Shown piece after piece: positions 1 to 64,000 of a stretch of 64,000 nucleotides of DNA. The stretch comes from Archangium violaceum. Its GTDB lineage: Bacteria; Myxococcota; Myxococcia; Myxococcales; Myxococcaceae. The position numbers were made by a program, and so were the translations under genes. The notes beneath the pieces were generated by a model. That model was not told the origin of the DNA. It saw nothing but the letters and a program-made list of their open reading frames with translations, and did no database searches. Numbering within the stretch: position 1 is the stretch's first letter; each line of letters begins with the position of its first letter. Location of the stretch: assembly GCF_016887565.1 (NCBI RefSeq), contig NZ_CP069396.1, forward strand, positions 8,228,001-8,292,000, read 5' to 3'.

Positions 1-303
1 GCCAACAACCTCCAGTGGGAAGACGCCGGAGAGGTCCTCTACTCCAGCCTGGGGCTGCGCTGGGGCAAGGGAGGAGGACTCCCGGAGAGCGAGGAGGATC
101 TGGACGCCGCCCCTCCTCCGGACGAGGCGACCGAGATGCTGTGGATCTCCTGGATGCTGTCCAAGACCAACTACGGCTTCCTCCTGGCCAACGAGGAGGA
201 CGACGTGCATCCGCGGCTGGTGGAGCTGCTCCGGGCCCGCGCCGCCGAGTTCGCGGCGCTGGGCCTGGACGTCAGGACGATCAGCTCCCGCATCAACATC
301 TGA
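1..303 (+). CDS. C-terminal fragment of an unrecognised protein
   Basis: Frame 1 is open from the window edge to a TGA at 301-303, giving the last 100 residues of a protein whose start lies outside. The fragment is acidic and Trp/Leu-rich, with no membrane segment and no motif I recognise. The coding frame has the expected GC-rich third positions and stops 15 nt before the convergent end of the htrA-like gene. I cannot assign a function. Confidence 0.6.
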   Translation, partial: ANNLQWEDAGEVLYSSLGLRWGKGGGLPESEEDLDAAPPPDEATEMLWISWMLSKTNYGFLLANEEDDVHPRLVELLRARAAEFAALGLDVRTISSRINI

Positions 304-318
304 GCGGGGTGAGCGGGC

Positions 319-1782
319 TCAGGGGACGCGCAGGGCGCGCAGGAAGCGCCCGCCACCCGGTGTCTCCACGCGCAGCAGCAGCGTGCTGCCCGGGGACGCC
401 TTGCGGATGAGCTTCGCCAGCTCCTCGGCGTTGCGCACCGGCTTGCGATCCACCTCCACCACCACCATGCCCGGCTCCAGCTCCGCGCGCTCCGCCGGCG
501 AGCCCGGCAGCACGTCCGTCACCAGCGCGCCCTGCGTCGACGTCAGCCCCGTGCGCTCCACGATGCGCGGATCCACGTTGCTCAGCGACACGCCCACGCG
601 CGCCTTCGAGGACTGCTCGGTCTCCTCGTCGCCACCGCGGCGCTGGCGCACGCTCACCCCCTCCAGGTCCGGCCGCGTCCCGAGCTGCACCTTCAGCTCC
701 TGCCGCTTGCCGTCCCGGAACACGTCCAGCACCGAGGTGGTGCCCGGCTTCTTCAGCGCCACCGTGCGGGTGAGCTCACCGCCCGAGCCCACCTTCCGCC
801 CGTCGATGGCCACGATGACGTCATCCGCCCTCATGCCGGCCTTGCCCGCCGGGGAGTTGTCGTTCACCTGCGACACGATGGCGCCCTCGTTCACGGGCAG
901 CGACATCGCCTTGGCCAGGTCGCCCGTCAGATCCTGGATGCCGATGCCCAGCCACGCGCGCGTCACCGCGCCGTCCTTCTCCAGCTGCGGCAGCAGCGCC
1001 TTCACCATGTTGCTCGGCACCGCGAAGCCGATGCCCGTGCCACCACCCACGATGGCGGTGTTGATGCCCACCACCTCGCCCTTCATGTTGAAGAGCGGGC
1101 CACCCGAGTTGCCCGGGTTGATGGCGGCGTCCGTCTGGAGGAAGTCGTCATACGGGCCGGAGTGGATGTCGCGCGCCCTCGCCGACAGGATGCCGCTGCT
1201 CACGCTCGAGGCCAGCCCGAACGGGTTGCCGATGGCCAACAGCCAGTCACCCACGCGCAGCGCGTCCGAGTCTCCCAGCTTCACGAACGGCAGGTTCTCC
1301 ACCTTGCCCTGGAGCTGGATGAGCGCCACGTCGGTGAGCGGATCCCTCCCGACGATCTTCGCGTCGAAGCTGCGCCCGTCGTCCATGCGGACGCGGATCG
1401 TCACCGCTCCTTCGATGACGTGATTGTTGGTCAACACCAGGCCCTTGGGGTCGATGATGAAGCCCGAGCCCGCGCCCTGGCGGAGCTGCTCGCGCCTCTG
1501 ACCCTGGCCTCCGCCTCCGTTTCCGAAGAAGCGATCGAAGAGGGGATTGTCCTGTCCGAAGCCCTCGGACCTGGAGGCCTTGGCTTGCACGTCCACGTTG
1601 ACGACGGCGCCCTTCACCGACTCCACGAGCGGGGCCAGCGAAGGCAGGGCCTGCGCTTCCCGGGTGGCGGGCTGGACGGGGTTGGAGGACGGAGCCGCCG
1701 TCTGGGCGGGCGCGAGGATCGGCAGCGCGAGGACGAGAGCACCCGCGAGGGCGCTCTTCTGGGGGTTCAGTCGCTTGGTCAT
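319..1782 (-). CDS. DegP/HtrA-family periplasmic serine protease
   Basis: A 487-residue periplasmic protease/chaperone of the Do (DegP/HtrA) family that degrades or holds misfolded envelope proteins. Residues 1-27 look like a Sec signal peptide ending in A-Q. The trypsin-like domain spans about 45-270 and has the triad in order: His121 in TNNHV, Asp151 in LTDVALI, Ser226 in GNSGGP. Two PDZ domains follow (about 275-370 and 390-487), each with a GxxxxxGM(R/V) carboxylate-binding loop pattern. The open frame extends much further upstream, but the ATG at 1782 has a GGGAGAG ribosome site and starts the signal peptide, so the longer version is rejected. It is separated by 119 nt from the TPR gene and may have its own promoter. 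Confidence 0.93.
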   Translation of the reverse strand: MTKRLNPQKSALAGALVLALPILAPAQTAAPSSNPVQPATREAQALPSLAPLVESVKGAVVNVDVQAKASRSEGFGQDNPLFDRFFGNGGGGQGQRREQLRQGAGSGFIIDPKGLVLTNNHVIEGAVTIRVRMDDGRSFDAKIVGRDPLTDVALIQLQGKVENLPFVKLGDSDALRVGDWLLAIGNPFGLASSVSSGILSARARDIHSGPYDDFLQTDAAINPGNSGGPLFNMKGEVVGINTAIVGGGTGIGFAVPSNMVKALLPQLEKDGAVTRAWLGIGIQDLTGDLAKAMSLPVNEGAIVSQVNDNSPAGKAGMRADDVIVAIDGRKVGSGGELTRTVALKKPGTTSVLDVFRDGKRQELKVQLGTRPDLEGVSVRQRRGGDEETEQSSKARVGVSLSNVDPRIVERTGLTSTQGALVTDVLPGSPAERAELEPGMVVVEVDRKPVRNAEELAKLIRKASPGSTLLLRVETPGGGRFLRALRVP

Positions 1783-1901
1783 GGTCTCTCCCGAGATAAG
1801 ACGGAAAGACTTCAAGGCAAGGCAGACCCGCCCTGCCTGCACGACTGGGAAACAGTGCGGCGCCCCTTCTCTTCCCGAGAAAGACCGCGAGCGTGTAGGA
1901 G

Positions 1902-3899
1902 TTACACCCCCAGCAACAGGGCGAGTGCCCCGGGCTGGCCCGGTTCGAGGGCGAACAGCAGCCGCTCGCGCAGCACCTTCAGCTCCTCGTAGCCCATCTC
2001 CACCGCGCGGCCATGGGCGACCGGATCCCTCAGGCGCTCCTTGGCCTGGATGACGAAGTCCGCCAGCACGTCCAGCAGGCGCCCAGGCAGGGGGTAGCGC
2101 TCCGTGAGGAAGGCCAGGAAGAGGTGGAGGTAGGGCTCCTCGCGCCGCTGAAGGACGCGCGCCACCTCGCCCATGGAGGGCGGACGGCCGGGCCGCTCGG
2201 GATCGAAGGCGGCGGCGAAGTTGTCGAAGTACTCCACCTTCCGGCCGCGCTTCTCGCGCGTGGCCGCCTGGAGGAAGTCCTTGAGCTGGCCCCGGGCGTC
2301 CAGCCACTGGCGGAAGCGCTCCACGAAGAGCGTGTACAGCGCGCGCTCCAGCGCTCCCGCGAACAGCACCGCTACCGCCGCCGCGGGCAGATCCGTGTAG
2401 AGGGCCTTCTGGTACGTGCGCTCCGCCACCATCATCGCCTGCAGCAGCGGCGGCGGGCACGTGGCCAGTGCCTTGCCCAGCCCCCGCTCCACGTTCTCGC
2501 GGGCCTTGGCGTCGATCTCCGTCTCGCGCTGCTCGAGCTCCTCGCGGGTGCGCCGGGCCTGCTCCGCGCGCGCCGACGCCTGCGCCGCCCTCGCCTCCTC
2601 CTCCGCCCGGCGAGCCTTCTCCTCGGCCTGGGCCTGGGCCGCCCGGAGCGTCTCCAGCTCACGGCGCAGGGCCTCCAGCTCGCTCTCACGGGCCACGAAG
2701 CGCCGGCGCAAGGCATCGGACTCGGCCTTCGCCGCCTCCACCTGCGCCTCCACGTTGGCCTGCAACTGCGTGCGCCACGCCTCGCGGCGCCGCGTCAGCT
2801 CCAGGCCCCGCCGCGCCTCGGGCTCGTCGGGGTCCATCTCGAGCGCCGCCTGGAAGGACTTCTCGGCGGACTCGAAGTCCCCCTCCTCCGCCGACAGGTG
2901 ACCCAGGTCCACCTGCAGCTGAGGCCCCAGCTTGCCCTGGGACTCCGCGTGCCCCGAGGCCCGCGCCAGTGCCTCACGCGCCTCCTGACGCCGTCCCAGC
3001 AACCGCAGCGCGCGGCCCCGCGTGGCCTCCAGCTCGAAGATGAAGCCCTTGTAGTGCTCGCCCGTCGCCGCCTCCGCGACCGCCAGGTGCTCCAGCGCGT
3101 CCTCCGGGCGATTGCGCAGGTTGGCGATCTGCGCGAACAGGAGCCGATCCTCCGCCGTGGGCACGGAGCCCAGCCGCTCGGTGATGAGCTGATCGCACAG
3201 CCCCGGCTCCCCGGCGAGCTGCGCCGCGTACGCCATGTGCCCCAGTTGCTCCGGTTGCAGCTCGCCCGCCGCGCGCTGCTCCTTCCACAGCCCGAGCGCG
3301 GGCGCGGCCTGCCCCTGCATGAGGAGGCAGTCGGCCAGCAGCCCCTTCGCCTCGGACTGCACCTCCGCGGGCACATCGCCCTCGCGGAGGCTCCGGCACA
3401 TGTTGGCCGCCTCCTCGTAGCGGCCCAGCTTCGCGCGCACGCGCGCCAGCAGCATCCTCGCCTCGGGCCCGGCGCCTCCGGCCACCGCCCGCGCGAAGAT
3501 GCGCTCGGAGGCCGCGTAGCGCTCCAGCCGCGCCAGCGCATAGCCGTACTGGGTGAGCAGATCCGGCCCGAGCCCCTTGAGCTCGAGCTGCCCCATCAGC
3601 GCCACCGCCTCCTCGAAGCGGTCCTGGCGGATGAGCACCAGCCCGACACGGGCCGTCAGATCCCTGTTGCCCGGGAAGCGCGACAGGCCCTCGCGGTAGG
3701 CGGACGCCGCCGCGTCGTACTCGCCCCGGCCCAGGTGCACGTCCCCCAGCGCCGCCGGCACCTCGGGCCGACCCAGGCTGTCATGGGCCGCCAGGTCGCG
3801 GAGGATCTTCTCGGCCTCGCTGAACTCCTCGCGGGCCAGCAGGGTGCGAGCCCTCTCGTAGAGCTTGACGGCCTTGTGCTTGGGCAGCGTGGAGCTCAC
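1902..3899 (-). CDS. TPR and coiled-coil protein of unknown function
   Basis: A 665-residue soluble protein. Residues 1-370 are tetratricopeptide-like helical repeats (many A-x-x-Y/L-x-x-G-R-x-x-E-A units). About 375-485 is an Ala/Glu/Arg-rich coiled coil. The rest is a helical C-terminal domain I do not recognise. There is no signal peptide or membrane segment, so it is probably a cytoplasmic scaffold. The start is GTG and overlaps the stop of the GH57 gene by 4 nt (GTGA), which implies translational coupling and a role linked to that enzyme (inference). Confidence 0.85.
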   Translation of the reverse strand: MSSTLPKHKAVKLYERARTLLAREEFSEAEKILRDLAAHDSLGRPEVPAALGDVHLGRGEYDAAASAYREGLSRFPGNRDLTARVGLVLIRQDRFEEAVALMGQLELKGLGPDLLTQYGYALARLERYAASERIFARAVAGGAGPEARMLLARVRAKLGRYEEAANMCRSLREGDVPAEVQSEAKGLLADCLLMQGQAAPALGLWKEQRAAGELQPEQLGHMAYAAQLAGEPGLCDQLITERLGSVPTAEDRLLFAQIANLRNRPEDALEHLAVAEAATGEHYKGFIFELEATRGRALRLLGRRQEAREALARASGHAESQGKLGPQLQVDLGHLSAEEGDFESAEKSFQAALEMDPDEPEARRGLELTRRREAWRTQLQANVEAQVEAAKAESDALRRRFVARESELEALRRELETLRAAQAQAEEKARRAEEEARAAQASARAEQARRTREELEQRETEIDAKARENVERGLGKALATCPPPLLQAMMVAERTYQKALYTDLPAAAVAVLFAGALERALYTLFVERFRQWLDARGQLKDFLQAATREKRGRKVEYFDNFAAAFDPERPGRPPSMGEVARVLQRREEPYLHLFLAFLTERYPLPGRLLDVLADFVIQAKERLRDPVAHGRAVEMGYEELKVLRERLLFALEPGQPGALALLLGV

Positions 3900-5482
3900 G
3901 GTCGGTAGACCCGGTAGTCTATCTCGGGAAAGAGGTTGTTCTTGCCCTCGATGTGGGACAACCAGCCCTCATCGATGTTCCCATCGCGGATCTGGTCGTG
4001 CAGGCGCTGGAAGCGCAGGATGTGCTCCTTGGTGCGTCGCACGGCGTAGTCCACCATGGTTCCCGTCTTCATGATGAACGCCCAGTCCGACGATTGCGCC
4101 AGCAGGAGCTCGCGCGCGGCCTGGTTGAGTGCCCGCCGCTGGAGCGTGGAGGCATCCGGGTAGTCCTTGGCCAGGTCCGCCATCTGGCGGGCGCAGTGGT
4201 GGAGGTGCCGGTAGATCCAATCGTTGGAGCCATCCAGCCACATGTTGGCGTAGCCGCCCGCGCCCCAGGAACTCAGGGGCGGGGTGGCCACCTGGTTCTC
4301 CGGGTTCTCGGCCAGGTCATCCGAGGCCGTCACCAGCCGGAAGGTCTTCTGGTCGAAGGCCACCTTGCGGATGAGGGCGTCGAGGAACCACGGCCCCTCG
4401 AACCACCAATGGCCGTAGAGCTCGGCGTCATAGGGGGCCACCACCACCGGCTTGCGGCTCCCCATCTTCCCCGCGAGCCACTCGAACTGCTTCTCCCGGT
4501 TGAAGAGGAAGTTGCCCGCGTGGGTGGCGGCGCGCTCGCGCGCGACGTCCGGATCATAGGGCTGCTTGTCCTGCGTCTTGCCGGTGATCCGGTAGTACTT
4601 GAAGCCGGTGTTCTTGCGATCCCCGGTGGGCTGGATGAAGGGCCGGATGTAGTCCAGGTCCAGGTCCCAGCCGATGTCCCGGTAGAACTCGCGGTAGACG
4701 GGGTCGCCGGGGTAGCCGTGCTCGGAGCTCCACACCTGCTGGCTGCTCTCGGGATCCCTCGCGTACGCGGCCACGCCCGCCTCCGTGTAGATGGGCGCGA
4801 AGGGGCCATGCAGCGGCCGGGGCGTGGCGTCCATGACACCGTGCGTGTCCACGAAGAAGTAGCGGATGCGCTCGGCCGACAGGTACTTCTCCACCCCGGG
4901 GAAGTAGCCGCACTCGGCCAGCCAGATGCCCGGCGCGTCCCGGCCGAAGGTGAGCCGGTAGTGGTTGGCGGCCACGGAGACCTGGGCGCGCACCGCCTCG
5001 GGCGTCTGCTGCATCAACGGCAGGAAGCCGTGGGTGGCGTTGCAGGTGATGATCTCCAGATGTCCGGCGTCCTGGAGCCGGCGGAAGGCGCCCACCAGGT
5101 CGCGCTTGTAGCGCTCGCGGAAGGCGCTCCGCAGGGACTCGAAGTGGTCCCGGTAGAAGTGGGCCAGCCGGCCGAAGACCGGGTCGTTCCGGGTGCGGTG
5201 CACCTCGCGAGAGCCCAGCTCGCAGAGCTGATCCAACTTGTGCGCGTAGCGCCCCATGAGCAGCTCGTCACGCAGCATGGTGACGAGCGTGGGCGTGAGC
5301 GTCATCGTCACGCGGAAGGGGACGTTCTCCTCCGCCAGCCGATCGAACACGAGCAGCAGCGGGAGATACGTCTCGGAGATGGCCTCGTAGAGCCAGTCCT
5401 CCTCGAGGAAGTCCTCGTATTCGGGATGCCGGACGAACGGCAGATGCGCGTGGAGGACGATGGCGAGCGAGCCGATGCTCAT
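3896..5482 (-). CDS. GH57 1,4-alpha-glucan branching enzyme
   Basis: A 528-residue glycoside hydrolase family 57 protein of the branching-enzyme type, which makes alpha-1,6 branches in glycogen-like glucans. It shows the N-terminal HAHLPFVRHPE motif, the nucleophile Glu190 in GIWLAECGYFPG and the acid/base Asp352 in APYDAELYGHWWFEGP. The C-terminal helical (DUF1957-type) half is complete, ending after the KDYPDAST and SSDWAF region. Length matches the family (about 525-560). An AGGGGAA ribosome site precedes the ATG. It starts 9 nt after the DUF4912 gene and its stop overlaps the TPR gene start, so the three form one transcription unit. Confidence 0.94.
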   Translation of the reverse strand: MSIGSLAIVLHAHLPFVRHPEYEDFLEEDWLYEAISETYLPLLLVFDRLAEENVPFRVTMTLTPTLVTMLRDELLMGRYAHKLDQLCELGSREVHRTRNDPVFGRLAHFYRDHFESLRSAFRERYKRDLVGAFRRLQDAGHLEIITCNATHGFLPLMQQTPEAVRAQVSVAANHYRLTFGRDAPGIWLAECGYFPGVEKYLSAERIRYFFVDTHGVMDATPRPLHGPFAPIYTEAGVAAYARDPESSQQVWSSEHGYPGDPVYREFYRDIGWDLDLDYIRPFIQPTGDRKNTGFKYYRITGKTQDKQPYDPDVARERAATHAGNFLFNREKQFEWLAGKMGSRKPVVVAPYDAELYGHWWFEGPWFLDALIRKVAFDQKTFRLVTASDDLAENPENQVATPPLSSWGAGGYANMWLDGSNDWIYRHLHHCARQMADLAKDYPDASTLQRRALNQAARELLLAQSSDWAFIMKTGTMVDYAVRRTKEHILRFQRLHDQIRDGNIDEGWLSHIEGKNNLFPEIDYRVYRP

Positions 5483-5491
5483 GTCATTCCC

Positions 5492-7129
5492 CTATCGGCC
5501 CTGACCCGAGGAGGACGGGCGCGACCACGTCCACGACTCGGAGACAGCCCCCGCCGGGCCATACGCCCAGACCCACTGCTCGGAGGACCCGCCCGCGCCG
5601 CCCTGGGACCACGTCCGCTGATCCGAGGACCCACCCGGACCGTGCGACCACACCCGCTGATCCGAGGACCCGCCCGGACCCTGGGACCATGTCCGCTGCT
5701 CGGAGGACGCCCCGACGCCGTACGACCAGGCCCGCTGCTCGGAGGAGCCCACCATGTCCCGCAGCCCCGCCCACTGCTCGGAGGAGCCCTCGTGGCGGCG
5801 GCTGACGCTCAGGTACTCCTGCTCGGGCGCACCCTCGCCCGGCGCGCCGGGACCACCGGGACCGACACGCTCCCGGTGCCGCTCGGGGATGTCCTCGAAA
5901 CCACCGCTGCCCGGCAGGGCCACGCGGCGCCAGGTGATGTACTCGCGCTCCTCGACGTCCGCGGTGCGGGTGGGCGCGGTGGCGGCCACCGCCTCCACGC
6001 TGGTCTTCGGGGCGACGACAGGCGGCATGCGCAGGAGGCGCACCGAGGTGTCCTCGGACGGGCCCGCGGGCGGCAGGAAGATGCGGTTGGAGGAGTGCCC
6101 GATGCGGCGCGAGCGGCCGGAAACACCGACGAAGTGGGCCTCCACGCGGTAGGGCCTGCCCGGGGGCAGCCCGTGGATGTAGTAGCTGCGCGACTCGAGC
6201 GCGACGTCGATCACCCGCACCAGCACGTCGCTGTCGTCGTAGACGCGCAACACGGCGCGCGGCGACACCAGCCCATCCAGGGCACGGCGCCGGGCCTCGG
6301 CACTGAAATCCCAGCAGACGAAGAGCGTGTGCGGGTCGCGCGGCATCAGCAGCGCCGTGTCGTCCTCGTAGTCCATCGGCAGCTCGCCGAGCCGCTCGTC
6401 ATAATCCGGCGAACCGAGCGCCTCGACGGGCCGGCGGCGCTGCGACTCGGTGAGGTGGTGGCGGAAGGCCTCCTGCTCACCCGCGATGCGCGCCACGAAG
6501 AAGCCCTCCACCAGCGGCTCCGCGGCGTGCTGCGCCACATGGACGTGCTGCTCCGCATGGGCGGGTGGCTCCGAGTGGACGGGCGGGTCCACCAGGGCGG
6601 GCGGCGGGGACTCGGGGGCCGGCGGCTTCGTGAGGGTGGGCTCGTCGTCGATCGACGACCGGCCTCCCGCGGGCTTGGGCTTGGGCGGGAAGTTGACCAC
6701 CTCGGCGGGCCGGGGCGTGGGGTGGACGGGAGTCTTCTCGTCGTCGTCCCCGGGCAGGGCGCGCTCCGGGGCGATGGGCTGCGCCGGACGCTCCTCGGGC
6801 GTGCCGGTGCGCGAGGCCGCGGAGACGGCGCCGGGGACCTTGCGGGCGCCCTTCACCCTCTCCCGGGTCTCCTTCACCTTCTCCCGGGCCCGTTCCACCT
6901 TCTCCTGGACCTGCTTCCTGACGGACGCCCTGACGGACTGCCCCGCCGTCCCGTCCGCCTTCGCGGTCCCCGGCTCCTCCTCGCCCGCGAGCTTCGCGAG
7001 CCCCGGCACCAGCCGGGCCAGTGCATCGAGGAGGTCCTTCTTGGTCTTGAGCTTGCTATGCCCGCGTCCCAGATGCTTGCGCGCGAGCTCCCGCAGGTAT
7101 TCCACCGTGACGCTCTTGAGGTCGGCCAT
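5492..7129 (-). CDS. DUF4912 protein with C-terminal 13-residue repeats
   Basis: A 545-residue protein. Residues 4-40 (VEYLRELARKHLGRG and a KTKKDLLDAL stretch) resemble a SAP/Rho-N-like helical domain. A long Pro/Glu/Arg-rich linker follows. A DUF4912 domain lies at about 240-370, with LFVCWDFS and the ESRSYYIHGLPPGRPYRVE strand region, an immunoglobulin-like carbohydrate-associated fold in my reading of the family. The last 95 residues are seven 13-residue repeats. I chose the ATG at 7129; an in-frame GTG at 7183 would add 18 residues. It is the first gene of the unit with the branching enzyme, so a role in glucan metabolism or surface polysaccharide is plausible (inference). Confidence 0.85.
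   Translation of the reverse strand: MADLKSVTVEYLRELARKHLGRGHSKLKTKKDLLDALARLVPGLAKLAGEEEPGTAKADGTAGQSVRASVRKQVQEKVERAREKVKETRERVKGARKVPGAVSAASRTGTPEERPAQPIAPERALPGDDDEKTPVHPTPRPAEVVNFPPKPKPAGGRSSIDDEPTLTKPPAPESPPPALVDPPVHSEPPAHAEQHVHVAQHAAEPLVEGFFVARIAGEQEAFRHHLTESQRRRPVEALGSPDYDERLGELPMDYEDDTALLMPRDPHTLFVCWDFSAEARRRALDGLVSPRAVLRVYDDSDVLVRVIDVALESRSYYIHGLPPGRPYRVEAHFVGVSGRSRRIGHSSNRIFLPPAGPSEDTSVRLLRMPPVVAPKTSVEAVAATAPTRTADVEEREYITWRRVALPGSGGFEDIPERHRERVGPGGPGAPGEGAPEQEYLSVSRRHEGSSEQWAGLRDMVGSSEQRAWSYGVGASSEQRTWSQGPGGSSDQRVWSHGPGGSSDQRTWSQGGAGGSSEQWVWAYGPAGAVSESWTWSRPSSSGQGR
5500..5793 (-). repeat. Coding 39-nt tandem repeat (SS-E/D-Q-R-x-W-S units)
   Basis: Seven consecutive units of about 39 nt encode variants of G-S-S-E/D-Q-R/W-x-W-S-x-G-P-G at the C terminus of the DUF4912 protein. 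The reading frame is kept in every unit. The two outermost units are the most diverged, as expected for an expanding and contracting array. Confidence 0.85.
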
Positions 7130-7266
7130 AGGCGGATTCCGGCTTAGGTCGACAGGGCCGCGAGGGTCAACGAACGATTTCACTTCTGTTCGTGGTCGTA
7201 CCCCGGGTGGAGTCGGGGGACGGACGGTGACAAGTCGGGAGCCGCCTCTGTATCCTCCGGTCCGCC

Positions 7267-9585
7267 TTGAGCGACCTGCCCAGACTCCTGCTGTGCAGCT
7301 TCGATGTCATCCCCGGCCCGTCTGGATCCTCGCGCCGGGTGACCGAGTATTTGAAGGCATTGCCCGATCGGTTCTCCGTGGTGGTGCTCTCGGTCAAGAC
7401 GCCGGACCATTCGCACATCGAGAAATACCAGGGCGCGCGACTGCTCCGGGTGCCGGTGGGCTCGGGGGACATCGCCTCGCGCATCCAGGCCTTCGAGCGC
7501 GCCGTGCGGCGTCAACTGGAGAGCGAGGAGTACGCGCTCGTCCACTTCACGGACCCCTTCGGCGGCTATGCCCTGTGCGAGCTCAAGGGGGACTACGGCT
7601 ACCGCCTCGTCTACGAGGCCCAGGGCTTCCCCTCCCAGGAGCTGCGCTACACGCACCCGCAGCTCGAGGGGGACAAGAAGTTCCTCTCCAAGGCCCGCCG
7701 GCAGGAGCTGTTCTGCCTGATGAACGCGGACCTGGTCATCACCGGCTCCCCCTCCACGCGCTCCTTCATCCACTCGCTGGGCGTGGGCCAGGAGTCGGTG
7801 CGCGTGGTGCGCGCGCCGGTGGACCTGGGACCCTATGTGCCCGAAGCGCTCGGGGCGCCGGATGGCAGTGGCCCCATGCGGATGATGTACCTGGGCAGCC
7901 AGGTGGCCTGGCAGGGACTGGCGGGACTGCTGCGGGGACTCGCACTGGCCGTGCGCGAGGTGGACGTGCGGCTCACGCTCGTGGGCCCGCGTCACCCGGA
8001 CTGGCAGCCCCATCTGGAGGATCTCGTCTCCGAGCTGGGCCTCGGCAAGCACGTCGAGTTCCAACCCCCCGTGGCCCATGACGACGTAGCCAAGGTGCTC
8101 GCGCTGGCGGACGTGGGCGTGCTGCCGCTCGATGACGTGGACCGCAACCGCGTGCAGGGCGGCGCGCTCTCCAAGGTGTCCGAGTACCTCGCCGCCGGCC
8201 GCCCGGTGCTCGCCGCCGACCTGCCCGTGGCCCGCGAGCTCGTCTCCTCCGCCGCCGGCGTCTTCTATACCCCGGGGGACCCCCAGTCCCTCGCGGACCG
8301 CATCATCGAGCTGGCCCGCGACGTGCCGCGGCGCGTCGCCCTCGGCAAGCAGGCCCGGACCTACGCCGAGCAGTGGCTGGACGCGGGGCTCATCCGCGGC
8401 CAGCTCCTGGACATCTATGACGGCCTGCTCGGGAAGCGGGCGGTGGCGTCGGGCACCACCTCCGAGCCCGAGATCCACCCGACGATGATGACGGGCACGC
8501 CCACCAACCGCGTCCTCGCGCTCGAGGGAACGGTCAGCGCGGAGCCGGAGCCCGCCCCCCAGGCCCCTCGCGAGCCGCCACCCGCCAGCGAGCACATCCC
8601 GGACACGGATCCGAACCACGCCCCCGCGCGCGAGGAGTTGCCGCTCGTCACGGGCCACATCCTCCAGGAACAGGAGCCGGGACTCGACACGCGCCTGGTG
8701 AAGACCGAGCCCGCCTCCGCGCGGCCCGACATCCCCGTGGTGATGGGGCTTCCCCTGCGCGAGCCCCCCTCCGCATTGGAGAGCGCGCTCACCGAGCAGG
8801 AGGTGCGCTCGACCGAGCCCCCCGTGGTGCTGGGCCTCCCCCTGCGCGAGCCCCCCTCACCCGCTCCCGCCCCCGCCAGCGAACGCCCACGTCCACTCCT
8901 CTCCGAGGAGAGTCCCGTGCCGACTCCGCCCGCCCTCCCGCCCCGCGCGAGCCTGCTCACCCGAACGGTGTCCTCCGAGAACCGGCCGGCCACCGCGCCC
9001 GAAGCCGCACCGGCGCGGCCTCCCGCGCTGCCTCCCCGGAAGGACGAGCGCCCCGCGTCCAAACCCGCCGAGCCTCCCGTGCTCCAGCCCGTGGAGACAC
9101 CGCCGCGTCTGCCGCCACGTCCGTCGCTCTCCATCCCCCCGCTGCCTCCACGGGCCCGGCCGCCCAGCGGCTCCCGTCCCATGCCTCCACCGCTCCTCAC
9201 GCCGGTGGAAGCCCCCGCCGTTCCCCCCCGGGTCGCGCGTGCCCCAGCCCCGGCCGAAGAGCCCGAGGAGATCTCCGAGGCCGAGGCCGAGGAGATCCAG
9301 GAGGTAGAAGGTTCTCCGACACCTCCTCACGCTCACCCACTGGAGGAGCCAGAGGAGATCAGCAGCGCGGAGATCCACGAGGCCGAGACGGAGGCGCCGC
9401 CGCGAGAGCCGCCGGAGTCGCGGTTGAACCCGTGGTTCGCCCAGCTCGCCCACGGGTACTGCCCTCCCGAGGGTACCCACTTCGCCCGACATACACCCCC
9501 CACCACCATGCCCGGACGTGACGAGGAGCCCGCTCCCCCACCCGCTCCGAAGGCCCAGGGGAGTGTGCGCGGCAAGCCCTCATGA
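7267..9585 (+). CDS. GT4-type glycosyltransferase with long proline-rich tail
   Basis: A 772-residue protein. Residues 1-395 form a GT-B, family 4-like transferase: an N-terminal FDVIPGPSGSSRR nucleotide-sugar fold start, and a C-terminal Rossmann half with GPRHPDWQ, the HVEFQPPVAHDDV segment and the SKVSEYLAAGRPVLAADLP donor-binding region near residue 300. Residues 395-772 are a Pro/Glu/Ala-rich low-complexity tail with two GLPLREPPS repeats, five PPLPPR-like elements and a conserved-looking final segment LNPWFAQLAHGYCPPEG. The start is TTG with no strong ribosome site. It is divergent from the DUF4912/branching-enzyme unit. The acceptor is unknown. The tail looks like a protein-interaction region (inference). 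Confidence 0.82.
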   Translation: MSDLPRLLLCSFDVIPGPSGSSRRVTEYLKALPDRFSVVVLSVKTPDHSHIEKYQGARLLRVPVGSGDIASRIQAFERAVRRQLESEEYALVHFTDPFGGYALCELKGDYGYRLVYEAQGFPSQELRYTHPQLEGDKKFLSKARRQELFCLMNADLVITGSPSTRSFIHSLGVGQESVRVVRAPVDLGPYVPEALGAPDGSGPMRMMYLGSQVAWQGLAGLLRGLALAVREVDVRLTLVGPRHPDWQPHLEDLVSELGLGKHVEFQPPVAHDDVAKVLALADVGVLPLDDVDRNRVQGGALSKVSEYLAAGRPVLAADLPVARELVSSAAGVFYTPGDPQSLADRIIELARDVPRRVALGKQARTYAEQWLDAGLIRGQLLDIYDGLLGKRAVASGTTSEPEIHPTMMTGTPTNRVLALEGTVSAEPEPAPQAPREPPPASEHIPDTDPNHAPAREELPLVTGHILQEQEPGLDTRLVKTEPASARPDIPVVMGLPLREPPSALESALTEQEVRSTEPPVVLGLPLREPPSPAPAPASERPRPLLSEESPVPTPPALPPRASLLTRTVSSENRPATAPEAAPARPPALPPRKDERPASKPAEPPVLQPVETPPRLPPRPSLSIPPLPPRARPPSGSRPMPPPLLTPVEAPAVPPRVARAPAPAEEPEEISEAEAEEIQEVEGSPTPPHAHPLEEPEEISSAEIHEAETEAPPREPPESRLNPWFAQLAHGYCPPEGTHFARHTPPTTMPGRDEEPAPPPAPKAQGSVRGKPS

Positions 9586-9611
9586 GTTGAGACTCGTGCA
9601 GCAGCCAACCG

Positions 9612-9637
9612 AGCTTGGCATGGAAACTTTCCAAGCT
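9612..9637. promoter_or_regulatory. Inverted repeat upstream of the AglZ-like gene
   Basis: Perfect 7-bp arms AGCTTGG and CCAAGCT flank a 12-nt centre that itself contains GGAAA-C-TTTCC. The site lies 26 nt after the glycosyltransferase stop and about 60 nt before the AglZ-like start. No T-run follows, so an operator is at least as likely as a terminator. Confidence 0.35.
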
Positions 9638-9698
9638 CCGCCGCGCGTGCCTAGGATGTGCCGGTTTTCATTGCACTTTTCTTGGGTCAAAGGGCTGC

Positions 9699-12600
9699 AT
9701 GGAGCGCCGGGTCCTCATCGTCGAAAGCCAGAACGACTTCGCCCTCAGCATGGCCACCGTGCTCAAGAGCGCGGGTTACCAAACGGCCATGGCGGCAACT
9801 GCCGCCGACGCACAGCGTGAGATGGAGAAGCGCCGGCCGGATCTCATCGTGGTCCGGGCCGAGTTGCCGGATCAGTCCGGCTTCACCCTCTGTGGGCAGA
9901 TCAAGAAGGGCAAGTGGGGGCAGAACCTCCGCGTCCTGCTGCTGTCCTCGGACACCGGAGTGGAGGGGCTCAACCAGCACCGCCAGACGCCGGGTGCCGC
10001 GGATGGCTATCTCCTCATTCCCTTCGAGATGGGCGAGCTCGCCTCGATGAGCGTCGGCATCGTGCCGCCGGAGGAAGACGCACCGCAGCAGGCCGCGGGC
10101 CCGGGTGACGGTCCGCCGGCCATACCGCCGCCGCTCAAGGGTGCGCCCAATCCCGCTGGCGGCCCGCCCCGGCTGCCCAAGCGCGAGCGCCGCAGCGCCA
10201 TCACCGAGGAGGATCGCGGCTTCCTGGAGCGCTCCTTCCAGTCCATCGCGGACCGCAAGGCGGAGCTGCTCGCCGAGTCGCGTCAGCTCAAGCGCCCGCC
10301 TCCGCGGCGTGACCTGATGGGCACGCCCGAGGGCAAGGTGCAGCTGCTGCGCGACGAGCTGAAGACGCGCGAGGCGCAGATCGCCCGCATCTCGGAGATC
10401 TGGAACGTCCGCGAGCGCGAGCTGCTGTCCGTCGAGGACCGGCTCCACGAGAAGGACGTGGAGCTGCAGGGCCTGAAGATGCAGGTGGATGACCTGCTGC
10501 GGCGCTTCAACGAGGCGCAGCAGGGCATGCTGCAGAAGGAGCGCGAGCACGGCGCGACCGTGGACGACCTGCTCCTGCAGAAGTTCTCCGCGGAGAAGGA
10601 TCTCATCGAGGTGGTGGCCTCCAAGGAGAAGGACATCAACGTCCTTCGCCGCGAGGTGTCCAGCCGCGATGACGAGCTGTCGCGCCGCGCGCAGGAGCTG
10701 GAGCACGCGCGCGAGGAGTACGACAAGCTCGAGAAGCACCTGGGCATCGTCACCCTCGAGTTCGAGGTCAAGGAGCAGAAGCTCACCGAGACGGTGCAGG
10801 CGCACGAGGCCGAGCTGGCCCGCCGCCACCAGCGCATCGAGGGTCTCGAGGGCGAGCTGGCCCGCACCATCAGCGAGCGTGATCAGCACTACGCCGAGCT
10901 GAATGGGGAGATCCAGGCGCTGCAGGAGAGGCTGGCGCAGACGGAGCAGGAGCGCGACACCACCGTGCGCAACCTCGAGGCGCGCGCCACCGCGGCCGAG
11001 GAGCACGGCGCCCAGGCCGACGCGGAGATCGTCCGCATCACGGACGAGCGCAACGCGCTGGAGGCGCGGCTCAACGAGCAGATCGCCGGCCTGGAGTCGG
11101 ATCTGGCCCGCATGACGGGCGAGCGCGACCAGCTGCAGCAGGACAAGGACGCGCTGGAGAGCGATCTCACCCAGCGACTGGAGGAGCGCGAGGCCAAGGT
11201 CGCCACGCTCGAGCGCGAGCTGCAGGAGACCATCGCCCGCAACGAGCACCACGAGGCCGAGCTCAACGCCAGCATCCAGCAGCAGATGGAGCGCGTCGGT
11301 GAGCTGGAGGGCGAGGTCGAGGCCGTCAAGGCCCACCTGGCCGACCGCGAGGCCGAGCTGACCGGCGAGGTCGAGGCGCTCACCCAGGCTCGCAACGAGC
11401 TGGAGGCGGCCAAGGACGCGATGGAGGCCGACCTCAACGGCCAGCTCCAGGCGCTCAACGAGGCCGTCGCCGACCGCGACACGCAGATCTCCAACCTGCG
11501 CGGCGAGCTGGACGCCACCACCCAGACGCTCACCGAGACGCAGAGCACGCTCGCGCAGACCGAGGAGACGCTCGCCACCACCCGCGGCGAGCTGGACGCC
11601 ACCTCGCAGACGCTGGCCGAGACGCAGGGCACGCTCACCGAGACGCAGGCCACCCTGGCCGACACGCAGAACCGCCTCGCCGTGACCGAGGAGACCCTCG
11701 CGAGCACCCGTGGCGAGCTCGAGGCCACCGCCCAGACGCTGGCCGAGACGCAGGGCACTCTCGCCGACACGCAGGCCACCCTGGCCGACACGCAGGGCCG
11801 CCTCGCCGCGACCGAGGAGACCCTGGCGAGCACCCGGGGCGAGCTCGAGGCCACCACCCAGACGCTCACCGAGACGCAGGCCACCCTGGCCGACACGCAG
11901 GGCCGGCTCACCGCGACCGAGGAGGCCCTGGCCTCCACCCGGGGCGAGCTCGAGGCCACCTCGCAGACGCTGGCCGACACGCAAAACACGCTCGCGCAGA
12001 CCGAGGAGACGCTCTCCTCCACCCGCGGCGAGCTGGAGGCCACCTCCCAGTCCCTCGTCGAGACGCAGGGGCTGCTGTCGCGCACCGAGGAGGCCCTGGC
12101 CTCCACCCGCGGCGAGCTGGAGGCCGCGCAGCAGGAGATCACCCGCGTCAACGGTGTCCTGCAGGAGACCGAGGCCCTCAAGGCCGCCATGGAGGAGGAG
12201 CTCTCCGAGCAGCTCGGCCAGGTGCGCAACGAGCTGGCCGAGACGCAGGGAGGCCTCGCCGCCACGCGCGACGCGCTCGCCAGCGAACAGGCCGCCCACG
12301 CGCAGACGCAGCAGCAGGCGTCCGCCACCCAGGCGGAGCTGGAGGCCCAGCTCGCCCAGGCGCGCGATCAGGGCCAGGAGCTCGAGGAGCAGCTTTTCCT
12401 CACCAAGCAGGAGCTGGGCAGCCGGGTGTCCGAGGTCACCCAGCTCAGCTCGCAGCTGTCGCAGTCCGAGGACGAGCGTCACCGGCTGGAGGAGCGCTTC
12501 AACGCGCTCACCGCGGAGTCGCAGCGCCGCATCGAGTTCCTGGAGAAGGACTCCGCCAGCAAGCAGCGCGAGCTGTCGGACACCTTCGAGAAGCTCAACA

Positions 12601-13706
12601 CGATGACGCAGGAGAAGGAGCGTCAGCGCGAGACCCTCTCCCGCGAGCTGACGGCGCGCAACGAGCAGCTCAAGGCGCTGGACGCCCGCCGGCAGCAGGA
12701 CGCGGAGCAGGCGAAGCGGCAGCTGGACGAGCTCACCCGTCAGGCCGGCGCGCTCAACTCGGAGCTGGACAACGCGCGCAAGCAGATCGCCGCGCGGGAA
12801 GAGCAGCTGCGCACCGCGGGCAACGCCCAGACGAAGCTGCAGTCCGAGCGTGACGGGTTCGCCGCGCAGCTCGGCGATGCCCAGGCGCAGCTCCAGGCGC
12901 TCCAGCAGGCCCAGGCGCAGGAGCGCGCCGAGGCGAAGCGGGCGTCGGACGAGCTGGCGAAGAAGCTGGCCCAGGCCGAGGCCCGTATCGCGCAGGCCAA
13001 CCAGGAGGCCCAGGCCCGCGTGGCCGAGGCCGACGGGAAGGTGAAGGAGGCGCAGACGCAGCTCACCGCCCGCGCGAAGAAGATCCAGGAGCTGGAGCTG
13101 GCGGTGGAGAACGCGGCGGGAGTGAAGGCGCGCGTGGAGAAGGATCTCAACGCGAAGCTGGCCGCCGCGGACGCCAAGGCCAACGAGGCCGCGACGAAGC
13201 TGGCCGCCGCCGCCAAGGAGCGCAAGGAGCTGGAGGCGCGGCAGCAGAAGGAGCTCGAGGAAGTGGCCGCCCGTCAGAAGGCGGAGCTGGAGCGCCGCGA
13301 CGCCCTGAAGGCCCAGGAGATCGCCCGCCTGCAGCAGTCGGTGCAGGAGAAGAGCAAGGCCCTCAAGGTCGCCGAGCTGGAGCTGGCCCGCTACAAGACG
13401 AAGTCGCCCGTGTCCTCTCCGGGGACCCCGGCCGCCAAGGCGGGTGCCGCGAAGGCCGCTCCGGCCGAGGAGGACGAGAGCCTCGTCAGCACGCAGCTCA
13501 ACCCCGTCACGCCCGCGGCTCCGGCTCCGGCCCGCGCGGCCGCGCGTCCGGCCGCGTCGAAGAACGCCGTGAAGCGTTCCGCGGCGCCTCCGCCCGTCGA
13601 GGAGGTCTCCGAGCGCACCGTGGTGATGCAGATTCCGCAGGAGCCGGCGGCGGCCTCGGACGAGGCCGACTGGACGTCGCTCGTGGACGAGCTGGACAAG
13701 TCCTGA
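9699..13706 (+). CDS. aglZ: AglZ-like pseudo-receiver/coiled-coil protein
   Basis: A 1335-residue protein with a receiver-like fold at residues 1-125, a Pro-rich linker, and then about 1050 residues of nearly unbroken coiled coil. It ends in a Pro/Ala-rich tail closing with DWTSLVDELDKS. This is the architecture of Myxococcus AglZ, a filament-forming protein of the gliding-motility (A-motility) focal adhesions that binds the small GTPase MglA. In the receiver the phospho-acceptor position is Arg53 (IVVRAEL, where active receivers have Asp), so it is a pseudo-receiver. I chose the ATG at 9699, preceded by AAAGGG; a longer in-frame start at 9615 adds 28 residues unlike a receiver. Alternative: a longer relative of FrzS. 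Confidence 0.78.
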   Translation: MERRVLIVESQNDFALSMATVLKSAGYQTAMAATAADAQREMEKRRPDLIVVRAELPDQSGFTLCGQIKKGKWGQNLRVLLLSSDTGVEGLNQHRQTPGAADGYLLIPFEMGELASMSVGIVPPEEDAPQQAAGPGDGPPAIPPPLKGAPNPAGGPPRLPKRERRSAITEEDRGFLERSFQSIADRKAELLAESRQLKRPPPRRDLMGTPEGKVQLLRDELKTREAQIARISEIWNVRERELLSVEDRLHEKDVELQGLKMQVDDLLRRFNEAQQGMLQKEREHGATVDDLLLQKFSAEKDLIEVVASKEKDINVLRREVSSRDDELSRRAQELEHAREEYDKLEKHLGIVTLEFEVKEQKLTETVQAHEAELARRHQRIEGLEGELARTISERDQHYAELNGEIQALQERLAQTEQERDTTVRNLEARATAAEEHGAQADAEIVRITDERNALEARLNEQIAGLESDLARMTGERDQLQQDKDALESDLTQRLEEREAKVATLERELQETIARNEHHEAELNASIQQQMERVGELEGEVEAVKAHLADREAELTGEVEALTQARNELEAAKDAMEADLNGQLQALNEAVADRDTQISNLRGELDATTQTLTETQSTLAQTEETLATTRGELDATSQTLAETQGTLTETQATLADTQNRLAVTEETLASTRGELEATAQTLAETQGTLADTQATLADTQGRLAATEETLASTRGELEATTQTLTETQATLADTQGRLTATEEALASTRGELEATSQTLADTQNTLAQTEETLSSTRGELEATSQSLVETQGLLSRTEEALASTRGELEAAQQEITRVNGVLQETEALKAAMEEELSEQLGQVRNELAETQGGLAATRDALASEQAAHAQTQQQASATQAELEAQLAQARDQGQELEEQLFLTKQELGSRVSEVTQLSSQLSQSEDERHRLEERFNALTAESQRRIEFLEKDSASKQRELSDTFEKLNTMTQEKERQRETLSRELTARNEQLKALDARRQQDAEQAKRQLDELTRQAGALNSELDNARKQIAAREEQLRTAGNAQTKLQSERDGFAAQLGDAQAQLQALQQAQAQERAEAKRASDELAKKLAQAEARIAQANQEAQARVAEADGKVKEAQTQLTARAKKIQELELAVENAAGVKARVEKDLNAKLAAADAKANEAATKLAAAAKERKELEARQQKELEEVAARQKAELERRDALKAQEIARLQQSVQEKSKALKVAELELARYKTKSPVSSPGTPAAKAGAAKAAPAEEDESLVSTQLNPVTPAAPAPARAAARPAASKNAVKRSAAPPPVEEVSERTVVMQIPQEPAAASDEADWTSLVDELDKS
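11515..12130 (+). repeat. Coding repeats in the AglZ-like coiled coil
   Basis: About residues 606-810 of the AglZ-like protein consist of near-identical blocks built from TLAETQ, TLADTQ, EETLASTRGELEAT and similar units, with 21- and 63-nt-like periodicity at the DNA level. They are rich in Thr rather than charged residues, unlike the flanking coiled coil. Confidence 0.75.
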
Positions 13707-13787
13707 GGTGAGGTTCACCGGCCGCGCGTGGCTTCCGAGCCGCGCGCGGCTGTGTCGATTCCGGGCTCTTGCCGACGCGCCGCGCGC

Positions 13788-14006
13788 CTACAACGCGGCC
13801 CGGGCCTGGCGGACCAGCTCCTTGAGCTCGAGGGTGGCGACCACATCCCGGAAGGAGATGGGAGTGCCGCTGGACTGGGCCTGCACCTGGGCGAGCCGCC
13901 AGCGCTCCCACATGGTCCTCGAGGCGACGTAGGCCAGCAGCAGCACGAAGGCACCGGGGATCAGGGCCACCGCCACCACCAACATCATCCGCCACAACCA
14001 GGACAT
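13788..14006 (-). CDS. Small single-pass membrane protein
   Basis: A 72-residue protein with one hydrophobic helix at residues 5-27 (MMLVVAVALIPGAFVLLLAY), then a charged cytoplasmic-type tail. The ATG at 14006 is preceded by GGAGG at ideal spacing (5 nt), which settles this start inside a much longer spurious frame. It is convergent with the AglZ-like gene (81 nt gap) and divergent from the MoxR gene. I do not recognise the family. Confidence 0.7.
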   Translation of the reverse strand: MSWLWRMMLVVAVALIPGAFVLLLAYVASRTMWERWRLAQVQAQSSGTPISFRDVVATLELKELVRQARAAL

Positions 14007-14192
14007 GACCGCCGCCTCCGAGGACTGAACGCGGCGCTCTATTGCACGTCGTGTGCCCACGGTGTGTAAATAAATTCCAAAGTTGTTCCGGCCACTTGGA
14101 CAGGGAGCAACCGGAAGGGACGTGGGGAAAAGGCGGCAGGTCTGGCATTTTTGCCGCAGAGGGCTGAAATCCCTTCGGTTAAGTTCAGGGGT

Positions 14193-15134
14193 GTGAGCCC
14201 CCCCAGTCCGAAGACCGAAACATTCACCCTGAGCAGCGTGGAGGACGCGGAGAAGCGCCTCGCGCAGGTGGGATACCTGCCCTCGCCGGAGATCGCCACG
14301 GCGAGCTTCCTGGCGGACCGGCTGGAGAAACCGATCCTGGTGGAAGGCCCGGCGGGGGTGGGCAAGACGGAGCTGGCGAAGGCCCTGGCGCAGGCGCTGG
14401 GGAGGGAGTTCATCCGCCTGCAGTGCTACGAGGGGCTGGACGAGGCGAAGGCGCTCTACGAGTGGGAGTACGCCAAGCAACTGCTCTACACGCAGCTGTT
14501 GAAGGACAAGATCGGGGAGATGGTGCAGGGGGCGGGGACGCTGACCGAGGCGGCGGACCGGCTGGCGACGAGCGACGCGGTGTTCTTCTCGGAGCGGTTC
14601 CTGCTGCCGAGACCGGTGCTGAAGGCGTTGCTGTCGGACAAACCGGCGGTGCTGCTGGTGGACGAGATCGACAAGGCGGATCCGGAGTTCGAGGCCTTCC
14701 TGCTGGAGGTGCTGTCGGACAACGCGGTGACGATTCCGGAGTTGGGGACGTTCAAGGCGAAGCACGTGCCGCGAGTGGTGCTGACGTCGAACAACGCGAG
14801 GGAGCTGTCGGACGCGTTGAAGAGACGGTGCCTGCACCTGCACATCGACTTCCCGGATCGAGAGCGGGAGCTGCGGATCATCCGGAGCAGACTCCCCGAG
14901 GTGTCGAGAACATTGGCGGAGCAGGTGGTGGAGGCGGTGGCGGCGATCCGGAAGCTGGACCTGAAGAAAGCGCCGTCGATCAGCGAGACGCTGGACTGGG
15001 TACAAAGCCTGGCGCTGCTGAACGCGGAGTCGCTGACGCCGGATCTGGTGGCGGCGACACTGAACCTGGTGCTGAAGCACGAGGGGGACATCGAGAAGGC
15101 GAAGAGCAACCTCGGGCAGATCGCACAAGCCTGA
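14193..15134 (+). CDS. MoxR-family AAA+ ATPase
   Basis: A 313-residue AAA+ ATPase of the MoxR group, chaperone-like enzymes that remodel or activate partner proteins. Walker A is GPAGVGKTE at about 52-60, Walker B AVLLVDEID at about 152-160 and sensor 1 VVLTSNNARELSDALKRRC; the C-terminal lid is present. The usual VWA-domain partner is not adjacent. The GTG at 14193 is chosen because it begins the family-like region; a TTG at 14151 would add 14 residues and neither has a convincing ribosome site. Confidence 0.88.
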   Translation: MSPPSPKTETFTLSSVEDAEKRLAQVGYLPSPEIATASFLADRLEKPILVEGPAGVGKTELAKALAQALGREFIRLQCYEGLDEAKALYEWEYAKQLLYTQLLKDKIGEMVQGAGTLTEAADRLATSDAVFFSERFLLPRPVLKALLSDKPAVLLVDEIDKADPEFEAFLLEVLSDNAVTIPELGTFKAKHVPRVVLTSNNARELSDALKRRCLHLHIDFPDRERELRIIRSRLPEVSRTLAEQVVEAVAAIRKLDLKKAPSISETLDWVQSLALLNAESLTPDLVAATLNLVLKHEGDIEKAKSNLGQIAQA

Positions 15135-15143
15135 GCCCCCCAC

Positions 15144-15244
15144 CCCTCTCCCTTCGGGAGAGGGACGGGGTGAGGGTACCGACCGCCCCGGGTTCCAACC
15201 CGTGTAAATCCCCTCTCCCTCCGGGAGAGGGCCAGGGTGAGGGT
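15144..15244. repeat. Paired palindromic repeat elements, copies 1-2
   Basis: Two direct copies of a REP-like element (CCCTCTCCC, 3-nt loop, GGGAGAGGG, then a GGGTGAGGGT tail) at 15144-15177 and 15211-15244. The spacer contains a second small palindrome, CGGGTT-CC-AACCCG. The pair sits between the MoxR stop and glnE. Confidence 0.85.
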
Positions 15245-15275
15245 CATCACGAGCCCTCCGCGAAATGGGCCCGAG

Positions 15276-18200
15276 ATGACCTGGACCGAGGAATCACTGA
15301 GGGCGGAGGGCTTCGAGAACCCGAGGAGAGCGGCCAAGGAGCTATCGACCCTGTCAGGCCCGCTCGGAGCCCACGCGGCGGAGCGGATCCACGAAGCGGC
15401 GAAAAGAACCTCGGAGCCGGACGAAGTGGTAGCGGCCTTCGATCGGGTCCGAGAAGGCCTGCAGGGATTAGGAGAACCGACCCTCTCGCGCCTGCTGGAC
15501 TGGCTACCAGCGGTCTTCCACGCGAGCACGTTCGCGCCGAGGCTGCTGGCGACACGTCCGGGACTGCTGCGCTGGCTGGCGGGCTCACGAACCCTGACAC
15601 GAGAAAAACCCCGGGAGCACTACCACCGAGAGGCACGGGCGGCGACGCGCCGAATCGGGCCAACCGACGCGGAGGGACTGCACCGCCGCCTGCGCCGCTA
15701 CAAGTACCGTGAATACCTGCGGCTGATGGTGCGCGACGCGGCGCTGAAAGCACCGATGGCGGAGTTGGGCCGCGAGCACACGGCCTTGGCGGAGGCGCTC
15801 ATCGGAGCGGCGCTGGCCTGGGCGGAGCGCTCGCTGAGGGCGAAGTACGGCACGCCGGACACGCCGGGCTTCTGCATCCTGGGGATGGGCAAGCTGGGAG
15901 GAGAGGATCTCAACTTCAGCTCGGACGTGGATCTCATCTACCTGTACCGGGGAGACGGGCACACGACGGGGGGAACGGCGGGGGCGTTGCCGGGCGTGCA
16001 GTACTTCACGAGGCTGGGCGAGGCGGTGACGCAGGCGCTGACGAAGGTGACGGCGGAGGGATTCTGCTACCGGGTGGACCTGAACCTGAGGCCGCAGGGG
16101 AGAGCGGGGGCGATGGTCATCTCGCTGCCAGCGGCACTCTCCTACTACGAGACCTTCGGGCGCATGTGGGAGAGGGCGGCGTTCCTCAAGGCGCGGGTGG
16201 TGGCGGGGGACGCGGAGCTGGCGAACGAGCTGCTGAGCGACCTGAGCCCGTTCATCTGGCGGAGGAGCCTGGACCTGTCGGCGGTGGACGGGCTGAGGGA
16301 GCTCAAGGCGCAGATCGACCTGCGAGGCAAGGCGAGCGCGGACGACGTGAAGCTGGGGCCTGGGGGAATCCGGGAGGTGGAGTTCTTCGTCAACGCGCTC
16401 CAGCTGTTGCAGGGAGGAAAGGACGCGACGCTGCGCGAGGCGAGGACGATGCGAGCGCTGCGCAAGCTGGAGCGAGCGGGGTTCGTATCGGGGCCGGACG
16501 CGGACGCGCTGGAGGAGGCGTACGTCTTCCTGAGGCGGGTGGAGAACCGGCTGCAGATGCTGGAGGAGCGTCAAACCCAGGCGCTGCCCTCGGGGGAGCG
16601 AGAGCGCCGCCGGCTGGCCACGTCGCTGGGCTTCGCGGACTGGAACACCTTCGGCGCCGAGCTGGAGCGGCATCGCCGGTTCGTCCTGGACGCCTTCAAC
16701 ACGCTGCTCGGCCAGACGGCGCGGGACGAGGTGCCCGATGAGCCGCTCCTGGCGCTCGCGCTGGACCCGGACCTGCCGCCGCGGGAGCGGCAGGCGGCGC
16801 TGGACAAGCGGGGCTTCGAGAACCCCGAGAGGGCCCTGGCCGAGCTGGAGCGGCTGGCACGCGTCCCCCACTCCCCGTTCGTGGATGGGGGCTCGGGGGT
16901 GAAGGCGGTGCGCCTGCTGTCGGAGCTGGCGCAGACTCCGGATCCGGACCAGGCGCTGCTGCACTTCTCGGACTTCCTGGCGCGGCTGCACCAGCCGGAG
17001 GGCTACCTGGGGCTGCTGACGAACATGCCCCGGGCGAGCCGGCGCCTCTTCAACCTCTTCGGACAGAGCGACTACCTGTCGCGCATCTTCCTGCGGCACC
17101 CGGAGCTGCTGGACGCGCTGGTGCAGGCGCAGCTGGACGAGGCGGTGAAGCCGCCCGAGCGCATCCGTCAGGAGCTGAGCGCGAGGCTGGCCCGGCATCC
17201 GGACGCGGAGGCGAAGCACGGGGCGATGCCGCGCTTCAAGAACGAGGAGGTGCTGCGGATCGGGCTCAACGACATCGGCGGAGACCTCACGGTGCCGGAG
17301 GTGGCGAGGCAGCTCACGGCGGTGGCGGACGCCATCCTGGACGAGTGCCTCTTCCTGGCGATGGAGGAGCAGCGCGAGCGCTACGGCCTGCCGCTGAACG
17401 CGAGTGGCCAGCGCGAGGGGCTGGTGGTGATCGCCATGGGGAAGCTGGGCGGGTACGAGCTGGGCTACCACTCGGATCTGGACCTCATCTTCGTCTACAG
17501 CGGCAACGGTCAGGCGGAGACGAGCGGAGGCAACCGCGGCGGCATCACCCACCACGAGTATTTCGCGAAGACGGTGCAGCGGCTCATGACGCTGCTCCAG
17601 GTGCAACTGAGAGAGGGGCACCTCTACAAGATCGACGCGAGGCTGAGGCCGTCGGGGAACCAGGGGGCGCTGGTGGTGAGCCAGGACGCCTTCCGCGAGC
17701 ACCACCAGAAGCGGGCGCAGCTCTGGGAGCGCCAGGCGCTCATCAAGGCCCGCCCGGCGGCGGGAGACGCCACGCACTTCCGGGCGTTGCAGGAGGAGGT
17801 GCTCGTCCCGCTCGTCTACGAGCGGCCCCTGCCCCCTGGAGCGGCGGCGGAGATCGACCGGCTGCGCACGCGCATGGAGCGGGAGCTGGCCCACGAGAGC
17901 GCGCAACAGCTCAACCCGAAGCTGGGCCAGGGAGGGCTGGTGGACGTGGAGTTCGCCGTCCAGTACCTGCAACTGGTGCACGGCCGGGAGTACCCGCGGG
18001 TGCGAAGCACCAACACCCTGGCGGCGCTGGAGGGGCTCCAGGCCGAGGGCCGCCTCTCCCCCGAGGACGCCGAGGTGCTGCGCGAGGGCTACCTCTTCCT
18101 GAGGCGGGTGGAGAACCGGCTGCGGCTGGTGCACGCCAGCTCCCTGGCGCACATGCCCACCAGCGGGCGGCCCCTGGCGCAGCTCGCGCGCCGGATGGGA

Positions 18201-18302
18201 GTGCTGCGTGCCGATCCGGGAGAAACGTTCCTCGCCCGCTATCGAGCCAGCGCGACACGCGTCCGGGACGTGTATGCTCGGGTGCTCCGTGCCTCACGCT
18301 GA
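15276..18302 (+). CDS. glnE: Bifunctional glutamine synthetase adenylyltransferase/adenylyl-removing enzyme
   Basis: A 1008-residue GlnE that adenylylates and deadenylylates glutamine synthetase in response to nitrogen status and PII. Both nucleotidyltransferase halves are present: LGMGKLGGEDLNFSSDVDL at about residue 202-220 and AMGKLGGYELGYHSDLDL at about 722-740. Each is followed by a helical glutamate-rich domain with FLRRVENRLQ and FLRRVENRLR. It is slightly longer than the enterobacterial enzyme (946 residues). I chose the ATG at 15276 (MTWTEES); the open frame extends 13 residues upstream into the repeat element, which argues against the longer start. The lipase gene starts 18 nt after the stop. 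Confidence 0.95.
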   Translation: MTWTEESLRAEGFENPRRAAKELSTLSGPLGAHAAERIHEAAKRTSEPDEVVAAFDRVREGLQGLGEPTLSRLLDWLPAVFHASTFAPRLLATRPGLLRWLAGSRTLTREKPREHYHREARAATRRIGPTDAEGLHRRLRRYKYREYLRLMVRDAALKAPMAELGREHTALAEALIGAALAWAERSLRAKYGTPDTPGFCILGMGKLGGEDLNFSSDVDLIYLYRGDGHTTGGTAGALPGVQYFTRLGEAVTQALTKVTAEGFCYRVDLNLRPQGRAGAMVISLPAALSYYETFGRMWERAAFLKARVVAGDAELANELLSDLSPFIWRRSLDLSAVDGLRELKAQIDLRGKASADDVKLGPGGIREVEFFVNALQLLQGGKDATLREARTMRALRKLERAGFVSGPDADALEEAYVFLRRVENRLQMLEERQTQALPSGERERRRLATSLGFADWNTFGAELERHRRFVLDAFNTLLGQTARDEVPDEPLLALALDPDLPPRERQAALDKRGFENPERALAELERLARVPHSPFVDGGSGVKAVRLLSELAQTPDPDQALLHFSDFLARLHQPEGYLGLLTNMPRASRRLFNLFGQSDYLSRIFLRHPELLDALVQAQLDEAVKPPERIRQELSARLARHPDAEAKHGAMPRFKNEEVLRIGLNDIGGDLTVPEVARQLTAVADAILDECLFLAMEEQRERYGLPLNASGQREGLVVIAMGKLGGYELGYHSDLDLIFVYSGNGQAETSGGNRGGITHHEYFAKTVQRLMTLLQVQLREGHLYKIDARLRPSGNQGALVVSQDAFREHHQKRAQLWERQALIKARPAAGDATHFRALQEEVLVPLVYERPLPPGAAAEIDRLRTRMERELAHESAQQLNPKLGQGGLVDVEFAVQYLQLVHGREYPRVRSTNTLAALEGLQAEGRLSPEDAEVLREGYLFLRRVENRLRLVHASSLAHMPTSGRPLAQLARRMGVLRADPGETFLARYRASATRVRDVYARVLRASR

Positions 18303-18320
18303 ATCCGGACTCCCTCGCTC

Positions 18321-19739
18321 GTGCTGCTGAAGCAACGCTTCCAGATCCTCCGGCCCCTCGAAGAGATGGAGATGGCCCTGGTGCGCGCGGCGATGGACTC
18401 GCCCTCGCTGCTGGACTCGCGCGAGGAGACCGTGCTGCGCACCGCGCTCTCCCTGGCGCGCCTCTACAAGCTGCGCCACGAGGGACATGATCACTCCGTG
18501 GAGACGTGGACCACGCCCTTCCGCGAGGACGTGGCGCGGAGGCTCGGCCCGGTGCTGCTCGGCAAGCGCCGCATCACCCGGGACCAGCTGGTGCCGCACG
18601 CACGGGACCTGCGCCACCGCACCCTCCAGGTGCGCGACGAGCTCATCCACCACCTGCGGGGGCAGGTGCCCGAGGAAGTGCTGCACCGCGAGCTCCAGCA
18701 CAAGTCGCTGGTGGTGGTGGCCGGCGGAGGAGGAGGCTCGGCCTACGTGTACATGGGGGTGATGGCCCTGCTGGACGAGCACGGCCTGAAGCCATCGCTG
18801 CTGGCGGGCACCTCCATGGGCGCCATCCTGATGCTGATGCGCTCACGGATGGCGCGCTTCGACCAGTCGGACCTGGTGGGCATCATCCGCAGCCTGTCCT
18901 GGCGCAAGCTCTTCCGGTTCATCTCCACGGAGAATCGCTACGGGCTGCCGGCGGCGCTGCGCCTCTTCCTGCGCGCGGGCCTGGGCCGCTACTTCGACGC
19001 GGGACCGAACCAGGAGGGCGGGCTGAGGCTGAAGGATCTCCCGGTGCCCATCCTCGTCGCGGTGGGTGGCATCCGGCGGGGCATGCTGCCCAGGCCGCTC
19101 GAGTATTACGAGCGCCTGCTGGGCACGAGCCCGGTGAGCCTGTTGAGCCCCACGGGCGTGGCGCGCCGCATCCAGGCGGTGATGGGGACGCTGGCCGAGT
19201 TCTTCACCCGTCCGGAGATCATGGTGAAGCTCCACCTGGGGCTGGACGAGAAGACGTCCCACTTCGACGCGATCGACGCGGCGGGCTTCTCCTCGGCGCT
19301 GCCCGGTGTCATCCACTACGACGTGCTGCGCGAGGACGCGAACATGCACGGCCTGCTCAACGGGCTCCTGGAGGAGAAGGGCATCTTCCGGCTGATGGAT
19401 GGGGGACTGGTGGACAACCTCCCGGTGAAGGCGGCCTGGAAGGCGGTGCACCATGGCAACCTCGGCACGCGCAACGCCTTCCTCCTCGCGCTGGATGGCT
19501 TCGCGCCCCGGCTCAGCACGCCCTTCTGGCTGCCGCTGCAACGGCTCGCCGCCATGACGGTGGCGCCCAACCTCCCCTACGCCCACCTGGTGAAGTGCTT
19601 CGGCCCCACCCTCTCGCCCCTGGAGCTGGTGCCTTCCGTTCAGCTCGCCACCAAGGCCATGCACTTCGGCCGCAAACAGCTCGGCCCGGACATGCCCTTC
19701 CTGACGCGGATGCTCTCTCCACTTCCGCACCTTGGCTGA
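18321..19739 (+). CDS. Patatin-like phospholipase
   Basis: A 472-residue patatin-family acyl hydrolase. It has the oxyanion-hole glycine run VVAGGGGGSAYVYMG (about 132-146), the nucleophile Ser165 in GTSMG and the catalytic Asp360 in DGGLVDN. This is the complete Ser/Asp dyad. About 125 N-terminal helical residues precede the lipase core and are not part of the usual patatin domain. No signal peptide is visible, so action is intracellular or at the inner face of the membrane. The start is GTG, 18 nt downstream of glnE, so co-transcription is likely. Confidence 0.9.
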   Translation: MLLKQRFQILRPLEEMEMALVRAAMDSPSLLDSREETVLRTALSLARLYKLRHEGHDHSVETWTTPFREDVARRLGPVLLGKRRITRDQLVPHARDLRHRTLQVRDELIHHLRGQVPEEVLHRELQHKSLVVVAGGGGGSAYVYMGVMALLDEHGLKPSLLAGTSMGAILMLMRSRMARFDQSDLVGIIRSLSWRKLFRFISTENRYGLPAALRLFLRAGLGRYFDAGPNQEGGLRLKDLPVPILVAVGGIRRGMLPRPLEYYERLLGTSPVSLLSPTGVARRIQAVMGTLAEFFTRPEIMVKLHLGLDEKTSHFDAIDAAGFSSALPGVIHYDVLREDANMHGLLNGLLEEKGIFRLMDGGLVDNLPVKAAWKAVHHGNLGTRNAFLLALDGFAPRLSTPFWLPLQRLAAMTVAPNLPYAHLVKCFGPTLSPLELVPSVQLATKAMHFGRKQLGPDMPFLTRMLSPLPHLG

Positions 19740-19819
19740 TCGGGTTGTTTTGACTTCAAAGGGCCATCTGGAAGAAAACCTCGGGGCCGTCTCCCCTTTC
19801 CGACGACGAGGAACCCCGA

Positions 19820-20767
19820 ATGAGCTCGACCTCCGCCAACGTCCTGCGCTCCGATCAGATCTGGCTCGATGGCAAGCTGATCAAATGGGACGAAGGCCAG
19901 GTGCACGTGATGACCCACGCCCTGCACTACGGGCTGGGGGTCTTCGAGGGCATCCGGGCCTACCGCACCTACGATGGACGGCTCGCGGTGTTCCGCCTGC
20001 GCGAGCACATCGACCGCCTGTTCGACTCGGCGCACATCTGCATGATGAAGCTGCCCTTCACCCCGGAGCAGCTGTCCGAGGCGTGCCTGGAGCTGCTGCG
20101 CAAGCAGAAGGACCTGTTCGCCAACGGGGCCTACCTGCGCCCCATCGCCTTCATGGGCGACGGAGCCATGGGCCTGGGCGCCATCAACCCCACCCGCGTG
20201 GCCATCACCGCCTGGGACTGGGGCGCGTACCTCGGGGACAAGGGCATCCGCGAGGGCATCCGCGCCAAGGTGAGCTCCTTCACCCGCCTGCACGTGAACG
20301 TGAACATGGTGCGCGGGAAGATCTCCGGCCAGTACGTCAACTCCATCCTCGCCAAGCGCGAGGCGGTGCTCGCCGGCTATGACGAGGCCATCCTCCTGGA
20401 CATCAGCGGCTTCGTCGCCGAGGCCTCCGGGGAGAACATCTTCCTCGTCAACAAGAAGGGCATCATCAAGACCCCTCCCCTCTCCTCGCCCATCCTCGAC
20501 GGCATCACCCGCGACTCGGTGCTGAAGATCCTCCGGGACTCCGGCCGCTCGGTGGAGGAGGTCACCGTCACCCGCGACGCCCTCTACATCTGCAACGAGG
20601 TCTTCTTCACCGGCACGGCGGCGGAGATCACCCCGGTGCGCGAGGTGGACAACCGCACCGTCGGCACGGGCAAGCCCGGCCCCATCACCCAGTATGTGCA
20701 GGAGACCTACTTCCGCGCCGTCCGGGGGCAGGAGTCGCGCTACTCCGAGTGGCTCACCTACGTCTGA
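19820..20767 (+). CDS. ilvE: Branched-chain amino acid aminotransferase
   Basis: A 315-residue PLP fold-type IV enzyme catalysing the last step of leucine, isoleucine and valine synthesis (and the first step of their breakdown). Key features are HALHYGLGVFEGIRAY near residue 34, the PLP lysine Lys167 in RGKISGQY, Glu in FVAEASGENIFLV and the phosphate-binding GTAAEITPV segment near 270. Length matches E. coli IlvE (about 309). The ATG is preceded by GAGGAA. Myxobacteria make much of their iso-branched fatty acid from leucine, so this gene also bears on lipid composition (established for the group). Confidence 0.95.
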   Translation: MSSTSANVLRSDQIWLDGKLIKWDEGQVHVMTHALHYGLGVFEGIRAYRTYDGRLAVFRLREHIDRLFDSAHICMMKLPFTPEQLSEACLELLRKQKDLFANGAYLRPIAFMGDGAMGLGAINPTRVAITAWDWGAYLGDKGIREGIRAKVSSFTRLHVNVNMVRGKISGQYVNSILAKREAVLAGYDEAILLDISGFVAEASGENIFLVNKKGIIKTPPLSSPILDGITRDSVLKILRDSGRSVEEVTVTRDALYICNEVFFTGTAAEITPVREVDNRTVGTGKPGPITQYVQETYFRAVRGQESRYSEWLTYV

Positions 20768-20834
20768 GCCCCCAGCGGGCAGGGGCTCACGAGACGTGCC
20801 GGAAGGGGGGCGGATCGGCTAGAACCAGGGGCCG

Positions 20835-22169
20835 ATGCGTCCCGAGCCCGGTGCCATTCCCAATCCCTTCAACCTCGAGAACCCGGCCATCCTCGACATC
20901 GCTCCCTCGGAGCCGAAGTCGTTGGAGGAGACAGGGCTGAAGATCGGCCTGCTGTCGGACATCGCCCTGCGGTACCTGTACTACCAGGGTACCGCCACGG
21001 GCATGGACATCGCCCAGGAGCTGCGGCTGCCCTGGCCCGGTGTCATCGAGACGGTGGTGGACTTCCTGGCCGGCGAGAAGCTGGTGGACCTGCGAGGCGG
21101 CAAGGGCTTCGGTCGCGCCTCGGTGGACTTCATCCTCTCGGAGAAGGGGCGCGAGTACGCGCGCGGCGCCATCGAGCGCAGCACCTACGTGGGCCCCGCT
21201 CCCGTCCCCATCGAGCAGTACAACGCCCTCATCACCGCGCAGACGGAGGAGAGCCCTGTCATCAGCAACGAGGACCTGGTGGTGGGCCTGTCCCACCTCA
21301 CCGTCTCCGCGGACCTGATGGACAAGCTGGGCCCGGCGGTGAACTCGGGCCGCTCGCTCTTCCTCTACGGCCCTCCGGGCAACGGCAAGACGAGCCTCGC
21401 GGAGGCCATCAGCCGCATGTTCGGCGGCGAGGTCTTCATCCCCCACTGCCTGGAGATCGACAACCAGATCATCAAGGTCTTCGACGCCCTCAACCACGTC
21501 CCGGTGACGCTCGAGTCCGAGCGGGACGCGGCGGGCCGGCGGCAGACCTTCGAGATGGACAACCGCTGGCAGCTGTGCCGGCGCCCCGCCGTGGTGGTGG
21601 GCGGCGAGCTGACGCTGGAGACGTTGGACCTCATCTATTCGCCCACGGCGCGCTTCTACGAGGCCCCGTTCCAGGTGAAGGCCAACGGCGGCATGCTGCT
21701 CATCGACGACTTCGGCCGGCAGAAGGTCCACCCGACGGATCTGCTCAACCGGTGGATCGTCCCCCTGGAGAAGCGGATCGACTTCCTCACCCTGCACACG
21801 GGCAAGAAGTTCGACATCCCCTTCGACCAGCTGCTCGTCTTCTCCACCAATCTGGATCCCAAGGAGCTGGTGGACGAGGCCTTCCTGCGGCGCATCAAGT
21901 ACAAGATCGAGGTGACGAACCCCGACGAGGAGACGTACCGGGAGATCTTCGCCCGCGTGTGCGAGGCTGCCGGCATCCCCTACGTGGAGCAGGCCGTCAC
22001 CTATCTCATCGAGCACTACTACAAGCCCCGGAGCATGCAGATGCGCGCCTGCCACCCTCGGGATCTGGTGCAGCTCATCAAGGACGCGGCGCGTTACCGG
22101 CAGATCCCCCCGGCGCTGTCCAAGGACCTGCTCGACCAGGCGTGCGAGGTCTTCCTCGTCAGCCTGTGA
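20835..22169 (+). CDS. AAA-type ATPase with N-terminal winged-helix-like region
   Basis: A 444-residue ATPase. Residues 30-115 read as a winged-helix-like module (DIALRYLYYQGTATGMDIAQ and an ILSEKGREYA wing). The AAA core has Walker A GPPGNGKTS at 179-187, Walker B MLLIDDFG at 287-294 and sensor 1 LLVFSTNLDP, followed by a helical lid. The family is common in proteobacteria, but its substrate is not established to my knowledge. It lies 67 nt after ilvE and 138 nt before the Fic-fold gene, which has its own promoter. Confidence 0.82.
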   Translation: MRPEPGAIPNPFNLENPAILDIAPSEPKSLEETGLKIGLLSDIALRYLYYQGTATGMDIAQELRLPWPGVIETVVDFLAGEKLVDLRGGKGFGRASVDFILSEKGREYARGAIERSTYVGPAPVPIEQYNALITAQTEESPVISNEDLVVGLSHLTVSADLMDKLGPAVNSGRSLFLYGPPGNGKTSLAEAISRMFGGEVFIPHCLEIDNQIIKVFDALNHVPVTLESERDAAGRRQTFEMDNRWQLCRRPAVVVGGELTLETLDLIYSPTARFYEAPFQVKANGGMLLIDDFGRQKVHPTDLLNRWIVPLEKRIDFLTLHTGKKFDIPFDQLLVFSTNLDPKELVDEAFLRRIKYKIEVTNPDEETYREIFARVCEAAGIPYVEQAVTYLIEHYYKPRSMQMRACHPRDLVQLIKDAARYRQIPPALSKDLLDQACEVFLVSL

Positions 22170-22190
22170 GCGGGGAGAGTAGCGTTTTAA

Positions 22191-22219
22191 TTGTCCTAAA
22201 TGCCTGGAATTTCTACAAT
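22191..22219 (+). promoter_or_regulatory. Sigma-70-type promoter of the Fic-fold gene
   Basis: A -35 box TTGTCC (4 of 6) and a -10 box TACAAT (5 of 6) are separated by exactly 17 nt, in a short AT-rich island that stands out from the surrounding GC-rich sequence. The island lies about 90 nt before the GTG start. Confidence 0.6.
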
Positions 22220-22307
22220 CCTCCGCCCGTTGTCCCCGCTGGTCGGGCTCATCACGGTCCGACCCGCCGGTCCTTGCCGTGAGCCGGTGTGAAGGAGCGT
22301 CACGTCC

Positions 22308-23144
22308 GTGAAGGAACGCTACCAAGAGATCGACGAGAAGAACGAAGCGCTGCGCGACTACCTTGGCATCTTCAAGGAGAAGGGTCGCGACTTCCTCGAG
22401 AAGTTCGAGATGTCGTGGATCTACCACGACGCGGCGCTCGAAGGGACCGTGTACACGCAGGCGGAGCTGGTGTCGGCGCTGTTCCCGGAACGGGCCAGCA
22501 TGGACCCGGCGATGATCCCCGTGGTGCTGGAGATCCGCAACCACAAGGCCGCGTGTGACTACCTGCGCGAGGACGCCGCCGCCAACGGCAAGAAGCAGAC
22601 GCAGATCACGCTGACGACCATCAAGCGCATCCACGATCTGCTGTGTGGCAACACGCCGGAGGCCCAGGCGACGCGCGCCAACATCGAGCGGCGGGAGCGG
22701 ACGGAGAAGGAGCTGGCCAAGGAGCGCGATCGCAGCGGCTACCGCAAGGACATGCCCCTGCACCGCACCTACTTCCACGAGATCGCCCAGCCGGCGAAGA
22801 TCCAGCCGCTGCTGGAGAAGCTGGTGGACTACACGGGCAGCGCCGAGTTCCGCGAGTTCCACCCCATCAAGCAGGCGGCGGTGGCGCAGCACAAGTTCAT
22901 GCAGATCTTCCCCTTCACGGAGAACAGCGGGAAGGTCGGTCGGATGCTCACGAACCTCGTGCTGCTGCGCAACGGCTACATGCCGGCGATCATCCACTCG
23001 ATCGATCGTCAGCGGTACTACGAGTCCCTGCGGGGCGCCGAGGGGCTGTTCCGCGCGCTGCTGATGGACGCGATCGAGAACTCGCTGGACAACGGTGTGA
23101 AGTACTTCAAGGACCTGGGTCGCCGGTACAAGGCCATCAACTAG
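22308..23144 (+). CDS. Fic-fold (Fido) protein with degenerate catalytic motif
   Basis: A 278-residue protein of the Fic fold. Active Fic enzymes carry HPFxDGNGRxGR and transfer AMP or another phosphate-linked group to proteins. The aligned segment here is IFPFTENSGKVGR (residues 200-212), with Phe201 replacing the catalytic His and Ser and Lys replacing the Asn and Arg of GNGR. The flanking helices (VAQHKFMQ, MLTNLVLLRNGYMPAII) and an inhibitory-helix-like ALEGTVYT near 43-50 are well kept, so the fold is intact and the AMP-transfer chemistry is probably lost. The GTG start is preceded by AAGGAG. The gene is intact and has a good promoter. Confidence 0.82.
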   Translation: MKERYQEIDEKNEALRDYLGIFKEKGRDFLEKFEMSWIYHDAALEGTVYTQAELVSALFPERASMDPAMIPVVLEIRNHKAACDYLREDAAANGKKQTQITLTTIKRIHDLLCGNTPEAQATRANIERRERTEKELAKERDRSGYRKDMPLHRTYFHEIAQPAKIQPLLEKLVDYTGSAEFREFHPIKQAAVAQHKFMQIFPFTENSGKVGRMLTNLVLLRNGYMPAIIHSIDRQRYYESLRGAEGLFRALLMDAIENSLDNGVKYFKDLGRRYKAIN

Positions 23145-23154
23145 GCTCCCCCAC

Positions 23155-23538
23155 CCGAGTGGACACCTGGACGAGCGTCGAGGGCTGGAGCTCATCGCCC
23201 GGGCGCTGGACGAGGTGCACGAGCGCACGCCGCGCTTCCAGTCACGTCCGTGCCTGGAGGTGACGGCGGGCCATGGCCACTGCCTGGGCTGGCACTTCGA
23301 ACATCTGGCGGAGGTCCTTCCCGGGTGGGCGATGCGAGCCGCCTGGGCATCCGCCATTTGTTCGCCGCCGGATACGATTTCCTCGGAGGTGGACAAGGGA
23401 GCACTCGGGCTCACGCCTTTTCGCCGCCTCGTGAAGGATCCACGCTTCGTCAACACCATTGGAATCCTGGAGACACCTTTCCTCGAGCGTTATCCAGAAG
23501 TCATCAGGCTTCTCGAATCGCTGAGCCGGAGGAAGTAA
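23155..23538 (+). pseudogene. Decayed endonuclease IV (nfo) remnant
   Basis: Translated segments match the apurinic endonuclease IV family but not in one frame. Frame starting at 23161 gives GLELIARALDEVHERTP and CLEVTAGHGHCLGWHFEHL (family: LENTAGQG..LG..FEHLA). Near 23325 the homology moves to another frame, giving RLGIRHLFAAGYDF (family: RVGVC.DTCH.FAAGYD). From about 23395 it is back in the first frame: TPFRRLVKDPRF and GILETP, to a TAA at 23538. About 150 N-terminal residues and about 45 internal residues, including several metal ligands, are missing. An open frame of 107 residues starting at 23215 is part of this remnant, not a real gene. Confidence 0.78.
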
Positions 23539-23549
23539 ACACCGCACCC

Positions 23550-24680
23550 ATGCCTGCTACACCGACAGCCAACAGCCGCAGATCGACGCCGGGGGGCGTA
23601 GAGGGCACGGAGCCCCCGCCACCACGCATCGCGAGCCTGCCGGCCCGTGCCAAGTTGGAACGGCTGCTCCGGGTGGCCAAGGGGCACAAGAAGGCCCTCG
23701 TGCTCACCCACGACAATCCGGATCCGGACTCCCTCGCCGCGGCGGTGGCGCTGACGCAACTCTTGAAGGAGCGGGCGGACGTGGAGGAGGCCCGGGTGGG
23801 CTACGGCGGCATCATCGGACGGGCGGAGAACCTCGCCTTCGTGAAGGTGCTGCGCCTGCCCGTGGTGCCCATCGCCCAGCTGGACCTGGACGAGTACGAC
23901 CTGCTGGCGCTGGTGGACACGCAGCCGCCCACGGGCAACCACGCCATTCCGCCGCGGCTGCGGAGCGAGGTGGACATCGTCATCGACCACCACCCGCTGC
24001 GCAACGAGAGCCTCGAGGCGCCCTTCGCGGACGTGGGCGGTGACTTCGGAGCCACCTCGACGATGCTGGCGGAGTACCTGCGCGCCGCGCGGTTGGAGCC
24101 GTCGGTGGAGGTGGCCACGGCGCTCTTCTACGGGGTGAAGGCGGACACGCGGGATCTGGGACGCGAGACGACCCAGACGGACATCGACACGTACCTGTGG
24201 CTGTTCCCGAGGATGGACAAGCAGCTGCTGAGCCAGATCGAGCACCCGGAGCTGCCGGCGCGGTATTTCCAGCTGTACCACACGGCTTTCGAGCGGGCGA
24301 AGGTGTACGGGGACACGGCGATCGTGACGGACCTGGAAGAGGTCTACTCGCCGGACATGGTGGCCGAGGTGGCCGAGCGGCTGATGTTCCTGGACGGGAT
24401 GAAGTGGTCGCTGGCGTACGCGACGTACCACAACCAGCTCTTCCTCTCGTTGAGGGTGAAGGATCGGCGGATGAACGCGGGCCGGCTGATCCGGGAGATC
24501 TGCGAGGACTACGGCGGCTCGGCGGGAGGCCACGGCAGCATGGCGGGCGCGAGGATTCCGCTGTCGGGGCGAGCGACCCAGCGCAAGGCGATCAAGCGGG
24601 AGCTGGTGCGCCGCTTCCTCGAGGCCTTTGGAGTCGCGGAGGAGCGGCCGGTGGCGCTGCTGTCCGCGCCCTCGCCGTGA
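23550..24680 (+). CDS. DHH/DHHA1 phosphoesterase
   Basis: A 376-residue member of the DHH superfamily (RecJ/NrnA/GdpP-like metal-dependent phosphodiesterases). Motif I is LTHDNPDPDS at about 53-61 and the signature DIVIDHHPL lies near 143. The C-terminal DHHA1 domain ends in GGSAGGHGSMAGA near 327. There is no membrane, PAS or GGDEF segment, so a nanoRNase/pAp phosphatase or cyclic dinucleotide phosphodiesterase role is possible but not resolved. The N-terminal 30 residues are Pro/Ser-rich. The stop overlaps the next start (GTGA), coupling it to the cysteine desulfurase. Confidence 0.9.
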   Translation: MPATPTANSRRSTPGGVEGTEPPPPRIASLPARAKLERLLRVAKGHKKALVLTHDNPDPDSLAAAVALTQLLKERADVEEARVGYGGIIGRAENLAFVKVLRLPVVPIAQLDLDEYDLLALVDTQPPTGNHAIPPRLRSEVDIVIDHHPLRNESLEAPFADVGGDFGATSTMLAEYLRAARLEPSVEVATALFYGVKADTRDLGRETTQTDIDTYLWLFPRMDKQLLSQIEHPELPARYFQLYHTAFERAKVYGDTAIVTDLEEVYSPDMVAEVAERLMFLDGMKWSLAYATYHNQLFLSLRVKDRRMNAGRLIREICEDYGGSAGGHGSMAGARIPLSGRATQRKAIKRELVRRFLEAFGVAEERPVALLSAPSP

Positions 24681-25825
24681 TCTACTGGGACCACAACGCG
24701 GCCGCGCCGGTGCGGCCGGAGGTGGCCACGTTGCTGGCGCGGACCTTCTCCGAGGGAGGCTGGGGCAACGCCTCCAGCGTGCACCGGGGTGGGCGCGAGG
24801 CCCGGGGGCGACTGGACGCGGCGCGGGCCCGGGTGGCGCGAGTGCTGGGCTGTGAGCCGAAGGAGGTGTGCTTCACCGGCTCGGGCTCGGAGGCGGACGC
24901 GCTGGCGCTGAAGGGCACCTGGCTGGCGCGGAAGGAAACCCGGAGACGGCGCGTGGTGACCTCGGCCATCGAGCATCCCTCGGTGCTGGCGGCGGTGAAG
25001 CAGCTGGAGGCCCTGGGCGCGGAGGTGGTGCGGGTGCGGCCGGGACATGACGGCCGGGTGCCACTGGAAGCGATGATGGAGGCGCTGACGCCGGAGACGC
25101 TGCTGTGCTCGTTGATGTGGGCGAACAACGAGACGGGCGTGGTGCAGCCGGTGGCGGAGCTGTCGAGGGCGTGCCGGCAGAGGGGAATCCTGTTCCACAC
25201 GGATGCGGTGCAGGCGGTGGGAAAGCTGCCGACGAACCTGCGCGAGGTGGACGCGGATCTGCTGGCGCTGTCGGCGCACAAGTTCGGAGGCCCGCCAGGA
25301 GCGGGGGTGCTGGTGGTGCGCAAGGGCGTGGAGATGCAGGCGCTGACACCGGGGCACCAGGAAGCGGGACTGCGAGGGGGGACACAGAACGTGCCCTACG
25401 CGGAGGCGCTGGCGCTGGCGTTGGAACTGGCGAACGAGGAGCAGCCGGCGCACGCGGCGAGGGTGGAGAAGCTGAGGGACACCTTCGAGCGGGAGGTACG
25501 CACGCGCATCCCGGACGTGACGGTGAGCGGGGAGGGAGCGCCGCGAGTGCCGAACACGAGCAACCTGTGCTTCCACGGGGCGGACGGAGAGGCACTGCTG
25601 ATCGCGCTGGATCTGGAAGGTATCTGCGCGTCCTCGGGAGCGGCGTGTGCATCGGGGACGCTGACGCCCTCGCACGTACTGCTGGCGATGGGACTCACGC
25701 CGACGCAGGCGCACGGCTCACTGCGCTTCTCCTTGGGGCCGACGACGACGGAGGCGGAGGTGACACGGGTGGTGGAGGCCCTCACCACGCATGTACCGAG
25801 GGCCCGAGCCCTGAACCTGGAGTAG
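24677..25825 (+). CDS. Cysteine desulfurase (NifS/IscS-like)
   Basis: A 382-residue class V PLP aminotransferase-fold enzyme that removes sulfur from cysteine for Fe-S cluster or tRNA thiolation. It shows the PLP-binding TSAIEHPSVL, Lys202 in LSAHKFGGPPGAGVL and the persulfide Cys324 in SSGAACASGTLTPSHVL. The GxACxxG spacing points to the NifS/IscS group rather than SufS. No iscU, iscA or mnmA is next to it, so its sulfur acceptor is not given by context. The GTG start overlaps the DHH stop by 4 nt. Confidence 0.92.
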   Translation: MIYWDHNAAAPVRPEVATLLARTFSEGGWGNASSVHRGGREARGRLDAARARVARVLGCEPKEVCFTGSGSEADALALKGTWLARKETRRRRVVTSAIEHPSVLAAVKQLEALGAEVVRVRPGHDGRVPLEAMMEALTPETLLCSLMWANNETGVVQPVAELSRACRQRGILFHTDAVQAVGKLPTNLREVDADLLALSAHKFGGPPGAGVLVVRKGVEMQALTPGHQEAGLRGGTQNVPYAEALALALELANEEQPAHAARVEKLRDTFEREVRTRIPDVTVSGEGAPRVPNTSNLCFHGADGEALLIALDLEGICASSGAACASGTLTPSHVLLAMGLTPTQAHGSLRFSLGPTTTEAEVTRVVEALTTHVPRARALNLE

Positions 25826-25852
25826 CCCGCGAGAGCAACCCGCGAGCAACCC

Positions 25853-25952
25853 CCCTCTCCCTCCGGGAGAGGGACAGGGTGAGGGTATCGAGCATCCCAG
25901 GTTGAACCCGTGTATGCCCCCTCTCCCTCTGGGAGAGGGCTGGGGTGAGGGT
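25853..25952. repeat. Paired palindromic repeat elements, copies 3-4
   Basis: Two direct copies of the CCCTCTCCC / GGGAGAGGG element with GGGTGAGGGT tails (25853-25886 and 25918-25952). The second has a T in the loop (CCCTCTGGG). The spacer keeps GTTGAACCCGTGTA, close to the spacer of copies 1-2. Confidence 0.85.
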
Positions 25953-25995
25953 CTCCCCTCCCCGTGCATCCACTCCGCCCCAATACCTCCCGAAC

Positions 25996-26163
25996 TCACC
26001 ACTTCTGCTCAGGGAGCTTCTTCTCGCGGACATCCTCGGGAGCCTGACCATAGCCCGGGATGCCCTCATGGGACTCCTTGGGGGTCGTCTGCCTGCGCTC
26101 GTCCTTGCGCTCCGTGTCGGCCTCGCGGGTCTCCTGCGGCTTCTTCTCCTGCTCCGTGGCCAT
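25996..26163 (-). CDS. Small hydrophilic protein
   Basis: A 55-residue, highly charged protein (Glu, Lys, Arg, Gln, Pro-rich) with no Cys or hydrophobic segment, probably unfolded. The start is decided by a very strong ribosome site, GAGGGAGGA, 5 nt before the ATG at 26163. It lies alone between two repeat pairs. The central ESHEGIPGYGQ is the only distinctive stretch. I do not recognise the family. Confidence 0.62.
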   Translation of the reverse strand: MATEQEKKPQETREADTERKDERRQTTPKESHEGIPGYGQAPEDVREKKLPEQKW

Positions 26164-26266
26164 CTCGAATCCTCCCTCGCGCGATGGGCGCGCACCGTCG
26201 TACAGGGAAAGATCGGCACGCGGCGGGCAACAGGCATCCCACGGGGAGACAGGCTGGAGAGCGCTG

Positions 26267-26366
26267 ACCCTCACCCCAGCCCTCTCCCAGGGGGAGAGGG
26301 AGCGGACACGGATCCAACCCGGGGTCCGAGCGACCCTCACCCCGACCCTCTCCCGGAGGGAGAGGG
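26267..26366. repeat. Paired palindromic repeat elements, copies 5-6
   Basis: Two copies of the same element in the opposite orientation (ACCCTCACCCC first, then the palindrome) at 26267-26300 and 26333-26366. The spacer carries GGATCCAACCCGG, the reverse-orientation counterpart of the spacer of copies 1-2. Confidence 0.85.
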
Positions 26367-26377
26367 AGAGGAGGTCC

Positions 26378-27319
26378 TCACGTCGAGTCGCTGATCCCGA
26401 AGAGCCCACGGACCACGGCGGCGATGGCCAACGGGGTGCCCACGCGCTCGTCGTAGTGGGGCGCCAGGGCCTCGGCGAAGGCCTCGGCCGAGGGGAACCG
26501 GTCCTCGGGATTCACCGCGAAGCCCTTGTGGATGATCTCGTCCAGGGCTTCGGGGATCTCCGGGCGGATGAGGCTCGGCGGCAGGTAATCCCGGTAGACG
26601 ATCTTCGTGAAGACCTCTTCCGGAGTGGAACCCGTGAAGGGCCGCTGCAGCGTCAGCAGCTCGTACAGCACGACGGTGGCGGCCCACAGGTCCACCGACG
26701 GATCGATGGCGCCCTGCAGGGCCTCGGGAGACAGATAGTAGGGCTTGCCGAGCACCTCGCCGCCCTGGAGCACCCCATCCACGCGCAGGCGGGCCACGCC
26801 GAAGTCACCCAGCTTGATGTCGCCCAGCCGGGAGATGAACAGGTTCGAGGGCGAGATGTCGCAGTGGACGATGCCCAGGGGCTCGCCGCCGGGGCCCGTA
26901 GCGGAGTGGGCGTAGCTCAGGGCCTGGAGCAGCACGCGGCCCAGGTAGACGGCGAAATCCAGGGGCAGGTAGATGCCGCGGTGCTTGCAGCGGCGGAGGA
27001 TGTGCCCGAGGTCCCGGCCATCCACCAGCTCCATGACGATGAAGTACTGGCCCTCCACCAGCCCCACGTCGAGCACCTGGACGATGTTGGGATGATCCAG
27101 CTGCTTGGTGAGGCGGGCCTCGGCGGCGAAGAGGGAGACGGAGGCGGGATCCTTGGTGAGGGCGGGCAGCAGCCGCTTGACGGCGACGGTCCAGCCCTGA
27201 CGGGGACCGGCGCGAACGCGCGCCCGGAAGACCTCGGCCATTCCGCCCTTGCCGAGCTGTGACAGGATTTCGTAGGGGCCGAGGATGCGGGGAATCCGCG
27301 GCGTGGGAGAAGTGCTCAC
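26378..27319 (-). CDS. Cytoplasmic Ser/Thr protein kinase
   Basis: A 313-residue Hanks-type kinase consisting almost only of the kinase domain. Seen: glycine loop LGKGGMAEVF (about 22-31), ATP lysine Lys48 in VAVKRLL, catalytic loop VHCDISPSN with Asp154, DFG at 172-174 and an APE-like SPE in PYYLSPEAL. The loop has Cys for the Arg of HRD and Ser for the usual Lys. The Ser is common in myxobacterial kinases; the Cys makes it a non-RD kinase, so activation-loop phosphorylation may not be needed. No transmembrane segment. The GTG start at 27319 is 4 nt after the stop of the upstream TPR gene. An in-frame extension of 39 residues upstream is rejected. Confidence 0.9.
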   Translation of the reverse strand: MSTSPTPRIPRILGPYEILSQLGKGGMAEVFRARVRAGPRQGWTVAVKRLLPALTKDPASVSLFAAEARLTKQLDHPNIVQVLDVGLVEGQYFIVMELVDGRDLGHILRRCKHRGIYLPLDFAVYLGRVLLQALSYAHSATGPGGEPLGIVHCDISPSNLFISRLGDIKLGDFGVARLRVDGVLQGGEVLGKPYYLSPEALQGAIDPSVDLWAATVVLYELLTLQRPFTGSTPEEVFTKIVYRDYLPPSLIRPEIPEALDEIIHKGFAVNPEDRFPSAEAFAEALAPHYDERVGTPLAIAAVVRGLFGISDST

Positions 27320-27323
27320 GCGC

Positions 27324-28262
27324 TCAGGGTCCCGTGTGTGGCCGCCGTCCGGCGGGCGACTTGTAGTTCTGGATGGCCTGGTTGGTGAGACCCAGGTACT
27401 CGGGCTCCGAGCCCAGGAACCGATCCAGCTCGACATCCTGGAACGAGCCCTCGGGGATGGCGAAGCCCAGCTTCACCGCCTGCCTCAAGGAGTCCATGGC
27501 CTTCCGCTTGTCACCGAGCCGGCTGTGGGCGCAGGCCAGGTGGTAGTGGATGCTCGGCTCGCGCGTGTTGAGGACGCGGGCCCTGTCCAGGGCCTCCACG
27601 GCATCACGCGCCTGACCGCGCATCAGTTGGGCGGTGCCCAGCCCGAAGAAGGCCACCCAGTTGCGGTCGTCCTGGGTGATGCTTCGCTCGAACTCGGTCG
27701 CCGAGCCGCTCCAGTCCTTGGCCCCCAGCAGCCGGGTGCCCTTCTCCAGCGACTCCTTGGCGGCCACGGGGTCGCGCTTCTCCGTGCGCAGGCGCGCCAG
27801 GGACGAGCCCCCCTCGCGCACCACGCCCACGGCGGGCGCCTCCGCCTCCTCCGCCAGGGCCGGCTGCAACACCAACAGGCCCCCCGGACCCAGCTCCGGC
27901 GCCTGACACCCCTGGCGCGGCCGCACGTAGGCCGTCAGCGTCCCATCCGACGGGGCGTAGAAGGCGAGCACGGGCAACCGGTCCACCGCGGGGCACGCGT
28001 TCCCCGTCAGGCACAGGGTGAGCTCTCCCACCAGCACGTTGCCCTGGAACTCGCCCTCCAACACCGGCCGCCGGGGCTCGAAGCCACAGGCCCCACCCTC
28101 CCCGGCCGTGTAGGCGACCAACCGCTCGCGCACCAGGCTCAGCTCCACCCGGCCCCAGAGGTCCGCCTGGTAGCTGCCCGAGGGGCGGCCCTCCGCCCAC
28201 GCGGCACCAGGGGCCACGGCGACGAGGACCGCGAGGCCGATTGTTCTGAACACGGACGCCAT
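27324..28262 (-). CDS. Exported TPR protein
   Basis: A 312-residue protein with a signal peptide (residues 1-23, ending AAWA). A beta-rich, four-cysteine domain at about 28-125 has no match I know. Three to four TPR units follow at about 170-285, containing SIHYHLACAHSRLGDKRKAM. Start at 28262 is chosen for the signal peptide; ATGs at 28280 and 28283 are possible. It precedes the kinase by 4 nt, so the pair could link a periplasmic TPR protein with a cytosolic kinase, although neither has a membrane anchor to connect them. Confidence 0.8.
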   Translation of the reverse strand: MASVFRTIGLAVLVAVAPGAAWAEGRPSGSYQADLWGRVELSLVRERLVAYTAGEGGACGFEPRRPVLEGEFQGNVLVGELTLCLTGNACPAVDRLPVLAFYAPSDGTLTAYVRPRQGCQAPELGPGGLLVLQPALAEEAEAPAVGVVREGGSSLARLRTEKRDPVAAKESLEKGTRLLGAKDWSGSATEFERSITQDDRNWVAFFGLGTAQLMRGQARDAVEALDRARVLNTREPSIHYHLACAHSRLGDKRKAMDSLRQAVKLGFAIPEGSFQDVELDRFLGSEPEYLGLTNQAIQNYKSPAGRRPHTGP

Positions 28263-28360
28263 GGGTGGGAGCGCCTCCATCATAGGAGTCGCCCGGCTGA
28301 GTTGTAAACGCACACCGATGGCTTGACCCATCCGCCCCACGTTCTTATCATTCCCTCAGC

Positions 28361-28385
28361 AACTCCTGGGGTTTCCCCAGGAGTT
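28361..28385. promoter_or_regulatory. Perfect 11-bp-arm palindrome before the 6S RNA candidate
   Basis: Arms AACTCCTGGGG and CCCCAGGAGTT with a 3-nt TTT loop. It lies between the divergent TPR gene and the 6S RNA candidate. There is no T-run on either side, so a simple intrinsic terminator is unlikely; it may be an operator. Confidence 0.45.
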
Positions 28386-28404
28386 TCAAGGATTTGCCGT
28401 AACG

Positions 28405-28566
28405 AAAGGTTTGTTGAAGGGCTGTCCCCTGCGGGGCGCGTGATGCCCAGCAGAAATTCGAACCGATACGTCCATCACGGGGTCCGTTTCGAGTCCCATG
28501 TGCAAGCCCTCCCCTCGCGGGATGAGGGAAGCCTACGGGTCCACGACTTCGAACCCCACCTGGCTT
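28405..28566 (+). ncRNA. ssrS: 6S RNA candidate
   Basis: A non-coding stretch of about 160 nt directly before the 5-formyl-THF cyclo-ligase gene, the classical ssrS position in proteobacteria. The ends pair: AGGTTTGTTGAAG at 28407-28419 with CTTCGAACCCCACCT at 28547-28561 (one bulge and a few mismatches). Inside, GGCTGTCCCCTG and GAAGCCTACGGGTCCACGAC resemble the two strands around the central bubble of E. coli 6S RNA. An apical stem CGTGATG/CATCACG is perfect. A T5 run follows the closing stem. 6S RNA binds RNA polymerase holoenzyme and down-regulates transcription in stationary phase. Exact ends are estimated. Confidence 0.72.
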
Positions 28567-28644
28567 TTTAGGGTTCAATGGACGCTAGGCACACGGCCAT
28601 ACGGCGGGGGACTTTTTTCTTACTCTTGGCGGGGAGCGGGGCAG

Positions 28645-29271
28645 GTGGCGAGCGAGACGGTGGCGCAAGAGGGGGCTGCTCGGAAGGTGTCGCTGCGCGA
28701 GGAGTTGACGGCGCGGCGCAAGGCGATGACGCCGGACATCATCGACGAGCGCGGGTTGAAGGTTCAGGCCCGATTCCTGGCAACGCCCTATTACCAAAAG
28801 GCGAGGACGGTGGCCCTCTACGCCCCCATTCGGGGTGAGGTGCCCACGCGGGACATCCTGATCGCGGCGCTGCAGGACGAGAAGATCGTCTGCTACCCGC
28901 TGTCCCACGTCCATGGACGCATCCTGTCCTTCCGGGCCATCAAGTCCGAAGCGGAGCTGGAGCCTGGCAGGCTCGGAGTACGCGAGCCCACCAACTCCGC
29001 CGAGCTCATCCCGGTGGACCAGATCGATCTGTTCGTGGTGCCCGGACTGGGCTTCACACGAGATGGCAAGCGGCTGGGACGTGGCGGCGGGTATTACGAC
29101 GCCACGCTCCGGGCGGCCTCGGCGCGCAGCCGCCGGGTGGGACTGGCCTTCGGAGATCAGGTCGTCGACACCATGCCGACAACCAGTGAGGACGTGGACA
29201 TGGACCTCGTCGTCACCGAGTCGGAGACACTGCGCGGGCTGTACCGCGACTGGGACTTCGTCGACACGTGA
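28645..29271 (+). CDS. 5-formyltetrahydrofolate cyclo-ligase
   Basis: A 208-residue enzyme (MTHFS family) that converts 5-formyl-THF and ATP to 5,10-methenyl-THF in one-carbon metabolism. The signature GLGFTRDGKRLGRGGGYYD lies at about 133-151, and the N-terminal SLREELTARRKAM with YAPIRGEVPT fits the family. I start at the GTG at 28645, preceded by GGGGAG. The open frame reaches 28498 but that part lies inside the 6S RNA candidate. The stop overlaps the start of the next gene (GTGA). Confidence 0.92.
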   Translation: MASETVAQEGAARKVSLREELTARRKAMTPDIIDERGLKVQARFLATPYYQKARTVALYAPIRGEVPTRDILIAALQDEKIVCYPLSHVHGRILSFRAIKSEAELEPGRLGVREPTNSAELIPVDQIDLFVVPGLGFTRDGKRLGRGGGYYDATLRAASARSRRVGLAFGDQVVDTMPTTSEDVDMDLVVTESETLRGLYRDWDFVDT

Positions 29272-30059
29272 AAGTACTCTTCATGGGTGATGTGGTGGGC
29301 CGGCCAGGGCTCCTGGCCGTGCGTACCCTTCTGCCCAAGCTCATCGCGCGCCACTCGGTGGATCTGGTCGTCGCCAACGCGGAGAACAGCGAAGGCGGCG
29401 CCGGCATCTCCCCCGAGTCGGCCGAGGCGCTGCTCGGCAGTGAGGTCAACCTCCTGACGAGCGGCAACCATTTCTGGACCAAGAAGCAGATCCTCCCCTG
29501 GGTGGAGGACAACCCCAACCTGCTGTTGCGCCCGGCCAACTATCCCAAGGGCGCGCCGGGCAAGGGGCACACCGTCATCCAGACGCCGGACGGGCGCAAG
29601 CTCGGGGTGCTCAACCTCGAGGGCCGCGTCTTCATGAAGCCGCTGGACAACCCGTTCACGGTGGCGCTGGAGCTGGTGGCCGAGCTGCGCAAGCAGACGC
29701 CCTGCATCCTGGTGGACATGCACTGCGAGGCCACCAGCGAGAAGAACGCCATGGGCGCGCACCTGGACGGCAAGGTGTCCGCCGTGGTGGGCACCCACAC
29801 GCACGTGCAGACGGCCGACGAGCGCATCCTCCCGGGTGGCACGGCCTTCATCACCGACGTGGGCATGTGTGGCCCGCTGGACTCCGTCATCGGCGTGAAG
29901 AAGGAGCTCTCCATCGAGCGCTTCATCACCCTGCGCCACACCCCCTACGAGGTGGCCAAGAACCTGGTGTACCTGCAGGGCGTGGTCATCGACCTGGATG
30001 ACAAGACGGGCAAGGCGCGGAGCATCGAGCGCGTCCGCGAGCACCTGCCGGGCACGTAA
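29268..30059 (+). CDS. YmdB-family metallophosphoesterase
   Basis: A 263-residue calcineurin-like phosphodiesterase of the YmdB group (2',3'-cyclic-nucleotide phosphodiesterases known to affect biofilm and motility choices in Bacillus). All metal-ligand motifs are visible: GDVVGRPG at 7-14, [10 protein letters not shown] near 37-46, TSGNHFW near 64-70, [14 protein letters not shown] near 145-158 and GTHTHVQT near 173-180. Length matches the family. It overlaps the cyclo-ligase stop by 4 nt and is followed by tyrS after 53 nt. Confidence 0.92.
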
Positions 30060-30112
30060 AGCCGCGTTTCCGGGCCTCTCTGGCAACGTTTTCGGATAGG
30101 GTGCGCTGCGCC

Positions 30113-31375
30113 ATGTCCGAAAACGCTTTGCGCAAGGCGACCCCCCAGGAGCAGTTCGAGGAAGTGACCCGCGGCACCGTGGACCTCCAGGTGCCCGAGG
30201 ATCTGAAGAAGAAGCTCGAGCGCTCGTATGAGACGGGCAAGCCGCTCGTCATCAAGGCCGGTTTCGATCCGAGCCGCCCGGACCTGCACCTGGGCCACTC
30301 GCTGCTGCTCACGCGCATGCGGCGCTTCCAGGACTTCGGGCACCAGGTGGTGTTCCTCATCGGTGACTTCACCGCGCTGATCGGCGACCCCTCGGGGAAG
30401 AACACCACGCGCCCCGCCCTCACCCGCGACGAGGTGAAGGTCAACGCGAAGACGTACCAGGACCAGGTCTTCAAGGTGCTGGACGCGGCGAAGACGCAGG
30501 TGCGCTTCAACTCCGAGTGGTTGGACAAGCTGGGCACGGAGGGGATGATCCGCCTGGCGGCGCGCTACTCGGTGCAGCGCATGCTGGAGCGCGATGACTT
30601 CAAGAAGCGCTTCCGGGAGAACCGCTCCATCTCCATCCACGAGTTCCTCTACCCGCTGCTGCAGGGCTACGACTCGGTGGCGCTGAAGGCGGACGTGGAG
30701 CTGGGCGCGACGGATCAGCTCTTCAACCTGCTGGTGGGCCGGCAGCTCATGAAGGAAGAGGGCATGGAGCCGCAGGTCATCATGACCGGGCCCATCCTCG
30801 AGGGTCTGGACGCGAAGCTGGTCGACGGGAAGATCACCGGCGACAAGATGTCCAAGAGCCTGGACAACTACGTGGGCATCAGCGAGTCGCCGGAGCAGAT
30901 CTACGGCAAGCTGATGAGCATCACGGACGACCTGATGTGGCGCTACTACGAGCTGCTGTCGTCGCGGACGCTCAAGGAGCTGGCCGAGCTGAAGGAGAAG
31001 GTGCTGCGCGGGGAGCTGCACCCGAAGGCGGCGAAGTCGGGCTTCGCCCAGGAGATCGCCGCGCGCTTCCATGACGCGGAGTCGGCCCAGAAGGCGATGC
31101 AGGCCTGGGAGGAGCGCTACTCCCAGAAGAAGATCGTCGCCGAGGACCAGCCGCTGGTGGAGGTGTCGATGGGAGGCGCCCCCAAGCTCCCGCTGGCCAA
31201 GGCGCTGGCGGAGGCGAAGCTGGTGGCCTCCGTCACGGAGGCGCGCAAGCTGATGGGCCAGGGCGGCGTGCGGGTGAACGGCGAGAAGGCCACGGACCCC
31301 AAGCACGAACTGGACGCGGGCGAGTACCTGGTCCAGGTGGGCAAGCACAAGACCGCGCGCATCAAGCTGGCGTGA
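30113..31375 (+). CDS. tyrS: Tyrosyl-tRNA synthetase
   Basis: A 420-residue class I aminoacyl-tRNA synthetase. The HIGH-type motif is HLGH ([10 protein letters not shown]) near residue 60 and the KMSKS loop [10 protein letters not shown] is near 243-252. Tyr-site residues are in [14 protein letters not shown]-terminal S4 RNA-binding domain includes [10 protein letters not shown]. The N-terminal shape ([15 protein letters not shown]) is that of the TyrRZ-like subtype. I use the ATG at 30113 rather than the GTG four codons upstream. The last 14 nt overlap the convergent kinase gene. Confidence 0.95.
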
Positions 31376-34300
31376 GCCGGGGAAGCATCACGGTGAACCT
31401 CGAGCCCTGGCCCGGTGTGCTCTCCACGCGCACCGTGCCACCGAGCGCTTCCGTGATGCTCCTCACGATGTAGAGGCCCAGCCCGAACCCGCCATAGTGA
31501 CGGGTCGGCACCGCGCGCTCGAACCGCTCGAAGATGTGGGGAAGGCGATCGGGGGCGATACCGATGCCGTGGTCCACCACCGAGAGCTCGGCCATGCCGT
31601 CCTTGCGAGCGACGGAGATCTCGATGGGCCTGCCCTCGCCGAACTTGAGGGCGTTGCCGAGCAGGTTGGCGACCACCTGATCCAACCTGCTCCTGTCCCA
31701 CAGCCCCTCGACGAGCGCTTCGGCCCGGACGTCCACCCGCGACCCGGATTGAGCGATGCTCTCGCCAAAACGCTCCACGACGTCGGCCACGACCGCCGGC
31801 AGGTCCACCCGCTCGAGATGGAGCTCGAGCCGCCCGGCGTGGAGCCGTGAGACGTCGAGCACGTCATCGACCAGGCGCGAGAGCCGCTGCACCTGCCTGT
31901 CCGTCGACTGGAGGACCCGGAGCAGCCGCTCCTCGGAGGGGCGCTCGCGTTTGCGGACCACCGATTGAAGGCCGATGTTCATGGAGGTGATGGGCGTCTT
32001 CAGCTCGTGCGCCGCGACGCAGAGGAACTCCTCGCGGACGCGGATTCCCTCCTGGGCCTCCTGATACAGGTGGGCGTTGTCGATGGCGATGGCGGCCCGG
32101 CGGGCCAGCTCCTCGGCGAGCGCCAGCTCCGACGGCCCGAAGGAGCGCCTTGGATCCGCGGAGCCGACGGTGATCGCCCCCATCGTCCTGCCGCGAGCCA
32201 CGAGCGGCACGGCGATGAGGCTCCGGGCCCCGAGCTCGCGGATGAGCCGGAAGTGTTCGGCATCGAGACAGTGGGCCCGCAGCACCTCATCCGACAGCTC
32301 CGCCAGCAGGAGCGGCCTGCTCGAGGCCAGGACGCGGGCCGCCGGCTGAGTCGAGCCCCTTTCGAGCGGATAGCGCTCCTCGAGCTCGCGGAGGCTCTTC
32401 TCCTTCATGGGATCGATGTGCACCCCGGCCAGTCGATGGAGCCGTCCGCCCTCCCCCACCACGTCGACGACGCACCAGTCGGCGAACGCCGGCGCGATGA
32501 AGCGCGCCAGGTTGCGGAGGGTCGTCGGGTAATCGAGCGACTCGGCGAGCAGCGCGCTCACGTCGGCCAGGAAGCGCACGGCCCTCTCCGCCCGCCTCCG
32601 CTCCTCCACCTCCACCTTGAACTTCTCGAACAGGAGGCTGTTCTCGAGGGCGATGGCGATCTGCGCGGACAGGAGCTCCAGCACCCGGACGCGCTCCCGG
32701 GTGAAGGCGCGCGGCGTCAGATCGTTCTCGAAGAAGAACGTGCCGAGCAGGGTCTCCTGGCGCTGGATGGGAAGCACCAGGACGGACATCACGTTGCTCT
32801 CCGCGAGATAGGGCTCGGAAGCGAACCGCTGATCCCGGGAGGCATCCTCGAGCACGAGCACCTGCCGCGTCCTGCGCACGTACTCGATGACCTCCCGGGG
32901 AAGCTCGTCCGACGCGGCGAGCGGCGCCCTCTCGGTGGAGACCGGAAGCGTGGCGCCTCCGACCGCCCGGACGAACGGTCCGTCTTCCTCCTCGACCACG
33001 AGCACGCCCCGCTCGGCGCCCGCCGCCTGGATGCACACCTCCATCAGCTTTCCCAGCAGACGCTCGAGCTCGATTTCCCCCGAGATGGTCTCGGCCGTCT
33101 TGAGCAGGCTGAGGGCATCGAGCGCCGTCCCGGGAGCGCGCTCCTCCACGGCGCCAGGCCCCACGGAACCCCCGCTGAGGTCGAACTCGTCATCGAGCGC
33201 CCGCGCCTTGGCCAGGGCTCCCCACCGGGCCCAGCCCTTCTGGGCAGCACACAGGTACAGGTGGGCGACGCGAGTCCGGCCATGCCCATGATAGAGCCGC
33301 CCGCAGAGCTCGTTGGCCAGCGCCGCATCCTGGAGGAAGCGGGCCTTCGTCGCCGCCTCGATGGCTTGGTCGTACAACCCGGTGGCCTCGAGGAACTGGC
33401 CCTGGACCCGGGCGATCTCCGCGTCCACGAGCAGGCGCTTGTGGCGGAAGTTCTCCGCACACCCCTCCTCCCACCGTCTCAGCTTCTCGCGCGAGGCGGC
33501 CACACGCTCGAGCCGCGCGGCCCGCTCCCCGGGCGTGGCCCCGTCACAGAGCGCCAGGAGGTTCAGCGCCAAGTAGAACGCATGCTCGGCCGAGGGAATG
33601 TAACCCCCCAGGAAGTCCAGGAACCGGGCCGCCGACTCGGCCCGCGCGCTCGCCTCGGACAGGTCCCGGAAGAGGAACGAGCTCTGGAGCCGCAGGATGT
33701 CGTACATGCACCGCGTCGTCGGCTCGTTCAGCGCGGCCGCGAGGAACGCCGGCTCGCTGAACTCATCGTCGTCGAACCGGTGGAGATCCCGCGTGAGCCC
33801 CTTCAGGCAGCGGATGGCCTGCCGGTAGGCCAGATGATTCAGGACCGCGCCCTCGCTCCTGACCTGCCGGCAGAACCCCAGACCGTCATCCAGCGCGACC
33901 AGAATCCCGTCGAGCTCCATCCCCCCGGTGAACGAGTAGATGACGATCATCGTGCGGCCGTAGACGGCGTTCTGGATCTCTCCGAACTGCAGCCCCATCT
34001 CGAAGATCTGATGGGCTCCCGTCACACAGGTGGAGAGCGGAGCCAGCCACGCTCGCACGAAGTTGTTGTACAGCTGGAAGGCGCGAACCTCCTGCAGGCG
34101 ATCCTCGAACTTCCGTGCGAGCTCCACGGAGAGGCGGCTGAAGCCCTCGGCGGCCCGAAGCTCACCCATGCCCAGCAGCAACTGCGCATAGACGGCATAC
34201 GGCATGATCGAGTCGTTGCAGTGCCCGTGCTCCAACGTGAAGCGGACCCCTCGGGCCGTCAGGAGCATGAGGAGCTCGCGGTCGACGAACCATGCGGGGA

Positions 34301-36980
34301 ACAGCATGGCGGAGACGATCTTCATGTAGACCCGCGCATCGGGCCGGGTCATGAGGGGTTGGTCGATGAAGCTCTCGGGTGAGCGCCCCGCGAGGAGCCC
34401 CCCGATGGCCTCCCGCTGCGCGGCGACCTCCTCGTCGGAGCCCTGCTTCGGCCGCTCGGTCCCGAAGAAGGAGCGCAACGCCTCCCATCCCCACCGGAGC
34501 GCCGTTTCGTATTCACCCGTCACCGTCGCGCTCGAGATCCGCAGGGCGTGAAGGTCCGCGGCCTCCGCCATCGAGCCGACATGGCGGAGTCCCTCCTCCA
34601 CCAGCGAGTGGCACAGGCCGTGTTCGCCCGTCAGCGAGGCACACTCGGCCGCGTCCCGATGGAGAAGGAACGCGAGCTCGTCGTGGACGGGCTTCGCGTC
34701 TCCGGGCAGCAGGGCGAGGCCACTCCGGAAATACGCGAGTGCCGGCCCGTAGGCCGCGGAGCGCCGCGCCCTGACCCCGGCCCGGTAGTTCAATCGAGCG
34801 AGCTCCTCCCGCTCCCGGACCCCCGTGAGCAACTCGCCTCCGAGGTTGAGCTGATCCACGACATCGAACAGCTTCTCGTCCAACCCCTCCTCGCGGAAGA
34901 ACTCCAGGAAGCGGCGGCCGATCCGCAGGTGGAGCAGCTTGCGCCGCTCCTCGGACAGCAGCGAGTAGGCGGCCTGCTGGACGCGATCGTGGATGAACCG
35001 GAAGGCCACTTCCTTGCGCGGCGTGCGCTCATCCTCGGGCACGAGCAGCCCTTCCCTCAGCACCTCGCCCAACCGCGAGGCCATCTCATCCACGGACCTG
35101 CCCCAGGCGAGCGCGAGCGGATGGAGCTCCACCCGCTTGCCGATGCACGCCGCGAGCTGCAGCAGTTGCTGCGCCTCCTCCGACAGCCTGCGGATGGACG
35201 CCGCCATCAGCTCGACCACGTTCTCGGTGATCTCCACCCGCTCGATTTGACGCAGATCCCACAGCCACGTCCCCCGCCCCTCGTCGAAGACGAGCAGCCC
35301 GCCGCGCTGAAGCGAGCGCAGCAACTGCCGGACGAAGAAGGGATTGCCCGCCGTCTTCCCCTGGACGAGCTCCACGAGCGGCCTCGCCCGTTCCGGCTCA
35401 CAGCGGAGGACATCGGAGAGCAGCGCGACGAGCGCCCCGGTCTCCAGGGGACCCACCTCCAACCGCAGGATGGCCGTGCCCGAGCCCCGGATCTCCTCGA
35501 GGGTCCGGACCAGGGAGTGCTTGGGACCGACCTCCCGCGTCCGGAACGCTCCGAGCAGGAGGACGTGTCGGCTCTCCGGATCCGTGGCCAGCGCGCGCAA
35601 GATGCGGAGCGACGCCGCGTCAGTCCATTGCAAATCATCGAGGAAGAACACGAGCGGCCGGTCCGCGGCCACCACCCGGACGAAGGCCTGGAGCGTGAGG
35701 TGGAAGCGGTTCTCCGCCTCCACGGGACCGAGTCCGGAAACCTCGGGCAGCTCACCGAGCACGTCCCGAAGCTCCGGAATCAAATCGATCAACACGCGGC
35801 CATTGGCCTGTACCGCCTCCCGCAGCCGCCGGGACACCTCCTCCCGGCGCGCCATGGGCTCGGAGAGGATCGTGAGCGCGAGGGCCCGGAGCGCCTCCAC
35901 CACGGACGCATATGGCATGTTCGCCGCGCGCAGATCGAACTTGCCCGAGACGAACCGGCCCTCGGCCATGAGGACCGCGTCGCGCACGGCCCCGACGAGG
36001 GCCGTCTTGCCGGAGCCGGCATCACCCGACACGAGCACGAGCTCGGTCCTGTTCGCCGCGACGCGGATGAGGGCATCTCGCAGCACGGCGAGCTCCTGGT
36101 CGCGTCCATACAGCCGCTCCGGCAGCGGCAGCTCCCGAGCCAGATCGAGTCGGCCCAGCTCGAAGGGCTCGATGGAGCCGGAGGCGAACCATTGCCTGCG
36201 CGCCTCGCGGAGATCGGCGCCCAGGGCCTCGGCGCTCTGGTAGCGCCGCTCCGGCATCTTGGTGAGGAGCTTCTGGACGATCTCGGAGAGCACCTGGGGG
36301 ACACGCGGATTGGCGACCGACGCGGGCACCGGCATCTTCGCCACGTGCGCATGCACGAGCTCGAGCGGATCCGAGGAGCGGAAGGGAGGCGCTCCGATGA
36401 GCATCGCGTAGAACGTGGCGCCCAGGGAGTAGAGGTCCGCGCGCCAATCGACGAGCCAGTTCATCCGTCCCGTCTGTTCCGGTGACGCCCAGGCCAGGGC
36501 GGAGATCTGCTCGGGCTCGAGCGCCCGGGCGACGCTCGCGAGCTCGGCCGCGTCGACGAAGTGAACCAGGCTCACCTTCCCGCCGGCCCCGAGCACCACA
36601 TGGGAGGGAGAGATCGCCCGGTGGACGACTCCCTTCTCGTGAATGCGAGCGCACACATCGGCGAGCTGAAGCGAGATGTCGAAGAAGCTCTCGAGCGGGA
36701 GCGGCCCCTCGGCCAGCCGCTGCTCGAGGTCCTCGGAACCGGCGTCCTCGAGGACGAGCGTCGGCGCATCCTCGGGCCCCTCGAGTGCGATCGGTCGTTC
36801 GACCCCAGGCACGTCGAGCCTGCGCAGGACCGCATACTCGTCGTGCATCAGCCGGGCCCACCGCGGCACCGGAATCTTCCCGGAGAGGGTCTTGACCACG
36901 ACCGTCCCGCTATCGGTCACCTGCCTGCGAAGTACGAAGCGCCGACAACGATGAATCTCGGAAGACTCCCCTGAAATCAC
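31362..36980 (-). CDS. Trifunctional pseudokinase/AAA ATPase/GAF sensor histidine kinase
   Basis: A 1872-residue multidomain signalling protein. Order: Ser/Thr kinase-like domain (about 8-270), AAA-type ATPase with Walker [11 protein letters not shown] near 316-325 and Walker B FFLDDLQW, a long helical TPR-like region (about 640-1270), two GAF domains (about 1290-1440 and 1475-1620), HisKA with His1658 in AHELKTP, and an ATPase domain with N ([11 protein letters not shown]), G1 (DHGIGIAPD) and G2 (GFGLGL) boxes. The histidine kinase looks active. The Ser/Thr kinase part does not: HRD is HRA (Ala122) and DFG is HFV (His140), although Lys30 is kept. The GTG at 36980 is chosen for GAGAGGGG before it; a GTG 14 codons upstream is possible. 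No membrane segment. Confidence 0.93.
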
Positions 36981-37254
36981 GCCACCCCTCTCGATGAATG
37001 TTCCCCCATCAAGGCAGAACACCCCTGGAAAATGTAGGCCCTCGTGGACCCGAACACCCAGGAAACCCCACCCTATCGCCCGTCTGGGGGGCCTGGTTTC
37101 CAGGGCGGAGATACCTGGGACCCATGCTCCCCGATCGACATCTTAGACCCGTTTCGGATCGAAGATTGCTCTTGCCCGGCGAAAGTTCGGTTGGATAGCG
37201 TTGTCTTCGGGCTTTTTCGGAAGGCTGAAGCGACAACAACGGCGGAGACGGACA

Positions 37255-38457
37255 TTGAACCGCTGGAACGGTCTGACCCCAGGTGAGCTCGCGCTGCTGG
37301 ACACGGTGTTCTGGTCCGGCGGCCTGTCGCGCGACGCGCTCTCCCTCCGTTCCTCCTTCTCGAAGACCCGCACCAACGCGGCCGTGGCCCACCTGCTGGA
37401 GCGGGGGCTACTGGAAGAAGCCGGCTTGCTGGCATCGTCGGGCGGCCGGCGGGCCGAGAAGCTGCGGCTGCATCGCGGGCTGGGCGTACTGCTGGCGGCG
37501 GATCTCGGTGCCACCGGCCTGCGCGTCGGAGTGCTGACGCCGGACCTGCAGGTGATGGCGCGGCATGTGGAATCGGCGGACGTGCGCAAGGGGCCCGAGC
37601 TCGTCCTGTCGCGCGTGCGGACACTGATGCAGCAACTGCTGAAGCAGGCCGGTGTCACGCCGCGCGACGTCATCGGTATCGGCCTCGGCGTGCCGGGGCC
37701 CGTCAACTTCGAGACCGGTCAGCTCGTCAACCCGCCACTGATGCCCGAGTGGGACAGCTTCTCGATCCGCGACGACATGAAGGCGGACTTCGCCGCGCCG
37801 GTGTTCGTGGACAACGACGTCAACATCATGGCGCTCGGCGAGCTGTGGGGCATGCAGCGCACGCTGCGCAACTTCCTGGTGATCAAGGTGGGCACCGGCA
37901 TCGGCTGCGGCATCGTCTGCAACGGCCAGGTGTACCGGGGCGCCACCGGGTCGGCGGGAGACGTCGGCCATATCTGCGTGGACCCGGCCGGACCGCGCTG
38001 TCACTGCGGCAACCTGGGCTGCGTGGAGGCAATGGCGGCGGGGCCGGCGATCGCCCGCATGGCGCGAGCGGCGGTGGAAGCCGGAGAGAGCGCGCTGCTC
38101 GCGGAGACGCTGGCGACCACCGGCACCATCCTCCCCGAGGACGTGGCCCGGGCCAGCCGCGCCGGTGACGCGGCGGCCAACGCCATCGTGCAGCGTGCTG
38201 GCAGCCTGATCGGACAGATGCTCGCGTCGGTCGTGAACTTCTTCAACCCGTCGCACGTCTTCTTCGGCGGCTCGATGATGCGCATCGGTCCGCTGTTCCT
38301 CGCGTCGCTGCGGCAGAGCATCTACCACCGCTCGCTGGCGCTCTCGACACGCCAGCTGGAGATCCAGGTCACACCGCTCGGCGAGCAGTCGGGGCTCATC
38401 GGTGCCGCGGTGCTGGCCATGCAGGAGACCCTGCGGATGAAAGGAGCCGAGCGATGA
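37255..38457 (+). CDS. ROK-family transcriptional regulator
   Basis: A 400-residue ROK (repressor/ORF/kinase) protein. An N-terminal winged helix (about 8-70) is followed by an actin-like sugar-binding fold with AADLGATGLRVG, GLGVPGPVNFETG, FVDNDVNIMALGE and the zinc motif CHCGNLGCVE with its preceding GH. The absence of an obvious phosphotransfer-only architecture and the presence of the winged helix make it a repressor rather than a glucokinase. It probably controls the downstream transporter, whose start overlaps its stop (ATGA). The start is uncertain: TTG at 37255 has GGCGGAGACGG before it; TTG at 37201 would add 18 basic residues. Confidence 0.88.
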   Translation: MNRWNGLTPGELALLDTVFWSGGLSRDALSLRSSFSKTRTNAAVAHLLERGLLEEAGLLASSGGRRAEKLRLHRGLGVLLAADLGATGLRVGVLTPDLQVMARHVESADVRKGPELVLSRVRTLMQQLLKQAGVTPRDVIGIGLGVPGPVNFETGQLVNPPLMPEWDSFSIRDDMKADFAAPVFVDNDVNIMALGELWGMQRTLRNFLVIKVGTGIGCGIVCNGQVYRGATGSAGDVGHICVDPAGPRCHCGNLGCVEAMAAGPAIARMARAAVEAGESALLAETLATTGTILPEDVARASRAGDAAANAIVQRAGSLIGQMLASVVNFFNPSHVFFGGSMMRIGPLFLASLRQSIYHRSLALSTRQLEIQVTPLGEQSGLIGAAVLAMQETLRMKGAER

Positions 38458-39941
38458 GCGTCGCCATCGAGTTCCGCGACATCGTGAAGGCGTTCGGCCC
38501 GGTGCAGGTGCTGCATGGCGTCAGCTTCGCGCTGCAGCCGGGACGCGTGGTGGGCCTGCTGGGCGAGAACGGCGCGGGCAAGTCCACGCTGATGAAGATC
38601 CTCTCCGGTTACGAGCGGGCCACCGGGGGCGAGCTGCTCGTCAACGGCCGTCCGGTCCATTTCAATGGCTCGCGCGCGGCGGAGGCGGAAGGCATCGTCC
38701 TCATCCACCAGGAGTTCAACCTCGCCGAGGACCTGACGATCGCGCAGAACATCTTCCTCGGTCACGAGAAGAAGCGCGGCTGGCTGCTGGACGACGCGGC
38801 GATGAACCGGGAGTCCGAGCGCGTCCTGCGGCAGGTGGGCCTGCAACTCAGCCCCGAGACGCCGGTGCGCCAGCTGATCGTGGCGGAGAAGCAACTGGTG
38901 GAGATCGCCAAGGCGCTCGCCCGCAAGGCGCGGCTGCTGATCATGGACGAGCCCACGGCCACGCTGACGCCCGGAGAGACCGAGCGCCTGTTCGCGCTCA
39001 TCGCGCAGCTCAAGGCCGACGGCGTCACGCTGCTCTACATCTCGCACAAGCTGGACGAGGTGGAGCGCATCACCGACGAGGTGGTGGTGATGCGCGATGG
39101 CCGTTTCGTCACCCGGGCGGCGACGCGCGACGTGACGCGCCACCAGATGGCCAACCTGATGGTCGGCCGGGAGCTGTCGGACCTCTACCCTCCCAAGGCG
39201 CCACCACCGGCCGCCGCCCCGCCGCTGCTGCGCGTCCAGGGCCTGACGGTGCCGGGCTGGGCGCGGGGCGTGAGCTTCGAGGTGCGCCCCGGGGAGATTC
39301 TTGGGTTCGCGGGGCTGGTCGGTGCCGGCCGCACCGAGCTGTTCGAGGGCCTGCTGGGCTTGCGGCCCCGCTCGGTGGAGCGCGTCGAGCTCGACGGCCG
39401 TCCCGTGCGCTGGCGCAACCCACGCGATGCCGCCAACCAGGGGCTCACGTACCTGAGCGAGGATCGCAAGGGCAAGGGCCTGCACGTGCACTTCGGCCTG
39501 CGCGAGAACCTGACGTTGATGGCGCTCTCGCGCTACGCCACCCCGTGGCTGAAACCCGAGGCCGAGCGGCGGGCGCTCGAGGAGGCCGTGAAGCGCTTCG
39601 GCATCCGCACCGGCACGCTGGACAACCCGGCCTCGGCGCTGTCCGGTGGCAACCAGCAGAAGCTCGCGCTCGCCAAGGTGCTGCACCCCGACCCGAAGGT
39701 GGTGGTGCTCGATGAGCCCACGCGCGGCGTCGATGTGGGGGCCAGACGCGACATCTATTTCCTGATCGAGGCGCTGGCCCGCGAGGGACGCGCCGTCATC
39801 GTCATCTCATCCGAGCTGATGGAGCTGATCGGGCTGTGCCACCGCGTCGCGGTGATGCGCGGCGGCCAGCTGCAAGCCACGCTCGATGCCAGCCAACTGA
39901 CCGAAGAGGAACTCATCGCCCATGCCACCGGAACCCACTGA
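38454..39941 (+). CDS. Sugar ABC transporter, double ATPase subunit
   Basis: A 495-residue RbsA/MglA-type protein with two fused ATPase domains, as is normal for CUT2 importers. The N-terminal half has Walker [10 protein letters not shown], the unusual signature region [13 protein letters not shown] in place of a strict LSGGQ, and Walker [13 protein letters not shown]. The C-terminal half has a degenerate Walker A ([10 protein letters not shown]) and a good LSGGNQQK with [14 protein letters not shown], as the family shows. It overlaps the ROK gene by 4 nt and the permease by 20 nt. Confidence 0.95.
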
Positions 39942-40980
39942 CGCCGTGAAGCAGGGCGCGGCCACGCCGGCCGCCGCGGGCGGGACACCGCGCCCGGTGG
40001 AGCCCGGCAGCCGTGCCGGAGGCCGGGCGCGTGCTCTGCTGCACGGCCTCGGACCGCTCCTCGGGCTCATCGTGTTGTGCATCGCCGGCACCGTGCTGAA
40101 CGGTGACTTCGCCACGCTCGACAACGTGATGAACGTGCTCACGCGCACCGCCTTCATCGGCATCATCGCGGTGGGCATGTGCTTCGTCATCATCTCGGGA
40201 GGCATCGACCTCTCGGTGGGCTCGATGGCGGCGCTGATCGCCGGTGCGATGATCCTCGTGATGAACCGGCTGGCGCCGTCGCTCGGCTCGCCCACGTCCG
40301 TCATCGCCCTCGGCATTGGCATCGCGCTGCTGCTCGGCGCGCTGTTCGGGCTGGCGCACGGGCTGCTGATCACCCGGGGCGGTATCGAGCCCTTCATCGT
40401 GACACTCGGCACCCTGGGCATCTTCCGTGCCTATCTCACGTACTTCGCGGATGGCGGCGCCCTCACGTTGGACATGGAACTGTCCGACGCCTACAGCCCG
40501 GTCTACTACGCCAACCTCCTGGGCATCCCGATTCCGGTCTGGGTGTTCCTCGCCGTCGCGCTCGTGGGCGGGTTGATCCTGAACCGCACCGCGTACGGCC
40601 GGTATGTGCAGGCCATTGGCTCCAACGAACAGGTGGCGCGCTACGCGGCCGTGGACGTCAATCGCATCAAGGTGCTCACCTACATGCTGCTCGGCATCTG
40701 CGTGGGAATCGCCACGGTCCTGTACGTGCCGCGCCTCGGGTCGGCCTCGCCCACCACGGGACTGCTGTGGGAACTGGAGGCGATCGCGGCGGTGATCGTC
40801 GGCGGCACCGCGCTCAAGGGCGGCTCCGGCACCATCACCGGCACGGTCGTCGGCGCCGTGCTGCTCTCCGTCATCAGCAACATCCTGAACCTCACCAGCA
40901 TCATCAGCGTGTATCTCAACTCGGCGGTGCAGGGCTTCGTGATCATTGGCGTGGCGTTCATGCAACGCCGACGCAAATGA
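39922..40980 (+). CDS. Sugar ABC transporter, permease subunit (RbsC-like)
   Basis: A 352-residue integral membrane protein of the CUT2 (ribose-type) permease family, with about 8-10 hydrophobic segments from residue 45 onward. Family motifs include [19 protein letters not shown]-like [11 protein letters not shown] and [16 protein letters not shown], the cytoplasmic loop that contacts the ATPase. Residues 1-40 are a Pro/Ala/Gly-rich cytoplasmic extension. The start overlaps the ATPase gene by 20 nt. Confidence 0.94.
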
Positions 40981-41065
40981 GCGTCGTGACAGATGTCTCG
41001 TCGTAGTCCTCCGGCAGCGGGCCGCTGCCATGTCGTGCTCCCCTTACCCCCAGGAGAAAGCCCGC

Positions 41066-42037
41066 ATGAAATCCGTCCTCCGTAAACTCGCCCTCGGCGC
41101 CTCCGCCATGGCCGCGCTCCTCACCGCCTCCGGTGCGCTCGCGCAGACGCAGAACCAGGTCAACATGGGCGTCGCCATCCCCGCGGCCACCCACGGCTTC
41201 ACCGGCGGCATCGTCTGGTGGGCCAACCAGGCCAAGAAGGACCTGGAGAAGGCGCACCCGGGCCTGAAGATCACCGTGAAGACGGCGGCCAACGCGCCCG
41301 AGCAGGCCAACCAGCTTCAGGACCTGCTGACCGTCAACAAGATCAACACGCTGGTCATCTTCCCGTTCGAGTCGGCCTCGCTCACCAAGCCCGTGGCGCA
41401 GGCGAAGGGCAAGGGCGTCTACGTCACGGTGGTGGACCGCGGCCTGACCGACACCAGCGCGCAGGACGCCTACGTGGCCGGCGACAACACCGCGTTCGGC
41501 AGGATCGCGGCGGAGTACCTGGCCAAGAAACTGAACGGCAAGGGCAACATCGTGGCGCTGCGCGGCATCCCGACCACGCTCGACAACGAGCGCATGGACG
41601 CGTTCAACGCCGTGCTGAAGAACTACCCGGACATCAAGCTGCTCGACGCCCGGTACGGCAACTGGAACCGCGACGATGCCTTCAAGGTGATGCAGGACTA
41701 CCTGACGCGCTTCAAGCAGATCGACGCCGTGTGGGCGGCCGATGACGACATGGCGGTGGGAGTCCTCAAGGCCATCGAGCAGGCGAAGCGCACGGACATC
41801 AAGGAGGTGTTCGGCGGCGCGGGCGCCAAGGGCATGGTCAAGACCATCATGGAGGGCAAGAACAAGCTGATCCAGGCCGACGTGTCCTACTCGCCCAAGT
41901 TCATCTACGACGCGATCAAGCTGACGGCCGAGGCGCGCCTGAAGGGAGAGAAGCTGCCGCCGAACACGATCATCCCCTCGGTGCTCATCACCAAGGAGAA
42001 CGCGAAGGACTTCTACTTCCCGGACTCACCCTTCTAG
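41066..42037 (+). CDS. Sugar ABC transporter, periplasmic binding protein
   Basis: A 323-residue periplasmic-binding-protein type I (RbsB-like). The signal peptide (1-26) ends LAQ after a hydrophobic run, with no lipobox. The mature protein starts with [13 protein letters not shown] and contains VVDRGL and AGDNTAFGR, typical of this family. It follows the permease after 85 nt and has a clear AGGAG site before the ATG. The ligand is a sugar or sugar-like compound; it cannot be named from sequence. Confidence 0.93.
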
Positions 42038-42053
42038 TCGTGTTGCGCATGCT

Positions 42054-42192
42054 CCCTCTCCCTCTGGGAGAGGGCGGGGGGTGAGGGTATTTCACCCCCG
42101 TGTTCCTCACTCCGATTCACACTGCGGCGCGCAGTCAGCAATCCAAGTCAAGGCAAATACCCTCACCCTAGCCCTCTCCCGGAGGGAGAGGG
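42054..42192. repeat. Palindromic repeat elements, copies 7-8, inverted pair
   Basis: Copy 7 (42054-42088) has the palindrome first, then GGGTGAGGGT. Copy 8 (42159-42192) is reversed. The pair therefore points outward to inward around a 70-nt spacer, unlike the direct pairs elsewhere. The element splits the sugar gene cluster between the binding protein and the isomerase. Confidence 0.82.
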
Positions 42193-42211
42193 GACATCCA
42201 CGGAACCAACC

Positions 42212-43230
<1,019 letters not shown>

Positions 43231-43234
<4 letters not shown>

Positions 43235-44397
43235 GTACCTCGCACAACCGCAAGCTGCGCTACGCGATGGTCGGCGGCGGGCGCGATGCGTTCATCGGCT
43301 CGGTACACCGCCGGGCCATGGCGCTGGACGGGCAGATGGAGCTGGTCGCGGGCGCGCTCTCGTCCCACCCGGACAAGGCGCGCGCCTCCGGCCGCGACCT
43401 GGGACTGGCCGACGCGCGCAATCACGGCCGCTGGGAGGATCTGCTGGCCGACGAGCTGAAGCGCCCGGCGGACGAGCGCATCGACTTCGTCTCCATCGTC
43501 ACGCCCAACCACGTGCACTACCCGGTGGCGAAGGCGTTCGCCGAGGCCGGCATCCACGTGGTGTGTGACAAGCCGCTCGTACACACCAGCGCGCAGGCCG
43601 ACGAGCTCGTGCGCACGGTGGAGCGGACCGGCATCGTGTTCGGCGTCACCTACAACTACACCGGCTATCCCATGGTGCGAGAGGCGCGCGAGCTGGTGAA
43701 GCGCGGTGCCCTCGGCGAGCTGCGCAAGGTGACCGTCGAATACAACCAGGGCTGGCTCGCCACGCACCTGGAGGGCCAGGACAACAAGCAGGCCAGCTGG
43801 CGCACCGACCCGGCGAGGAGTGGCCTGGCCGGCGCCATCGGTGACATCGGCTCGCACGCCGAGAACCTGGCCGCCACGGTCACCGGCCTCGAGATCGAAG
43901 CGGTGTGCGCCGACCTCGGGGCACTCGTTCCCGGGCGCCGGCTCGACGACGACGGCAACCTGCTGCTGCGCTGGAGCGGCGGTGTGCGGGGCGTGCTGAT
44001 CGCCTCGCAGATCGCCGCCGGCTTCGAGAACGACCTGCGCCTGCGCGTGTTCGGCTCCACGGGCTCGCTCGAATGGCGGCAGGAAGAGCCGAACCAGCTC
44101 ATGCATGCACCGCTGGACGGTCCCAGGCGCATCCTCACGCGCGGCTCGCCCTGGCTGAGCGAATCGTCGCGCCGCGCCTGCCGCGTCCCCTCCGGCCACC
44201 CCGAGGCGTTCATCGAGGCGTTCGCCAACGTGTACCTGGGTGTCGCGGCGGACATCCGCGCCCGACTGGCCGGGGTGAAGGCGGATCCGATCGCCGCCGA
44301 CTATCCCCGGGTCACCGATGGCGCGCGTGGTGTGCGCTTCATCGAGAAGACGGTGGAATCCGCCGCCAGCGAGCGCAAGTGGACGCCGATGGAATGA
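43231..44397 (+). CDS. Gfo/Idh/MocA-family sugar dehydrogenase
   Basis: A 388-residue NAD(P)-dependent oxidoreductase. The Rossmann fold begins [14 protein letters not shown] at about 9-22. The family EKP is DKP ([10 protein letters not shown]), and the substrate domain shows the [10 protein letters not shown] catalytic-helix motif with Asp and His. The pair with the isomerase suggests oxidation of a sugar or inositol hydroxyl to a keto intermediate (inference from family pathways). The ATG overlaps the isomerase stop. Confidence 0.92.
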
Positions 44398-44485
44398 CCG
44401 TGACGATGCGGGAGGGACTCCTGAAAAGGGCGGTGCGGGTGCCCGCCTCGCGGTAGCCCACCCGAGCAAGAGGAGGAAACCCCGC

Positions 44486-44518
44486 CTGCCCTGGGAGAGG
44501 CCCGGAGGGTGAGGGTAT
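44486..44518 (+). repeat. Degenerate palindromic repeat element, copy 9
   Basis: CTGCCCTGGGAGAGG followed by GGGTGAGGGTATT matches the right half of the element; the left arm has decayed. It lies just before the EndoU-like gene. Confidence 0.6.
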
Positions 44519-44529
44519 TCTCCCGCGCC

Positions 44530-45555
44530 ATGCGGATCCTGCCCCTCCTCCTGCTCGCCCTGTGCACCCTCCCCTTCCGCGCCCATGCCGCTGGGGCCTT
44601 CGTCTCCGGCAACCGGCTGGAGGCCGTGGCCGAGCCCGGCTCCACGAAGGTCATCTTCACCGTCGAGCCGGACACGGCCTACCCGGTCCTCAAGAAGGGA
44701 GGCCCCGAGCGCGCCTGGTGCAAGCTGAAGGGGGCCACGGGCGAGGGCTGGGTGAAGTGCGATGGCACGGCGGACGTGCCGGAGAAGCCTCGCCTGAGCG
44801 GTGAGTTCCTGGCCGCTCACGACCGGAAGCAAGAGGCCGCGCCCCTGCCCTCCGATGCCCCCGCCGCCACGGGCTGCGCCACCACATGCAAGAACCCGCC
44901 CCTCTTCCGCCAGGCCCCTGCGCTCAAGCCCGTGGAGCGCGAGGTGCTCGACATGTGCCCGGCACGACCGGATGCCTCGGTGAGCCGCGGCGACGTGCAG
45001 CGCTTCATGTCCGCGCACTACGACGATCCGCGCATCCAGCGGGCCCTGTCGGCCGCGGGGCGCCCCGGCTCGCGACAGGCCAACATCGACTGGCTCACCG
45101 GCCTCTGGGTGAGCACGGGTCCGCGCAACGCCTTCACCCACGTCTTCTGCGGTGACGAGTGGACCACCAAGACCGTCGGCGGGCTCCACTTCCTCCCGCG
45201 CTACGCGCAGCTCGAGTCCGAGGGGAAGCTCTGCTTCGACGGCCCCGGCCGCGGAGGCAAGGCCATCCAGGGCTCGCAGTACCTCATCCGCTTCCGCGGC
45301 GTGGCGCCCTGGTCCTGCGCGGAGAAGAAGCTCGGCGGCTTCACGCTGGAGTCGGACCCGGTGGCCATGGTGGCCGTGGGCACCCGCGCCTTCGCGCGCT
45401 GCTGCGCGCGGGGCGGCGGCATGAAGGAGGGCGGCGTGTACTCGGCTCCGGACCTCGGCGGCACGCCATGGCGCATCTGGTGCGGGACGCGCAATGGCAC
45501 CTACGGCATCGCCTCGCTGTACCCCACCGACGAGCGCCCCACCTGCGGAGAGTGA
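44530..45555 (+). CDS. Secreted EndoU-like nuclease-fold protein
   Basis: A 341-residue exported protein with a signal peptide (1-20, ending AHA). An SH3-like segment at 22-78 (EPGSTKVIF, AWCKL, GEGWVKC) follows. Residues 150-341 resemble bacterial EndoU: NAFTHVFCGDEW with His204 and GGLHFLPRY with His220, the spacing of the two catalytic histidines of the XendoU family. A catalytic Lys is likely in the following 30 residues (Lys233 or Lys244). Twelve or so cysteines suggest disulfides. EndoU domains are ribonucleases and often toxins. The start at 44530 is chosen over a GTG at 44509 because it begins the signal peptide. Confidence 0.72.
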   Translation: MRILPLLLLALCTLPFRAHAAGAFVSGNRLEAVAEPGSTKVIFTVEPDTAYPVLKKGGPERAWCKLKGATGEGWVKCDGTADVPEKPRLSGEFLAAHDRKQEAAPLPSDAPAATGCATTCKNPPLFRQAPALKPVEREVLDMCPARPDASVSRGDVQRFMSAHYDDPRIQRALSAAGRPGSRQANIDWLTGLWVSTGPRNAFTHVFCGDEWTTKTVGGLHFLPRYAQLESEGKLCFDGPGRGGKAIQGSQYLIRFRGVAPWSCAEKKLGGFTLESDPVAMVAVGTRAFARCCARGGGMKEGGVYSAPDLGGTPWRIWCGTRNGTYGIASLYPTDERPTCGE

Positions 45556-45573
45556 TGGGGCGCCCGCCGCTCA

Positions 45574-46329
45574 TCAGTACCAGGCGCCCACGCGCACCTC
45601 GACGCCCACGTCCGTGCCGACGAGCCGGGTGAACTCGTTCACGTCGCTGCCGCGCGAGTGATAGGGATAGACGACCTTCGGTCTGAACTCGCGCACCGCG
45701 TCCGCCGCCTGGGCCACCGTCATGGTGTAGGGCAGGTTCATGGGAACGAAGGCGACGTCGATGTTTCGCAGCGCCCGCATCTCGGGGATGTCTTCCGTGT
45801 CCCCGGCGATGTAGACGCGCTTGTCTCCGAAGGTCAGCACATAGCCGTTGCCACGGCCCTTCGTGTGGTACTGGAGACGCTCGGGCGTGATGTTGTACAT
45901 CGGGATCGCCTCGACGGGGATTTCCCCCACGTTCAGCGTCTCTCCGTTGGCGAGCACTCGCGTGGCTCCCTGGAGGGCCTCGGGCAGGGTGTCGCGCACG
46001 GCCTGAGGCGCGACGATCACCGTCTCCGGCTGGACGATGGCCGTCAGCGTGTCGGCGTTCAGGTGATCGCCGTGGATGTCCGTCACGAGGATCACATCGG
46101 GAGCGGGAAGGCCCTGGAACGGCGTGGCGCCACCGACAGGGTCGACGTAGATCGTCTTGCCTTCCCAGTTCATGAGGAAGGTGGCGTGATTGACGGGATG
46201 GACGATCAAATCACCCCGAGACGTCGAGAAGACGTCTCCCGACATGGCCGGTTCGGATGACTTGCACGAGGACAACGACAGCGCGAGCACCGCCACCACG
46301 GACGCGAGCAACCGGATCTTGAGCATCAT
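45574..46329 (-). CDS. Metallo-beta-lactamase-fold lipoprotein
   Basis: A 251-residue protein with a lipobox LSLSSC (Cys22), so it is an anchored lipoprotein. The UlaG-like metallo-beta-lactamase fold has TDIHGDHL at 83-90: His86, Asp88 and His89 are kept, but the first His of HxHxDH is Asp84. The remaining ligands fit GDTEDIPEMR and YPYHSRG. It is probably a hydrolase of unknown substrate in the envelope. It is convergent with the EndoU-like gene and divergent from the next. Confidence 0.85.
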   Translation of the reverse strand: MMLKIRLLASVVAVLALSLSSCKSSEPAMSGDVFSTSRGDLIVHPVNHATFLMNWEGKTIYVDPVGGATPFQGLPAPDVILVTDIHGDHLNADTLTAIVQPETVIVAPQAVRDTLPEALQGATRVLANGETLNVGEIPVEAIPMYNITPERLQYHTKGRGNGYVLTFGDKRVYIAGDTEDIPEMRALRNIDVAFVPMNLPYTMTVAQAADAVREFRPKVVYPYHSRGSDVNEFTRLVGTDVGVEVRVGAWY

Positions 46330-46453
46330 TCTCTCCGAAGCAGGGGGGACTGCGGGTTCAGCCTACCCGGCACGAGGCCGTGTGTCCGGCGCGAACGTGC
46401 TGGCGCGCCTTGGCTTATGGTGGGCGGGCAACCTCCTGGAGAGCTCACGATCC

Positions 46454-47896
46454 ATGCGTCATCCGTCGAACCCTTTGTGGAGCCTGCTGGTGTTGACCAG
46501 TCTGCTCATCGTCCAGACCGCCAGCGCCGCGGAACCCCTCTGTCTTCAGTGCATCAACGTCCGCATCGATCGCCCTCGGATCGTCCGGGGACCAGTCGCG
46601 GATGAGCTGGACAGCTTCTTCAATGAGATCCGGCTGGCCAATGGACTCAAGCGGGGTTTCTCCGCGAACGCGTCCACGTATGCCATTGATGGCAAGGAGG
46701 CTGGCGACATGGGAGGCATCCGGCGCAAGGTGCTGGGAGCCGGTCCAGCGGGCGCCTACGACGAGTGTGGACGTTGGATGAGTGACACGGTGAAGCGGGG
46801 AAGCACCGTCCACGGATTCGTCCACACGGAGAGCGATTGTAATTACGCCCTGGAGCAGACCCACAAGGCCATGAGCTTCGCCACGTCCACCGACGAAGGG
46901 CTCACCTGGTCCATCTGGGGGCAGATCATCACCGGCACGGATGCACCGACCGCGGGCATCCACACGGGAGAGGGAGATTGCACCGTCATCCAGGCAGCCG
47001 ATGGCTATTACTATGCATACTGCCTGCGAGCGCGCGACTGGCAGACCATCGTGGCCCGCGCGCCGGTGGCGAACCCGGGTCCCAAGAACTGGTTCAAGTA
47101 CCACGGCACCTCCTGGAGCCAGCCCGGACTGGGCGGAGATGCCACCGCGCTCGGGGCCCTTGGCAGTGCGGCGGCCCACTGGGTGACCCAGGATCAAATC
47201 CTCCTGCTGGGCACGGACGAATGGTTCGGCGGGCTGAAGGCCTCCTTCTCCAACGACAAACACACCTTCAACACCCTGGAGGAGCCGTTGATCCTCCTGG
47301 ATGGAGATACGTGGCAGCGTCCCGCGCCAACGGAGGTCATCGCCTATCCCAGCGTCCTGAGTCAGGACAATGTCGACAACGAGATTCGCAACCCGTTCAC
47401 CCTGACCTATACCTACGTCCAGCCGGGTGAGGGGTTCGACAAGCGCTATCTGGTGTTCCGCGACGTCTGGATGTGGATGTCCCCCACTCCCGTCACCCCG
47501 CAGGTCGGCGTCGCACTGTCTCGTTGGTACAACGCCGCCGCCAGCGACCGCTGGAGCACGACGGCCCCCGTCCCCAACAACGATGGGGCGTATGTGTACG
47601 AGGGCTTCCTCGGCTACCTGATGACGAAGCCGCATCCCACGCTGGCGACGGTCAAGCTGGAGGACTGTGTCAGCGACTGGCCCGGCCACCCCGACCACCT
47701 CCTGGCCGACTGCGCGGCGGACGGGTATTCCAAGCTGAGGACGGCCGGGTGGATCTTCGAGGACCCTCAACCCAATACCCTGCCCCTCTACCGCTGCTAC
47801 AACGCCGAGCAGCGGCAGCACTTCGTGTCGAACCAGTCCGACTGCGAGAACCAGGGCGGCCTGGAATGGTTGATGGGCCACGCGCTGGCCCGGTGA
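46454..47896 (+). CDS. Secreted beta-propeller-like protein
   Basis: A 480-residue exported protein: signal peptide at 1-25 (ending ASA), then blades with Trp- and Asp-rich strands such as ATSTDEGLTWSIWG, an Asp-box-like S-x-D-x-G-x-T-W motif found in sialidase propellers, and LVFRDVWMWMS. The last 45 residues (LPLYRCYNAEQRQHF) resemble the YRxYN-type DUF5648 repeat of surface proteins. Carbohydrate binding or hydrolysis is likely (inference). I rejected the longer upstream frame because the ATG at 46454 begins the signal peptide. Confidence 0.75.
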   Translation: MRHPSNPLWSLLVLTSLLIVQTASAAEPLCLQCINVRIDRPRIVRGPVADELDSFFNEIRLANGLKRGFSANASTYAIDGKEAGDMGGIRRKVLGAGPAGAYDECGRWMSDTVKRGSTVHGFVHTESDCNYALEQTHKAMSFATSTDEGLTWSIWGQIITGTDAPTAGIHTGEGDCTVIQAADGYYYAYCLRARDWQTIVARAPVANPGPKNWFKYHGTSWSQPGLGGDATALGALGSAAAHWVTQDQILLLGTDEWFGGLKASFSNDKHTFNTLEEPLILLDGDTWQRPAPTEVIAYPSVLSQDNVDNEIRNPFTLTYTYVQPGEGFDKRYLVFRDVWMWMSPTPVTPQVGVALSRWYNAAASDRWSTTAPVPNNDGAYVYEGFLGYLMTKPHPTLATVKLEDCVSDWPGHPDHLLADCAADGYSKLRTAGWIFEDPQPNTLPLYRCYNAEQRQHFVSNQSDCENQGGLEWLMGHALAR

Positions 47897-47953
47897 GGTA
47901 GCGGTCGACGCACCCGGGCGGGCGGAGCGCGAGCGGGTTACACATCTGCTCTC

Positions 47954-49042
47954 ATGTCCGGCCGAACCCGACTCCGGGGTCGCTTCCAACTGTTCGCGAC
48001 CCTCCTCGTCACCCTCGTCCAGTTGCCCACGGTGCTCTGGCTCTGCTGGCTCACGCGCACGCCCCTGCCCCTGGCCGTCGCGGTGCCGGTCTCGTTCCCC
48101 TACCTGCGTCAGTTGCAGAGCCCCTGGCACACCACGGCTCCCGCGCTGTCGACCTATCTGGCGCTGGGCTGGTGGGCCGCCTGCGCGGTGTTCGACGTGC
48201 TCATGCTCCCCGCCGCCCTGGCCGTCCAGGCGGGCCTGCCCCGGGGCGTGACCTGGGGCGTGGCCGGAGCCATCGCGCTCGTCCTGGGTACTGACTCGGT
48301 CCTCGGCCGGCCGAGGCTCCGCAAGCGGGTGGTCCACGTGGAAGGGCTCTCGCCCGAGCTGGACGGCTACCGCATCGGCCAGCTCTCCGACGTCCACTGT
48401 GGCCCGCATGCACCCGAGAGCCGCGTCTCCTCCTGGGTCGCGCGCCTCAACGCCCTCGACCTCGACCTGGTGACCGTCACCGGAGACCTCATCACCCACG
48501 GCTCATCGCACGTCGAGGCGGTGGCGCGGGCGCTCGGTGGCCTGCGCGCGAAGGATGGTGCGTTCGCCTGCATGGGCAATCACGACTACTTCACCGACGG
48601 AGAGCACCTCGTCCGGGAGCTGGAACGACAAGGCGTGACCGTCCTGCGCAACCGGGGGGTGGTTGTCCAGCGGGGAGGGGCTCGCTTGTACGTCGCGGGC
48701 GTGGACGACACCTGGACCTCGCGCCACGACGTGGCTCGGGCGCTCGCGAAGCGGCCCGAGGGCGTTCCCACCGTGCTGCTCGCCCACGACCCGGACCTGT
48801 TTCCCGAGGCCCAGGCGCGCTCCGTCGAGCTGACCCTCTCGGGCCACACGCACGGCGGACAGCTCGGAGTCCCGGGCGTCCGCCGCCTGTCTCTGGCCCG
48901 GTTCGTCTCCCGCTGGACCGCGGGGCTGTACCGGCAGGGCCGCTCGTGGCTCTACGTGAACCGCGGCGCCGGCACCACTGGACCGCCCGCCCGGCTGGGC
49001 GCTCCGGCGGAGCTCGCCGTCATCACTCTGCGGCGGGCGTAG
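47954..49042 (+). CDS. Membrane-anchored metallophosphoesterase (YaeI-like)
   Basis: A 362-residue protein with about four hydrophobic segments in the first 115 residues, then a calcineurin-like phosphoesterase. Metal-site motifs in order: QLSDVHCGP, VTGDLI, CMGNHDYF, LLAHDPDLF and LSGHTHGGQ. It is the architecture of the YkuE/YaeI-like family implicated in lipid-headgroup or UDP-sugar hydrolysis. Its final 20 nt overlap the convergent CoA transferase gene. Confidence 0.9.
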   Translation: MSGRTRLRGRFQLFATLLVTLVQLPTVLWLCWLTRTPLPLAVAVPVSFPYLRQLQSPWHTTAPALSTYLALGWWAACAVFDVLMLPAALAVQAGLPRGVTWGVAGAIALVLGTDSVLGRPRLRKRVVHVEGLSPELDGYRIGQLSDVHCGPHAPESRVSSWVARLNALDLDLVTVTGDLITHGSSHVEAVARALGGLRAKDGAFACMGNHDYFTDGEHLVRELERQGVTVLRNRGVVVQRGGARLYVAGVDDTWTSRHDVARALAKRPEGVPTVLLAHDPDLFPEAQARSVELTLSGHTHGGQLGVPGVRRLSLARFVSRWTAGLYRQGRSWLYVNRGAGTTGPPARLGAPAELAVITLRRA

Positions 49043-50561
49043 ACCCGCTCTGGGGGAAGGCGCGGCAGGCCGCGTCGTAATCCTTCCACCAGCCCTCCAG
49101 GGCCTTCATGTCGGTGGGCCGGGGCTCGTCTCCCGCGCCCGCCATGTCCAGGTAGGCGTGCAGCAGCGGGCGGAAGTGCGGGTGCGCGCACTTCTCGATG
49201 ATGTCCACGGCGCGCCGCTTGGGCGAGCGGATGTCCATGTTGAGCGCGTAGCCGTGCTCGGTGACGACGCACTTGATGTCGTGCTCGGTGTGGTCGATGT
49301 GCCGCACGTACGGCATCACGCAGCTCACCGTGCGCCCGTCCTTCAGCCGCCGGGTGGACGGTGTGTGCACGATGCTGAGGTAGGCATTGCGGAAGAAGTC
49401 TCCCGAGCCACCCAGCCCGTTGACGATGCGCGAGCCGTCGATGTGCGTGGAGTTGACGTGGCCGTAGATGTCCACCTCGATGGGGGTGTTCATCGCGATG
49501 ACGAACAGGCGCGAGATGATCTCCGGGCTGTTGGACAGCCACATGGGCCGCAGCACCAGCTTGTCCCGGCAGCGCTCGAACAGCTCCATGAAGCGCTTGC
49601 GCCCCTCGGCCGAGAAGGAGACCGCGGTGGCCGAGGCGTTCTCGAACTTCGCGTCGTCCTCCACGTAGCGCAGCATTCCGTCCTGGAAGACCTCGGTCCA
49701 GAAGCGGATCTTCTGGAACGGGGACGCGTAGAGTTCGCCGATGATGGCGTTGGCCACGTTGCCCACGCCGGACTGGATGGGGGGAAGGCGCTTGCCCCAG
49801 TCGAACTGCGCGCGGCACTGCATGAGGAAGTCGACGACGTTCTGCGCGATGCGGCGGTCCGTCTCGCTCGCGGCCTTGAAGGGCACCGGGTGGTCGGGCG
49901 TGCGGGACTCGACGACTGCGACGACCTTGCTGCGATCGAACTCGACGTAGGGCGTGCCGATGCGGTCGCGCACGTTCACCAGCGGCAGCGGCCAGCCCAC
50001 CTTGGGGTGCACGGCGGGCAGGACGATGTCGTGAAAGCCCGTGTAGTCCGGCGTCGCGGTGTTCACCTCGAGGATGACCTTGCGCGCCCGGGCGAGCGCC
50101 TCGGCGGAGACGCCGACCGAGGAGGAGAGGACGACACTGCCGTCCTGGCGGATGCGGGACACCTCGACGACGGCGACGTCGATGTCCCCGTAGAACCCGT
50201 ACATCAGGTTGCGCGCGAAGGCGGAGAGGTGGACGTCGGTGAAGTCCATCTCCCCCGAGTGGATGAGCTTGCGCGAGATGGCCGAGGACATGTACGGCCC
50301 GCGCTTGCGGATGAAGGGAGCCATGGGCCCCTCCACGTCATCCGAGAGCGAGGCGCCGCTCAGCAGGGTGATGCGGGACTGGGGCGCCGTCGCGGCGAAG
50401 TGCCGGGCGAGCGCCGGGAAGAAGGCCTTCGGCTCGCCCGACTTGGTGAAGCCGCTGATGGCGACGGTGCAGCCATCGGTGACGTGCTTCACCGCCTCCT
50501 CGACGGGGACCACTTTGGCCAACAGCTCGGAGTTCTCGATCCGCTCTTGCAGTGTGCTCAT
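49023..50561 (-). CDS. Acetyl-CoA hydrolase/CoA transferase family protein
   Basis: A 512-residue family I CoA transferase of the acetyl-CoA hydrolase/succinyl-CoA:acetate transferase group (Cat1, AarC). The expected catalytic glutamate is Glu290 in RFWTEVFQDGML, matching the position of the AarC Glu in length. A glycine-rich GSVVLSSSVGVS CoA-binding region and the C-terminal GGSGDFFRNA are seen. It could close an alternative acetate or succinate cycle. The ATG has AGGA before it and lies 17 nt after the stop of the alpha-2-macroglobulin gene, on the same strand. Confidence 0.9.
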   Translation of the reverse strand: MSTLQERIENSELLAKVVPVEEAVKHVTDGCTVAISGFTKSGEPKAFFPALARHFAATAPQSRITLLSGASLSDDVEGPMAPFIRKRGPYMSSAISRKLIHSGEMDFTDVHLSAFARNLMYGFYGDIDVAVVEVSRIRQDGSVVLSSSVGVSAEALARARKVILEVNTATPDYTGFHDIVLPAVHPKVGWPLPLVNVRDRIGTPYVEFDRSKVVAVVESRTPDHPVPFKAASETDRRIAQNVVDFLMQCRAQFDWGKRLPPIQSGVGNVANAIIGELYASPFQKIRFWTEVFQDGMLRYVEDDAKFENASATAVSFSAEGRKRFMELFERCRDKLVLRPMWLSNSPEIISRLFVIAMNTPIEVDIYGHVNSTHIDGSRIVNGLGGSGDFFRNAYLSIVHTPSTRRLKDGRTVSCVMPYVRHIDHTEHDIKCVVTEHGYALNMDIRSPKRRAVDIIEKCAHPHFRPLLHAYLDMAGAGDEPRPTDMKALEGWWKDYDAACRAFPQSGSTPAAE

Positions 50562-50578
50562 TGAAGTCCTGTGCTCGG

Positions 50579-53500
50579 TTACTCGCGGCCCACCGAAAGG
50601 ACGGCGCCCTTCGAGTACGCCGTGAACTCGGGCGCGTACAGGGATTGAACAGTCGCTGGTCCCACCCGGAACGTGCCCGCCATGTTCGCCCTCAGCCGGT
50701 AACGGAACGTGTACTCACCCGCCGGCAGCCACTCAAAGAAGAAGTTCGTCCCCGAGTCCCTCGGCTCCTCGTACCAGACAATCCCCAGGTCGTACCGATG
50801 CCGCGACTCGGTGTTCGCCGGCTCGAAACCCGCCGCTCGCGGATCTCTCAGGTGCACGTACTCCGCCGCGTGCTTCGTCCGCAGCGACAGGTGCACCTCC
50901 ACCTCGTCACCCGGCGCCACCCTCGTCCCCTCCTCCAGCGGGCGCAGCACCGCCTCCGTCCCCACCCGCTCGCGGAGGAAATAACGGCGTGACACCGCGA
51001 AGAAGTCCCCCCGCTCCTCCTCCGGCAGCCGCTCCGTCGAGAAGTGCCAGGTGGCCGAGGCGAACGCGAGCCCCTTCCCCGTCTTCTCCACCGCCACCAC
51101 GCTGCTCGTCTCCGGCTTCACCTCCGGGCCCGGCACCACCACCCGGTTCCCCTTCCCGGTGTACTCGGACGGCGAGAAGGCGAAGGCCACCGTCCTGCCG
51201 CCCGCGGTCACCTTCACGTCCTCGCGCACGCCCAGGGCGCCCTCGCGCTCCAGGTACTTCACCAGCGCGTAGACCGCCTCCGCCGTGGCCCGTGTGGACT
51301 TCCAGTGCCCCAGCTTCCGGTCCAACATCAGCCACTGCGCCAGCCCGTGCCGCCGCGCGTCCTCCGGGCTCAGCTCCAGCAGCGTGCGCAGCGCGAAGGC
51401 ATGCGTCTCCGTGGTGTCGTTGTACCAGAGCCAGCTGCGCTCCTCCGGCGCCCAGTACGTGCCCAGCTCCTCGCTCGTCTTCGCCGAGTCCATCACGCTC
51501 GCGAAGACGCGCCGCGCGTCCTCCACCCGCCCCGCCCGCTTCAGCGTCAGCGCCAGGTAGCCCTTGAGGTACGGCGAGTGCTCCTTCCAGTGCTCGAAGC
51601 CGAAGTCGAGGATCCTCGCGCGCTCCTCCGGGGTGAGCGCGTTGCCCGTGTAGCTGGCGTCCGGGAAGCTCGAGGCCACGTAGCCGAGCAGGGTGAGGAA
51701 CTCCCAGCAGCAGCCCTCCTTGCGCATCTTCTCCGCGTACTCGGCGCGGAAGTGGTTGGCGAGGTACTCCCACGCCCGCGTCGTCATGTTCCGGTCCACG
51801 TCCACCCCGTGATCCGCCGCGCGCGCGAGCCCGTGGAGGATGTAGAGCGTCATGTACGGAGACGGCGGGCCTCCCGGCCACCAGGGGAAGCCTCCCCCCG
51901 ACGTCTGCGCCTGGCGCAGCTTCACCAGCGCCGTCTCCCGCTCGGCCTTCGCCACCTCCGGATCCAGCACCTTCGCCAACCGGAGGCCCTCGTCCTTGCC
52001 GCCCCGCGACTGCTCCAGCCAGGGCGACTCCTCCAGCGCCATCTTCCGGTTGGGGTCCGCCGCATCCCACGTGTCGAGGCGCGTGGTGCGAGTGCTCAGC
52101 GACTTCCCCAGCTTCGCCACCTCCGGGTAGCGGCCATACAGGCTCGACACGATGCCCGTGGACACGAAGCGGTTGAGCGTCTGCTCCGTGCACTCGTACG
52201 GGTAGTCCATCAGGTACGGCATGGCCCCCAGCACCGCGTGGAAGAGCTGCGCATCCACCGTGACGACGAGCTGCTCGTGGCTCAGGCTCGGGTCGTCCCC
52301 CCGCCGCATGTCCGCGAACTCCATCCGCTTGCGCTCCCCGCCCCGCAGCGCCACGAAGCGCGACTGCGACAGGTGCATGCGTCCGGGCAGCACGGGCAGC
52401 GGGCGCAGCTCGCCGTCACTGAAGTCCCCGGCCCGCGCGGTGACGCGGAAGGCCACCGGGCCCAGCTCCGCCGGCACCGTCAGCGGGAAGCGCGCCGTCG
52501 TCCCCTTCCCCGCCTCCACCCGGAAGGGCTGGCGCGCCTTCTCCACGCCGAAGCGGGACAGCAGGCTCGCGTTCGTCTCCGGATCGAGGATGTCCAGCGT
52601 GAGCGTGCCCTCCAGCGCTCGCTCCCCCGCGTCGTTCACCACCACCTCCAGCACGGCCCGGTCCCCCTCGCGCAGGAAGCGCGGCACGTAGGGACGCACC
52701 ATCAGCTCCTTCACGCTCCGGGTCTGACGTTGCAGCGAGCCGCCCTTCAGGTCCTTCGTCAGCGCGTGCACCCAGACGCTCCACGCCGTCACCGAGTCCG
52801 GCACGGTGAACTCCAGCACCGCCGAGCCGTCCGCCCCCGTGAGCAGCTGCGGCACCCAGAAGGCCGTCTCCGCGAAGTTGCCGCGCACCGCTTCCGGTGG
52901 AACGGCGGGCGTGGAGGCCGTCGCGGCCTGCTCGCGAGGGACTCCGCCTCCACTCACCGCGGCCTCCCGCAGGGCCACGTCACCGCTGGCATTCCGCCTG
53001 GACACCCTCCTCGGGGCGCTGGCCATGGGCTTCGACTCCTCCATCATGGCGACACGCCCCCTCAACAGGAGCCCGGAGCCCGTCGTCAGCGACAGCGGGA
53101 TGTGGCGCCGCCCCGGTCCACCCACACCATATCCACTCTCTATGACGAGCCTGTCCCCCCTGGGCCCGGTCCATTCCGGCACGCTCCCGAAATCCTCGCC
53201 GTAGAGCCACTGCCTGGGGGCCTCGCCCGAGCTGGCGCTCAGGTCCACCCACTGCGCGCGTTGCGGGTAGTAATGGCTCACGCTCGGTGGCGAGTGCGGC
53301 GCGAAGAGATCCAACGACTGGTCATACATATACGCGAGCAGCTCGGCGGCCCCCGCCTCCACCTTCGCCCCCTGGGGACCCTTCACCGTCACCCGCCACG
53401 TCTCCTTCGCACCTGGGCGCAGGCGATCGCGGAAGGTGGCGAACTCCAGTTGCAGCTCCTTGTCGTCGAAGGGAACGAACACCGGCTGCACGAACCGCAG

Positions 53501-56500
53501 CACCTGGTAGTCCCGCACCGCCACCAGCGCGAGCGTGAAGCCACCTCGCAGGGACTCGGTGACGGGCAGCTCCTCCACCGCCGGGTCCTTCCCCGCGGTG
53601 AGCACGCGCCGCCGCACCAGCCGCTCTCCCTGGTAGAGGTCCAGGAACAGCGGCTGGCCCTCGAAGCCGGAGAGCGCCAGCACGCGCGCCGTCTCTCCCA
53701 CCTTCACCGTGGTGCGCTCGACCCGGAGCATCGCTGGCAGCGCGATCGGGGCACGCTCGCCCACCACCAGCACCTCGCGCGAGGTGGTGAAGCGCTCGCC
53801 AAAGGCATCCTCCGTCTCGTAGTGCACGCGGTAGGCGCCAGCGGGCAGAGCGGGCAGCTTCACCCGGGCGAGCCCCTGTGCATCGTGCGCCACCGCGCCC
53901 CGCGCCATCTCCTCGCCCTCCGCCCAGCTCCGGAGGGCCTCCTCCACCGGAGCCTCTCCCGTCCCCCACCGGGGCCGCAGCGAGTCTCCCGGCGTGGTGC
54001 TCCGAGCGTCCGCGTCCACGAGCAACCCGGGCGGCGTCACGACGGGCTGCTCGACGGGCATCACGGGCCGCGAGGGCTGCTTCAGCGCCACCAGCCGCCA
54101 CCGCCCCGCCCCAGGCAGCGGCACTCCGTCGAGGTTGGAGCGCGTCAGCCGCAACTCGGAAGCCACGCCCTCGCGGAAGAACTCCTCGTCCGCGTCCACG
54201 CGACCCTCCACCGCCACCAGGCCGAGCCGGAAGGCCCGGTCCGCCGAGCGTGTCTCCCCGCCCTCGTCCGTCACATCCGCCTCCACGCGGTAGCGCCAGG
54301 AGAAGTCGCGCGAGGCCGCCGTCCGCTCATCCGCTTCCGGGGTGAAGGTGAGCTGGAAGCCCCCATCCTCCCCCAGCGCCGAAGAGCCACTGGCCACGAC
54401 ACGCGAGTGCAGCGAGGGACCCCCCACCGTACGCCACCACACGGGGAGCAGGGGCTCGCGACGGACGCTCCAGCGCACCGTGCCCCGTGTCACCGGGAGC
54501 CCGAAGTAGTAGCGCGCCTCGCCCCGGAAGGTGGCCGGACGGTTGAGGCGCAGCGCCGCGTCCGAATCCTTCAGCGTCACCTCGAAGGTGGGCCGCTTGT
54601 ACTCCTCCACGCGCACCGCCGCGTTGCCCAGGTTCTCCTGGCCCAGGCTGGCATCCACGCGCCACATGCCGAGCAGCCGCCCGGCGGGCACGGAGAACTC
54701 GCCCGCCGCCGAACCGAAGCCGTTGGTCTTCACCTCGCGCTTCTCGACGGGCTGGCCGTTCGCGTCCATCAGCGACACCGTCAGCCGCTGCCCCGGCAGC
54801 GTCCGGTAGCGCGCCTGCTCTCCACTCCCGCGGAAGGCCACCACCTTCCACGCCACCTTCTGCAGCGGCCGGTACACGGAGCGATCCGTGAAGACGAGCG
54901 CAGCCATCCGCTCCCGCTCCGGCGGGCGCCTGTACCCGTAGTACGACTGCGCATCGAGCAGCACCTGCCGGCCCCGCCCCACCACGACGAAGGAGCTCTT
55001 CTGCTCCGGCAGCCCGGTGAAGGCGGCCTCGCCCCGCGCGTCCGTCTTCAGCGTCCGCACCACCTGGTTCCCATCGCCCGCCTGCACGAGGCGCACCTCC
55101 ACGCCCGGCGCGGGCTGGCCGGTCTCTCCCTCCATCACCCGCACCTCCACCCGGCCCTGGGGGTCCCTCTGGGTGATGAAGACCCAGGGAGTCACCGCCA
55201 TCAGGGTGGCGACCACCTCGTTGCCCTTCTCCTGGAAGTCCTCGCGCGCCGAGGCGACGATGAGGTAGCTGCCCGGCTCCGTCAGCGGAGGCACCACGAA
55301 GGTCCGGTGCGACCGGTAGTCCGGCGTCGCCGGCAACGACTCGCTCCAGGTCGCCACGGGCCGCTCGCGCGCGATGAGGCGGCTCAAGGAGCCTTTCTTG
55401 CCCCCTTCACCCCCCAGGAAACCCTCGAACAGGTTGCCCCCGGCGAGCCGCGACTCCAGGTCATACACATAGGCCCGGAAGTGCAGCCGGGGCAGGTTGC
55501 GGTGTGTCACCTCGATGGAGCGTCTACGGGCACCGTCGGCGCGCATGCTGGCGACCGAGAACTCCGGCGCCTCGAGCTGCGCCACCAGCCGGGCGCACCG
55601 CTGGCCCCCGAGGCTCTCCGGATAGGCCGCCACGCACGCCTTCGCCATCGCGTGCGCGCGCGCCGGCCGCTCCCCGGACGCCTCGAGCTCCGCCAGCCAC
55701 CCCTGCCCCATGGCCCACCACGGCACGTTCCGGTAGCCCTCCAGGAACTCGGCCGCGTGACGGCGGATGCGGGCCTTGTCCGCTTCCTCGTCGAAGGACT
55801 CGTGCAGCAACTGGCCGCGCGTCAGGTGCGCCTCCAGCGCCGCCTCGCGCCGGCCCGCGGCCAGGTGCCACGCCTCCAGGTCTCCCAGCACGGCCGCCAG
55901 CTTCCGCAGCGGGTGCTCCGCCGGCCCCACCAGGTCCACCCGCGGAGAGCCCCGCAGCAGCTCGTCCATGTCCAGGCGGTGCGCCTCATCGGACTGCCCT
56001 GGACGCCACTGGTTCTCGTCCGCCAGCATCTCCACCCAGAGGTACGTCACCGCGTCGCGCAGCGTGCCGCGAATCCCGGGGGGATAGGTGTTCGGCTCGA
56101 GGACGCCCGCGAGCGCCCCCACCTTCTGCGCGCCCAGCCGCTCCCGCTCCGCCCACACCTCCGCGAGCGCGCGCCGGGCCTCGGTGAAGATCTGCTCGGC
56201 CGTCCACCGCTTCAGGTCCACCGGCCCGCCGGAGACCACCTGCTCGCGCTGGCGCACCTCCCAGCCGTACTGCCCAACGTAGGTGATGAGCGCGCTCGCG
56301 TAATAGAGGTTGACCGTGGTGCGCGGCAGCAGGCCCTTTGGCCACGGCTGTTCCTGGAGGAAGCGCACCGCCGTCTCGTACCCGTGGAGCCCGGTGCGCA
56401 GTTGCACCACCCGCACGAGCGCCCGCGCCCACTCCTCCTCGTCACTCCGCGAGCGGGCCTGGGCCAGTCGGGCCTCGGCGCCCTGGACGGCGGCGTCGAG

Positions 56501-56641
56501 CTTCTGCTGCTCCACCAGCGCGTCGATGTCCTTCCACGTGGGCACGGCCCGCGACTGCGCCTGGGCGGTTGGAGCGGCAAGGACGAGGACGGCGACCGCC
56601 ACGAGGGCGGCAAGCATCCGGGGGCTCGGAATAGGCGACAT
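50579..56641 (-). CDS. Bacterial alpha-2-macroglobulin
   Basis: A 2020-residue exported protein with a signal peptide (1-28, ending AQA), no lipobox. About 30-370 is a helical TPR-like region absent from the E. coli protein. MG domains follow at about 370-1150 (PGSYLIVASA, VFTDRSVYRPLQKVAWKV). A bait-like linker rich in Ala/Ser/Arg lies at about 1190-1250, then the A2M core (FAETAFWVPQLLTG, FTVPDSVTAWSVW). The thioester motif YECTEQ has Cys1484, so the covalent protease-trapping chemistry is intact. The C-terminal complement-type helices and receptor-binding-like domain end the protein. Function (established for family): entrapment of foreign proteases in the periplasm. The usual penicillin-binding partner PbpC is not adjacent. 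Confidence 0.93.
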   Translation of the reverse strand: MSPIPSPRMLAALVAVAVLVLAAPTAQAQSRAVPTWKDIDALVEQQKLDAAVQGAEARLAQARSRSDEEEWARALVRVVQLRTGLHGYETAVRFLQEQPWPKGLLPRTTVNLYYASALITYVGQYGWEVRQREQVVSGGPVDLKRWTAEQIFTEARRALAEVWAERERLGAQKVGALAGVLEPNTYPPGIRGTLRDAVTYLWVEMLADENQWRPGQSDEAHRLDMDELLRGSPRVDLVGPAEHPLRKLAAVLGDLEAWHLAAGRREAALEAHLTRGQLLHESFDEEADKARIRRHAAEFLEGYRNVPWWAMGQGWLAELEASGERPARAHAMAKACVAAYPESLGGQRCARLVAQLEAPEFSVASMRADGARRRSIEVTHRNLPRLHFRAYVYDLESRLAGGNLFEGFLGGEGGKKGSLSRLIARERPVATWSESLPATPDYRSHRTFVVPPLTEPGSYLIVASAREDFQEKGNEVVATLMAVTPWVFITQRDPQGRVEVRVMEGETGQPAPGVEVRLVQAGDGNQVVRTLKTDARGEAAFTGLPEQKSSFVVVGRGRQVLLDAQSYYGYRRPPERERMAALVFTDRSVYRPLQKVAWKVVAFRGSGEQARYRTLPGQRLTVSLMDANGQPVEKREVKTNGFGSAAGEFSVPAGRLLGMWRVDASLGQENLGNAAVRVEEYKRPTFEVTLKDSDAALRLNRPATFRGEARYYFGLPVTRGTVRWSVRREPLLPVWWRTVGGPSLHSRVVASGSSALGEDGGFQLTFTPEADERTAASRDFSWRYRVEADVTDEGGETRSADRAFRLGLVAVEGRVDADEEFFREGVASELRLTRSNLDGVPLPGAGRWRLVALKQPSRPVMPVEQPVVTPPGLLVDADARSTTPGDSLRPRWGTGEAPVEEALRSWAEGEEMARGAVAHDAQGLARVKLPALPAGAYRVHYETEDAFGERFTTSREVLVVGERAPIALPAMLRVERTTVKVGETARVLALSGFEGQPLFLDLYQGERLVRRRVLTAGKDPAVEELPVTESLRGGFTLALVAVRDYQVLRFVQPVFVPFDDKELQLEFATFRDRLRPGAKETWRVTVKGPQGAKVEAGAAELLAYMYDQSLDLFAPHSPPSVSHYYPQRAQWVDLSASSGEAPRQWLYGEDFGSVPEWTGPRGDRLVIESGYGVGGPGRRHIPLSLTTGSGLLLRGRVAMMEESKPMASAPRRVSRRNASGDVALREAAVSGGGVPREQAATASTPAVPPEAVRGNFAETAFWVPQLLTGADGSAVLEFTVPDSVTAWSVWVHALTKDLKGGSLQRQTRSVKELMVRPYVPRFLREGDRAVLEVVVNDAGERALEGTLTLDILDPETNASLLSRFGVEKARQPFRVEAGKGTTARFPLTVPAELGPVAFRVTARAGDFSDGELRPLPVLPGRMHLSQSRFVALRGGERKRMEFADMRRGDDPSLSHEQLVVTVDAQLFHAVLGAMPYLMDYPYECTEQTLNRFVSTGIVSSLYGRYPEVAKLGKSLSTRTTRLDTWDAADPNRKMALEESPWLEQSRGGKDEGLRLAKVLDPEVAKAERETALVKLRQAQTSGGGFPWWPGGPPSPYMTLYILHGLARAADHGVDVDRNMTTRAWEYLANHFRAEYAEKMRKEGCCWEFLTLLGYVASSFPDASYTGNALTPEERARILDFGFEHWKEHSPYLKGYLALTLKRAGRVEDARRVFASVMDSAKTSEELGTYWAPEERSWLWYNDTTETHAFALRTLLELSPEDARRHGLAQWLMLDRKLGHWKSTRATAEAVYALVKYLEREGALGVREDVKVTAGGRTVAFAFSPSEYTGKGNRVVVPGPEVKPETSSVVAVEKTGKGLAFASATWHFSTERLPEEERGDFFAVSRRYFLRERVGTEAVLRPLEEGTRVAPGDEVEVHLSLRTKHAAEYVHLRDPRAAGFEPANTESRHRYDLGIVWYEEPRDSGTNFFFEWLPAGEYTFRYRLRANMAGTFRVGPATVQSLYAPEFTAYSKGAVLSVGRE

Positions 56642-56708
56642 GTGGGCACTCTAGACACAGCCCGCCCGCCCGGGATCCGGGAAGTGACTCCCGGGCGCGC
56701 TCTTCACG

Positions 56709-56733
56709 AACTGGTCCGACAATCGGACCAGTT
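56709..56733. promoter_or_regulatory. Perfect 11-bp-arm operator-like palindrome
   Basis: Arms AACTGGTCCGA and TCGGACCAGTT around a 3-nt spacer, in the 158-nt gap between the divergent alpha-2-macroglobulin and SRAP genes. No T-run follows on either strand. The TGGTCCGAC core resembles half-sites of GntR/FadR-family regulators, but no such regulator lies in the window. Confidence 0.6.
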
Positions 56734-56799
56734 GCGCCAGACCGCGCCCGGAGGGCCGGCTTGTGGAGTGCCCCACCCGGGCGGGGCATACTGCGCACC

Positions 56800-57492
56800 A
56801 TGTGTGGCCGCGTCACCATCCAGACCCCCGCCCTGGCGATCGCTCGTGAGTTCGCCCTCACCGGCATCCGCACCGCCCTCGAGCGCCCCCGCTACAACCT
56901 CGCCCCCACCCAGTTGATGCCCGTGGTCATCAACGACGGGGAGTGGATGCTGGACGCCTACCGCTGGGGCCTCATCCCCTCCTGGGCGAAGGAGGCCTCC
57001 ATCGGCAACAAGCTCATCAACGCCCGCGGCGAGACGGTGGCGGAGAAGCCCAGCTTCCGCTCCGCGCTCAAGCGCCGCCGCTGTCTGGTGCTCGTGGATG
57101 GCTGGTTCGAGTGGAAGCAGAGCACGAAACCCAAGACGCCCTACCTCTTCCGCCGCAAGGATGGCCACCCCCTGGCCTTCGCCGGGCTGTGGGAGGAGTG
57201 GACCGCCCCGGACACCGGCGAGGTGCTGCGCACCTGCACCGTCATCACCACCGGCCCCAATGCGCTGATGGCCCCCATCCACGACCGGATGCCCGTCATC
57301 CTGTCGCCCGCGGCCCGGGACGTGTGGCTGCGTCCGGAGCCGCAGGAGGCGGCGGTGCTGCAACCCCTCCTGGTGCCCAACGAGGACGAGCCCCTGGAGG
57401 CCTGGGAGGTGGGACGCGTGGTGAACTCGCCGATGAACGACGTGGCGGCCTGCGTGGAGCGCGTGGCGAGCCAGTCCTCGCTCCTGACCTGA
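56800..57492 (+). CDS. SRAP-domain (HMCES/YedK) abasic-site shield protein
   Basis: A 230-residue SRAP protein that forms a covalent DNA-protein cross-link at abasic sites in single-stranded DNA. Cys2, the cross-linking residue once Met1 is removed, is present (MCGRV). The other active-site residues are Asn74 in NARGET, Glu104 in WFEW and His161 in IHDRMP. Length matches YedK. The longer upstream frame is wrong because it would bury Cys2. It ends 3 nt from the convergent next gene. An AP-endonuclease IV remnant lies 33 kb away in the same window. Confidence 0.95.
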   Translation: MCGRVTIQTPALAIAREFALTGIRTALERPRYNLAPTQLMPVVINDGEWMLDAYRWGLIPSWAKEASIGNKLINARGETVAEKPSFRSALKRRRCLVLVDGWFEWKQSTKPKTPYLFRRKDGHPLAFAGLWEEWTAPDTGEVLRTCTVITTGPNALMAPIHDRMPVILSPAARDVWLRPEPQEAAVLQPLLVPNEDEPLEAWEVGRVVNSPMNDVAACVERVASQSSLLT

Positions 57493-57495
57493 CGC

Positions 57496-58218
57496 TCAGG
57501 CCGAGGCCCGCCCCTGCAGGACGCCGTTGGCCACCAGCAGGTCCACCACCTCGAGAGGCGCGAGCACCCAGTTGTCGCGCACCGGCACCCAGCGCACCTG
57601 GGCCCCGGTGCTCCCGAGCTCCCGGTTGATGTGCCCCACGAGCGGCTCGAAGAGCCGGGCCGGCTCGTCCCAGTCCGGCTCGCCGCCGACAATGACGAGC
57701 GACCCGGGCTCCACCCGGAACCGCGGCTGTCCGGGGATGGGCAGCACCGAGAAGCCGGGCATGTGCTCCTGCGTGGCCTGCTCCACACGGTCGAGCAGCC
57801 GCTCGTCCTCGAAGGGGTGCGCCGCTTCCCAGTCGAAGAAGAGCCGCAGCTTCGGCTTCAGCGCCTCCAGCAGCGGGCTGCCCGCGCCCTCGCGCCACTG
57901 ATGATCCGCGAGCGACTCGGGCGCCAGCTCCACCGGCAGCCCCCTCGACGCGAGCAGCCGCAACACCTCCTCCATCCGCCGGACCAGCGCCTCGGGCGGC
58001 GCGGCCCGGGAGAGCCACTGGATGTGGGAGACCGTCTGACCGCGCCGGAAGCCGGACACACGATCTCCCACCTGGAGCCGCAGGGGGCTCAGCTCGCCCC
58101 CGGGCACCTCGGGAAAGAGCCCACAATGGAAGAGACCCGCGCCGCTCTCCGAGCGCAGGCGGGCGAAGCCATGGGCCTCGTTGAGTTCCTCGACGATGAA
58201 GGTATCCGTGGGCCGCAT
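57496..58218 (-). CDS. Unknown protein with possible cold-shock-like N-terminus
   Basis: A 240-residue soluble protein. Residues 6-60 resemble an OB/cold-shock fold: AHGFARLRS and AGLFHC sit where RNP1 and RNP2 strands of cold-shock domains occur, followed by LQVGDRVSGF. The rest has no motif I recognise. It starts 13 nt after the rlmE stop, so it is probably co-transcribed with the rRNA methyltransferase, which fits a nucleic-acid role (inference). Confidence 0.7.
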   Translation of the reverse strand: MRPTDTFIVEELNEAHGFARLRSESGAGLFHCGLFPEVPGGELSPLRLQVGDRVSGFRRGQTVSHIQWLSRAAPPEALVRRMEEVLRLLASRGLPVELAPESLADHQWREGAGSPLLEALKPKLRLFFDWEAAHPFEDERLLDRVEQATQEHMPGFSVLPIPGQPRFRVEPGSLVIVGGEPDWDEPARLFEPLVGHINRELGSTGAQVRWVPVRDNWVLAPLEVVDLLVANGVLQGRASA

Positions 58219-58231
58219 GAGACCGCTCAGT

Positions 58232-58864
58232 CTAGGAGGGGGTAGGTCCCGTCGCCACCGGGGGAGGGGCCCTGCGGCGCAGACCCACGATGTACACCTC
58301 CATGCTGGCGCCGCGGGTGGCCTCGGGGCGCACCAGCTTCACCTCCTCGAAGCTGGCACGCACCTCGTCGCGGAACTCCTCGAACTCGCCGCCCATGAAG
58401 AGCTTGGCGACGAAGGCCGAGCCCGGCCGGCCCCGGGTCACGGACACCTCGAGTGCCTTGCGGGCCAGCCGTAGGCTGCGCGCCTCGTCCGTGGTGCGGA
58501 TGCCGCTCGTCTTGGGGGCCATGTCGGAGATGACGGCGTCGAAGGGCCCGTCGTACAGCTCGCGCAGCTTCGCGTCGAAGTCGTCGGCGAGCACGTCCAG
58601 CACCGCCGTCTTCACGTACGGCTGGGAGAAGGGCCGGATGGGGACGATGTCCACCCCGATGACCCGACCGTGGGGGCCCACCGCGTCGGCGAGGATCTGC
58701 AGGAAGCCTCCGGGCGCCGCGCCCAGGTCGAGCACCGAGGCGCCCTTCTTCAAGAAGGGGAAACGCTTGAGGATCTCATCCACCTTGAAGGCGGAGCGGG
58801 CCCTCAACCCTTCTTGCTTGGCTTTCTTGAAATAGTGGTCTTTCGGACGGTAGGGCTTGCCCAT
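58232..58864 (-). CDS. rlmE: 23S rRNA 2'-O-ribose methyltransferase (RlmE/FtsJ)
   Basis: A 210-residue Rossmann-fold methyltransferase that modifies U2552 of 23S rRNA using S-adenosylmethionine. The K-D-K-E tetrad is visible: Lys27 in RSAFKVDEI, Asp114 in ISDMAPKTSG, Lys154 in VAKLF and Glu189 in SMEVYIVG. The SAM-binding motif is VLDLGAAPGGF at 44-54. I use the ATG at 58864 (MGKPYRPKDHY), the usual family start, over an ATG 7 codons upstream. Confidence 0.93.
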   Translation of the reverse strand: MGKPYRPKDHYFKKAKQEGLRARSAFKVDEILKRFPFLKKGASVLDLGAAPGGFLQILADAVGPHGRVIGVDIVPIRPFSQPYVKTAVLDVLADDFDAKLRELYDGPFDAVISDMAPKTSGIRTTDEARSLRLARKALEVSVTRGRPGSAFVAKLFMGGEFEEFRDEVRASFEEVKLVRPEATRGASMEVYIVGLRRRAPPPVATGPTPS

Positions 58865-58958
58865 GGCGGAAGGGCTCCCTACCATCGGCTACTGTCTTCG
58901 GGAAGCCGGAGCAGTCCCGGGTGTCCGGCATCCGTGGAAATGGCGGTCCGGAGGGGTC

Positions 58959-59366
58959 ATGCGACTGTTCAGCGTGACGACAGCGGTGTTCGTCTCCCTG
59001 TTGTCGGCGGCGTGCGCGGTGGGGTGCTGGTATCGGGCGGAGCTGCTGCGCTCGGAGGCGGACTGGCTGCTGGAGCGGAGCAAGGCCCAGGCGAGCGAAT
59101 ACGCGCGCAGCCTCAATGACACGCTGGCCACGCAGCAGCTGGAGACGTTCGCGAAGCGCCGGGCGGTGATGGAGCGGGCGCACGTGTGGCAGCGTGGGCA
59201 GGAGCTGGGCGTCATGGTGGCCGTGCTCGCGGCGGCGTGCGCCTGGGTGCTGCGGATGCTGCGCCGGCTCAACGGAGAGCTGGACGAGGCCGCGGGCGAG
59301 CTGGAGTCGGCTCCGGCGGTCGAGCCGGTGCCCGTGCGAGCGGCCATCCGTCCCTCGCGTTCGTAG
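58959..59366 (+). CDS. Small two-pass membrane protein
   Basis: A 135-residue protein with hydrophobic helices at about 5-24 and 82-98, separated by a charged 55-residue loop (about 26-80, EADWLLERSKAQASEYARSL start), and an acidic/Arg tail. The ATG at 58959 has a strong GGAGGGG at good spacing. It is divergent from rlmE. I do not recognise the family. Confidence 0.7.
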   Translation: MRLFSVTTAVFVSLLSAACAVGCWYRAELLRSEADWLLERSKAQASEYARSLNDTLATQQLETFAKRRAVMERAHVWQRGQELGVMVAVLAAACAWVLRMLRRLNGELDEAAGELESAPAVEPVPVRAAIRPSRS

Positions 59367-59430
59367 GAGGCTCGCGGCGAGGCGGGCGCGCTGGCATAGA
59401 CTGGGTCCACCCCTGAGCGGGAGGTGGAGC

Positions 59431-59718
59431 ATGCCAGGCTGCGCGCACTGCGGACGCGAACTCGACATCGTGGGCAACCAGGTGGGGCGGCGCGACACGT
59501 GCCCCCACTGCGGCGAGGAGGTTCATTCCTGCCGCAACTGCCGCCACTTCGACGAGACGGTGGCCAAGCAGTGCAAGGAGCCCTTCGCCGAGGTCCCCTC
59601 GGACAAGGACGAAGCCAACTTCTGTGAGCTCTTCCAGGTTGGCGAGGGCGGCCTGCACGCGAAGCAGGGCAAGGACGCATTCCTGTCCGCCGCGGAGGCA
59701 CTCTTCAAGAAGAAGTGA
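59431..59718 (+). CDS. Small zinc-ribbon protein
   Basis: A 95-residue protein with CxxC pairs at 4/7, 24/27 and 34/37 and further Cys at 48 and 65. This is enough for two zinc sites. The segment CRNCRHFDETVAKQCKEP followed by FCELF resembles the low-conservation Zn-finger regulators of bacterial chaperone or ribosome-associated proteins, but no exact family comes to mind. A GGGAGGTGGAG site precedes the ATG. Confidence 0.78.
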   Translation: MPGCAHCGRELDIVGNQVGRRDTCPHCGEEVHSCRNCRHFDETVAKQCKEPFAEVPSDKDEANFCELFQVGEGGLHAKQGKDAFLSAAEALFKKK

Positions 59719-59789
59719 GGGAGGAGAACCGCCGGGAACACTTCCCCGGAGGGGAACCCCGGTCGAATGTTCAGACCCTGGGGGTCGAG

Positions 59790-64000
<4,211 letters not shown>

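Follow-up and report, generated by a model that had tools for sequence, protein, structure and literature searches.

A tandem short-motif array at the C-terminus of an Archangium violaceum DUF4912 protein encoded beside a GH57 enzyme, and its possible role as a docking tail

The DUF4912 gene and its neighbours

The window analysed here is a stretch of 64,000 nucleotides from Archangium violaceum (NCBI RefSeq assembly GCF_016887565.1, contig NZ_CP069396.1, positions 8,228,001 to 8,292,000 of the forward strand), and all coordinates below are counted from its first nucleotide. It holds a gene for a DUF4912 protein of 545 aa (5492..7129 (-)) that starts with an ATG at 7129, with a GTG at 7183 as an alternative start, and ends with a stop codon at 5492-5494 (-); homologues share the MxDLKSVTV-type N-terminus of the protein. 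The N-terminal helical segment (7010..7123 (-)) is Rho_N-like through homologue matches only: Rho_N gave no Pfam match at E <= 1 in the window protein, which we do not place in that family, and among six proteins scanned the sole match above the cut-off was in the homologue L147 (1.4e-7), with matches below the cut-off in L061, L030, L087 and L086. The DUF4912 domain (6047..6370 (-); aa 254-361) belongs to PF16258 (63.8 bits against a cut-off of 29.4; E 2.3e-17). By profile and by model it looks like an FnIII-like beta sandwich: comparison with a fibronectin profile gave 3.3e-6, with no single stretch passing alone, and the domain model, of modest confidence, matched 1wf5 with a Z of 9.4 (rmsd 2.8; 95 aligned), a value only moderately above the level of unrelated models. 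The best Foldseek E for this model was 2.1e-4, and the fold-search matches listed cover residues 207-356 within the full-length model. Between domain and tail lies a conserved linker, EEREYITWRRVALPGSGGFEDIPERHRER (5867..5953 (-)); an N-flank element, EYLSVSRRHE (5789..5818 (-)), precedes the first core motif of the tail, as it does in other genera too, and the protein ends in SSSGQGR (5495..5515 (-)), similar to the SGxGR termini seen in several other genera.

Directly downstream of the DUF4912 gene lies, by Pfam, a GH57 / BE_C enzyme of branching-enzyme type (3896..5482 (-)), followed on the same strand by genes for a TPR protein (1902-3899) and a DegP-like protease. Both GH57 and BE_C domains are present, the best solved relative is 2b5d (7.6e-174), and in the alignment with 2b5d the WLAECGY Glu and the AP[YF]DAEL Asp, which we take to be the catalytic residues, are both conserved. 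The exact activity of the enzyme is unproven, because its scores lie far under the cut-offs of the NCBIfam branching-enzyme equivalogs (322 against 1000 bits and 305.6 against 920 bits). Divergent from these genes are a GT4-like glycosyltransferase gene (7267..9585 (+)), whose product has a long Pro-rich tail (8500-9585 (+)) with a repeated stretch of type PVV[ML]GLPLREPPS, and a gene for a protein of 1363 aa with a receiver and a long coiled coil (9615-13706 (+)), which we take to recall AglZ by its length. Among solved structures, the receiver is closest to FrzS (2gkg, 5.9e-10); an Arg in PDLIVVRAELP seemingly occupies the site of the phospho-accepting Asp, so that this domain is perhaps a pseudo-receiver. 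Internal tandem repeats of 126, 105, 84 and 42 bp lie in the coiled-coil gene at 11533-12125 (+).

Within the phylum, 127 of 195 genomes have PF16258, and DUF4912 homologues occur in 70 of 96 genomes of the family. Among the larger loci, which were the best matches of the search rather than a random draw, DUF4912 and GH57 were both present in 14/17 and the TPR gene in 7/17, so the DUF4912-GH57 pair is the conserved core of the locus and the TPR gene is not. Two of the larger loci lacking the pair (L122, L124) are on contigs that end soon after GH57, and the third (L125) has no DUF4912 match. GH57 was also found in 23 of 24 outgroup loci, again best matches of the search, within about 1.5 kb of flank, the miss being L139. 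A loss of DUF4912 in G021 was considered and rejected, as the GH57 contig stops about 425 bp past GH57 and the absence is a contig end. One further homologue beside GH57, L123 (G051; 29% identity), has a long tail in which several LPSS/LPGS stretches stand in place of G[AS]S[DE]. To our knowledge, no function has been assigned to DUF4912, and the only mention of it in the literature searched was a table row in a cotton transcriptome; among the titles and abstract openings retrieved on Myxococcus glycogen, GH57 and repeated linear motifs, none concerned this DUF4912 protein.

The repeat array and its copy number

The C-terminus of the DUF4912 protein is a tandem array spanning 5516-5788 (-). 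It had been described, at 5500-5793, as seven uninterrupted 13-residue repeats of the form GSS-E/D-Q-R-x-W-S-x-GPG, a sound observation that needs small corrections. We counted six clear units with [GA]SS[ED]Q, five of them of 13 aa: GSSEQWAGLRDMV (unit 1; 5750..5788 (-), the first GSSEQ starting at 5788), GSSEQRAWSYGVG (unit 2; 5711..5749 (-)), ASSEQRTWSQGPG (unit 3; 5672..5710 (-)), GSSDQRVWSHGPG (unit 4; 5633..5671 (-)), the 14-aa GSSDQRTWSQGGAG (unit 5; 5591..5632 (-)) and GSSEQWVWAYGPA (unit 6; 5552..5590 (-)). The seventh, GAVSESWTWSRP (5516..5551 (-)), is decayed. Of the proposed form, R-x-W-S is restricted to units 2-5 and GPG to units 3 and 4, and unit 1 has the core without the W-S half. 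TRF reported a period of 39 at 5607-5753 and of 78 at 5562-5746. Residue identity of the tail at lag 13 was 38/85 (0.447), a value that none of 10,000 shuffles reached at lags 5 to 40 (best 0.328).

Searches with the tail found repeats of its type only at DUF4912 loci at the levels used, with one borderline exception. The tail query matched the DUF4912 gene in its own 13.2-Mb genome, where the other four matches were weak (E 0.65 to 9.4), and 12 of the 13 matches listed at E <= 0.01 in the 96 family genomes were at DUF4912 loci, the exception being G043:C37 (0.0097). A query of the 15-residue type had matches in 32 of 92 genomes at E <= 1e-6; read by eye, all were at DUF4912 loci or on a GH57-bearing fragment (G018). 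No plasmid homologue was found with L198 as query at E <= 1e-3.

Copy number, which had been suggested to vary between strains, does vary between related species. A sister genome (G004; 92% identical) has exactly one 39-bp unit fewer than the window, at unit 4, and the tails of the 70 family homologues, all of which were read, hold 0 to 19 core motifs (for L068 the final 120 residues of the tail; contig ends truncate L025 and L053 in the tail and L059 at the N-terminus). Contigs of three assemblies (G018, G021 and G030, with L025, L122 and L053) stop in or near the DUF4912 array, and copy numbers from fragmented assemblies may therefore be unreliable. Two or more G[AGS]S[DE] motifs, with a shuffle p <= 0.002, were found in 60/70 family tails (g1, 6/6; g5, 15/15; g19, 25/27; g6, 4/4; g7, 6/7; g4, 2/2; g8, 1/1; g20, 1/1). 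Only 4/36 outgroup tails passed the same test (L191, L196, L198 and L202), two of them with 11 motifs, and 26/36 had no motif at all.

Five family homologues (in G043, G044, G045, G047 and G048) are motif-free, and GH57 is adjacent in all five, from which it follows that the core function of the gene pair is probably independent of the tail, the tail being an add-on. The original prediction had named relatives without such a tail but with the same operon function as the finding that would speak against it, and these five homologues supply that finding in part. A second kind of DUF4912 protein (L145, L146 and L198, from G141, G136 and G143, and L202 from G188) carries an additional region behind the domain, and its array consists of GASE-type motifs spaced about 8 apart; L145, with 8 motifs, and L146, with 11, are further members of this second clade and have GH57 nearby, and G143 also encodes an array-free DUF4912 protein (L155).

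Motif core, unit history and selection

What stays constant across the family tails is G[AS]S[DE] as the core, in many cases with a Q after it. The commonest spacing is 13 in Archangium (14/30), 14 in g5, 15 in g19 (among whose members are a Pyxidicoccus and a Myxococcus record), 19 in g7 and g8, and 26 in g6, and it is 8 in the separate DUF4912 clade of L198 and L202; other spacings are present in every group. Because the core is kept while the commonest spacing shifts with the clade, a linear motif fits the tails better than one repeat fold. The array shows what is expected of a multivalent linear motif in that its core is under constraint while spacing and copy number differ between tails. 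Most Archangium and g5/g19 units carry a Trp or Tyr, the position of which also shifts with the clade: Trp at +7 follows 19/38 Archangium cores, 0/266 g19 cores and 1/199 g5 cores.

On a DUF4912 domain tree with 54 members, the presence of an array (at least four motifs) needs at least seven changes, six of them forced by well-supported branches, so that arrays were gained or lost several times; the clade with 8-residue spacing is separate at 100/99 and includes an array-free member (L204). Since some of the changes may be losses and resolution within the family is poor, the tree does not give a firm count of separate expansions; the 8-residue clade and the family, at least, are distinct.

The motif is single and near the C-terminus in the simplest motif-bearing family member, and the last copy runs directly into the C-terminus in the g2, g8 and g20 proteins and in 3/7 g7 proteins. 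When Archangium units were compared with this single-copy terminal element, flank identity was 0.200, as high as in 0/5000 shuffles (best 0.150), although the reverse control was not clean, the g5/g19 flank after the core also lying above its shuffles at a lower identity of 0.083. A YLxxxxRxx element stands before 148/199 g5, 191/266 g19 and 22/31 g7 cores, and it also stands ahead of the initial core of each of the six Archangium tails. The simplest history would be that of one ancestral element, different stretches of which were multiplied in different lineages.

Quantification of substitution in 12 close pairs revealed a dN of 0.019 and a dS of 0.272 in motif codons (dN/dS 0.071), compared with a dN/dS of 0.342 and a dS of 0.256 in the rest of the tail; 0/2000 random masks were as low, MAFFT anchoring on motifs may lower motif dN, and the close pairs share branches. 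In the 9/12 pairs in which the regions could be cut, dN/dS was 0.24 for the domain and 0.49 for the N-terminal linker. Sliding the motif mask raised the ratio at all shifts from -9 to +12; shifts of -1 to -3 stayed low (0.08-0.10), an effect of the likewise conserved residue at -3 (97% in W-type and Y-type pairs alike). In one pair (L012/L015), with few changes to count, the motif ratio reached 1.0. Constraint peaks at G[AS]S[DE] and at -3, not at the aromatic. The Ser at +2, which belongs to the motif definition itself, was kept in 96-100% in close pairs.

Possible roles of the tail

Weighing these observations, we give an even chance to the reading that the array is a mostly disordered, multivalent docking tail made of one short linear motif, with a partner in alpha-glucan metabolism. 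The motif would be approximately R/G-x-x-G-[AS]-S-[DE]-(Q), and several lineages would have multiplied it in tandem together with flanks of differing length; Archangium units would consist of the motif with a C-terminal flank (xxW[ST]xxP, 13 aa), and many g5, g19 and g7 units would have their flank on the N-terminal side instead (YLxxxxRxx; spacing 14, 15 and 19). Purifying selection would hold the motif while unequal exchange or slippage alters its copy number. Each motif may bind one shared partner, in which case the tail would gather enzyme on the growing alpha-glucan with an avidity set by copy number. Our best guess at the partner is the adjacent GH57 enzyme, because its gene is the constant neighbour, and our second guess is the DUF4912 FnIII-like domain of another copy. 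The TPR protein was also tried as a reader of the motif and was rejected: it is found in fewer than half of the larger loci and is absent from the L133 locus, the genome of which has 19 motifs. It speaks against a docking tail that the five family homologues and most outgroup tails are motif-free and yet keep GH57, and that the Archangium tail is predicted to form beta strands.

The motif-free relatives that keep the gene pair, together with the labile copy number and the fact that Archangium units are recognisably alike in DNA, would also be accommodated by near-neutral expansion of a GC-rich disordered tail through slippage or unequal exchange, the shared motif then reflecting recent duplication and homogenisation. 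We consider this unlikely, though a serious candidate, as the motif combines its low dN/dS with a dS no lower than that of the remaining tail, and as the same core has been multiplied with different flanks across clades, including the separate 8-residue clade. The predicted strands raise the alternative of an ordered beta structure in which each unit supplies a strand, such as a sheet or an amyloid-like assembly module. AF2 drew such strands in units 2-7 of the window protein (pLDDT 56-75, residues 461-540); a Pyxidicoccus tail, however, was modelled as coil (pLDDT about 33-51), both alignments held four sequences only, spacing differs between clades, and AF2 reportedly over-predicts beta-solenoids for repeats (PMC11795689). 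From the models a disordered Archangium tail seems the likelier state, and we regard the ordered structure as very improbable.

The Trp and Ser/Gly pattern of the units had been proposed to bind glycans or a partner. The partner half of this proposal fits our preferred docking role, while direct binding of alpha-glucan by aromatics, tethering the protein to glycogen, strikes us as rather improbable, even though the gene adjoins GH57 and GT4-like genes and an aromatic is found in most Archangium and g5/g19 units. The case for Trp as the glycan binder suffers from the near-complete lack of Trp at +7 in g5 and g19 (198/199 and 266/266 cores without it, respectively); moreover, the aromatic position varies by clade, constraint peaks elsewhere, and the tail alone matched 0 families at E <= 5 in Pfam, the library scanned, which speaks against the known carbohydrate-binding repeats though less so against a type not yet described. 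The Tyr of g5/g19 units could in principle act as the glycan binder instead. A last alternative, which we rate as highly improbable, is that alpha-glucan is covalently attached to, or primed on, the serines of G[AS]S[DE]. The well-kept Ser at +2 and the adjacent GT4-like and GH57 genes are compatible with it, as is the statement, in the review PMC11046441, that glycogenin homologues were not found in glycogen-accumulating bacteria; but the same review has a bacterial glycogen synthase priming itself, the A. violaceum genome has one GT5 match elsewhere, and motif-free relatives retain the gene pair. If true, the protein would be a bacterial multi-site counterpart of glycogenin in which copy number sets the chains grown per protein, with the linked GT4-like enzyme extending them and GH57 branching them.

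On our preferred reading of a docking tail, DUF4912, which lies beside GH57 in most loci examined, gains a small testable handle, as a peptide of a few units should fish out the partner; the family also offers a natural series of 0 to 19 motifs in which motif number can be set against enzyme clustering or glucan structure. According to PMC6791715 and PMC2875238, Myxococcus xanthus builds up glycogen late in stationary phase or early in development and loses it again before sporulation. If the gene pair acts on this glycogen, a scaffold of the proposed kind could matter there.

Among known systems, the window protein shares with the DUF4912 family (PF16258) its domain and a GH57 linkage that recurs across the phylum, but the Pfam model covers the domain only, the tail array is in no Pfam model, and 32/36 outgroup tails fail the array test. 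CW/GW repeats are aromatic glucan- or choline-binding repeats, and the window tail resembles them in having short repeats with aromatics near a glucan enzyme; it differs in lacking a Pfam match up to E 5 and in that its aromatic is not at a conserved position. Short linear motifs repeated in tandem in disordered tails form a general class. The window tail departs from this class in that the Archangium copy is modelled as strands and its motif has no known reader, and agrees with it in the constrained core, the free spacing, the labile copy number and the coil predicted for Pyxidicoccus.
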